A stretch of DNA of 37,819 nucleotides from Fimbriimonas sp. Its GTDB lineage: Bacteria > Armatimonadota > Fimbriimonadia > Fimbriimonadales > Fimbriimonadaceae. The notes below the pieces were generated by a model. The model was given only the letters and a program-made list of their open reading frames with translations. It ran no database searches and was not told the origin of the DNA. Positions 1-37,819 of this stretch are shown in pieces (the first letter of the stretch is position 1; each line of letters opens with the position of its first letter). The stretch lies in the NCBI GenBank assembly GCA_031292555.1, contig JARLGV010000092.1, positions 1 to 37,819 on the forward strand. Direction: 5' to 3'. A program made the position numbers and the translations under genes.

Positions 1-137
1 CGATTCCCGGTTGCCTCCCAATTGTCCGGAATTCCCTGGGATATCCGCCCAAAATCGCCGTTATCGACGAGATTCGGCGCATTGGCAGAAGCTGCCTGAC
101 CAGACAGGATCAGGCAAGCTGACAGCAGTGCGATCAT
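1..137 (-). CDS. Secreted protein, N-terminal part only
   Basis: The gene runs off the left edge, so only about 45 residues are visible. They start with a hydrophobic segment ending in small residues (QAASANA), which looks like a signal peptide. Next comes LVDNGDFGR...GIPDNWEA, a pattern typical of the first strand of galactose-binding-like or carbohydrate-binding domains in secreted glycosidases and surface proteins. I use the ATG at 137. TTG codons at 140 and 146 are in frame and could also serve. A TACGAT hexamer lies 8 bases before the ATG. Function beyond 'exported, perhaps carbohydrate-binding' cannot be said. Confidence 0.55.
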   Translation of the reverse strand, partial: MIALLSACLILSGQAASANAPNLVDNGDFGRISQGIPDNWEATGN

Positions 138-174
138 CAACGGCAATCGTACATCGTTTCCAGGTTCGCCAATC

Positions 175-2139
175 CTAACGGCTCGAAACGCCGGCCATCT
201 TTCTGATCTCTGCTCCCTCGTTCAGCAACCCGGGCGATGCGACGGTAAGGCGATGATTTACACGGACCTGATACCCGACCGATATCAAGTAGGTCGCCCC
301 AACCACTACCAAAACCGTGCAGACTCCTGCACGAAGAACTCCGAACGGCTTGCCGACAAAGAGTCCTGCTGCCAAGACCAACAATGCCACGTACCATAGC
401 AGTTCAATGCCGATGTGTCCGACCAGCCCTTGCCAGAGCACCCCTCCGGCACATGCCAGACAAGTGGCTAGAGCTAGAAAGATCGCCAAACCAGACGCAA
501 TCCAAGGCACCTTTCCACTTGGTGCTTTCCACGTTGCGAAGACCGCCAGGCTATATACGATCCCGCAGACGATCGCTAGGCCACTTGGGTCCAGGGGGCT
601 GGCCAGAACCAGACCCATGCCTCCATATGTTGCTATCCTTCGGCGGTTGTCGCGCGACATGACAAATGGCAGGGAGATCATCCCAAGGCAAACGACGCAA
701 AGGACATAGCTAAACCAAGTGTTCTCAAGTGGCGAAATCATCGTCAATACCAAGTAAGCGATGGCCGTGATCGACATGCAAAGGATGGCGGGGTTCTTCT
801 CCACTCGCAGGAGGGCCAGCGAAATCTGGGCGATGCCGATCTGGATGCCTACTACGGTCAAAGTGCTGCATCCCTCGCATGGTGAATACATGTGCGCAAA
901 GGCAAACCAAACTGGGACGTAAACGAAGTGTGGGAACATCGTTCGGAACGCATCCGATTGAATGAGAGAGAACAGATAGCTGCCCAAGAGCAGCGGGATC
1001 GCAAGAAGAATCGCAAAGAGAGCCACAGTCGAACCCCCTCCCTGAACAACCGCTTGGGCAAACATGTCGGAAGCAGAACTGACAAATGCGCTTCTTAGGT
1101 CAGCAAGCGCAAAATAGCGTCGGCTGGCATCTAAGAGCCGCGTTTGCGTGGCGTACATCTCGGCGACGCTTGGCCCGCTAAGGTTCAAGTGAGCTTCACT
1201 TAAGCGCCGGTCAAATTGTGCCGCCAACTTCGGCAATTCCGATTCTTCGATCATCGTCTTCCTCGTCCCGTTCAATGGAACTGGGGGACAGATCGTGATC
1301 TTCGTATCAGACAAGGCGACGAGCAGTCCGATCATAGTCGTCTCGCCTTTGATGATCGTGCCCTGCGTCTGAAGCAGGTCCCGTTGGGCAGAAAGCATGT
1401 GGTGGCGACACAAGTATCGTGCCATCGACTTGATATGAGCATAGTCGGGAAGCAGGATGGTAGCGACCATCATGTTGCGCACCACCTCTCCTCGATATCC
1501 CTTCGCGAGCCGCTGCGCACGTTCCAATGCCCCTGCCTCGCCTCGAATGTGATTGTCGAAATCCGGGCAGTTGGCCGCCTTTCGAAGCTCAGAAAGCATG
1601 TCCGGGATCAGGTCGAGGTCGAGGTCGAGCGTCGCCGCCATCAGCGGAAAGTAGGCGTTTATTGGTTCCAAGGCCTCGCCTCGACGACAAGCATCGCGCC
1701 CGACCTTCAAGAAATCGCCGGCCGCCGCAATCACATTCTTGTCCCTCGATTTTGGGTCGTCAGGCGGATGCGAACCAAAGACGCAGGCCTCACGAATCAA
1801 GACAGCCCAGCCAGTCGCATCTGCCGGATGGGCGGCCGTATACCGGACAACAGCGTTGTGACGGGCCATATTCGGGTGACCCGTACCGATGTTCGATTCG
1901 CGCATGAACATTGCACGCGTAAGTTCGAGGGCTGGATCGGCCCCGAGATAGGTGTCAGGCTGGCCCAACCATGCAGGAATAATGCTGTTGTAGCCGTCTT
2001 CAGCCTCGAAGGATGCAGAAGCCGGGATCTGAAGGATGAGGTCGGCCGAATTGCGAAACGTCCACCCTGACACGGGCATCAACGCAACGGTAAGTACCAT
2101 TGCGCAAACTGCCATTGCACATACATAGATTAGCTTCAT
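175..2139 (-). CDS. 654-residue multi-pass membrane protein, unknown function
   Basis: The protein has an N-terminal hydrophobic segment (residues 1-22), then about 340 mostly polar residues, probably outside the cytoplasm. About eight or nine hydrophobic helices follow, from residue 370 to 622. The polar part is rich in helices and Ala/Arg and may be a repeat-type helical domain, but I recognise no family. A CEGC pair (421-424) lies between two membrane segments. A run of Asp-Leu at 171-177 comes from a short GAGGTC triplication in the DNA. Its ATG overlaps the stop of the upstream small membrane protein (ATGA), and that gene overlaps the sigma factor gene in the same way, so all three are probably made together. 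It may be the sensor or output of that sigma system, which is inference. Confidence 0.7.
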   Translation of the reverse strand: MKLIYVCAMAVCAMVLTVALMPVSGWTFRNSADLILQIPASASFEAEDGYNSIIPAWLGQPDTYLGADPALELTRAMFMRESNIGTGHPNMARHNAVVRYTAAHPADATGWAVLIREACVFGSHPPDDPKSRDKNVIAAAGDFLKVGRDACRRGEALEPINAYFPLMAATLDLDLDLIPDMLSELRKAANCPDFDNHIRGEAGALERAQRLAKGYRGEVVRNMMVATILLPDYAHIKSMARYLCRHHMLSAQRDLLQTQGTIIKGETTMIGLLVALSDTKITICPPVPLNGTRKTMIEESELPKLAAQFDRRLSEAHLNLSGPSVAEMYATQTRLLDASRRYFALADLRSAFVSSASDMFAQAVVQGGGSTVALFAILLAIPLLLGSYLFSLIQSDAFRTMFPHFVYVPVWFAFAHMYSPCEGCSTLTVVGIQIGIAQISLALLRVEKNPAILCMSITAIAYLVLTMISPLENTWFSYVLCVVCLGMISLPFVMSRDNRRRIATYGGMGLVLASPLDPSGLAIVCGIVYSLAVFATWKAPSGKVPWIASGLAIFLALATCLACAGGVLWQGLVGHIGIELLWYVALLVLAAGLFVGKPFGVLRAGVCTVLVVVGATYLISVGYQVRVNHRLTVASPGLLNEGAEIRKMAGVSSR

Positions 2140-2444
2140 GCCATTGTCCTCTGTTTCAACTTCAGCATTGCCTTGCGGTGCATGCCAGGAGCAGGCTGGC
2201 CTTGCCCTAACTCGTCCATCGCGTATCGATCGAGGCTAAACGAAACGGGCACTCTGGCAGGTTGACCAGAAGGTCCACTTGCACAGAACGACAGGAACGC
2301 GATAGTGAGAAGCGAAACTCCCAACGGGGCCAGACTCCAAACTAGACGTCCGGTTGGCCGAGGCACATTGATCGAGGGAGTCGGAATGCTGTCCAGTCCT
2401 TCATAGAACTCCGAGAGCCTGCTGAGTGAATCGCTTTGCTTCAT
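2136..2444 (-). CDS. Small single-pass membrane protein, candidate anti-sigma factor
   Basis: This 102-residue protein has a polar N-terminus (about 32 residues), one membrane helix (about 34-54, LVWSLAPLGVSLLTIAFLSF) and a polar C-terminus. It starts at the ATG overlapping the sigma factor stop (ATGA at 2441-2444) and ends overlapping the next gene's start. The position directly after an ECF sigma gene and the inside-helix-outside layout are those of a membrane anti-sigma factor. However, the zinc motif HxxxCxxC of the ZAS class is absent, so the assignment rests on context and topology. The same frame is open further upstream across the sigma gene, but that is antisense-like noise; the coupled ATG is the sensible start. 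Confidence 0.65.
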   Translation of the reverse strand: MKQSDSLSRLSEFYEGLDSIPTPSINVPRPTGRLVWSLAPLGVSLLTIAFLSFCASGPSGQPARVPVSFSLDRYAMDELGQGQPAPGMHRKAMLKLKQRTMA

Positions 2445-2947
2445 AGTTCCCACATCCTCTGGAATGCCTTCTTGGCAGCACTGAGCCTCGATGCCACCGT
2501 GCCTTCCGGTATTCCCAGGGCTTCGCCAATCTCCCGATAGGAAAGTCCTTGCTTGATCGCCATACCGAGAAGAACTCGTTGCTCCGGGGTCAGCCGGGCG
2601 AGAGTCAGGAAGACGGCGATCGAGTCGGCATTCTCGCTTCCGGCACGAACGTCTTCGGTCAACAAAGCGTGTTGGCGGTTTCGGCTGAGGTATTTCAGAG
2701 CGGATCGAACCGTCACCCGGCGAACCCATGCGGCGCGATGCTCGACTTTGGCGAGTTTGGCCCGCGACCGGAAAAGTATCAGCAGAACTTCCTGCGTGAC
2801 GTCCTCTGCGCCATCGGGCTCGCAGCATATCGCGAGCGCGGTTCGGAACACGAACTCACGATAGTGGGCAGGATCGGCTTCGGCGATTGGCTCCTGCTTG
2901 GCCTCGAATGCCTCCCAAATCGGTCTTGAATGCAACACAATGCTCAT
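2441..2947 (-). CDS. ECF-type RNA polymerase sigma factor
   Basis: The 168-residue protein has the two ECF domains. Region 2 (about 25-95) contains YREFVFRTALAICCEPDGAEDVTQEVLLILF, with the usual DVTQEVLL helix. Region 4 (about 110-165) contains LTPEQRVLLGMAIKQGLSYREIGEALGIPEGTVASRLSAAKKAF, the helix-turn-helix that reads the -35 element. It should direct core RNA polymerase to a small regulon. It is first in a coupled operon with a small membrane protein (possible anti-sigma) and a large membrane protein. A weak Shine-Dalgarno-like GGATGAG precedes the ATG. Whether it controls its own promoter cannot be seen. Confidence 0.93.
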   Translation of the reverse strand: MSIVLHSRPIWEAFEAKQEPIAEADPAHYREFVFRTALAICCEPDGAEDVTQEVLLILFRSRAKLAKVEHRAAWVRRVTVRSALKYLSRNRQHALLTEDVRAGSENADSIAVFLTLARLTPEQRVLLGMAIKQGLSYREIGEALGIPEGTVASRLSAAKKAFQRMWEL

Positions 2948-3069
2948 GGCTCATCCGTAAGAGCCGAAATTGCATAGAATCCTTCGGAGTCTATGAAAAT
3001 AAACAACGGTGGCCATTACGGGGCGCATCGTAACAATTCACGAAGCCCGTGGCTGGGAGGCTTCGAAGC
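2948..3069. other. Intergenic stretch with weak hairpin
   Basis: This gap holds the upstream region of the sigma factor operon and the 3' end region of the next minus-strand gene. A 6-bp stem (GAAGCC at 3042-3047 with GGCTTC at 3059-3064) could end the 3070-3438 transcript, but no T-run follows it. Nothing else is evident. Confidence 0.3.
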
Positions 3070-3438
3070 CTACTCGACCCATTCGAACGGCTCAAAGCCG
3101 ATCACATCTACCGTCTGCTGCTTGGGCACGGTCACAAGGGCATCCCCCTGCTCCACGAACATCTTCATGATCAGCTTGCCGTCGGCATTGTAGAGCGAAG
3201 CTGTTCCCGGCGCCGAAGACTGGATTCGGAATTTGTGGTCGGCTGGTTTGCCGTACATCTCCCATTGGATGTAGGACCCTTGTTCGGTGCGAGCAACCTG
3301 CATCTTGGGGTTCTGTTGGCGTAGGGTTGTGAGAACCGACTTGCTCATATGAGACGTGTCGGAACCAAGCATGAAGAAGATGAATGTTCCCAGGGCAAGA
3401 GCCATGGCGACCGGTATGATCTTGGCAAGCTTCCCCAT
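3070..3438 (-). CDS. Small membrane-anchored protein, unknown function
   Basis: This 122-residue protein starts with MGKLAKIIPVAMALALGTFIFFML, a positively charged tip and one membrane helix. The remainder is a soluble domain that probably sits outside the membrane (about residues 28-122). I recognise no family. The ATG at 3438 is supported by a TAGACT hexamer 6 bases upstream, which predicts a leaderless transcript. It is transcribed alone, pointing the same way as the sigma factor operon downstream of it. Confidence 0.65.
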   Translation of the reverse strand: MGKLAKIIPVAMALALGTFIFFMLGSDTSHMSKSVLTTLRQQNPKMQVARTEQGSYIQWEMYGKPADHKFRIQSSAPGTASLYNADGKLIMKMFVEQGDALVTVPKQQTVDVIGFEPFEWVE

Positions 3439-3444
3439 GGGATC

Positions 3445-3450
3445 AGTCTA
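3445..3450 (-). promoter_or_regulatory. -10 element, leaderless arrangement
   Basis: Read on the minus strand, TAGACT is followed by six bases and then the ATG of the 122-residue protein. A transcript starting the usual 6-7 bases after the hexamer would begin at or next to the start codon. Confidence 0.5.
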
Positions 3451-3510
3451 ACACGAGATTCCTATAGCACCTAGTCCCGTTTTTGTGTCCGGATACGGCT
3501 CAAATTGGGT

Positions 3511-4125
3511 CTACAGAGCGGGAGGCGCACAGTCGTCAAACAGCTCGAGCATGTTGTACCAACTCGTGCACTTCCGCTTAGAAAGATCGTGCACGGTACC
3601 GCACGTCGTGCAATAACCCAGGTGGCTCCAGACCGTTCGCCTTCGCTCGAGGACGTCGTTTTCGACGAACTTGTCCCAAAGGCGTTGCCGCTCCTTATCG
3701 GTCTTGCTCAGCTGAGTCTGGCTCTTCATGTACCGCTGACGGTACGCCTTGACTCCCGAGAAAACGGCCGCGACCAAACCAATCTGCCACCCCAAGATGA
3801 ACGTGATCGTGCTGACCATCAAAATGGAGGTAACCCCCAGGATGATCTCGTCGATGGGAATACTCTTCGACCTCAGGTCGGTGGCCAATGTGCCGACTCC
3901 ACCCGGAGTACGGAACCAAGCCCCGCCAATTGCGCCGGTAGCCAAAGCAATGCCGGTCGGTCCGGCCATCCGCTTGTCGATTCGATCCGGAACGAAGTTG
4001 GCGAGGCTGATGATTTCGGCAGTGCCACAGGCCATACACGCCGTATCGTCGATCGGCTTGACTTTTGCCGGTTCTTCGACGAACAGGAAGTGCTCAGTAT
4101 AGGTATCTAGCTTGACTTCAATCAT
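3511..4125 (-). CDS. Membrane protein with N- and C-terminal zinc-ribbon-like cysteines
   Basis: This 204-residue protein has two cysteine pairs. CMAC is at residues 30-33 and CTTCGTVHDLSKRKC is near the C-terminus; together they could form a zinc site. Between them are two hydrophobic segments (about 56-70 and 93-122) followed by a charged, probably helical stretch (YRQRYMKSQTQLSKTDKERQRLWDKF). I do not recognise a family. A good -10 (TATACT) and a 12-bp palindrome lie upstream. It has its own promoter and stands apart from the rpoZ operon. Confidence 0.65.
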   Translation of the reverse strand: MIEVKLDTYTEHFLFVEEPAKVKPIDDTACMACGTAEIISLANFVPDRIDKRMAGPTGIALATGAIGGAWFRTPGGVGTLATDLRSKSIPIDEIILGVTSILMVSTITFILGWQIGLVAAVFSGVKAYRQRYMKSQTQLSKTDKERQRLWDKFVENDVLERRRTVWSHLGYCTTCGTVHDLSKRKCTSWYNMLELFDDCAPPAL

Positions 4126-4143
4126 TATTTGTTTTGTTCGTCG

Positions 4144-4171
4144 AGTATAGGACGGGCGATTAACCGGTTAA
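4144..4171 (-). promoter_or_regulatory. Promoter with palindromic candidate operator
   Basis: On the minus strand TATACT (4144-4149) lies 18 bases before the ATG of the zinc-ribbon membrane protein, giving a short leader of about 11 bases. The palindrome TTAACCGGTTAA (4160-4171) overlaps the -35 zone. It extends outwards imperfectly as GCGA...TCGC. A dyad over the -35 region is a typical repressor site. Confidence 0.45.
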
Positions 4172-4209
4172 GTCGCAATCCTCCCCATAATACTACACGC
4201 AAGGGGCAT

Positions 4210-4235
4210 AACTTGGCAAAGCTGTTTGCCAAGTT
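4210..4235. terminator. Hairpin at end of the rpoZ-dnaJ-prmA-rsmE operon
   Basis: AACTTGGCAAA (4210-4220) and TTTGCCAAGTT (4225-4235) form a perfect 11-bp stem with a 4-base loop. It lies 39 bases past the rsmE stop. No strong U-run follows on either strand, so it may be a 3' stabilising hairpin rather than a classical intrinsic terminator. Confidence 0.5.
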
Positions 4236-4273
4236 TGCGCACAAATCGCATTGAGATGAGACCCTTGAACCGG

Positions 4274-4990
4274 TTATGGTTCAGTTTCGTACATCGTGCC
4301 ACTTAATAAGAGTATTGACGAAGCGGCTGGACCGGCATGATCCACTCGGAGAACCCTTGGGCCAAGGGTGACTCCTCGCTTCCCTATCCAAGCAAGTTCG
4401 GGCTTGGACCACCCACCTTCCGGGCCAACGACGATCGTCATTTTGCTCCCAAGCCGCGTGAGAGTGGGCATTGTTCCTTCCACTTCCGAGAGCACGACCG
4501 AGTCTGGACGTCCATCGAGTAGCTGCTTAAGCCCCCCAAGCACCTCGAACGTGGGAATTCTGGTCCGGAAGCTGACTTCAGCTGCCTCCCGTGCAATCGT
4601 CCTCAGGCGGTTCACGCGATCGGAAGTTTTCTTATCGTCCCATTTGACGACGGTTCGATCGCTTGGGAACAGGACGAAGTGCGACACGCCGATCTCCGTG
4701 CATGCCCTCACGATCTCATCGAGCTTGTCCCCCTTTGGCAACGCTTGAGCAAGTGTGAGATGCAGGACCGGTTCTGTCTCGGGAGCAAACACTTCGATGG
4801 GCTCGGCATGCCTCGTTTGGAGGCGGCAATGGATGAGCGTGCCGTCGTCAGGCAGTACGGCGATTTCGGCTCCTGGCGACAAGCGCAGGACCTTGCGGAG
4901 CTTGTTCAGTTCCTCGGATGGAATCTCAATCGGCTCGTCCGGAGTCGCCCCTTCGATGAAGACCCGCGGAAGCGATCGTAAGATCAGCAT
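4274..4990 (-). CDS. rsmE: 16S rRNA m3U1498 methyltransferase RsmE
   Basis: This is a SPOUT-fold enzyme that methylates N3 of U1498 in 16S rRNA using S-adenosylmethionine. The 238-residue protein shows the N-terminal PUA-like part (LPRVFIE...HKLRKVLRL-type), ALPKGDKLDEIVRACTEIGV (83-102), REAAEVSFRTRIP (134-146) and the knot motifs VVGPEGGWSKPEL (187-199) and LGPRVLRVDHAGPAASSIL (209-227). The family usually has R-T-E-T where this protein has R-V-D-H. I place the start at the ATG overlapping the prmA stop by seven bases (4984-4990); the frame stays open 40 codons further but that would lie inside prmA. It is the last gene of the operon. Confidence 0.93.
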   Translation of the reverse strand: MLILRSLPRVFIEGATPDEPIEIPSEELNKLRKVLRLSPGAEIAVLPDDGTLIHCRLQTRHAEPIEVFAPETEPVLHLTLAQALPKGDKLDEIVRACTEIGVSHFVLFPSDRTVVKWDDKKTSDRVNRLRTIAREAAEVSFRTRIPTFEVLGGLKQLLDGRPDSVVLSEVEGTMPTLTRLGSKMTIVVGPEGGWSKPELAWIGKRGVTLGPRVLRVDHAGPAASSILLLSGTMYETEP

Positions 4991-5811
4991 GTGAAAGTTG
5001 CTGCGACCCAGCCGTCTTCTTCTTTGAATGTCACAAGTCCAAATCCAGCCGATTGCGCTGCCGCCAAGACGTCCGGCCAATTGTCGGAGATGACTCCGCT
5101 GATGATCCACCGACCGCCTGGAGACACGAGGACGCGAACGTCCCTCGCAAGCCGTATGAGAGTTGCGCTAATGATATTGCTAACCACAACGTCCCAAGTT
5201 TCGTCGTAGACGAGTACGCCTTCTCCAACCACCGCCTCGAAATCGACCTGGTTTGTCGCTCGATTCTCTTTCGCAACTTCGACGGCGATTGGATCTATGT
5301 CGATCGCCATCACCGATGTCGCTCCGAGCAGGCACGCCCCGATTGAAAGAATTCCGCTGCCGCAACCGATATCGAGAACCCGTCTCCCTGAAATATCGGC
5401 GCCCTCCATCAACTCGAGACACAAACGAGTTGTGGGGTGATCGCCGGTTCCAAATGCTTGCCCCGGGTCCAACACGATCACCAGATCGCCCTCGCTGGAC
5501 TCGAAACTTTCCCATGTGGGCCGGACGACAAACCGCTGTCCGACTCGGCGCGGCTTGAAGAACTGGCGCCAAGCCACTTCCCAGTTGTCCTCGACCAAAT
5601 CTCGGGTCTGAACGTAGAGTGCCCCTGCTTGCTTCAGGGCCGACTCCAACTCGTTAATACGGGCCTCAGAGCCATCGACGCTCACCAGGCACCCCGTGAG
5701 AGAATCCCCTTCTTCCAGTGTGTTCTCGATGCCGAATTCGCCAAACAGGTCAATGTACGGAGACAGATCCTGACCCGCCTCGAAGCCGGCCTTTACTTCG
5801 ATCCAACTCAT
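4984..5811 (-). CDS. prmA: Ribosomal protein L11 methyltransferase PrmA
   Basis: PrmA methylates ribosomal protein L11 with S-adenosylmethionine. The 275-residue protein has an N-terminal substrate-recognition domain (about 1-75) and the Rossmann-type methyltransferase domain. Visible motifs are DPGQAFGTGDHPTT (115-128), the SAM-binding LDIGCGSGILSIG (146-158), AIDIDPIAVEVAKEN and VVSNI. Its start overlaps the dnaJ stop (ATGA) and its end overlaps the rsmE start, so dnaJ, prmA and rsmE are translationally coupled. The order dnaJ-prmA-rsmE is common in many bacteria. Confidence 0.95.
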   Translation of the reverse strand: MSWIEVKAGFEAGQDLSPYIDLFGEFGIENTLEEGDSLTGCLVSVDGSEARINELESALKQAGALYVQTRDLVEDNWEVAWRQFFKPRRVGQRFVVRPTWESFESSEGDLVIVLDPGQAFGTGDHPTTRLCLELMEGADISGRRVLDIGCGSGILSIGACLLGATSVMAIDIDPIAVEVAKENRATNQVDFEAVVGEGVLVYDETWDVVVSNIISATLIRLARDVRVLVSPGGRWIISGVISDNWPDVLAAAQSAGFGLVTFKEEDGWVAATFTC

Positions 5812-6923
5812 CGCTTCTTGTGGAACAGACCGCCGAGGATGCCGCCCTTCTCATCCTCTTTCGGCAATGTCTCCCCGCGCAGTTCGGCGAAGTCGCGAAT
5901 CAGCTTTGCTTCGGCGTCGGAGAGTTTTGTGGGAACCTTGACGTTGACCTGGACCACGAGGTCCCCACGTCGGCCCCCATGGAGCGGAGGCAGCCCGCCG
6001 CTACGAATCGCGATTTGGGTTCCTGGCTGCGTTCCCGCCGGGATCGTGAGTTCGAAATTCTCGTCGACACCGGAGATCTCCAACCGATCGCCCAACGCGG
6101 CCTGGGCGAATGTGGCTTCGAGCATCGTATAAAGAGTCTGCCCGTGTCGTTGGAAACGGCTGTCGTCCGCCACCTGCAGCACGACGTAAAGATCGCCAGG
6201 CCGCCCTTCGCCTACTCCATCGCTTCCCTGTCCCGGCACATGAAGCGTCGCTCCATCCTCAAATCCGGGAGGAATATTGACCGAAACTTTGGCCGTTTCT
6301 GGTAGAACCGCACGTCCCTTGCACTTCTTGCACGGATCTTTGATAACAGTTCCGGCGCCTCCGCATGTTGGGCATGGCGCGGACGTTCGGACTTGGCCTA
6401 TGAACGTGTTGCGAACGGTCGACACCTGCCCTTGTCCACGGCACGTGGAGCAAGTTTCGGGAGCCTTGCCACCCTCGACGCCGGTGCCCTTACACGCATC
6501 GCACTCCGCCTTGCGGTTAACCGCGACTTCAGTGTGGATTCCGTTGATGACATCTCGCAGCGTCAACTCAAGGTCGACGCGGATATCCTCGCCGTCTCTG
6601 CCCATTCGCCGTCGGCCACCACCGCCCCCGCCTGCCGCGCCAAAGAACACGTCGAACAGATCCGAGATGTTCCCACCGCCAAAGAACGGGTCGGTTGGAG
6701 CGTCGTCGGTCGATCCGGTTTGGTCGAACCGGGCACGCTTGGTCGGGTCCGACAAAATGGAGTAGGCAGCGCCTACCTCTTTAAACTTCTCTTCGGCACT
6801 GGGGTCGTTCGGATTGACGTCGGGATGGTACCGACGGGCCATACGGCGGTAGGCGGACTTGATTTCATCTGAGTCCGCCGTCCTCGAAACTCCCAGGACC
6901 TCATAGGGATCCTTGCTCGGCAT
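5808..6923 (-). CDS. dnaJ: Chaperone DnaJ
   Basis: This Hsp40 co-chaperone stimulates DnaK ATPase and binds unfolded clients. The 371-residue protein has a J domain with HPD at 33-35, a Gly/Phe-rich linker (about 80-105) and a zinc centre of four Cys pairs (141/144, 158/161, 184/187, 198/201), followed by two beta-sandwich domains. The last pair reads CKKCKGRA rather than CxxCxGxG, which keeps both cysteines. It lies three bases after the rpoZ stop and overlaps prmA by four bases. dnaK and grpE are not in the window. Confidence 0.97.
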   Translation of the reverse strand: MPSKDPYEVLGVSRTADSDEIKSAYRRMARRYHPDVNPNDPSAEEKFKEVGAAYSILSDPTKRARFDQTGSTDDAPTDPFFGGGNISDLFDVFFGAAGGGGGGRRRMGRDGEDIRVDLELTLRDVINGIHTEVAVNRKAECDACKGTGVEGGKAPETCSTCRGQGQVSTVRNTFIGQVRTSAPCPTCGGAGTVIKDPCKKCKGRAVLPETAKVSVNIPPGFEDGATLHVPGQGSDGVGEGRPGDLYVVLQVADDSRFQRHGQTLYTMLEATFAQAALGDRLEISGVDENFELTIPAGTQPGTQIAIRSGGLPPLHGGRRGDLVVQVNVKVPTKLSDAEAKLIRDFAELRGETLPKEDEKGGILGGLFHKKR

Positions 6924-6926
6924 AGT

Positions 6927-7412
6927 TTAGGGCTCGTCGGGTTCGTCGTCTTCGGCGGTTTCTTGCTCGGCGATATCGGACAGAGAAAGAGTATCGTCTT
7001 CGGCGGCGATCGGTGCGACTTCGTCCTCATCATCTTCGACGAGATCCGACAGGCTCATGACCTCGTCGCTTTCGAGATCCGTATCATGCTCGTCTTCGCC
7101 AACGGCAACCACAAGAGCGGCTTCCGTTTCGTCAAGGGCCGGTAGCAGCATGCCGAGTTCGGCAGGCACATGCTCGTCGATCAGCATCGGAAGATCGTCG
7201 AGAGGCATTGACACTTCGGACAGCGAAGGCATGATCGGCTTGATCTTGCCGGCCGCGATCTCTGCAAGGGCGATGGTCAGGGGGTGACTGGAGTCGCAGT
7301 GAACTAGCTGAGGGGCGCCCTCGCGCAACTGCTTCGCTCGCTTGGCAGCCAGGTTAGAAAGCACGAACTTGCCGTGCTCATAGTTGTTAAGAATATCTGG
7401 ACTTGGCAGCAT
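6927..7412 (-). CDS. rpoZ: RNA polymerase omega subunit with long acidic tail
   Basis: Residues 1-60 match the omega family: YEHGKFVLSNLAAKRAKQLREG and HPLTIALAEIAAGKIKP, which help assemble the beta' subunit. Omega is normally about 60-100 residues; this one has 161. Residues 61-161 form an acidic, probably disordered tail in which a short motif occurs three times: SLSEV (63-67), SLSDL (120-124) and SLSDI (143-147). It is the first gene of the operon with dnaJ, prmA and rsmE (only three bases before dnaJ). A TAGAAT hexamer sits about 24 bases upstream, and a perfect inverted repeat lies further up. Confidence 0.88.
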   Translation of the reverse strand: MLPSPDILNNYEHGKFVLSNLAAKRAKQLREGAPQLVHCDSSHPLTIALAEIAAGKIKPIMPSLSEVSMPLDDLPMLIDEHVPAELGMLLPALDETEAALVVAVGEDEHDTDLESDEVMSLSDLVEDDEDEVAPIAAEDDTLSLSDIAEQETAEDDEPDEP

Positions 7413-7435
7413 AAGGCGTTGTTTCGGAACCTCGA

Positions 7436-7441
7436 ATTCTA
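7436..7441 (-). promoter_or_regulatory. Probable -10 of the rpoZ operon
   Basis: TAGAAT on the minus strand would give a leader of about 17-18 bases before the rpoZ ATG. No good -35 hexamer is visible at the expected distance. Confidence 0.4.
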
Positions 7442-7477
7442 CCCGATTTCTTGCGATGGCCGACCGGAAAATCAGTG

Positions 7478-7508
7478 TATAGGTCGTATAGATGCTATAC
7501 GACCTATA
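7478..7508. repeat. Perfect 14-bp inverted repeat
   Basis: TATAGGTCGTATAG (7478-7491), the loop ATG, and CTATACGACCTATA (7495-7508) are exactly complementary. It lies 26 bases beyond the stop of the histidine phosphatase gene and about 50-80 bases upstream of the inferred rpoZ transcription start. It could end the phosphatase transcript or be an operator for rpoZ. The bases after it on the minus strand (CACTGATTTTC) give only a poor U-run. Confidence 0.6.
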
Positions 7509-7533
7509 AGTCCAATTAGTCCTATTCGCGAGC

Positions 7534-8130
7534 CTACATCCGGTTGCTTAGTGTCAGATTCTCTTGAACCCGCTTGGTCAAACCGCGAATCGGCTTGCCG
7601 GCGGCATCGAATTTGATCTGGATGACCCAACCGAACTGAGCCGCCGGCCACTTACCGGATGGAAGCAACGCTTCGGGCTGAACCCCGAAAGATCTGATGA
7701 GATTCGGAATGTTGCCGTGATGCCAGCAGATGACATAGCTCTTCCCTGCCGGCCTCGCCTGGATGTCGGAGATGACCTGGGCGTACTGATTGTTCTTATA
7801 TTTGCTTTCGACGGGCAAACCGAACGACTGGCCCAAGGGTTCGAGCGTCAGCCTTTCCCGGGCGCTTTTCTTGCTGTCAGCGGTGGCCAGTAAGTAGTCC
7901 GCATGAAACAGACTGGATCCGACTTTGTAGTTCTGGAAATACTTCGCATATGCGGTCGCCCTCTCCTTACCGCGAGGCGTCAACCCGGTTCCATCGGCCG
8001 GCTTTTCGCCATGACGAATGATCAAGACGGTGGCATTCGAGAGGCCGGATCCCTGGGGCGCCGGGTTGGCGAAAGCGAGCGAAGCAGCTGCAACGATGGC
8101 AAACGGGACTAGACAGGGACGCAGGGTCAT
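7534..8130 (-). CDS. Secreted histidine phosphatase family protein
   Basis: After a signal peptide (about 1-22, ending AFANPA) comes VLIIRHGEKP (39-44 is RHGEKP), which holds the phospho-accepting histidine of the phosphoglycerate mutase/acid phosphatase superfamily. The later CWHHGNIPNL supplies the second catalytic histidine. The protein is short (198 residues), as in SixA/DUF-type single-domain members, and should act outside the cytoplasm. The substrate is unknown. The ATG at 8130 is preferred to the adjoining GTG at 8133. It is divergent from the DUF3052 gene, with 51 bases between the starts. Confidence 0.82.
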   Translation of the reverse strand: MTLRPCLVPFAIVAAASLAFANPAPQGSGLSNATVLIIRHGEKPADGTGLTPRGKERATAYAKYFQNYKVGSSLFHADYLLATADSKKSARERLTLEPLGQSFGLPVESKYKNNQYAQVISDIQARPAGKSYVICWHHGNIPNLIRSFGVQPEALLPSGKWPAAQFGWVIQIKFDAAGKPIRGLTKRVQENLTLSNRM

Positions 8131-8169
8131 CACACACGTATTGTGAACGATTAGCGTGAAATGCGGGAG

Positions 8170-8175
8170 TATATT
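8170..8175 (+). promoter_or_regulatory. -10 element, leaderless arrangement
   Basis: TATATT is followed by six bases and the ATG at 8182. This favours 8182 over the in-frame ATG at 8161 as the true start of the DUF3052 gene, because the hexamer would otherwise lie inside the coding sequence. Confidence 0.5.
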
Positions 8176-8181
8176 CGTGCG

Positions 8182-8595
8182 ATGAATGCAGGCTATTCCG
8201 GGACGCCGTTACTCAAGAAGCTAGGGGTCGGTGACGGCACTTTACTCCGAACCATCCAAGCTCCCGACGCATTCAGCCAGTGGCTCGCCGTTCAAACGGT
8301 TCTTTTCGAGCCGGCAGCAGGATCTGAACGAGCCGACGTCGTCATTCTCTTTGTCGCATGGCAGCGCGAACTCGTTGAGCTCTTGCCTCAGGCGGTGGAC
8401 AGACTAAAGATCGATGGCGGACTCTGGATCGCTTGGCCCAAACGTGCTTCGAAGGCGCCAACCGATATCTCCGAGAATGACCTTCGCGACCTCATTCTGC
8501 CTATCGGCTTGGTCGACAACAAGGTATGCGCGATCGACGAGCAATGGTCCGGACTGCGCTTCGTCTGGCGTAAAGAGCTTCGAAGCCGAACCTAG
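8182..8595 (+). CDS. DUF3052 family protein
   Basis: This 137-residue cytoplasmic protein starts MNAGYSGTPLLKKLG, the usual opening of the family. It contains DVVILFVAWQRELVELLPQA and GGLWIAWPKRASK, followed by the basic and polar segment typical of DUF3052. The biochemical role of the family is not established. Its TAG stop (8593-8595) and the glyQ stop on the other strand (8592-8594) share the palindrome CTAG, so the two genes meet tail to tail with no spacer. Confidence 0.85.
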   Translation: MNAGYSGTPLLKKLGVGDGTLLRTIQAPDAFSQWLAVQTVLFEPAAGSERADVVILFVAWQRELVELLPQAVDRLKIDGGLWIAWPKRASKAPTDISENDLRDLILPIGLVDNKVCAIDEQWSGLRFVWRKELRSRT

Positions 8596-9539
8596 CCCGC
8601 TACAGCTTTGACTTTGTACTGCTCCACGTATTTGAGGCAACAGGCCCTCACCCGTCCACGAATTCGGTTGATGTAGGCTGCGCGCTGAGTGACGCCGACC
8701 GCACCTCGGGCATCCAACAGATTGAAAACGTGGGAACACTTGAGAGCAAGATCCAACGCGGGATAGACGAGTGCCATTGAGCCCCGATCCAACGCCGGCG
8801 AATCGGCGCATTGAGGAATTGACGTCATGATATCTTGCACAGCGTCCCAATAGACCGGCGTTTCGATCACGCGCTTGGATTCACATTCATACATCTCGAA
8901 CAGCTTGAAGAGCATTTCGGTGTCGGCGACTTCAAAATTGTAGACGTTGTTCTGCATCTCCAAATCGAATTCCGCCTTGCGGTAGGTCATCGTTTCGTTC
9001 CAATCCAGCCCGTCCCAGAACGAGGTTTTCCCATCGAGCATAAGACACAGGCGTTCCGGACCGTATGTGATCTCAGCGCACACCGGATTGCACTCGATAC
9101 CGCCCATCTGCTGGAAGAACGTGAATTGGGAGATCTCCGCGCCGTTAACCCAAACTTCCCAGCCGACACCGCTGGCTCCCGCTGCTTGCGACTCCCAGTC
9201 GTCCTCGACCAATCGCACATCGTTCTTCGACGTATCGAACCCGAGCGCATCTAGCGAACCAAGATAAAGGTCGACGATGTTTTCGGGCGACGGCTTCATG
9301 ATCACCTGGTATTGGTAGTACCGTTGGCTTCGCTGGGGATTTCTGGTGTACCGGCCGTCGGTCGGGCGGCGAGAGGGCTGAACATAGGCTACGTTCCAAT
9401 CTTCGGGCCCGAGAACTCGGAGAGTCGTTGCAGGATGCATCGTTCCGGCTCCGACCTCGACATCGTAAGGCTGAAGGATGGCGCAGCCTTGGGCAGCCCA
9501 GTAGTCGTTGAGTCGGAAGATCATCTCCTGCATCGTCAT
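8592..9539 (-). CDS. glyQ: Glycine-tRNA ligase alpha subunit
   Basis: This is the catalytic alpha subunit of the bacterial heterotetrameric glycyl-tRNA synthetase, which charges tRNA-Gly with glycine. The 315-residue protein starts MTMQEMIFRLNDYWAAQGC and shows LQPYDVEVGAGTMHPATTLR, YVQPSRRPTDGRY, KPSPENIVDLYLGSL, WEVWVNGAEISQFTFFQQ and LDLALKCSHVFNLLDARGA, all family hallmarks. I chose the ATG at 9539 because the family begins there; an in-frame extension of 31 residues upstream has no family similarity. The beta-subunit gene glyS is not next to it and not in the window. Confidence 0.96.
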   Translation of the reverse strand: MTMQEMIFRLNDYWAAQGCAILQPYDVEVGAGTMHPATTLRVLGPEDWNVAYVQPSRRPTDGRYTRNPQRSQRYYQYQVIMKPSPENIVDLYLGSLDALGFDTSKNDVRLVEDDWESQAAGASGVGWEVWVNGAEISQFTFFQQMGGIECNPVCAEITYGPERLCLMLDGKTSFWDGLDWNETMTYRKAEFDLEMQNNVYNFEVADTEMLFKLFEMYECESKRVIETPVYWDAVQDIMTSIPQCADSPALDRGSMALVYPALDLALKCSHVFNLLDARGAVGVTQRAAYINRIRGRVRACCLKYVEQYKVKAVAG

Positions 9540-9617
9540 GGTTCCGAAGAGGATACCTTTGGGAGAAATCAACGACGGGTCGCAACTTTTCTTGCGAGAA
9601 GCTAGTAACTCTCTGGC

Positions 9618-10436
9618 ATGGGACCGTCGCATGTACGCAAATTCACCTGGATCTCCCTGACTGCGGTGGCGGCTTGTGTTGCCGCCGGCTGTTCGATTGT
9701 TACGCGAGGCATGGCCATCGTCGGCAACAATTCATTCAAAGCCAGCGGCCCGATTACCAAGCAGGACCGGAAGGTGGGGTCGTTTGCCAAAGTCGAAGCC
9801 GGTTCGGTCTTCGAAGTCGATATCACCGTTGGCAGCCGTGCCTCGCTCACGCTAGAAGCTCCAAAGACGCTCATTCCTCACTTGACATCGAGCGTTCGAA
9901 ATGGGACTCTTTCACTTGGAGTCGACGTGCCGTTTTCGACATCGGGAGGCCAAAAGCTCTTGGCACACATCACGGTGCCGCATCTGACCGGGGTTTCCAT
10001 CTCAGGGGCCGGTAGGTTGATTGTCACTGGCAACATTCAGGAGCCCACGTTTGTGGCAGACGCGAGCGGGGCATCGCACCTCACTTTTTCGGCGAAAGTC
10101 CGGACAATGAAGATACAGGTGGATGGAGCCGCAAAGGCCTGGATCAAGGATCTGGAGGCCAACTCACTTGAACTTCAGACGAGTGGGGCTGCCCAATGCA
10201 CGTTGAACGGCACGGTCAAGTCGAGCACAATCGAAGCGGATGGAGCTTCCGGCGTCAGGGCGAAAGCGCTGACCACCGATCAGGCTACCGTCAGCTGCAA
10301 CGGATCGTCCAATGCTGAGTTGAGTGTGGTGTCGCAGCTCAAAGCGGACGCAAGCGGGGCATCTTCGATTCACTACTTCGGGAACCCAAAGGCGACGAAC
10401 AACGAGTCAGGAGTCGCGCATATTTCTCGGGGCTAG
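9618..10436 (+). CDS. DUF2807 (GIN domain) lipoprotein
   Basis: The N-terminus carries a signal peptide with lipobox VAAGC (Cys25), so it is probably a lipid-anchored envelope protein. Residues about 50-265 are a right-handed beta-helix of the head-GIN/DUF2807 type. Repeated stretches such as ADASGASHLTF, QTSGAAQCTL, EADGASGVRA and ADASGASSIHY are the rungs. The family is described as a putative adhesin head or stress-linked envelope protein, and its ligand is unknown. It is divergent from glyQ, with 78 bases between starts. Confidence 0.88.
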   Translation: MGPSHVRKFTWISLTAVAACVAAGCSIVTRGMAIVGNNSFKASGPITKQDRKVGSFAKVEAGSVFEVDITVGSRASLTLEAPKTLIPHLTSSVRNGTLSLGVDVPFSTSGGQKLLAHITVPHLTGVSISGAGRLIVTGNIQEPTFVADASGASHLTFSAKVRTMKIQVDGAAKAWIKDLEANSLELQTSGAAQCTLNGTVKSSTIEADGASGVRAKALTTDQATVSCNGSSNAELSVVSQLKADASGASSIHYFGNPKATNNESGVAHISRG

Positions 10437-10455
10437 GCTGGCTCTGCAGTCCTCC

Positions 10456-10845
10456 CTAGGTTCCGACCGGCTGAATAACGGTTTGCACATGCAACAAGGC
10501 GTTCACCGGTTGGGAGCCAAATTCGCTTGAAGCCTCGTCTTGGAGCCATGCCAGCGCGTCAGCCTCGCTTGAGTGTTCTCGTCCATGAAACCCGGTTCTT
10601 CGCGCATCGAACTCGTCACAAAGTCGAATGATCGTCTGAGCCTGTCCGTCAGTGCTATGGCTTGCCAAATCGTGCAGTTCGGCGGCCATCCGCAACTTGC
10701 GAAGGTTGGAATCCGAGAACCCCAATCGCTCGGCCACCGCGACCGAATAGACGGCTACCCGCTCCGCATGGTGCAATGAACCAGGAGCTTGCACTTCAAG
10801 TGCCCCAAGGCGATTTCGCAGTATGGTGTTTTTGGTCAAGGACAT
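10456..10845 (-). CDS. Short HD-domain-like protein
   Basis: The first half resembles the start of HD/HD-GYP phosphohydrolases: LHHAERVAVYSVAVAERLGFS (24-44) and LRMAAELHDLAS (51-62, with the His-Asp pair at 58-59). The usual G-K after HD is missing and the protein stops at 129 residues, too short for a full HD-GYP domain. It may be a degenerate regulator or a minimal HD fold, and enzymatic activity is uncertain. It is convergent with the DUF2807 gene and divergent from the next gene. Confidence 0.6.
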   Translation of the reverse strand: MSLTKNTILRNRLGALEVQAPGSLHHAERVAVYSVAVAERLGFSDSNLRKLRMAAELHDLASHSTDGQAQTIIRLCDEFDARRTGFHGREHSSEADALAWLQDEASSEFGSQPVNALLHVQTVIQPVGT

Positions 10846-10885
10846 ACGATTAGCGGGTCACTTTCGGGTTCGCAACGCGTCCCTT

Positions 10886-10893
10886 ACTATAAT
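10886..10893. promoter_or_regulatory. Symmetric -10 (ACTATAAT) in a divergent intergenic region
   Basis: TATAAT on the plus strand (10888-10893) matches consensus perfectly and could serve the gene starting at 10976 with a leader of about 75 bases. On the minus strand TATAGT (10886-10891) could serve the HD-like gene. No clear -35 elements are visible. Confidence 0.35.
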
Positions 10894-10975
10894 CGTATTC
10901 GGATTCACGCGATTACCGGCGACTTGATACAGAATCGTTCAAGAACTTCCGGTTCCTGCCTCGACTATTGCGACC

Positions 10976-11614
10976 ATGGAAGTACCACCCACCTATCTCC
11001 CACCACGACGAAGCAAGAACGGTCTTTTGATCGGCATTATCGTTGGCGCCATCTGTTTATGTTGCTTACTCGGAAGTTTGGTCGTCGGCGGAGGCTGGTT
11101 CGCGTTCCGTAGCGTCAGCGGCACTGCTGGTTGCGTCATCACCTTCACCGAAATGAGCAAGGCGATGACGAAGTATGAAAGTTCGCACAAGGGCAAACTC
11201 CCGAAGGCCGACACCTGGCAGGACGATTTACGCAGCGACTTGAGGAAGTCGCTGTTGCCGAAAGAGCAGGCTGGTCCTTTCCCGCAGATTTCGCCGGACG
11301 GGGATTGGGGTTGTAGGGAATCGGACGGCGCCTCGACCGGGCTTGCGTTTAACAGCGACGTTTCGGGCAAGTCCCTCGACGACATCAAGGATTCGGAAAA
11401 GACGGTAGTTCTCTTCGAAACGATCAAACCCGAAAAGAACCAACACATGAAGTACTCGCGGTTGGACCCGAAGACAAGCCCGAAGATCTTCGGCTCTCCT
11501 CGGGGTTGGTTCTTCATTACCGCCAACGGCGATGTCTGGACGGATTCGCCCAAGAAGGGCCCCCAGAGGATCGGCAACTCCAACATGGGTGCGAACGTGC
11601 AATTTCACTCGTAG
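10976..11614 (+). CDS. Membrane-anchored protein with pseudopilin-like exported domain
   Basis: The 212-residue protein has a short cytoplasmic tail (MEVPPTYLPPRRSKNG), one membrane helix (about 18-40) and an exported domain. The segment AMTKYESSHKGKLPKADTWQDDL resembles the helix-plus-strand layout of type II pseudopilin-like proteins, which often read 'YxxxNxGxLPxADTW' in Armatimonadota and Planctomycetota. It lacks a prepilin peptidase site, so it is not a true pilin. Role unknown. It is transcribed towards tatA but has a separate promoter region. Confidence 0.6.
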   Translation: MEVPPTYLPPRRSKNGLLIGIIVGAICLCCLLGSLVVGGGWFAFRSVSGTAGCVITFTEMSKAMTKYESSHKGKLPKADTWQDDLRSDLRKSLLPKEQAGPFPQISPDGDWGCRESDGASTGLAFNSDVSGKSLDDIKDSEKTVVLFETIKPEKNQHMKYSRLDPKTSPKIFGSPRGWFFITANGDVWTDSPKKGPQRIGNSNMGANVQFHS

Positions 11615-11646
11615 ACAGTGAAGTCACGTCTTGAATGGACTGAGCG

Positions 11647-11652
11647 TATACT
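11647..11652 (+). promoter_or_regulatory. -10 element upstream of tatA
   Basis: TATACT matches consensus at five of six positions and would give a leader of about 32 bases before the tatA ATG. The -35 is not recognisable. Confidence 0.4.
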
Positions 11653-11690
11653 TAAGAAGTCCCCGTCCACGGAGACGCCGTAGAAAAAAC

Positions 11691-11945
11691 ATGCTGAACC
11701 TCGTTGCTATGATCGGGCCTGAGCCCCTCCTGCTCATCTTTATCCTCGTGTTGGTGCTATTCGGAGGCAAAAAGATTCCTGAGCTTATGCGGGGTGTTGG
11801 TCGGGGTGTCGGTGAACTCCAGAAAGGCCTGGAGGAAGGAAAGACCCAACTCAGTAACAGCCTTCGCGAGGAAGAGGAAAAGCGCCCAGCCGTTATGCAC
11901 GACGAGGTTAAGTCCGACCGGGAAAAGACCACAACCGGTAACTAG
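11691..11945 (+). CDS. tatA: Twin-arginine translocase subunit TatA/TatE family
   Basis: TatA forms the pore component of the Tat pathway for folded proteins. The 84-residue protein has a short N-terminus, one membrane helix (about 10-24, PEPLLLIFILVLVLFG), the conserved FGxxKIPEL hinge (FGGKKIPEL) and an amphipathic helix (MRGVGRGVGELQKGLEEG), then a charged tail. The start at 11691 gives the family length; an upstream in-frame ATG at 11631 would add 20 basic residues and would lie before the -10. TatC is not in the window. Confidence 0.9.
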   Translation: MLNLVAMIGPEPLLLIFILVLVLFGGKKIPELMRGVGRGVGELQKGLEEGKTQLSNSLREEEEKRPAVMHDEVKSDREKTTTGN

Positions 11946-11956
11946 CGAACGATTCT

Positions 11957-12754
11957 GTGACCTTCGGCTGGCAAGGATTCACGCTCGACCACCCGGACGA
12001 CTGGGCTCCGGTCACTTTGACCGGGAGCCGATCGGAAGGTTACGTGCGGGTCGCCTCACCCACCCGGTTCTCCCTTCAGATTCGGTGGCAGTCCTCCAAA
12101 TCGGCGCCTGACCTAAACAGCGTGCTCCAAACCTACTTCGATCGACTCAGGCGGGACGCCAAGTCGGCCAAACGGCCATTCACGGGTGACTCAGACGAGA
12201 AGGCTGGATTCGTCCAATACCGCTATACGTCCGGACAGTTCGGTAGAGGCGTCCTGCTCTACAGCCCGTCCTGTTCGCGGACCTTCTTTCTTGAGGCGAT
12301 CTCCACCAAGAACGACTCTTTGCTCTCGATCTCGAAAAAACTTCTCGACAGCTTCAAATCGACCGGCGTCGTCGAATGGGAGCGCTGGGCTCTCTTTGGT
12401 CTGGACATTAATCTGCCATACGGTCTCGAAGTGGAAAAAAAGGTTCTCCAATCGGGCCATACCAAGGTGACGTTTGCGAATAAATCGGCTCGGATCGAAG
12501 CGGATCGGTGGGGATTCGCGGAACAGCTCATTGCGAAGCACGGTCTCGAGCCCTGGGCACGTTCGGTCATGCGTTTCGAGGACGCCGAGGCGGAAGTCAC
12601 CTCAGACTCAGTCCTCTTTCGTTCATCTGGATCGCTTATCCGTAAGCCAACTATCGCCTTGGCACGGGTTCAATTGGATCGGAACCAGATCACAACTCTA
12701 GCAGTCTATTCCCGCTCCGTGAAATGGAAGCCGGACCGAGATTGGTTCAACTGA
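11957..12754 (+). CDS. Protein of unknown function, first gene of the PqqD/ABC operon
   Basis: This 265-residue protein starts at a GTG 11 bases after tatA and has no signal peptide or membrane helix. It seems to have two similar halves, each beginning with a short strand-rich 'W/G-F...P' segment: MTFGWQGFTLDHPDDW and ALFGLDINLPYGLEVEK. This would fit a duplicated domain. I do not recognise a family. It ends two bases before the PqqD-like gene, so it belongs to the same transcript as PqqD, permease and ATPase and probably acts with them. Confidence 0.6.
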   Translation: MTFGWQGFTLDHPDDWAPVTLTGSRSEGYVRVASPTRFSLQIRWQSSKSAPDLNSVLQTYFDRLRRDAKSAKRPFTGDSDEKAGFVQYRYTSGQFGRGVLLYSPSCSRTFFLEAISTKNDSLLSISKKLLDSFKSTGVVEWERWALFGLDINLPYGLEVEKKVLQSGHTKVTFANKSARIEADRWGFAEQLIAKHGLEPWARSVMRFEDAEAEVTSDSVLFRSSGSLIRKPTIALARVQLDRNQITTLAVYSRSVKWKPDRDWFN

Positions 12755-12756
12755 TC

Positions 12757-13164
12757 ATGGGCAATTTGGTGGATCTGGTACGTAAGACCGTCGATCGAAC
12801 CGAGAGGCTCGACCCGGAGAAGCTGCGAAAAGCCAAGCCGTTAAGGAACCCGGACGTGACCTTTGAATCGATAGAGGACGGTTCCCTGCTGCTTTCAGCT
12901 CCGCTGTCCTCTCAAGGGCGTGGAATGGTGGGGATGATCGCGAAGTGGATGAAAGCGCCGGATCGAAAGAAGTTCGAACTTGAGCCGTTCGGGGCGTTCG
13001 TATGGAACCTTTGCGACGGCAAGCACACGTTTGAAGGAATCTCGAAAGGGCTTCGCGAAACATACAAGTTGAACCGGCTCGAGGCGGACGCTTCGCTGCT
13101 CGCATTTCTACAGATGCTGAGCCAGCGTCGCCTGATCACGATGATGGTTGAGAAAGATAAGTGA
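12757..13164 (+). CDS. PqqD-like (RRE-type) protein
   Basis: The C-terminal part of this 135-residue protein matches the PqqD fold. FELEPFGAFVWNLCDGKHTFEGISKGLRETYKL and ADASLLAFLQMLSQRRLI correspond to the 'N...G..IW.L.dG..T..ei...l' pattern. PqqD-type domains bind precursor peptides in RiPP pathways, though many stand-alone copies have other, unknown roles. The start at 12757 lies two bases after the previous stop; a further in-frame ATG at 12724 would overlap that gene. No radical SAM enzyme or precursor peptide is visible nearby. Confidence 0.72.
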   Translation: MGNLVDLVRKTVDRTERLDPEKLRKAKPLRNPDVTFESIEDGSLLLSAPLSSQGRGMVGMIAKWMKAPDRKKFELEPFGAFVWNLCDGKHTFEGISKGLRETYKLNRLEADASLLAFLQMLSQRRLITMMVEKDK

Positions 13165-13736
13165 ATCAAACCCAGTTCAAGAATCTCGATCCGCCGCTTC
13201 GAGTGGCCTGGGGGCAAGCGCTTGCGAGTATTCGGGTCAGGTTTCTTCGGATGCTGATCACTTCCTTGGGCGTTGCCTTGGGAATCGCGTTCTTTTGCAG
13301 CATGCAAACCCTTAGGCTTGCGCCGCAGAAGGACAGCACGCAGTCTCCCGAACAGATGCAGTGGCTCATCGGCACGTCGCTCGTGATGTGCCTTGTCGGC
13401 GTCACCAATTCAATGTTGATGTCGGTCACCGAACGCTATCGAGAGATCGGGACGATAAAGTGCCTTGGTGCGTCGGATACCTTCATCGTGAAAGTATTCT
13501 TCTTTGAGGCGATCCTGCTGGGATTCATCGGTTCCCTTTCGGGAGCGATCATCGGGACGGCGCTTATGGCAATCACGATGCTAGTTCTTGGCAATCCTCC
13601 GATCTTCGTTTCGACCCTTCAGGTCGTTGTGCTGGGCACGTCGGTTGGGATCGTCATGACGGTGCTTGCGGCGATAGCCCCCGCCGTTCAGGCGGCTAGA
13701 ATGCCGGCCGCAGCCGCATTGAGGATGGACATATGA
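13161..13736 (+). CDS. Stripped FtsX/MacB-type ABC permease
   Basis: The 191-residue protein starts at a GTG overlapping the PqqD stop (GTGA). It has a first membrane helix (about 31-49) and then only some 17 residues before the second (67-87). The third and fourth follow at about 112-140 and 152-175. The FtsX-type loop MSVTERYREIGTIKCLGAS and the C-terminal PAVQAARMPAAAALR are clear. MacB, LolC/E and FtsX proteins have a large periplasmic domain between helices 1 and 2, which is missing here. Its stop overlaps the ATPase start (ATGA), so the two form an ABC transporter that lacks the usual periplasmic part. Confidence 0.82.
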   Translation: MNQTQFKNLDPPLRVAWGQALASIRVRFLRMLITSLGVALGIAFFCSMQTLRLAPQKDSTQSPEQMQWLIGTSLVMCLVGVTNSMLMSVTERYREIGTIKCLGASDTFIVKVFFFEAILLGFIGSLSGAIIGTALMAITMLVLGNPPIFVSTLQVVVLGTSVGIVMTVLAAIAPAVQAARMPAAAALRMDI

Positions 13737-14476
13737 GTTCGGTGGCAGACAAGGAGGTCGTGGTTCGAACCGTCGACGTCGTTAAGCAGTACGGCGAAGG
13801 CGAGGCGGCAGTGCGGGCACTCAACGGCGTGACCTGCGAGATATTTAACGGCGAATACCTTTCGATCATGGGACCGTCCGGATCGGGCAAGTCCACCCTT
13901 TTCAATATGATCGGCGGTCTGGACAAGCCCAACGAGGGATCGGTCTTTGTCAACTCGGTCGATATCGCCCAGTTGACGGCCAAAGAACTCGCATTCCTGC
14001 GCTGCCACACGATCGGCTATATCTTCCAGACGTTCAATCTGATCACGGTGCGTACCGCTCTCGAAAACGTCACGTTGCCGATGCTGTTCGCGGGCCTGAC
14101 GCCGGACGAAGCGGAGGAACGCGGAATGAAGCTTCTGACGACCGTGGGCTTGGGCCATCGCTTTCATCACCGCCCGAGCGAGCTCTCCGGCGGCCAGCAG
14201 CAACGCGTTGCAATCGCCCGATCCCTTGCGAACAATCCTTCGATCATCCTGGCGGACGAACCCACCGGCAACCTGGACCTCAAAACCGGACAGGAGATTA
14301 TCGATCTACTTCGGAGCCTCAATCAAGAACGCGGCGTGACGATCATTTCCGCAACTCACGACCACAAGATGTTGGATGTTTCCGACCGGATCTTCCACAT
14401 TCGCGACGGCGTCCTCGCGCTTGTCGAAACCCGTGACGAACTCGATCGGTCGAAAGCGACCGCTTCAGGATCTTAG
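13733..14476 (+). CDS. ABC transporter ATP-binding protein, LolD/MacB type
   Basis: The 247-residue ATPase has all motifs of the class: Walker A GPSGSGKS (47-54), Q-loop [10 protein letters not shown], signature LSGGQQQR (151-158), Walker B with [11 protein letters not shown] (172-182) and H-loop THD (His209). 'EPTGNLD' and the FQ.FNL region place it with LolD, MacB and FtsE ATPases, which drive lipoprotein, peptide or cell-wall functions rather than uptake. It partners the stripped permease encoded just upstream. Its 3' end lies in a 22-bp tandem duplication that includes the stop codon. Confidence 0.92.
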
Positions 14477-14508
14477 GGCGACCGCTTCAGGATCTTAGGG
14501 CAACCGCT
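14456..14508 (+). repeat. 22-bp tandem repeat across the ABC ATPase stop codon
   Basis: The unit beginning GCGACCGCTTCAGGATC and ending TTAGG occurs exactly at 14456-14477 and 14478-14499, with a partial third copy (GCAACCGCT) at 14500-14508. The first copy includes the TAG stop, so the duplication does not alter the protein. It fills most of the gap to the convergent gene. Confidence 0.85.
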
Positions 14509-15373
14509 ACGGCTGAAGGGCGAGCGTCACGCTGGATGTCCCTTTCGACTTGAACTTCTTGTCTGAAGTGACCATCGTCTGATTGGTGGACGTCTTCATC
14601 GTCATCAACAGGGTTTGTCCGGTCGCCTTGTCTACGTTGGCCTGGCAATCGAATTCGATATCGCCAGTGATGACCATATTCAGCTGCCCCAGGAATCCGG
14701 CAACTTGCTCGTCGCTGTTCTTCACCAGTTCGGCAACGTCGATATCCGTCTTCACCTTACCGATAAGCGAGAGGACATAGATGTCCCGGTCGGCGACCTT
14801 CGTCAGGGACACCAGCTTTGCGGTCAACTTCTGGTCCTTCTTTCCGGTGATGGGTCCCTTCGGAATAGTCACATCCCAGGTGTCGCCGATATTGACGGGC
14901 TTCTCCGGAAACTGGATGAACAGACCCGCCACCGAGGTATTGGTCGAACCGTTGATGACCGACATCGGATCGACCTTTGACGCGTCCGCTGAAACGAATC
15001 GGTTGAGCTCGTCGATGTTGCCCTTCATCGTCTTGGAGTCGGAGTCGTTGTCGCTCTGGCTCTTGAGGAGTTCAGCCAGGGCCCCCTTGAAATCGATCTG
15101 GTCCGTCTTCGTCGTGAGTTCGACGGGCGCAATGCCGCCTGCCTGATCAACGGCGCCAATCTTGAACGTATAGGTCGCAGTGCGCGAAATATCGAGGGCC
15201 TGGTCCCCTCCGTTATCCGGCATCGTGATTGTTTGCTTGACGACCGATACGAGGTGGTAGGTTTCGATACCCGATTTGAGGGTCTTGCGCAGAAGCACGC
15301 CGTCCAGCCTCGCCGACGACAAGGCGGAGACAAGGCAGATGGAAAGGAGCAACGAGAATCGGGCAGAAATCAT
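14507..15373 (-). CDS. Secreted DUF6263-like protein
   Basis: This 288-residue protein has a signal peptide (about 1-21, ending SALSSA) and a domain rich in beta strands. It contains TATYTFKIGAVDQ, FIQFPEKPVNIGDTWDVTIP and FDCQANVDKATGQTLLMTMKTSTNQTM. The 'P...V.iGDtW' segment is typical of DUF6263 and related exported proteins, whose role is not known. It is convergent with the ABC ATPase and divergent from the CapA-like gene. Confidence 0.7.
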   Translation of the reverse strand: MISARFSLLLSICLVSALSSARLDGVLLRKTLKSGIETYHLVSVVKQTITMPDNGGDQALDISRTATYTFKIGAVDQAGGIAPVELTTKTDQIDFKGALAELLKSQSDNDSDSKTMKGNIDELNRFVSADASKVDPMSVINGSTNTSVAGLFIQFPEKPVNIGDTWDVTIPKGPITGKKDQKLTAKLVSLTKVADRDIYVLSLIGKVKTDIDVAELVKNSDEQVAGFLGQLNMVITGDIEFDCQANVDKATGQTLLMTMKTSTNQTMVTSDKKFKSKGTSSVTLALQP

Positions 15374-15472
15374 AAGTTGGTCTTGAGATGTAATGGACGA
15401 TCAGGCTTATCCGCCCCTTTCGTACGACGGAATCTCTCGATAAGTTACCTTTCATGGACCTAGGCGACGCGA

Positions 15473-16537
15473 GTGAATCGGACGTTCTGCTCCTTACGGA
15501 GCCGGTGCCACGTCCTGTTTCGTGTGTTCCTGATTTGCACGGCAGCTCTCTCTGCACACGGCGCCGCGCTCTTGTTCGGCGGCGACATCATGCTCAACGG
15601 CATTGTTCCGTCGGCCAAGACTCTCTCGGACATCAAACCATTGACCCGAAGGATCGATGTAGCGTTCGGCAATCTGGAGATCCCGCTAACCCACGCGACT
15701 ACAAAGACCGCGCGTAAGTCGGCAGCCGAACTTAAGAAGAAGGACCAGTTCATCCTGAAGGCGGACCCATCCCATATCAAGTTCGTCAAGGATGCCGGCA
15801 TCGGGATGGTGACCCTTGCCAACAACCACGCTATGGACTACGGACGGTCGGGCCTCAGGGAGATGACTGCGCTCCTCGACCGCAATAAGATCGGACACGC
15901 GGGCGCCGGAGTCGATGCCGATGCCGCGATGAGCCCCGCAATTCGCAAGTTGCCGTCGGGCCAAACGGTGGCTCTGCTGTCGGTGATGGCGTTCCAAACC
16001 ACGGCGGCTCTCCTCAAGACCACTCCGGCCACTCGGACCAGCCCCGGAGTTGGCGTCCTCAACCTGCACGGCGATCTTGGGCAGAAGGCCCAAGCGAAAC
16101 TGAAGGCGTGGATTGCAAACGCCCACGACGGGGCAGATTGGGTGGTGGTCGGCATCCACTGGGGGATCGAACGGAAGCCCCTTCCGACCCCCTATCAGGT
16201 CGGTTTGGGCCGCGCCCTCATCGATGCGGGCGCCGACGTCGTGTGGGGCAACCACCCCCACGTTTTACAGGGAGCCGAGCTCTACCGTGGGAAGCTCATC
16301 ATGTATTCGATGGGTAACTTGATCTCCAACCTGCCGAGCCGGAGTGGATTCATCGAACTGAAGATCGACGAGGAAGGCAACGAGAGCCCGTCGTTCATTC
16401 CAGCCGAAGTTAAAGGCGGGCGTGTGCTGCTCCTTCGGGGTAAGCAAAAGACGGTAGCGTTCGCCGGATTCCGGAAGCTGTGTCACTTACTTGAGAAGAA
16501 GTATCCTTCGAAGCGTGCCGTTCCTATGATGCGTTAA
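15473..16537 (+). CDS. CapA family (PGA_cap-like) protein
   Basis: The 354-residue protein has a signal-like N-terminus and then the CapA metallophosphatase-like fold. Motifs visible are LLFGGDIMLNG, VAFGNLEIPLT, VTLANNHAMDYG, VVGIHWGIE and GNHPHVLQGAELYRGKLIMYSMGNLI. CapA proteins take part in poly-gamma-glutamate capsule assembly, but many homologues act on other polymers or are uncharacterised; no capBC partners are here. It starts at a GTG preceded by AGGCGA. It is divergent from the DUF6263-like gene. Confidence 0.85.
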   Translation: MNRTFCSLRSRCHVLFRVFLICTAALSAHGAALLFGGDIMLNGIVPSAKTLSDIKPLTRRIDVAFGNLEIPLTHATTKTARKSAAELKKKDQFILKADPSHIKFVKDAGIGMVTLANNHAMDYGRSGLREMTALLDRNKIGHAGAGVDADAAMSPAIRKLPSGQTVALLSVMAFQTTAALLKTTPATRTSPGVGVLNLHGDLGQKAQAKLKAWIANAHDGADWVVVGIHWGIERKPLPTPYQVGLGRALIDAGADVVWGNHPHVLQGAELYRGKLIMYSMGNLISNLPSRSGFIELKIDEEGNESPSFIPAEVKGGRVLLLRGKQKTVAFAGFRKLCHLLEKKYPSKRAVPMMR

Positions 16538-16599
16538 CTGTGCTGTTTTGGAGCGACTTCTCGGGCTGAATCAGCTTCGGAAAGGTCAACGATCCCTTG

Positions 16600-16605
16600 T
16601 ATACT
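16600..16605 (+). promoter_or_regulatory. -10 element, leaderless arrangement
   Basis: TATACT is followed by seven bases and the ATG of the aminotransferase. A weak -35 (TTCGGA, 16576-16581) lies 18 bases upstream. Confidence 0.55.
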
Positions 16606-16612
16606 GCCCCTC

Positions 16613-17869
16613 ATGGATGCTGACGCTCTGTACTCAGACGTGATCGAGAAGTACTCTCGGCACATCAATCCCTACCTTGCCAAGCTCATGGCGTTCGCCG
16701 GGTTCGGCGTCGAGATGAGGGGCGAGGGCTGCTACATCTATGACCACGAGGGCCGCCGCTTTCTGGACTGTCTCGGCGGATATGGCACCTTCAGCCTGGG
16801 CCACCGCCATCCAAAAGTCGTAGAAGCGGTCAAGCGTCAGCTAGACGATCTCGCACTGAGCGGCAAGGCGTTCTTCTCCAAGAACTGCGCCGACTTGGCG
16901 GAGAAGATCGCAGAGATCACTCCGGGCGACCTTCAGTTCTCGTTCTTCTGTAATTCGGGCACCGAGGCGGTTGAAGCCGCGCTGAAGTTCTCCAAAGGCG
17001 TCACCGGACGTACGAAGATCGTTTCGACGACGGAGAGCTTCCACGGGAAGACCTTGGGCTCCCTTTCCGTCATGGGCCGCGAGAAATATCGTAAGGGATA
17101 CGAACCGCTACTTCCGGGCGTCGTGTTCGTCCCGTTCGGCGACGGACAAGCGGCAAGCGACGTCATCGACGACGACACTGCCTGTATGATCGTCGAGCCG
17201 ATCCAGGGCGAAGGCGGCATTCAAATTCCGCCGGTCGGCTACCTAAACATCCTCCGAGAGGCCTGCGATCGGCACGGTGCGCTCCTGATCTTCGACGAAG
17301 TTCAGTCCGGTCTTGGGAGAACCGGCAAGATGTGGGGCTGCGACCACGACGGAGTGGCGCCGGATATCATGACGCTTGCCAAAGCGCTCGGAGGCGGGGT
17401 CATGCCGTTGGGAGCCGTGGTAGGAACCGAGGCGGTATGGGATGCGATCTACAACAAGAACCCTCTCTCGCACACCAGCACGTTCGGCGGTAATCCGCTT
17501 GCCTGCGCTGCCGGCCTCGCGGCGATCGAGACGCTGATCGAGGAGGGCCTTGTCGAGCGATCCCGCGCCATGGGCGATTTGCTCAAGTCGGGACTTCAGA
17601 CCGTTGCCGACAAACACGGCCGCTTGATCGCCGAGGTGCGAGGCAAGGGCCTGATGATCGGTCTAGAGTTTGCGGAGGACGAAGTCGGCGAGTTGGTCGT
17701 GGCCCAGTTGCTAAACCACGGCGTCTGCGTCGCCTACGCCCTCAACAACCCCCGAGTCCTCCGATTTGAGCCGCCGCTCATCATCACCGAGGACCAAATC
17801 GATTTCGCCGTCAACGGGTTCGACAACGCGCTGGTCGAGACGAGCGAGTTGTTGGCGACGCTCGTTTAG
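16613..17869 (+). CDS. Class III pyridoxal phosphate aminotransferase
   Basis: The 418-residue enzyme matches the class III family, which transfers terminal amino groups of ornithine, putrescine or related substrates to 2-oxoglutarate. Motifs are CNSGTEAVEAALK (113-125), TTESFHGKTLGSLS, IVEPIQGEGG, LIFDEVQSGLGRTGKMW (225-241), Lys257 in LAKALGGGVMPLGAVV as the cofactor lysine, and TFGGNPLACAAGLA. The N-terminus HINPYLAKLMAFAG and overall pattern are closest to putrescine/acetylornithine-type enzymes (PatA, RocD, ArgD), but the substrate cannot be fixed from sequence. It stands alone with its own promoter. Confidence 0.9.
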   Translation: MDADALYSDVIEKYSRHINPYLAKLMAFAGFGVEMRGEGCYIYDHEGRRFLDCLGGYGTFSLGHRHPKVVEAVKRQLDDLALSGKAFFSKNCADLAEKIAEITPGDLQFSFFCNSGTEAVEAALKFSKGVTGRTKIVSTTESFHGKTLGSLSVMGREKYRKGYEPLLPGVVFVPFGDGQAASDVIDDDTACMIVEPIQGEGGIQIPPVGYLNILREACDRHGALLIFDEVQSGLGRTGKMWGCDHDGVAPDIMTLAKALGGGVMPLGAVVGTEAVWDAIYNKNPLSHTSTFGGNPLACAAGLAAIETLIEEGLVERSRAMGDLLKSGLQTVADKHGRLIAEVRGKGLMIGLEFAEDEVGELVVAQLLNHGVCVAYALNNPRVLRFEPPLIITEDQIDFAVNGFDNALVETSELLATLV

Positions 17870-17950
17870 GCAGTGCTGGGGTGTAGGATTCCTGGCACGG
17901 CGATCGGCCCCATGAGGAAATAGTTCGCCTATCGCGAAGGGTCCTTGAAT

Positions 17951-18050
17951 CGTCCCCTTCAGGGCCGGAATGTGGTCCGCCACCGCACCCAGGGCTTGCG
18001 CCACTGGGCTGGCCGGGTCTCGCCCCGTTGGGGCTACTTCCTGTCTCGCT
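17951..18050 (+). repeat. REP-like repeat, single copy
   Basis: This segment lies between two convergent genes. It contains CGTCCCCTTCAGGGCCGG, CACCCAGGGCTTGCGCCACT followed by GGGCT, and CTCGCCCCGTTGGGGCT. The last two can fold as hairpins (CCCAG/CTGGG and GCCCC/GGGGC). The same blocks in the same order and orientation occur in the tandem array at 27463-27830, so this is a dispersed family. The rest of the 17870-18068 gap shows nothing else. Confidence 0.75.
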
Positions 18051-18068
18051 TCTTCGCGTATCCCGCAA

Positions 18069-19082
18069 TCAGTCCATCATCTCGGCGATCGTGACTCGCT
18101 CTCCTCGGATGGCGGACTCTACGGCGGCGCAGACCATGGCGAAGCTCTTGATGTTGTCGTGGCATTCGCCGTTGGGTGTCTCGCCGGTGCGGAGGGCGCG
18201 GACGAACTCGACCAGGGAACCCTCGATGCCGCCTTTGACCGGCTTGGACTCTTCGCCGACGTCGCGCATCTTCGAATGAAATCCGCCGGATTCCTCCACA
18301 ACCTGGGCGCGCGGATCGCCGTGGCCGTCCCAGAGGGCGGTTCCGTTCACGCCCACCGCGCGCCAGTCACCCTCCCAAGAACTGTGCAGACCTTCGGCGC
18401 ACCAGCAGCCACGATACGTGTACTGCAGGCCGTTCGACATCTCAAACAGGCAGGTCGCCGCCGCCGCCCCTTGGTACCAACTCCAAGTTGGATTGAACTC
18501 CTCGGCGTAGACAGAAACGGGATCTGCCTGTGAGATGAAACGGGCGGCGTCGAATGTGTGGATCGCCATATCGACGACCAAGACATGCTCCATCTCGTCG
18601 CGGAAGCCGCCGAAATGAGCTCCGATATAGAAATCGGAATTCAGGATGCCGAGTGCACCGAGGTTCTCCTCGATCAACTTCCGGTAGGCGTGGATACGTC
18701 CATCATAGCGCCTGCTCTGGCTTACCATATAGAGCTTCCCCGCCCTATCCGAGGCGGCGACCATCGCCTTGGCCTCGCTCAAGTCAGTCGCCATCGGCTT
18801 CTCACCGATCACGGGGATTCCATGCCCCAGGGCAGTCGTCGTAACTTCGCAGTGACCGGACGGCGAGGTGACGTCAACCACAAAATCCGGTGCGAGCGCC
18901 TTGATCGCCTCCTCCAAATCGACTCCGACATATTCCGGCTCGGTTCCGAGTTCCTGAGCCGCTTCGGCGGCAACTCCCGGCCGTATATCGATCCAACCGG
19001 CCAATGCCGTGTCCTCGTTCGCGAGGAGGTTGCGTCCCCAGGCCCTTCCCATTCCTCCTGCCCCAACTAGTAAAGCGCGCAT
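18069..19082 (-). CDS. Gfo/Idh/MocA family oxidoreductase
   Basis: This 337-residue NAD(P)-dependent dehydrogenase is probably specific for a sugar or sugar derivative. It begins MRALLVGAGGMGRAWGRNL, the dinucleotide-binding GxGxxG turn, and has GIPVIGEKPMATDLSEA (with the conserved EKP). The C-terminal alpha/beta domain contains EHVLVVDMAIHTFDAARFI. The ATG at 19082 is chosen because the Rossmann strand starts there; a 17-residue extension upstream has no family support. It is divergent from the glycosidase gene, 68 bases between starts, suggesting joint control and a role in the same carbohydrate pathway. Confidence 0.9.
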   Translation of the reverse strand: MRALLVGAGGMGRAWGRNLLANEDTALAGWIDIRPGVAAEAAQELGTEPEYVGVDLEEAIKALAPDFVVDVTSPSGHCEVTTTALGHGIPVIGEKPMATDLSEAKAMVAASDRAGKLYMVSQSRRYDGRIHAYRKLIEENLGALGILNSDFYIGAHFGGFRDEMEHVLVVDMAIHTFDAARFISQADPVSVYAEEFNPTWSWYQGAAAATCLFEMSNGLQYTYRGCWCAEGLHSSWEGDWRAVGVNGTALWDGHGDPRAQVVEESGGFHSKMRDVGEESKPVKGGIEGSLVEFVRALRTGETPNGECHDNIKSFAMVCAAVESAIRGERVTIAEMMD

Positions 19083-19150
19083 GGCCGGGTTGTACCTGTT
19101 TCCAGATACCGATAAGGGTCGCGGTATGCTCACCAGGCGAGCGATTCCGT

Positions 19151-21316
19151 ATGACCCACTCGGCCCACGTTTTCCTTCTTCTTGGCCTTCTTGCTTCTCT
19201 TTCGGCCAGTTCCCATGCGATGGATGGCATTCTCGATCGAGTCGCCAAACATACCGCCGTATTCACCGAGCCCCCAAAGCACGTTCCGACCACCGGCATG
19301 CCGGATGGCCCCCTTCTTGGAAATGGTGGGATGGGAGTCGTGGTCGCGGGCACTCCCGATGAACAAGTCTATTGGATAGGGAAGAACGACTTCTGGAGGC
19401 GCGATCCGGGCAATGCGAGCATCTTGACGGTCGGAGCGATCCGACTCACGATTCCCGCTCTCACTGGCGCGAGCTATCACCAGGAGCAGGATATGGCGCT
19501 CGCCGAAGTCCGGAGCCAGTTCACTCGAGGCGCCAACTCGGTGAAGAGCCGAAGTTGGGTAGATGCACAAGAGAACCTGCTCGTCACCGAACTGAAGAAC
19601 AACGGGGCCACATCGTTGGATGGATCAGTCCGCCAAACGGTTGGGGCCGAAGGAACGCCCGGTATCGAGCGGCCGGCTATCGACATGTCGCACCGGATCA
19701 GCCGGTTTCAGAGGAGGGCAGACAGCCTCCCTGGACACTCCAGGCGCGTCTCGGTCGCCACGAGAATCATCGGCTCCGATTCTGGAGTAGGGCTCCATTT
19801 CAGCCTGCAACCGGGCGATTCGGTGACAATCGTCTCCGCAGTGGTGAGCGATCTCGATTCGACGCGATTCGAATGGGCAGCCAAGAGACAGGTTTCGCTC
19901 CTTAGGACAACAGACGTCGAGCACCTGAATACCAAACACCGAAAGTGGTGGGCAACCTTCTGGTCGAGGAGCTTTGTCGAGATTCCGGACCAAACGATCG
20001 AGAGCCATTGGTACGCCGCGCTCTACGTCGTCGCGTGCTGCAGCCGCGCGGGGCAAGTCGCGCCGGGGCTTTGGGGCAACTGGGTCACTACCGACCAACC
20101 CGGTTGGCACGGCGACTTTCACCTGAACTACAACTTCCAAGCCCCGTACTACATCGTTTACTCGAGTAACCACGCGGACCTGTCGCTGCCGTTCTACGAC
20201 GCTCTCATGCAATCGGTGCCGAACGGTAAGAAGATGGCGAAGCGGCACGGCTGGAAAGGGATTCACTTCCCCGTCTGCATCGGTCCCTGGGGCCTCGCTC
20301 CCGAAGATCCGGACCGAGACTGGGGACAGCGCTCGGACGCAGCCTATGCGGCCCTTAACTTCATCTGGCAGTATCAGTACACGCAAGATCTCGACTTCCT
20401 GCGACGGGTCGGTTACCCCTACCTTCGGGAGGTCGGCGACTTCTGGGAGCACTACTTGAAACTGCAGGGAGGCCGTTATGTGATCGAGAACGACTCGATT
20501 CACGAGGGTTCGGGTCCTGATCGGAACGGCGTGCTCTCCCTCGGGCTGGTTCACACGCTCTTCAAGAACCTGATTTCGATGAGCGAAGACCTCAATGTCG
20601 ACGAAGTCCAGAGGGCCAAGTGGCGTGACATCTTCGATCGGCTGAGCCCGTATCCGGTTCAAGTACGCGACGGCAAAGAGGTGTTTCGGTACTCGGAGCA
20701 AGGAACGGCATGGGTAGACGGAAACACGCTCGGGATCCAGCACGTCTTCCCCGCCGGAGCAATTGGGCTGGATAGCGACCCCAGACTCCTCGAGATATCG
20801 CGGAACATGATCGATGCGATGGCTCGTTGGTCGGACGACAACGGCTTCTCCTCCTGGTACACCGCATGCGCCCGCTTGGGCATCGACCCTAGCCTGATCT
20901 TGACGAAAATGCATGGGGAGTGCCTTCACCGGTCGATGCCGAATCTAGTCCTCACCTATGGCGGCGGCGGAATCGAAAACGTGGCCGGTTTCCTTGCCAT
21001 CAACGAGATGCTGATGCAGAGCCATGAAGGAATCATTCGATTCTTCCCCGATTGGCCACAAGATCAGGATGCGCGCTTTGGCCATTTGAGGGCGGTCGGA
21101 GCGTTCTTAGTATCCGCCGAGTTCAAACGCGGCGACATTTCCCACGTAGTGGTTACAAGTGAGAAGGGGCGGGATTGCACGGTCCAGAACCCCTGGCCCG
21201 AGCAAAGGGTAAGGCTGATTCGCAACGCCGTCCCGGCGGAGTCGCTGCAAGGGCCGCGATTCTCGTTCAAGACCAAGCCAAACGAGAGCATTGAGTTGCA
21301 GCCCGAGAAGAGCTAG
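19151..21316 (+). CDS. Secreted GH95-like glycosidase
   Basis: The 721-residue protein has a signal peptide (about 1-24) and an N-terminal beta-rich domain containing TGMPDGPLLGNGGMGVVVAG, followed by an (alpha/alpha)6 barrel. HLNYNFQAPYY keeps the Asn pair (326 and 328) of the GH95 motif 'LNxNxQ', and NDSIHEGSGPDRNG may hold the catalytic Glu. Where GH95 fucosidases have IDGN..AG the sequence reads GGGGIENVAGFL, with Glu609. NEMLMQSHEGIIRFFPDWP is also GH95-like. So it is related to alpha-L-fucosidases/galactosidases, but specificity is uncertain. The start at 19151 follows a TATGCT hexamer (19125-19130). Confidence 0.78.
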   Translation: MTHSAHVFLLLGLLASLSASSHAMDGILDRVAKHTAVFTEPPKHVPTTGMPDGPLLGNGGMGVVVAGTPDEQVYWIGKNDFWRRDPGNASILTVGAIRLTIPALTGASYHQEQDMALAEVRSQFTRGANSVKSRSWVDAQENLLVTELKNNGATSLDGSVRQTVGAEGTPGIERPAIDMSHRISRFQRRADSLPGHSRRVSVATRIIGSDSGVGLHFSLQPGDSVTIVSAVVSDLDSTRFEWAAKRQVSLLRTTDVEHLNTKHRKWWATFWSRSFVEIPDQTIESHWYAALYVVACCSRAGQVAPGLWGNWVTTDQPGWHGDFHLNYNFQAPYYIVYSSNHADLSLPFYDALMQSVPNGKKMAKRHGWKGIHFPVCIGPWGLAPEDPDRDWGQRSDAAYAALNFIWQYQYTQDLDFLRRVGYPYLREVGDFWEHYLKLQGGRYVIENDSIHEGSGPDRNGVLSLGLVHTLFKNLISMSEDLNVDEVQRAKWRDIFDRLSPYPVQVRDGKEVFRYSEQGTAWVDGNTLGIQHVFPAGAIGLDSDPRLLEISRNMIDAMARWSDDNGFSSWYTACARLGIDPSLILTKMHGECLHRSMPNLVLTYGGGGIENVAGFLAINEMLMQSHEGIIRFFPDWPQDQDARFGHLRAVGAFLVSAEFKRGDISHVVVTSEKGRDCTVQNPWPEQRVRLIRNAVPAESLQGPRFSFKTKPNESIELQPEKS

Positions 21317-21363
21317 TCTTCGCCGAGATTGCCTGCCAAGCTCAATGTTGACAAGGAGGATCA

Positions 21364-21465
21364 ATGCCCGACTCTGTGAGCCGTAAAGGCTCCGCCAGCG
21401 GGCCAACCGCCGGTAACCCTCCGGCAACCGTTTTCGACACGTACACAGAGATCTGTCGCTGGTAG
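21364..21465 (+). CDS. Possible 33-residue leader ORF
   Basis: A strong ribosome-binding site (GGAGG, 21355-21359) lies four bases before an ATG opening a 33-codon frame, MPDSVSRKGSASGPTAGNPP...EICRW, closed by TAG. TTGACA lies just upstream (21348-21353). The frame covers most of the structured RNA region before the threonine aldolase gene. It could be a regulatory leader peptide, or chance. It matches no family I know. Confidence 0.3.
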   Translation: MPDSVSRKGSASGPTAGNPPATVFDTYTEICRW

Positions 21466-21522
21466 GTCGTCGCCTATCGACCATTGGCAGATCCTCGCGC
21501 GCAACCCTGGTAAAACCAGAGG
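21374..21522 (+). promoter_or_regulatory. Structured region upstream of the threonine aldolase gene
   Basis: Successive perfect stems can be drawn: GAGCC/GGCTC, CCAG/CTGG enclosing GCCGG/CCGGC and CGACA/TGTCG, then GGTCG/CGACC, and finally CTGGT/ACCAG. The last stem (21507-21519) ends at the AGAGG just before the GTG start. This density of stems suggests a cis-regulatory RNA. No known riboswitch core is complete in it. Alternatively TAAAAC (21511-21516), six bases before the GTG, is a -10 and the region belongs to a separate transcript. Confidence 0.4.
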
Positions 21523-22620
21523 GTGAGCAGTCCAGCCTTTCCTACCGATGTCTTGAGCCTCGTCGACCTGCGAAGCGACACCGTCACGAGACCGACGCCT
21601 GAGATGTATGAGGCGATGGCCAATGCTCCCCTCGGGGACGACGTACTCGGCGACGATCCGACTGTTATCGAACTGGAGACGCTTGCCGCCGAGATGACCG
21701 ACAAGGAAGCCTCGCTCTTCGTTCCTAGCGGAACGATGAGTAACCAAATCGCCCTTGCCGCTCACTGTGAGCGCGGTGACGCTATCCTCATCGAGGAGGA
21801 GGCGCATATCCTCTACTACGAGGTCGGCGCTCCTGCTTTGCTGGCCGGCGTCGTAAGTTGGACCCTTCCATCGAATCGCGGAGCGATGGATCCCGAGCAG
21901 ATCAAGCGCCGAATACTCAAAAGGGACTTGCACACGCCAGGAACGGCGCTTCTCTGCCTTGAAAACACGCACAACCGGGCGGGCGGCGCGATCATACCGC
22001 TCGAGACCATGGAGGCGTATCGGGGAATTGCCGACCTGCACGGCATTAAGATTCACCTCGACGGGGCGAGAGTATTCAATGCAGCAGTCGCCCTCGGCGT
22101 GCCCGTCCACGATATCACCCGATGCGTCGACACCGTGAGCGTCTGCCTAAGCAAAGGACTCCGCTCGCCGATCGGATCGGTGCTCTGCGGACCGACGGAG
22201 TTGATCGACAAGGCACGGATCTGGCGTAAGAGGCTCGGCGGCGGCATGCGTCAGGCAGGAATCCTAGCTGCTTGCGGCATCGTAAGCCTGACCAAGATGG
22301 TGGATCGCCTTGCGGAGGATCATGCGCGAGCGAAGAATCTAGCAGGAGCGATTGGCGGAATTCCGGGCATCAGCGTCGACCTTGAGACCGTCGAAACCAA
22401 CATGGTCCTTGTGACCACAGAAGCCCCCGCCACCGACTGGCAGGTGTGGCTGAAGCAGGAGGGCCTCCTCTGTTTCCCAGTCGGCGCCAATCGGCTGCGC
22501 CTCGTCTTTCACGGCGACATCGACGACGACGCGACCAGTCGAGCGATTCAGGCCTTCCGTACGGTTTCCGACCGCACCCACGGTCCGCGCGGCATCATCG
22601 GCATGCTGGGCACGAAGTAG
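21523..22620 (+). CDS. ltaE: Low-specificity L-threonine aldolase
   Basis: This pyridoxal phosphate enzyme splits L-threonine or allo-threonine into glycine and acetaldehyde. The 365-residue protein has [68 protein letters not shown] (178-190) and [16 protein letters not shown] with the cofactor Lys211. It starts at a GTG. Nine bases separate it from the next gene, which has a strong ribosome-binding site, so the two are probably one operon. Confidence 0.92.
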
Positions 22621-22629
22621 GAGGGCAGT

Positions 22630-23202
22630 TTGGATGTCCGAATCGTTCGGGAAGGGCCGGAGCGACTGCCCGATTACGAGTCGGTTCCGATCGCCTACGA
22701 ATCGAACTCGCGTGTGGACCTGGCACGGCTCGCAGCCGACGGAACCGTAGTTGAGGTTCCATCGCCGGAACGAGTCAAAGACTACGACGCGGTCCTCGAC
22801 GAGCGTCCAACGTCACTGGCCATTCGCTTCGAGATGGAAAGTTGGGGAATCTTTGCCGCTTTCGATGGCGAGGCCCGGTTGGGTGGCATCATCGTGGCGC
22901 CGGGCGGTCAAGGATACGCGCTGTGCGGCGATTTCCCATTTGCGGCAGTCATCGTCGATGTCCGGGTCGATCCTCGAAGCCGCGGCATGGGGATCGGTTG
23001 TTCCCTGCTCTCTGCAGGGTTATCCTGGCTTGAAGGCCTGGGCGACGGCACGGTACTCGTCGAGACCCAGGACACCAATCCGGCCGCCTGCCGATTCTAT
23101 TGGGCGAGCGGTTTTGGCATCTTGTCGATCGCGATAAACGGATACGGAGATGGCATCGACGAGGCAAAGCTGATCTGGCGGCGCGATCTGACTCGTTTCT
23201 AG
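22630..23202 (+). CDS. GNAT family N-acetyltransferase
   Basis: The 190-residue protein carries the acetyl-CoA binding signature VDVRVDPRSRGMGIGCSLL (R-x-x-G-M-G) and the following strand VLVETQDTNPAACRFYWASGFG, typical of GNAT enzymes. The N-terminal 80 residues are less typical and may bind the acceptor. It starts at a TTG with GGAGG five to six bases upstream; no in-frame ATG exists nearby. The substrate is unknown. Its stop shares CTAG with the convergent gene. Confidence 0.85.
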   Translation: MDVRIVREGPERLPDYESVPIAYESNSRVDLARLAADGTVVEVPSPERVKDYDAVLDERPTSLAIRFEMESWGIFAAFDGEARLGGIIVAPGGQGYALCGDFPFAAVIVDVRVDPRSRGMGIGCSLLSAGLSWLEGLGDGTVLVETQDTNPAACRFYWASGFGILSIAINGYGDGIDEAKLIWRRDLTRF

Positions 23203-23960
23203 ACTGTCTGGGAGGCTGGGAAAGTCAGGTCCCTCAAGTGCTGGTAGGCGTAACCGGCAAGGTACTCCATATTCACGACGTCCTCGCGATTGTAGGCGAT
23301 AAGCGTCTCGAGCGCTTGATCGTCCCCCAGAAGGGTGTACCTTCTCCAAAGGCGAATCGCATCGAGCCCGCCCAGACCGTCGGTATCGTCCCCCCTTTCG
23401 ATTCCAAGCTGCTTCTCGATCTTCTTCAGTCCGCCTCTCAATCCGAGTCGATGCAGGGTCGGGCACAGATCGAGGTGCAGTTGCTTGAAGCGGATGCCGG
23501 GAAAACGCTTCTCTAGCATCGGCAAATCGAAGTTGGCGCCAAAAAAGGTCACCAGCATGCCGTACTGGCTGGCAATGGAAGGAAACTCGTCGAGGTCCTG
23601 GCCCTTGATCAGACACTTGAATTCGACGCCGTCGAACATTCCGATCGTCGTAACCGAGGCGCCGGAGCGGCCCCCGTCAGTTTCGATATCGAGGTAGAGA
23701 CACGAGTCCTTGAACTCGGGATAGGCCCGCCAAGCCTCTTTCAGGCCGAGGCCCTTCTTAAAGAATGCGCCGTCCCGCTTTTCGAGGCTCTTGTAGCTTT
23801 TGTCCAAGGTTCGCTTGACTACCGAGCGCTCGACGTCTCCGTACGAGAAACGGTCGAGGCCTTCGGAGAGATCGCGCCAAGAAAGACACCCGGCCTGCCA
23901 CAACGCCGCTTCGTTCGCGACCGTCAGACCGGGAATATGAAGAAAGGTGCTCTCCAGCAC
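23199..23960 (-). CDS. RNase H-like 3'-5' exonuclease family protein
   Basis: The 253-residue protein has an N-terminal helical part (about 1-80) that resembles a helix-hairpin-helix-like lead (IPGLTVANEAALWQAGCLSWRDL). An RNase H-like domain of the YprB type (RNase_H_2) follows. The DEDD residues are visible in YLDIETD (Asp91, Glu93), GANFDLPML (Asp145), HLDLCPTLH (Asp164) and YNREDVVNMEYL. It probably cleaves nucleic acid ends; the substrate is not known. It starts at a GTG nine bases after the stop of the upstream secreted protein gene, so the two minus-strand genes are likely co-transcribed. Confidence 0.82.
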   Translation of the reverse strand: MLESTFLHIPGLTVANEAALWQAGCLSWRDLSEGLDRFSYGDVERSVVKRTLDKSYKSLEKRDGAFFKKGLGLKEAWRAYPEFKDSCLYLDIETDGGRSGASVTTIGMFDGVEFKCLIKGQDLDEFPSIASQYGMLVTFFGANFDLPMLEKRFPGIRFKQLHLDLCPTLHRLGLRGGLKKIEKQLGIERGDDTDGLGGLDAIRLWRRYTLLGDDQALETLIAYNREDVVNMEYLAGYAYQHLRDLTFPASQTV

Positions 23961-23969
23961 GGAGAGGCC

Positions 23970-24599
23970 CTAACCGCCCTTGCCGTTTATCTTGATCTTC
24001 GGCTTCTGAATGCCGTATTCGATCTTCGGACATGTTGGCTGGTTGCCGCCGGTGCCCCAGTCGAACTTCTTGCCGTTGTCGTACCAGTAGTAGCCGGTAT
24101 CCAAGTTCTTGTCGAATTCGCCGGTTAGCCGAAATACCGCATAGCCGTTCAGCTTGGCGTCGAGATCCTCGCCGAAGAACTCGATCGCGTGCCATCCGCC
24201 GTCGACGATCAGCTTGCCCTTGCCATGGTACAGATCCCGGCCATGATATTGAAGCTCGCGCCGCACGTTCCCCTCGACCTTGACGCTGGTCGTGAGGTTC
24301 CGGTTGTGCTTGACCGCTTCGGTCGTGTCGATGAGCACGGTGCCGGAGAACGACATCTCGAAATGCCCTTCGGGCTGAGCGTCGTCGTTGTACTCCAACA
24401 TCTTGAAGCTGCCCAGTTTCGTCGACATGTAAAGGTTCCCGTAAGCAGGCTTTGTCAAGGGCGACGCCTTGTGGGTGTCCTGAGGAGGAATGGGAGCCAT
24501 ATTGGGATGCTGCGCAAGAACCGTAGCGCCCGCGGCCAGGAGGATCGCCCCTACCGCGCCAGCCTGTAGTGACTTCCGTCTACTTGAAAACATTGACAT
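23970..24599 (-). CDS. Secreted protein of unknown function
   Basis: This 209-residue protein starts MSMFSSRRKSLQAG and has a membrane-targeting segment ending GATVLAQ, a signal peptide. The exported part is beta-rich, with YGNLYMSTKLGSFKMLEY, GHFEMSFSGTVLIDT and VEGNVRRELQYHGRDLYHGKGKL. It looks like a domain that could bind or process a ligand, but I recognise no family. I prefer the ATG at 24599 (GGATAA upstream) to the TTG at 24611. It shares an upstream region with the divergent ccmE gene. Confidence 0.65.
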   Translation of the reverse strand: MSMFSSRRKSLQAGAVGAILLAAGATVLAQHPNMAPIPPQDTHKASPLTKPAYGNLYMSTKLGSFKMLEYNDDAQPEGHFEMSFSGTVLIDTTEAVKHNRNLTTSVKVEGNVRRELQYHGRDLYHGKGKLIVDGGWHAIEFFGEDLDAKLNGYAVFRLTGEFDKNLDTGYYWYDNGKKFDWGTGGNQPTCPKIEYGIQKPKIKINGKGG

Positions 24600-24683
24600 C
24601 AGTTTATCCAATAACAGAGAGACGGAACATAGGGTTCCCAGCGTATCTTGACTTAGGATTCGGTATCCTCTAGTCGAACAGTT

Positions 24684-25067
24684 ATGAAAAAGGGTCCCAT
24701 TATCACCGCTGTATTCACGGTCTTTGCACTCGGAGCGGTTGTTATGGCGTTTCTATCGAGCGCCAGCCCGTTCGTGACCATTGCCCAGGCCAAGCAAACA
24801 TCGGGTGATCAGCTTCATATCGCGGGCGATGTCGTCAAGAACACGCTCGTCGCGGATGCCCGAGCCCATGTGCTTCGTTTTGAGTTGAAAGACGAAAACG
24901 GTGACACGATCATGGTTCGCCACACAGGCGAAATGCCGAGCAATCTCGCGGAAGTCAAAAAGGTCGTCGCTATCGGAGGCATCGAGAAAGGCGAGTTCGT
25001 CTCAAACAAGCTCCTCGTAAAGTGCCCCTCGAAGTACGAGGCCGAACGAAAAGTAGCAAGCAATTAA
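24684..25067 (+). CDS. ccmE: Cytochrome c maturation protein CcmE, Cys-type
   Basis: CcmE is the membrane-anchored haem chaperone of system I cytochrome c maturation. The 127-residue protein has an N-terminal helix (about 6-24) and an OB-fold domain (LHIAGDVVKNTLVADARAHVLRFELKDENGDTIMVRHTGEMP). Classical CcmE binds haem through His in HxxxY; here the site reads C114-PSK-Y118, the CxxxY variant described for some archaea and deltaproteobacteria. It is followed 16 bases later by ccmF. Confidence 0.88.
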   Translation: MKKGPIITAVFTVFALGAVVMAFLSSASPFVTIAQAKQTSGDQLHIAGDVVKNTLVADARAHVLRFELKDENGDTIMVRHTGEMPSNLAEVKKVVAIGGIEKGEFVSNKLLVKCPSKYEAERKVASN

Positions 25068-25083
25068 CCTCCTGGAATAGTTT

Positions 25084-27453
25084 TTGGACAACGACCTCTT
25101 ACAGCAGTTGCCAACTGCACCTCAGTGGGCGATCTGGGCTGGAAAGAGCGGCGGATACCTGATTGATTTCGGGATCGCCCTTTTTGCGCTCAGCGTCGTC
25201 TTGTGGCTATTACAGCCGAAGAAACCTTCGCTCGGCAAGCCCGCCACCCTCTGCTTTTTCGCTGGTGCATTGAGCCTCCTCGGCGCGATGGGCTGCCTCC
25301 TAGCGCTGTTCGTGACCGATCAGTTTGAGTTCCGTTACGTCTTCGCCCACGGCGACACGTCCACCGCCCTCAAGTACAAGGTCGCGGGAGTCTGGACGGC
25401 TCAAGAAGGCAGTTTCCTATTGTGGGCATGCACGTCGGCCCTCTTTGGGATGCTAGCGTTCCGAGGCACGGGCGCCTATCGCCGGTGGTACGCGATCACG
25501 TTCAGCGTCTTCCTTGCATGCCTTTGCGGCATCTTGGCCTACGAAACGCCCTTCGACACGATCAAGGAATTTGTTCTCAACGGCGCCTTAAAGGTCCCCC
25601 ACCGGGGACAGGGCATGACACCTTCCCTTCAGAACTATTGGGTCGTCATCCATCCTCCGACTATCTTCCTCGGCTTCGGCTCGCTGACCGTGATGTTCGC
25701 CCTGAGTGTGGCGGCCATGCTGACTGGCAACACCGTCGACTGGGTCAAGATTGCTCGGCCTTGGACGCTGGTCAGCGCTTCGATCCTCGGCTTGGGCTTG
25801 AGCATGGGAGGCATGTGGGCGTACGAGACACAGGGCTGGGGTGGCTTCTGGGCCTGGGATCCGGTTGAGAACGTCAGCTTCGTTCCCTGGATCTTCACCG
25901 CTGCGCTGATCCATGGGATCATCGTCCAAGTTACCAAGAAACGCTGGATCGGCACGAATCTGATTCTGGGCGGACTTCCCTTCCTCACATTCGTATACGG
26001 CACGTTCCTTACCCGCTCCGGATTGCTCGACAAGGTCAGCCTGCACTCATTTGCCTCGATGGACCGATCTGCGCTAGTAGTCCTGAAGTCGTTCCTTATC
26101 GCCGTTTGTGCCGCGTTCATCGTGCTCTACGTTGTCCGAGGCCGCAAACTCGCTCAGGCATCTGAAAAGGGCGGCGGCGAAGGTTTGGATCGCGAGAACT
26201 TCTATCGCACGGGCACGCTTCTGCTTTGCCTTTTGGCGGCGGGGATTACGGTCGGCATGAGTTGGCCATGGTGGAGCGCGCTTCGCACCGGCAAAGGCGG
26301 AGCGGTGGAAGAGGCGCAGTACCACATGGTGGTCGTTTGGTTCTTCATCCCGATCTTGCTGCTCGTGGCAGTTGCGCCGTTCGTCACATGGCGCGGAATG
26401 ACGCTCAAGGCGCTGTTCGACCGGATCGTTTCCGTGCTCAGTGTTACTGCCGGTTTGACGGGGTTCGCTCTGGTGGCGATTCAGAACCCGAAGATCGGCG
26501 TTCACATGGTCCCCGGGAGTTCGGTTCGGATGCCGTTCGGCTTCCGGATGGCGCTGATGCCGTGGATGGCGGTTCTGATCTTCGTGTGTCTGTTCGCCCT
26601 GATCGCGAACATCTGGCGCATTGCGGAGATCGTGAAGCGGTCGAGGCTGACCCTTGGCGGTTTTGTGGCGCATGCCGGGTTGGCCATCCTATTTGCGGGA
26701 TTGATCATCAGCCGCGGATTCGAGCAGACCGACCGCGGGGTGGTCGATCCGGCGATGGGCCCGACTACTTTACTCGGATACCAGATTGCCTTCGACCGGC
26801 TGGACAGCAAGTCGATTGACGACCGAGACGGCAAGGTCCGGTTCTCGGTCACTTCGCCCGACGGACAAAAGTTCGAAGCCGATCCCGGCCTGTACTACTA
26901 CGAGGGGGATGGCGGCACTCCGACCGCGATGGTCTGGCCCTATATCGACAAGCACCTCTCGCATGACTTCTACATGGCGATGGCCCAGCCCGACGTATAC
27001 GCATGGGAGCAGCCAGAGACGTTCCATGAGGGTGAGACCCGAACGATCGCCAGCGACGCGATCGGAAGCATGACGATCACCTATCGGAAGTTCGTCCGCC
27101 AAGGTGAGGTCGGGACGGTCGGCACCACCTTCGGCGCCGAACTCCACATCGTGGACGGCGAAAAGACGTACGACGTGACGCCGACTCTACGCATCGGCCA
27201 GGACGGCCCGGAACACGACCTGCCTCAGGTCGGTGCCATGTACCGGATGGGCATGCTTGGCATGAACGCCGCCGACCGAAGCGTTTCGCTCCAGCTCATG
27301 TTCTCTCCCCCGCTCTACCCGATCGTGCTTTTCTACAAGCCAATGACGATCCTGGTCTGGCTGGGCACTGGCATCCTGACGATCGGCGGCCTCATGTCCG
27401 CCTTCGCCCGCCGTTTCCGAGCCAAATCCGCCGAGCCCGACAGAGTCGAGTAG
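25084..27453 (+). CDS. ccmF: Cytochrome c haem lyase subunit CcmF
   Basis: CcmF ligates haem to apocytochrome c, taking it from CcmE. The 789-residue integral membrane protein shows WTAQEGSFLLW (104-114), VIHPPTIFLGFG (188-199) and the Trp-rich haem-handling motif GWGGFWAWDPVENVSFVPW (251-269). Many membrane helices follow, then a large exported segment and a final helix (about 762-779). It starts at a TTG with GGAA six bases upstream. ccmA, B, C, G and H are not in the window, so the maturation genes are split in this genome. Confidence 0.95.
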   Translation: MDNDLLQQLPTAPQWAIWAGKSGGYLIDFGIALFALSVVLWLLQPKKPSLGKPATLCFFAGALSLLGAMGCLLALFVTDQFEFRYVFAHGDTSTALKYKVAGVWTAQEGSFLLWACTSALFGMLAFRGTGAYRRWYAITFSVFLACLCGILAYETPFDTIKEFVLNGALKVPHRGQGMTPSLQNYWVVIHPPTIFLGFGSLTVMFALSVAAMLTGNTVDWVKIARPWTLVSASILGLGLSMGGMWAYETQGWGGFWAWDPVENVSFVPWIFTAALIHGIIVQVTKKRWIGTNLILGGLPFLTFVYGTFLTRSGLLDKVSLHSFASMDRSALVVLKSFLIAVCAAFIVLYVVRGRKLAQASEKGGGEGLDRENFYRTGTLLLCLLAAGITVGMSWPWWSALRTGKGGAVEEAQYHMVVVWFFIPILLLVAVAPFVTWRGMTLKALFDRIVSVLSVTAGLTGFALVAIQNPKIGVHMVPGSSVRMPFGFRMALMPWMAVLIFVCLFALIANIWRIAEIVKRSRLTLGGFVAHAGLAILFAGLIISRGFEQTDRGVVDPAMGPTTLLGYQIAFDRLDSKSIDDRDGKVRFSVTSPDGQKFEADPGLYYYEGDGGTPTAMVWPYIDKHLSHDFYMAMAQPDVYAWEQPETFHEGETRTIASDAIGSMTITYRKFVRQGEVGTVGTTFGAELHIVDGEKTYDVTPTLRIGQDGPEHDLPQVGAMYRMGMLGMNAADRSVSLQLMFSPPLYPIVLFYKPMTILVWLGTGILTIGGLMSAFARRFRAKSAEPDRVE

Positions 27454-27462
27454 GACCTTCAT

Positions 27463-27830
27463 TGCACCCTGCGCTGTCAGGGCCTGCGCCACGGGGCGGC
27501 AGAGTCTCGCCTCCTTGGGGCTGCCTCCACGCCTCATCGCGGAGCACAATGGGCGGCTCGCATAACCTGAGAGGCCGTTGAGGCGTCCCCTTCAGGGCCG
27601 GATTTTGCGCCGCCTCCGCACCCAGGGCTTGCGCCACTGGGCTGGCTGAGTCTCGCCCCCTTGGGGCTGCTTCCACGCCTCATCGCGGAGCACAATTGGC
27701 CGCTCGCATAACCTGAGAGGCCGTTGAGGCGTCCCCTTCAGGGCTGAATTCTGCGCCGCCTCCGCACCGAGGGCTTGCGTCCGCTGGGCTGGCACAGTCT
27801 CGCTCCCTTGGGGCTGCTTCCGCGCCTCCA
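27463..27830 (+). repeat. Tandem REP-like array, period about 146 bp
   Basis: About two and a half copies of a unit run head to tail. Anchors such as CCTCATCGCGGAGCACAAT recur at 27532 and 27678 (146 bp apart). Each unit has CGTCCCCTTCAGGGC, a CCCAG/CTGGG hairpin and a GCCCC/GGGGC hairpin. The last copy is more diverged. The array fills the 27454-27880 gap between ccmF and the next gene; I see no gene in it, and the minus-strand open frames across it are repeat noise. The single copy at 17951-18050 belongs to the same family. Confidence 0.85.
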
Positions 27831-27880
27831 AGCCTAGCCCGAAGGGCAACGGCAACTCCTAGGCGCCGGGTTCGTCAGTG

Positions 27881-29029
27881 ATGTTGATGACTGACGGTCC
27901 GATCGCTTCGGAGACGCTGAGCCGGAAAGAGATCAACTTGCGGGTTTTCCAGCGGGAACCGATTCCCCACTTGCTCTTCCAACCGCGATTCGAGCCTTGG
28001 TTCGCTCTTTCTGCCCGTAAGGGCACCCTTCCTCCCGAGGTTGCGGGCCTCACGCTGTTCGAATTTGCGGACGAACTCGGCTCTTCCCTTCGCTACATCG
28101 ACTACTTCACCGGCCTGACTGGTCCGATGCGGATCAAGGAGCACTTCACCAAGCGGCGCGTCGACGTGACGCCGATGACGTTCACCGAGATCGTCGAGAC
28201 GCCACGTGGCGATTGGGTCTGCAAGTACCAGATGAACGAAGACGACATGTGGTACACCGTTGACTACCCGATCAAGTCGCTCGCCGACTTCGACATTCTG
28301 GATTGGATACTGGACCACCTGACCTATTGGTTCGATGGGGAGCGGTACGCCAAGTCTTGCGAGGTTTTTGGCGACCGGGGCGTGCCCCAATTCTGGGTGC
28401 CCAAAAGCCCTTACCAGGCGCTCTGCCAACAGTGGATGACGCTTGACACCCTCATTTACGCTCTGGCCGACGATCCGGCGCGGGTTGAGCGGACGATGGC
28501 CAAGATAGATGCCGGGTACGACGACCTCTACGTACAAATCTGCCGCTCCGGGCAGGCGTCCATCGTCAACTTCGGAGAGAACATCCATGCCCAACTGCTC
28601 TCCCCCGAGTACTGGGAACGATACTTCGAGCCGTTCTACCAGAAGCGCTGCGCCCAGTTGAAGAGCGCCGGCATCTACACACACTGCCACATCGACGGCT
28701 TCTTCAAACCGATTCTGCCCTTGATGAGCCGGTTACCGTTCGACGGAATCGAGGCGTTGACGCCGCTCCCTCAGGGGGACGTGACGCTCGACGAGATGCA
28801 GGACTCGCTTGGAGACAAGATTCTCCTCGACGTCGTCCCTGCGATCATCTTTCTAGACATGTACTCGATGGACTATTTCCAGGAATACGTCGGCAAGGTG
28901 GTCGAGATGTTCGGCCCTCGATTGATTCTGGGAATCAGCGACGAGTACCCGGAGGGTGCGGACGCATCGAGCATGCCCAAGCTGCGATGGATGGCTGAGT
29001 TTGCGCGGCGAACGACGTTCGCCCGGTAA
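27881..29029 (+). CDS. Uroporphyrinogen decarboxylase (URO-D) superfamily protein
   Basis: The protein of about 380 residues matches URO-D/MtaA/CmuA-type TIM-barrel proteins. It has THCHIDGFFKPILPLMSRLPFDGIEALTPLPQGDVTLDEMQDSLGDKILLDVVPAIIF in the C-terminal half and a metal-binding-type histidine pair. Members distant from HemE often transfer methyl groups to or from corrinoid proteins or are uncharacterised, so a haem role should not be assumed despite the nearby ccm genes. The start is uncertain: GTG 27878, ATG 27881 and ATG 27887 are all in frame. The stop TAA lies inside the -10 of pyrE. Confidence 0.75.
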   Translation: MLMTDGPIASETLSRKEINLRVFQREPIPHLLFQPRFEPWFALSARKGTLPPEVAGLTLFEFADELGSSLRYIDYFTGLTGPMRIKEHFTKRRVDVTPMTFTEIVETPRGDWVCKYQMNEDDMWYTVDYPIKSLADFDILDWILDHLTYWFDGERYAKSCEVFGDRGVPQFWVPKSPYQALCQQWMTLDTLIYALADDPARVERTMAKIDAGYDDLYVQICRSGQASIVNFGENIHAQLLSPEYWERYFEPFYQKRCAQLKSAGIYTHCHIDGFFKPILPLMSRLPFDGIEALTPLPQGDVTLDEMQDSLGDKILLDVVPAIIFLDMYSMDYFQEYVGKVVEMFGPRLILGISDEYPEGADASSMPKLRWMAEFARRTTFAR

Positions 29030-29032
29030 AAT
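29027..29032 (+). promoter_or_regulatory. -10 element, leaderless arrangement for pyrE
   Basis: TAAAAT overlaps the stop codon of the upstream gene and is followed by six bases and the pyrE ATG. Confidence 0.5.
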
Positions 29033-29038
29033 CGGCCC

Positions 29039-29623
29039 ATGCCTGTCGACCTCGGCAAACTCCTCGAATCATCCGGTGCGATTCTGCGCGGCCACTTTCT
29101 CCTCGCATCCGGCCGCCATTCCGAGGTCTACTTCGAAAAGTTCCGAATCCTGGAGCAGCCGGCAGTGCTAAGCGCTCTGTGTGGCGAGATCGCCACGCAT
29201 TACAAGGATGCGGGCATTGAATTGGTCGCCGGACCCACGACCGGAGGCATCATCATTGCCTTTGAAGTCGCCCGCCAGATGGGTCTTCCCTCGGTGTATA
29301 TCGAAACTGAAAACGGACTGAGGACGCTCCGTCGCAACAAGACGCTCGCATCCGGCGTTCGCACATTGATCGTCGACGACGTGCTGACAACCGGCGGATC
29401 GCTATTCGATTCGCGGAAAGCGATCGAGACGGCGGGAGGATCGGTCGTAGGCTACGGCGTTCTCGTAGACCGCTCGGCGCCGGACATCGACTTCCAGCTT
29501 CCTTTGTTCGGCGCACACAGAGTTGAAGCCGAGTCATTCGCAGCCGATGCCGTACCCGATTGGCTGGCCGCCGTTCCACTGGTCAAGCCGGGGACAAGTG
29601 CTCAAATGAAATCGAGCGGGTAG
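29039..29623 (+). CDS. pyrE: Orotate phosphoribosyltransferase
   Basis: PyrE joins orotate to PRPP to make orotidine 5'-phosphate in pyrimidine synthesis. The 194-residue protein has HFLLASGRHSEVYFEKFRIL (19-38), VAGPTTGGIIIAFEVAR (63-79) and the PRPP-binding loop LIVDDVLTTGGS (110-121). It starts nine bases after the URO-D family gene but has its own -10, so it can be transcribed separately. No other pyr genes are in the window. Confidence 0.93.
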   Translation: MPVDLGKLLESSGAILRGHFLLASGRHSEVYFEKFRILEQPAVLSALCGEIATHYKDAGIELVAGPTTGGIIIAFEVARQMGLPSVYIETENGLRTLRRNKTLASGVRTLIVDDVLTTGGSLFDSRKAIETAGGSVVGYGVLVDRSAPDIDFQLPLFGAHRVEAESFAADAVPDWLAAVPLVKPGTSAQMKSSG

Positions 29624-29641
29624 CTAATAGGGCCGTTCATT

Positions 29642-29670
29642 TTGAATCTGATGGGCAAAGCACCTATACT
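29642..29670 (+). promoter_or_regulatory. Complete sigma-70-type promoter, leaderless
   Basis: TTGAAT (29642-29647), a 17-base spacer and TATACT (29665-29670) form a near-consensus promoter. The ATG of the NHL-repeat gene lies six bases after the -10. This is the clearest leaderless promoter in the window. Confidence 0.75.
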
Positions 29671-29676
29671 TGTACG

Positions 29677-30711
29677 ATGCGTGCATTTGCTTTTTGTCTT
29701 TTAGTGGGTTGTCTAGGTGTCGTTGCGGGATGCGGAGGCAACGGAACCGCGTCGGGGACCCCGCTCAATCAGGCGGATGTCTATGGAGTGCCACAGGAGG
29801 GCTTCGTCGACGGCGACGTAAACACCGCCCAGTTTGGCAATCCGGCGAAGGTTGAAGTCGGCCCCGATGGCAGTGTCTATGTTGCGGACTACGATAATGA
29901 CGCGGTTAGGATGATCGGGCCGGACGGAGCAGTTTCCACGCTCGTGCACCAGGCCAACTTCGGCCAGCCCTTCGGCCTGACATTTTCCCCCGACGGGTTC
30001 CTGTACGTATCCACCGATCGAAACGATCAGGGCCAGAAGGATGCAACGACTGGGACCCTGTGGCGGGTCGACATGGCGTCCAAGACGGCAACCGTCGTTC
30101 AAAGCAACCTGGGGCGCCCGCGCGGAATACTCGCGCTTTCCAAAACCAAGATCGCGATGGCCGACCTCCTGCACGACACGATTTCGGTCATCGACACCGG
30201 CACCAAGGCGGTAACGGTGATCGCAGGGGTGGCCGACCAGGTGGGCCACGTGAACGGAACGGGTACCGATGCCCGGTTCAGCCGACCCTACGGGATGGCT
30301 CGTCTCGCCGACGGCTCGATTCTGGTGGCCGACGCCAATAATAACTGCATCCGCCGCGTGACGCTCGCCGGCAAAGTAACCGACTTCGCGGGCTCGACGG
30401 TGGCCGGGTTCAAGAACGGCGCCGCCTTGGCGGCTACGTTCACGACGCCGCAGGACGTGGCCGTGTCGAATGGCCAGGTCTACGTGGCAGACACCGGTAA
30501 CCACGTGGTTCGCCGCATCAGCGGCGGTTTGGTCTCGACGGAGGCAGGCGATGGTACGGCCGGGTTCGTGGTCGCGCCTGGAACAGGGGCGGAGTTCTAC
30601 GGTCTGGAGGGCATCGCGATGCGAGCGGGCTCGTCGACTCTATGGATTGCCGACGGCAACGGCGGCGACGGTTCCGACCACAACCACGTCCGCAAGATCC
30701 CAGTTCCCTAG
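29677..30711 (+). CDS. NHL-repeat lipoprotein
   Basis: The 344-residue protein starts with a signal peptide and lipobox VVAGC (Cys19), so it is probably lipid-anchored. The rest is a six-bladed beta-propeller of NHL type. Repeats read PAKVEVGPDGSVYVADYDNDAVRMI, PYGMARLADGSILVADANNNCIRRV and PQDVAVSNGQVYVADTGNHVVRRI. Such propellers usually bind partners or sugars and are not diagnostic of one function. The ATG at 29677 is fixed by the promoter; the frame stays open further upstream into pyrE but would lie before the -10. Confidence 0.9.
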   Translation: MRAFAFCLLVGCLGVVAGCGGNGTASGTPLNQADVYGVPQEGFVDGDVNTAQFGNPAKVEVGPDGSVYVADYDNDAVRMIGPDGAVSTLVHQANFGQPFGLTFSPDGFLYVSTDRNDQGQKDATTGTLWRVDMASKTATVVQSNLGRPRGILALSKTKIAMADLLHDTISVIDTGTKAVTVIAGVADQVGHVNGTGTDARFSRPYGMARLADGSILVADANNNCIRRVTLAGKVTDFAGSTVAGFKNGAALAATFTTPQDVAVSNGQVYVADTGNHVVRRISGGLVSTEAGDGTAGFVVAPGTGAEFYGLEGIAMRAGSSTLWIADGNGGDGSDHNHVRKIPVP

Positions 30712-30718
30712 GTTCAAG

Positions 30719-30748
30719 TTGAACACCGAGTCGGCAATGGGGTATCTT
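30719..30748 (+). promoter_or_regulatory. Promoter of tRNA-Leu
   Basis: TTGAAC (30719-30724), an 18-base spacer and TATCTT (30743-30748) lie just before the tRNA, giving a start about eight bases upstream of the mature 5' end. Confidence 0.5.
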
Positions 30749-30762
30749 TGGATTTCCCCCTT

Positions 30763-30849
<87 letters not shown>

Positions 30850-30860
30850 GACTCCCATTC

Positions 30861-30885
30861 AGGTTCAATTGAACCTAGGTTTTTT
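30861..30885 (+). terminator. Intrinsic terminator after tRNA-Leu
   Basis: AGGTTC-AATT-GAACCT (30861-30876) is a perfect palindrome, followed after three bases by six T's (30880-30885). Confidence 0.75.
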
Positions 30886-30914
30886 GACCTTGTATCCCAG
30901 ATTTAGGAAAGGAC

Positions 30915-31253
30915 TCAAGAACCACCGGCAAGTAGGTTAGCGACAGAGACAAGTGTCTCCTGAAGCTTCTTCGACGAGATACGGCCGACGACGCTCGTGA
31001 CAATTCCAGCGTCTGCAGTGAAGAGCCGCGATGGTCTGATATTGCTTGGAACGGGAAGCCCACCGGTGACAAAATCGGGATCGTCAAGTTGCATCGCATA
31101 CCGGTCCCGAACGTTTCGGCTCGTGATCATGCAGAGGATGAGGTCGTCGCCATCCAGACTTGCAAGAACCAGGGCGGGTCGACGCTTGGTTTGTGTTAGA
31201 TCCGAGAATGGGAACGGAACTATGACTACGTCGCCCGCTAGAGGTTTGCCCAA
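30915..31253 (-). CDS. MazF/PemK family toxin
   Basis: The 112-residue protein matches the PemK/MazF endoribonuclease toxins. It has GDVVIVPFPFSDLTQTKRRPALVLA, then ILCMITSRNVRD and the closing LPVPSNIRPSRLFTADAGIVTSVVGRIS. Family members cleave mRNA when free of their antitoxin. It begins at a TTG inside the antitoxin's last codons (16-base overlap), typical of coupled toxin-antitoxin pairs. It lies 66 bases from the tRNA and is transcribed towards it. Confidence 0.87.
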   Translation of the reverse strand: MGKPLAGDVVIVPFPFSDLTQTKRRPALVLASLDGDDLILCMITSRNVRDRYAMQLDDPDFVTGGLPVPSNIRPSRLFTADAGIVTSVVGRISSKKLQETLVSVANLLAGGS

Positions 31254-31432
31254 GCCAGATCTTCCTCAGGCCGTAGCCAATCCTTTGCCAATACTGCCTC
31301 GCTGAGCATTACTTCCTCATTGACTTTGCCCAATGGACTCTTGCGCAACAGGTATTCGGCAAGCTCAATCTGCTGAGTCGGTGTCAATTCATCAGCTAGC
31401 TGTTTGATATTCGTCAAATCACGAATGGCCAC
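31238..31432 (-). CDS. Antitoxin partner of the MazF-like toxin
   Basis: The 64-residue protein overlaps the toxin start by 16 bases. It reads MAIRDLTNIKQLADELTPTQQIELAEYLLRKSPL, then an acidic tail (NEEVMLSEAVLAKDWLRPEEDLAWANL), the size and layout of DUF2281-like or similar short antitoxins whose tail binds the toxin. No AbrB-type N-terminus is seen. It starts at a GTG six bases after a TAGAAT -10. Confidence 0.78.
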   Translation of the reverse strand: MAIRDLTNIKQLADELTPTQQIELAEYLLRKSPLGKVNEEVMLSEAVLAKDWLRPEEDLAWANL

Positions 31433-31438
31433 TCCTGT

Positions 31439-31444
31439 ATTCTA
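31439..31444 (-). promoter_or_regulatory. -10 of the toxin-antitoxin pair, leaderless arrangement
   Basis: TAGAAT on the minus strand is followed by six bases (ACAGGA) and the antitoxin GTG. The AGGA abuts the start codon and is too close to act as a normal ribosome-binding site. Confidence 0.5.
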
Positions 31445-31554
31445 CGACAACGGCGCACAGATTCTGACAGGACTGTTGCGACGGACTGAAAGGAACCCGG
31501 GATGCCGGCGTCTAGAAACATCCCGTTCTGGCCCATGGTCCTACCGGTAAGTCC

Positions 31555-34500
31555 ATGAACAACATGCGTTTTATGCTCATGTTCGTGTTGTCGGTGCTTG
31601 CGGCCGCGGCTTTTGGCCAACAGCATCCGATTTACACGGACGTGCACGACTTCGGCTTTACGGTCGTTAACGCCAACGGAACGAGCGGGCCCGACGGCGT
31701 CTCGCCATACACGGGCGTCACATTCGACAGTGCCGGCAATATGTATGGAACGGCTAGCACGGGCGGTTCCACCGCTGCGGCTGGGTACGGCGGCGGAATG
31801 GTGTGGGAGATTACGGTTGCGGGTCAGTACAAGGACCTGCACGACTTCGGCGGAACGGTGGTTAACGCCAATGGAACTCAAGGACGAGACGGTATCAGCC
31901 CCTATGCCGGCGTAACGGTAGATAGCATGGGCAACTTGTTTGGCACTACATACCAGGGCGGCGCGAACGGCAGAGGAATCGTCTGGGAGATTAGAGCTTT
32001 GGGATCGTATGTGGACTTGCACGATTTCGGTGGCACAGTCATCAATACCAACGGAAAGTACGGGCCGGACGGAGCAAATCCACTTGCAGATGTCTCGGTC
32101 GACAAGGCTGGAAATCTGTACGGTACGACCTCCTACGGCGGCCCTAATATCGGCAGTATAGGCTCCTCCTATTCGTGCGGCATCGTCTGGGAGATCGATG
32201 CCTCAGGAGATTACTTCGACCTGCACGATTTCGGTGGCGGCGTCCACAATGCCGACGGATCGGTCGGTCTGGACGGCGCCAACCCAGCGGCCGGCGTAAC
32301 CTTCGACACGGCTGGGAACATGTTCGGCACGACAAGCGGCGGCGGACCCAATAGTGCCGGCAATTTCGGCGCCGGCATGATTTGGAAAATAACGGCATCC
32401 GGAACGTATAAGGATCTGCACGATTTCGGCGGACCTATCATCAACGCCGATGGCGGGATTGGGGCAGACGGCGCCAATCCCGGTGGAGCTGTCACCATCG
32501 ACGGTAACGGCAACTTATACGGAACAGCATCCCAAGGTGGCGCAAATGATCCCGCCTTCACTTTTGCCGGAATGGTGTGGGAGATCACGGCATCGGGTCA
32601 GTACAAAGACCTGCACGACTTTGGCGGAACCGTGATCAACGCTAACGGAACAGCCGGTCCAGATGGATCCCGTCCGATGCAAATCGTCGCCTTCGACCAA
32701 GCCGGCAATATGTATGGCACGACGCGAGATGGCGGAGCGAGTGGTAAGGACGACGATGGCTACGGCACCTTATGGGAGATCGCCTCTGCTGGAAGGTATT
32801 GGGATCTGCACGATTTTGGAGGGTCGGCGACGAGTTCAAATGGAACGATCGTCACAGATGGGCACCAGCCCAATACGGGAGTTACGATTAGCGCCTCAGG
32901 TGTTCTGTTTGGAACGGCTGAATGGGGTGGACAACTCGGCACAGACACCGTCGGAGGCATGGTGTGGTCCTTGTCCGGATTGGCAGGTCCGTCGGTGAAA
33001 AGCATCAGTATCATACCAACCTCGGTCGTCGGGGGGACGTCAGCGACGGGGACGGTAACAATGTGGGCGGCTGCGTCGTCCGGGGGCGCGAGGGTGAACC
33101 TATCGTCGAGCGACCCGAGTGCGAAGGTTCCCGTGTCGATTACGGTTGGCTCGGGCGCCTCATCAGCATCGTTTGCGATCACCACAAGCGGCGTCAATTC
33201 GGTTACAACCGTCACGATAAAGGCGGGCAGCGGGACCGGAATCCAATCGGCTACGCTCACGATCTCAGCTGCTGTGTTGAGTTCACTGGCCCTGAGCCCG
33301 ACGAAAGTCGCAGGCGGAGAAGACTCCACCGGGACGGTCACACTCAGCGGTCCCGCCGGAGCGGATGGGACGTGGGTGGCGCTTTCTGACGACAGCGAGT
33401 TCGAAGAGGTTCCAGCGAATGTGCTTGTACCCGAGGGAAAGTCCTCGATCACGTTCACAGTTTCGACGGGCCCCGTAAGCGCGTCGACGACCGCTACGAT
33501 CACAGCAACATTGAACGGCGCGACGAAGTCGGCAGAACTGACGATCGATCCACCGACAATTCAGGACATTAGCGTGGATCCAGCGGAAGTTGCAGGAGGA
33601 AACCCGTCAAGTGGCACGGTGACTCTCGATGGTGAGGCCGGGCCTGACGGCCTTGTCGTCTCTCTGTCAAGCAATAACCCGGCAGTCACTCTGCCCAAGT
33701 CGGTGACCGTCGCAGGGGGACAAACCGAAGCGACCTTCCCCGTGACTACGGCTACAGTATCCAAACAAGAGGAGGCGACCATTACCGCGTCAACCGGAAA
33801 GGTGTCACAAACAATCACCCTGACAGTGAATCCACCTTCTCTTGTCGCATTTAGCCTCAGTCCATCGACTGTCGTGGGAGGAGCTTCCGCGACCGGTACG
33901 GTTGGGCTTAGTGGCCCCGCTCCAACAGCAGGAATGACTGTGATGCTCTCAAGCGATGCACACTTAGCCACGGTTCCCGCTTCCGTGAAGGTTAAACCTG
34001 GTCTGACGGTGGCCACGTTCAAAGTGAAGACAGTTGCGGTGGCAACACAATATGCGGCCGGCATCAGCGCCGACTTGGACGACTCGACGCTGTCGGTCAC
34101 GCTCAAAATAACTCCTCCTGCGCTGGCGGCGCTTACGATCAAACCCCCGAGTTTGACTGGCGGAACCTCAGCGACCGGAACCGTGACTCTGAGCGGCTCG
34201 GCTCCTGCCGGCGGAATGCCGGTGAGTTTGTCCATCGCCGGCTCCGGGTCGGTTCCTGTGTCCGTGACAGTTCCGGTCAACAAGACCTCGGCAACGTTCA
34301 CCGTCAAGACGGTCGCCGTGGCGACCAATACGACTTCGACGGTGACCGCGATGCTCGGAACGGTTTCTAAGGCTGCGACCTTGACGATATCCGCACCAAC
34401 ACTCAAGTCTCTGACGTTGAGCCCCTCATCGGTTGCGCCAGGCAAATCGAGCAACGGGACGGTAACGATCAGTTCCACCGCACCGACTGGGGGTCTGGTG

Positions 34501-34677
34501 ATCACGCTTGCGAGTAGTCGCTCGGAGGCCACCGTGCCTACCACAGTTACGATCGCAGCAGGCAAGACATCGGTGACGTTCACGGTCAAGACGACTAAGG
34601 TGAAGGCGAAGACGACTGCGACGATCTCGGCGACGCTGGGGTCCACGCCCAAGACGGCCGTCCTTACCATCACCTAG
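31555..34677 (+). CDS. Exported GloVer-repeat and Ig-like repeat protein
   Basis: The 1040-residue protein has a signal peptide (about 1-22, ending AAAAFGQ). Seven repeats of about 65 residues follow (residues about 28-485), each of the form DLHDFGGTV.NANG..GPDG..P..GV..D..GN.YGT...GG. They are the tandem 'GloVer' type (TIGR03803-like). Six Ig-like beta-sandwich domains of 90-95 residues follow (about 485-1040), each with L.LSP..V.GG.S..GTVTLSG and ATFTVKT.....TT.TITAT. No sortase or other sorting motif is seen at the C-terminus. It is probably a cell-surface or released adhesin-like protein. ATG at 31564 is an alternative start. Confidence 0.87.
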   Translation: MNNMRFMLMFVLSVLAAAAFGQQHPIYTDVHDFGFTVVNANGTSGPDGVSPYTGVTFDSAGNMYGTASTGGSTAAAGYGGGMVWEITVAGQYKDLHDFGGTVVNANGTQGRDGISPYAGVTVDSMGNLFGTTYQGGANGRGIVWEIRALGSYVDLHDFGGTVINTNGKYGPDGANPLADVSVDKAGNLYGTTSYGGPNIGSIGSSYSCGIVWEIDASGDYFDLHDFGGGVHNADGSVGLDGANPAAGVTFDTAGNMFGTTSGGGPNSAGNFGAGMIWKITASGTYKDLHDFGGPIINADGGIGADGANPGGAVTIDGNGNLYGTASQGGANDPAFTFAGMVWEITASGQYKDLHDFGGTVINANGTAGPDGSRPMQIVAFDQAGNMYGTTRDGGASGKDDDGYGTLWEIASAGRYWDLHDFGGSATSSNGTIVTDGHQPNTGVTISASGVLFGTAEWGGQLGTDTVGGMVWSLSGLAGPSVKSISIIPTSVVGGTSATGTVTMWAAASSGGARVNLSSSDPSAKVPVSITVGSGASSASFAITTSGVNSVTTVTIKAGSGTGIQSATLTISAAVLSSLALSPTKVAGGEDSTGTVTLSGPAGADGTWVALSDDSEFEEVPANVLVPEGKSSITFTVSTGPVSASTTATITATLNGATKSAELTIDPPTIQDISVDPAEVAGGNPSSGTVTLDGEAGPDGLVVSLSSNNPAVTLPKSVTVAGGQTEATFPVTTATVSKQEEATITASTGKVSQTITLTVNPPSLVAFSLSPSTVVGGASATGTVGLSGPAPTAGMTVMLSSDAHLATVPASVKVKPGLTVATFKVKTVAVATQYAAGISADLDDSTLSVTLKITPPALAALTIKPPSLTGGTSATGTVTLSGSAPAGGMPVSLSIAGSGSVPVSVTVPVNKTSATFTVKTVAVATNTTSTVTAMLGTVSKAATLTISAPTLKSLTLSPSSVAPGKSSNGTVTISSTAPTGGLVITLASSRSEATVPTTVTIAAGKTSVTFTVKTTKVKAKTTATISATLGSTPKTAVLTIT

Positions 34678-34775
34678 AGAACAGTAACAAACACTATCTA
34701 AACTCGCCGCCTCAGTGAAATCTGCAGCCCACTTTGTAGCCCAACATGTCCCTGCTAACTCAGGCGTAACCCCCG

Positions 34776-34840
34776 CCTAACCCCGAGTTTCTACCTATTC
34801 GCTGCTTGAAATAGGTAGAACGTTCCTTTCCTGGGCACCA
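34776..34840 (+). repeat. Attachment-type repeat with tRNA-Leu 3' remnant, copy 2
   Basis: The last 17 bases, TCCTTTCCTGGGCACCA (34824-34840), equal the tRNA 3' end. The 48 bases before them align with 35562-35609. They contain a perfect 11-bp inverted repeat, TTCTACCTATT (34789-34799) with AATAGGTAGAA (34810-34820). I read it as the distal junction left by insertion of element 1. Confidence 0.75.
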
Positions 34841-34873
34841 ATTCTCGGCTTTACGCCATTCTTGGGGGCACCC

Positions 34874-35281
34874 CTATTCAACGAGGTAAGCGACATCGGC
34901 ATGAAGCGCGGTTTGTGCTCGATCAAGGGTCGCTAGACGCATTTGGCTATGCCGAGCCAGTTGAGCAAGGTAGGCATCTGTGACTTGTGCATGTCCAACG
35001 ACTCCAGTTGGTGAGACATGAAAATATTCCAGTCCGTCCAATAGGAATTGATGCGTCGGTCGGTTGACTATGGATACCAACGCATTGAGTCCATCGGAAA
35101 ATGAAACTCCGCCCAATTTCATTGCCGCTCTGATAAAGGCGCCTTGAGTAATCGGGCAGGTGGCAAATCGGCCATCGCGTTTAGCAAACCAATCGGTCAC
35201 ACGCTCGTGCGCTGTGTTGGTGCTAAGGCCAAGTGCAATGAGAACGCTCGAATCCAAAAGGACCACTGCGTCATTCCTCAT
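34874..35281 (-). CDS. vapC: PIN-domain toxin VapC
   Basis: The 135-residue protein has the PIN layout of VapC ribonucleases. The first acidic residue is in VVLLDSSVLIAL (Asp10), with CPITQGAFIRAAM at the place of the second motif and QVTDAYLAQLARHSQMRLATLDRA giving two more aspartates. Gln stands where many VapCs have Glu (T-E-x-x-x-x-R). A 'TQ' form is seen in part of the family, so activity is still likely. It starts at the ATG overlapping vapB by 11 bases (TTG at 35284 is an alternative). It ends 33 bases from the copy 2 repeat. Confidence 0.87.
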   Translation of the reverse strand: MRNDAVVLLDSSVLIALGLSTNTAHERVTDWFAKRDGRFATCPITQGAFIRAAMKLGGVSFSDGLNALVSIVNRPTHQFLLDGLEYFHVSPTGVVGHAQVTDAYLAQLARHSQMRLATLDRAQTALHADVAYLVE

Positions 35282-35492
35282 CAAGGAATTCCTTGACCAT
35301 TTCGGGAGTTATCGGGCTTGGTGCAGAAAATGTGACGATTCCCAGATCATTGGGTTGGGCTAAACCCCTTCCCGCCCCCTGTGGTCGCAGGATCAGATCG
35401 CTGACGATTTCCCCTAGGCTTTTGCGTTTCGAGACTGCTATGGCATGGGCTACTTCGTAAGCGGCATCGGACAGCACCAATGTTGTTCGCAT
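35271..35492 (-). CDS. vapB: VapB-type ribbon-helix-helix antitoxin
   Basis: The 73-residue protein begins MRTTLVLSDAAYEVAHAIAVSKRKSLGEIVSDLI, a ribbon-helix-helix DNA-binding domain. The flexible tail FSAPSPITPEMVKEFLDEE would cover the toxin. It overlaps vapC by 11 bases. A consensus -10 (TATAAT) lies six bases before the ATG, so the pair is probably leaderless and autorepressed by binding near that site (autorepression is inference from the family). Confidence 0.85.
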   Translation of the reverse strand: MRTTLVLSDAAYEVAHAIAVSKRKSLGEIVSDLILRPQGAGRGLAQPNDLGIVTFSAPSPITPEMVKEFLDEE

Positions 35493-35498
35493 ACAGGC

Positions 35499-35504
35499 AT
35501 TATA
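35499..35504 (-). promoter_or_regulatory. Consensus -10 of vapBC, leaderless arrangement
   Basis: TATAAT on the minus strand, six bases before the vapB ATG. Confidence 0.65.
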
Positions 35505-35561
35505 ACATCACAGTGTGAGTATGCCGTGGATCCCATTTGACGAGGACTACGCAGACCACTG

Positions 35562-35626
35562 CCTAATCCTGGGTTTCTACCCAATGGCCACTTGAATTAC
35601 GCAGAACGTTTCGTTCCTGGGCGCCA
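35562..35626 (+). repeat. Attachment-type repeat with degenerate tRNA-Leu 3' remnant, copy 3
   Basis: It aligns over 65 bases with 34776-34840 (shared blocks CCTAA, GTTTCTACC, CTTGAA, AGAACG and CCTGGGC). The tRNA-derived end reads TTCGTTCCTGGGCGCCA, two to three changes from the tRNA. The 11-bp inverted repeat of copy 2 is largely lost here. Confidence 0.65.
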
Positions 35627-35653
35627 CGTTCTCCTTCTAGAGCCTAACGTAAG

Positions 35654-35709
35654 TGCCGTTGCCTCGCTGGTTTACCGGTGGCACCGCCGAAACCCGCGAG
35701 GCAACGGCA
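35654..35709. repeat. Large nested hairpin before the GH127-like gene
   Basis: TGCCGTTGCCTCGC (35654-35667) and GCGAGGCAACGGCA (35696-35709) are perfectly complementary over 14 bp. Inside lie GGTTT/AAACC (35669-35673 with 35690-35694) and CGGT/ACCG (35676-35679 with 35683-35686). The whole forms one long stem about 30 bases upstream of the next start codon. Confidence 0.7.
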
Positions 35710-35738
35710 AGCGTCTCAATCGCCATAATCGTGAAAGC

Positions 35739-37454
35739 ATGTCGCTCGCGCTTATGGCCTCTCTATTACTGGCTCAACTTTCTCGGAGAGTTGAGCTTGA
35801 ACCGTTCCAATACAAGGATGTCGCCGTAACCGGCGGACCGATGGCCACCCAAGCGAAGGGAGCGCGGTCCTACTACCTCGACCTGAACGAAGACAGCCTG
35901 CTTCAAGGCTTTAGACTGCGGGCCGGTTTGCCAGCTCCGGGCAAGCCGATGGGTGGCTGGTACGACCCTGATGGGTTTGCCGCCGCACATCCGTTTGGAC
36001 AGTATATTTCCGCGCTCGCGAGAATTTACGCGAACACGGGTGATGAGCGATACAAGGCCAAGACCGCACGCCTTGTCCACGGATTCCATGTTGCGATGGC
36101 TCCCGACGGATTCTTCTTTGCGTCTCAAAAGGTTGCGCGCGAATGGCCATGCTACATCTACGACAAGATGTGCATCGCGATGCGAGACGCCTACACGCTG
36201 ACTGGCAATTCTGAAGCCCTGGTCGTGCTGAAGCGCATGACCGATTGGGCCTATTCGCGGCTTCCACGCCGGTCTGATGAATGGTACACCCTGCCGGAAA
36301 ACTTATACAAATGCTATGAGCTAACGAAGGACCGGCGTTACCTCACGATGGCAGCGCAATACGACTACAGCAAGGAGTATTACGACGTGTTTGCGCGCGG
36401 AGACAACGCCTTCACGCCTGAGCGTCATGCCTACAGCCACGTCAATTCGTTGAGCTCTTCGGCCAAGGCCTACGAATTCGGCGGCGACGACAAGTATCTC
36501 CGCGCCACTGAGAGTGCGTGGGACTACCTGACCACGACCCAGATGTACGCATCTGGCGGATGGGGGCCGGATGAGCACTTCGTCACGGCCGGAAAAGGAA
36601 AGCTTGCGGAGTCCCTGACTACGAGCAAGAAGAGCTTCGAGACTCCGTGCGGAACCTATGCCAACGTCAACTTGGACCGCTACCTGCTGCGATTTACCGG
36701 CGACCCGAAGTACGGCGACAACATGGAGCGCGTTCTGCTGAACGGCATGCTCGCGGCCCTTCCTCCCGAGCGGGATGGAAAGTCCTTTTACTATAGCGAC
36801 TACCAGCCGGGGGCCAAGAAGGAGTTCTTCGGGGATGTGTGGCCGTGCTGCAACGGAACATATGCAGAGGTAACGGCCGATTACCCGCTTGACATTTACT
36901 TCAAAGCGCCCAGCCGACTATACGTCAACCTATTTGCCGATTCGACGGTCCGATGGAAGGTTGGAATTCAGACGGTCATGTTGACGCAGCGCACCGAATA
37001 CCCGGAAGCGGACACGACGGAGTTCGCAGTGCGGCTCCGACACGCCAGCGCATTCACGTTGGATTTGAGGAGGCCACAATGGTGCGCCGCCTCCCCCCAG
37101 GTCGAGGTCAATGGCAGGCGCTTTACATCTCCCTTGCTCCCTAGCGGACATGTTGTTGTCCACCGAACTTGGCGAAGCGGCGACAAAGTCACCGTCAGAT
37201 TTCCACGCTCGCTGCGATTCGAACCCATCGACTCACAATCGCCAGACCGGTGCGCGTTGATGTTCGGCCCGCTGCTCCTCGTAGCGGTGGCCAACAAAGA
37301 TGTCGAATTACATGGCGACCGGGCGAAACCTGACGCCTGGATTCGACGTGACCCCGGAACGCGGTGCGACTTCGTAACAGATGACAAGGTTCGCTTCCGG
37401 CCACTGTATCTGGTCAACGGCGAGAGCTATACCACTTATTGCCACTTGAATTGA
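35739..37454 (+). CDS. GH127-like beta-L-arabinofuranosidase family protein
   Basis: The 571-residue protein has a short hydrophobic N-terminus (MSLALMASLLLAQ), possibly a signal peptide. It then has the (alpha/alpha)6 and beta-sandwich layout of GH127/DUF1680 proteins. GH127 enzymes hold zinc with a Glu and three Cys. Here ETPC (Glu301, Cys304) and WPCC (Cys370, Cys371) are the likely counterparts, with one residue more between Glu and Cys than in the classical ETC. NMERVLLNGMLA and YYSDYQPGAKKEFF also fit. The start at 35739 avoids the upstream hairpin and repeat; CATAAT lies nine bases before it. Confidence 0.82.
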   Translation: MSLALMASLLLAQLSRRVELEPFQYKDVAVTGGPMATQAKGARSYYLDLNEDSLLQGFRLRAGLPAPGKPMGGWYDPDGFAAAHPFGQYISALARIYANTGDERYKAKTARLVHGFHVAMAPDGFFFASQKVAREWPCYIYDKMCIAMRDAYTLTGNSEALVVLKRMTDWAYSRLPRRSDEWYTLPENLYKCYELTKDRRYLTMAAQYDYSKEYYDVFARGDNAFTPERHAYSHVNSLSSSAKAYEFGGDDKYLRATESAWDYLTTTQMYASGGWGPDEHFVTAGKGKLAESLTTSKKSFETPCGTYANVNLDRYLLRFTGDPKYGDNMERVLLNGMLAALPPERDGKSFYYSDYQPGAKKEFFGDVWPCCNGTYAEVTADYPLDIYFKAPSRLYVNLFADSTVRWKVGIQTVMLTQRTEYPEADTTEFAVRLRHASAFTLDLRRPQWCAASPQVEVNGRRFTSPLLPSGHVVVHRTWRSGDKVTVRFPRSLRFEPIDSQSPDRCALMFGPLLLVAVANKDVELHGDRAKPDAWIRRDPGTRCDFVTDDKVRFRPLYLVNGESYTTYCHLN

Positions 37455-37549
37455 CACGTGATTTTTCGTCGAATGTGGCCTTCCACTAAAGCTCAGGCCC
37501 TGGGAGAAGGGCTACCGCATATAGTCCTTCTTAGAATTCATGTTCTGGA
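37455..37549. other. Short intergenic stretch, possible decayed coding remnant
   Basis: On the minus strand this stretch stays open in a shifted frame that continues from the neighbouring nucleotidyltransferase gene (…TTMLQIIQNMNSKKDYMR). It may be the displaced 3' end of that gene. No other feature is seen. Confidence 0.25.
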
Positions 37550-37819
37550 TTATTTGGAGCATTGTTGTGCGAACTTCGTTCCATCCGAAATGAACCACAC
37601 CGCACTATTCCCAAGGTGCCCAGCGACCTTACCACGCCAGACGTCGTCGAAAGAAACGCCGTCGATTCTCGAGATCAGGTCTATTCGATTCGGCTCGCGC
37701 CCCAGTTGAACGACGACATCTGGGTCGTAGAAATCGGATGCCTTCAGGCCCAAAGTCGCAAACCCGAAGTCTCTGATTGCCCGCTCAAGCTTCAGTGCGT
37801 TCGCTTCCGATGGACGTAC
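37550..37819 (-). pseudogene. Nucleotidyltransferase (DUF6036-like), partial and probably truncated
   Basis: Only the C-terminal 89 residues are in the window; the gene enters from the right edge. VRPSEANALKLERAIRDFGF, DFYDPDVVVQLGREPNRIDLISRIDGVSFDDVW and GNSAVWFIS match the MNT-like nucleotidyltransferases often found as toxin-like partners. The family continues with a conserved block of the type 'LIANKRAxGRPQDLAD', but here it changes to DGTKFAQQCSK and stops. That suggests a frameshift or deletion and loss of the end. The 5' part lies outside the window, so full status is unknown. Confidence 0.65.

Follow-up and report, generated by a model that had tools for sequence, protein, structure and literature searches.

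A long acidic tail with two conserved islands on the RNA polymerase omega subunit of a Fimbriimonas species: a putative docking arm

The gene rpoZ lies within a 37,819-nucleotide stretch of Fimbriimonas sp. DNA (contig JARLGV010000092.1, assembly GCA_031292555.1), which is called the window hereafter (Table 1). Its 161-residue product scores 49.4 bits against PF01192 in a Pfam scan (curated cut-off, 26) and 32.5 bits against TIGR00690 (cut-off, 23.6), while NF001579 reaches 37.6, below its cut-off of 58. PF01192 matches rpoZ alone in the source genome, so the gene is single copy. Judged from its sequence, the open reading frame is a genuine RNA polymerase omega subunit, as a first-pass annotation of these coordinates had proposed; it is read from the minus strand. 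The genes dnaJ and a prmA-like methyltransferase follow it in the same orientation. On the other side of rpoZ, a perfect inverted repeat of 14 bp around a loop of 3 nt (window 7478-7508), terminator-like on the minus strand, separates it from a weak histidine-phosphatase match that falls below the Pfam cut-off (7534-8133). One more palindrome resembling this repeat occurs in the genome (C106:142854-142884).

Table 1. Features of the rpoZ locus, in window coordinates.
Feature	Position	Strand	Evidence
rpoZ, RNA polymerase omega subunit, 161 aa	6927..7412	(-)	ORF; PF01192 E 4.7e-13; TIGR00690
Omega core, residues 1-60	7233..7412	(-)	PF01192 match residues 15-59; pN/pS; AF2 helices
Acidic tail, residues 61-161, mostly predicted disordered	6930..7232	(-)	Composition; pLDDT
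SLSEV, residues 63-67, no conserved element	7212..7226	(-)	SLS[DE] in 3/58
Island A, residues 85-97, ELGMLLPALDETE	7122..7160	(-)	LLP in 56/58; pN/pS 0.045
Island B, residues 120-125, SLSDLV, moderately conserved	7038..7055	(-)	35/58 loose, 21/58 strict; pN/pS 0.228
Island C, residues 141-151, TLSLSDIAEQE, predicted N-capped helix	6960..6992	(-)	S143/L144 invariant; pN/pS 0.077; AF2
dnaJ, 3 nt downstream of rpoZ stop	5808..6923	(-)	PF00226, PF00684, PF01556
prmA-like methyltransferase, overlaps dnaJ end	4984..5811	(-)	PF06325 E 1.5e-70

The first-pass annotation described an omega core ending near residue 60, an acidic tail of about 100 residues and, within that tail, the strings SLSEV, SLSDL and SLSDI at residues 63-67, 120-124 and 143-147. 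All of this holds: the PF01192 match stops at residue 59, the 101 residues from position 61 onwards include 36 aspartates or glutamates and no lysine or arginine, and the three strings stand where they had been placed. Among 100,000 shuffles of this tail, at least two SLS[DE] strings arose in 27 and three in none. AlphaFold2 (AF2), run with the 58-row family alignment introduced below, places core helices at residues 14-31 and 44-54, with pLDDT values of 80-91 in the blocks covering residues 11-60. In blocks 61-140, pLDDT falls to 45-57, which is consistent with the disorder suggested earlier for the tail, a lone predicted helix at residues 144-153 apart. This helix begins right after S143 and is of modest confidence (mean pLDDT of 72 in block 141-150); for island A, AF2 predicts no structure. 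The pattern [LIMV]-S-L-x-D-[IL] is what we take to be a helix N-capping box, with the serine as cap, the aspartate at +3 and a hydrophobic staple. Island C has this form, and the predicted start of its helix after S143 agrees with it. The amphipathic moment of the helix is unremarkable, averaging 0.28, as against 0.20 for all tail 11-mers with a 95th percentile of 0.39.

An omega protein is present in 59 of 61 genomes searched, among them 36 of the 37 that belong to the source genome's own family (f1); the f1 genome lacking a match (G009) is a draft of 89% completeness. The family set comprises 58 distinct f1 omegas, that of the window included, 36 of them drawn from the 61-genome search and 19 + 3 from further loci, which were then aligned. 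The counts exclude loci that repeat an already included genome (L001, L058, L082-L088, L090-L092) as well as L117, a stretch without an omega gene. From residue 61 onwards, the family tails are 95-126 residues long and carry net charges of -30 to -62. The first-pass annotation had considered that tails of unrelated length lacking the motif would speak against it; the relatives instead have tails of similar length, nearly all with the third motif. The three strings, which it had treated as equivalent repeats, are kept very unequally. At site 1 (63-67), SLS[DE] occurs in 3 of the 58 omegas, counting the window's own; at site 2 (120-124), the loose form [ST][LIV].[DE][LIVM] occurs in 35 and the strict form SLS[DE][LIV] in 21; at site 3 (143-147), SL[SDTNE]D[IL] occurs in 57 and strict SLS[DE][IL] in 26. 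On these per-site counts, an array of one repeated docking motif was rejected. A second strongly conserved stretch, overlooked in the first-pass annotation, is island A, whose LLP at residues 89-91 is found in 56 of the 58.

Every one of the 58 family omegas has S143 and L144, and L89, L90, P91, D146 and E151 are each conserved at 90% or more. The codon for S143 is TCN in 48 sequences and AGY in 10; since the residue is kept across both serine codon blocks, the serine itself seems to be selected. When 57 of the 58 family tails were scored against shuffles (L036 left out), SL[SDTNE][DE][ILV] was present in 57/57, against 2.6 expected, and LLP[AGST] in 54, against 1.1 expected, with the core end set too far along in some tails of this set. 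For the non-family tails, 4 of 63 were left out of this scoring and 55 tails of at least 30 residues were scored. The spacing of the islands is unevenly kept: 31 residues separate the core from island A (range 26-33, s.d. 1.5) and 18 separate L144 from the C-terminus (range 15-20, s.d. 1.2), and the A-B and B-C spacings are more variable (s.d. 4.2 and 3.5).

According to the Nei-Gojobori scheme, applied to 38 close pairs that involve 29 of the 58 sequences, pN/pS is 0.060 in core residues 10-60, 0.045 in island A, 0.077 in island C and 0.228 in island B. In the three linkers it is 0.334 (residues 62-84), 0.379 and 0.312, so that the linkers change 4-8 times faster than islands A and C and the core, and in the last ten residues of omega it rises to 0.594. 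Given the kinship among family sequences and the overlap between close pairs, the pN/pS and shuffle figures are not independent tests. The synonymous term pS is high throughout (0.51-0.76) and reaches 0.757 and 0.739 in islands A and C, which makes constraint at the DNA level an unlikely cause of their conservation. Islands A and C are thus under core-like purifying selection, and the acidic linkers between them drift. Functionless drift of a low-complexity sequence would account for the linkers and the last ten residues, where pN/pS is 0.31-0.59, but it leaves unexplained the core-like constraint on the two islands and the serine kept across codon blocks; as an account of the whole tail, it is very improbable.

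Short conserved segments set among drifting linkers are the pattern of docking elements in a disordered arm, and since two of them are kept about as strictly as the core, the arm probably grips something. The preferred reading, to which we give a probability of about 0.45, is that an ordinary omega core continues into a long C-terminal extension, acidic and disordered, that serves RNA polymerase as a docking arm for a putative partner. Because the reach from the core to island A is near constant and the A-B and B-C spacings vary, island A may dock near the core, on the polymerase, and a flexible tether may lead on from there to island C. Island A would then probably pack on the polymerase itself, and island C, past its flexible linker, could fold as a short helix on a partner in the transcription machinery. 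The acidic linkers may hold the arm extended and away from nucleic acid. The docking site imagined by the first-pass annotation survives in altered form: the linkers drift and two islands show core-like constraint, but the single repeated motif is lost, since its first copy is not conserved, its second is so to a moderate degree, and island A differs in sequence. The alignment of relatives that it had proposed gave the same mixed answer, with island A and the third motif persisting and the motif array failing at sites 1 and 2. A second protein sharing an island peptide, which might have hinted at a binder, was sought in the source genome with the peptides of islands A and C and their flanks (E <= 10); these short-peptide searches, which are insensitive, returned one 12-bit match and nothing else.

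The close and main rival of the docking arm, possible although on balance improbable, gives the weight to charge instead of to the islands. The arm would act on the polymerase mainly as a polyanion, as the acidic region of the delta subunit does, entering or covering a nucleic-acid channel and speeding release or recycling, with islands A and C as mere anchors that position the charge. The lengths and net charges of the family tails match those of delta, whose acidic region has a net charge of -47 according to the accessible part of the source (PMC7749165). The fold of delta, HARE-HTH, is missing from the window's genome; of 21 genomes searched, 2 have it, and one of these belongs to the same genus as the window. 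Most tails in other families are acidic as well, though their sequences differ, which also suits a role for charge. Pure charge, however, requires neither an invariant S143 and L144 nor a near-invariant L89, L90 and P91. Omega binds the base of beta' at a distance from the main channel, and this too tells against the polyanion, although 100 residues could bridge the distance.

The wider survey of omega tails was carried out within Armatimonadota, where 264 of 291 genomes have an omega match. The sample outside the family consists of 103 omegas that represent 30 of the phylum's 44 other families, taken from the better-scoring matches listed; the weakest-scoring families, among them f6, f17, f20-f23, f25, f30 and f31, lie outside it. 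Tails in this sample have a median length of 94 residues (97 of at least 40 residues, 6 shorter; core end set by fallback in 3 of 103), and acidic residues make up a median fraction of 0.35 (range 0.18-0.56) in the 99 tails that reach 25 residues. Their sequences differ from family to family. Neither island proved to be a phylum-wide motif: the profile of island A found nothing convincing in 99 other-family tails (its best match has 0.32 expected by chance), and that of island C clearly matched 3 of the 8 f5 sequences, f5 belonging to the same order as f1, and nothing else in the sample. The tail ends of two f12 omegas (L077, L146) look island C-like by eye and are absent from the 14 best profile matches.

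Other families have conserved tail segments of their own. In f13 (12 sequences; L150-L160, L061), an island with the consensus EPSLEDIIGAG lies about 20 residues past the omega core, with E79, P80, D84, I85, I86 and A88 invariant and serine or threonine at the cap position. For one of these proteins (L155), AF2 predicts a short helix at residues 82-87, right after S81, with a pLDDT of about 64 in block 81-90, as well as two other tail helices of similar confidence (66-75 and 98-110). The form of the f13 island, EP[ST]xxDII, is that of island C and supports the docking arm. Consensus sequences of f10, f2 and f43 also keep residues beyond the core, from small sets of 9, 5 and 4 sequences. A capping-box-like pattern occurs in 31 of 97 other-family tails, compared with a mean of 10.9 and a maximum of 23 in 1000 shuffles, kinship between sequences not being removed, and it is limited to 8 of 26 families. 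Tail islands that look alike, such as QDYLVRRG and DQYFAGREG, are seen by eye near the omega core in f45 (L133, L176) and f41 (L129, L130, L170). A broader proposal is that omega in Armatimonadota is an evolvable recruitment arm, an acidic, disordered tail present on most omegas and fitted with family-specific docking elements, often a Ser/Thr-capped helix, that would serve as a landing platform for regulators; in this general form the proposal is speculative and rather unlikely.

The phylum sample also bears on whether the arm stands in for part of the sigma factor. If the RpoD-like sigmas of the family lack the acidic region 1.1, the omega arm might gate the main channel in its place. Of the 291 phylum genomes, 153 are listed with a PF03979 match, none of them in f1 (85 genomes by our count), and the N-termini of f1 RpoD-like proteins from 10 loci show no such domain by eye. 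In f2, a family of the same order, 16 of 18 genomes have PF03979, and omega tails are short in 4 of 5 (49-65 residues; the fifth has 173). Absence of PF03979 may nevertheless reflect divergence, since the model misses 8 of 14 named control genomes, and some f1 RpoD-like proteins own an acidic N-terminal stretch. Long acidic omega tails coexist with region 1.1 in f12, f35 and part of f13, and a weak region 1.1 match is present in two of the three f5 genomes that have island C (G048, G052). A trade-off between omega tail and region 1.1 was therefore discarded for the phylum, since it holds in no more than part of the order, and substitution for region 1.1 is an improbable explanation of the arm.

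Gene order raises a further possibility, namely that the arm helps the neighbouring DnaJ, or another chaperone, on beta' or omega during assembly. A J-domain gene lies no more than 1.2 kb after rpoZ in 58/58 family loci and in 68 of 92 scorable loci from other families (those with at least 300 nt downstream); within 60 nt, the counts are 57/58 and 40/92, the other-family figures being lower bounds because some stretches are short. This linkage extends far more widely than the island sequences do, which argues against such a role. Acidic flanks, moreover, make poor substrates of the Hsp70 system, and an assembly or chaperone role seems slightly less probable still than a substitute for region 1.1.

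Omega is usually viewed as a small assembly factor. Islands about as constrained as the fold itself, on a long acidic arm, would imply that RNA polymerase makes a conserved contact in the family and, through other islands, perhaps across the phylum. If the recruitment-arm proposal is true, a core polymerase subunit would be a lineage-specific landing platform for regulators. In practical terms, the peptides of islands A and C, with lengths of 11-13 residues, could be used as bait.

The first-pass annotation knew of no described omega with such an extension, and this is partly right. Most free-living omegas are 78-107 residues long, and disordered C-terminal segments, shorter than the one described here, have been published for omegas of Chlamydiae (15-63 residues) and Rickettsiales (33-54 residues), as far as the accessible text goes (PMC9973325). 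The omega C-terminal tail is reported in the available part of another study to be flexible and to become constrained upon beta' binding (PMC7700224). Full-text literature searches, which leave most subscription journals outside and may miss papers that use the Greek letter only, listed nothing on an omega arm of this kind, and PHROGs yielded no match. Omega chains in the PDB match the core; the 29 distinct chains that the family profile hits are 59-119 residues long, some of them probably partial, compared with 161 residues for the window protein.

Three known systems resemble the arm in part. In the omegas of Chlamydiae and Rickettsiales, too, a segment predicted to be disordered extends the core at its C-terminus, but here the arm is about 100 residues long and strongly acidic, and has two islands under core-like selection, whereas the accessible text on theirs speaks of no conserved motifs (PMC9973325). 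SutA of Pseudomonas aeruginosa, as described in the accessible part of the source, combines a D/E-rich region with a helix, the latter anchored on the beta protrusion of RNA polymerase (PMC9300723); it is a separate regulator, however, and no core subunit. The delta subunit (RpoE) of Bacillus subtilis is, in the portion of the source available, likewise a small polymerase subunit, and its flexible acidic tail is close to the arm in length and charge (PMC7749165). In contrast to delta, the folded domain here is omega and not HARE-HTH, PF01192 being the sole Pfam match of the window protein up to an E-value of 1. An omega with a disordered tail is thus already known, and what is new is the length of the tail, its acidity and its two islands under core-like selection.
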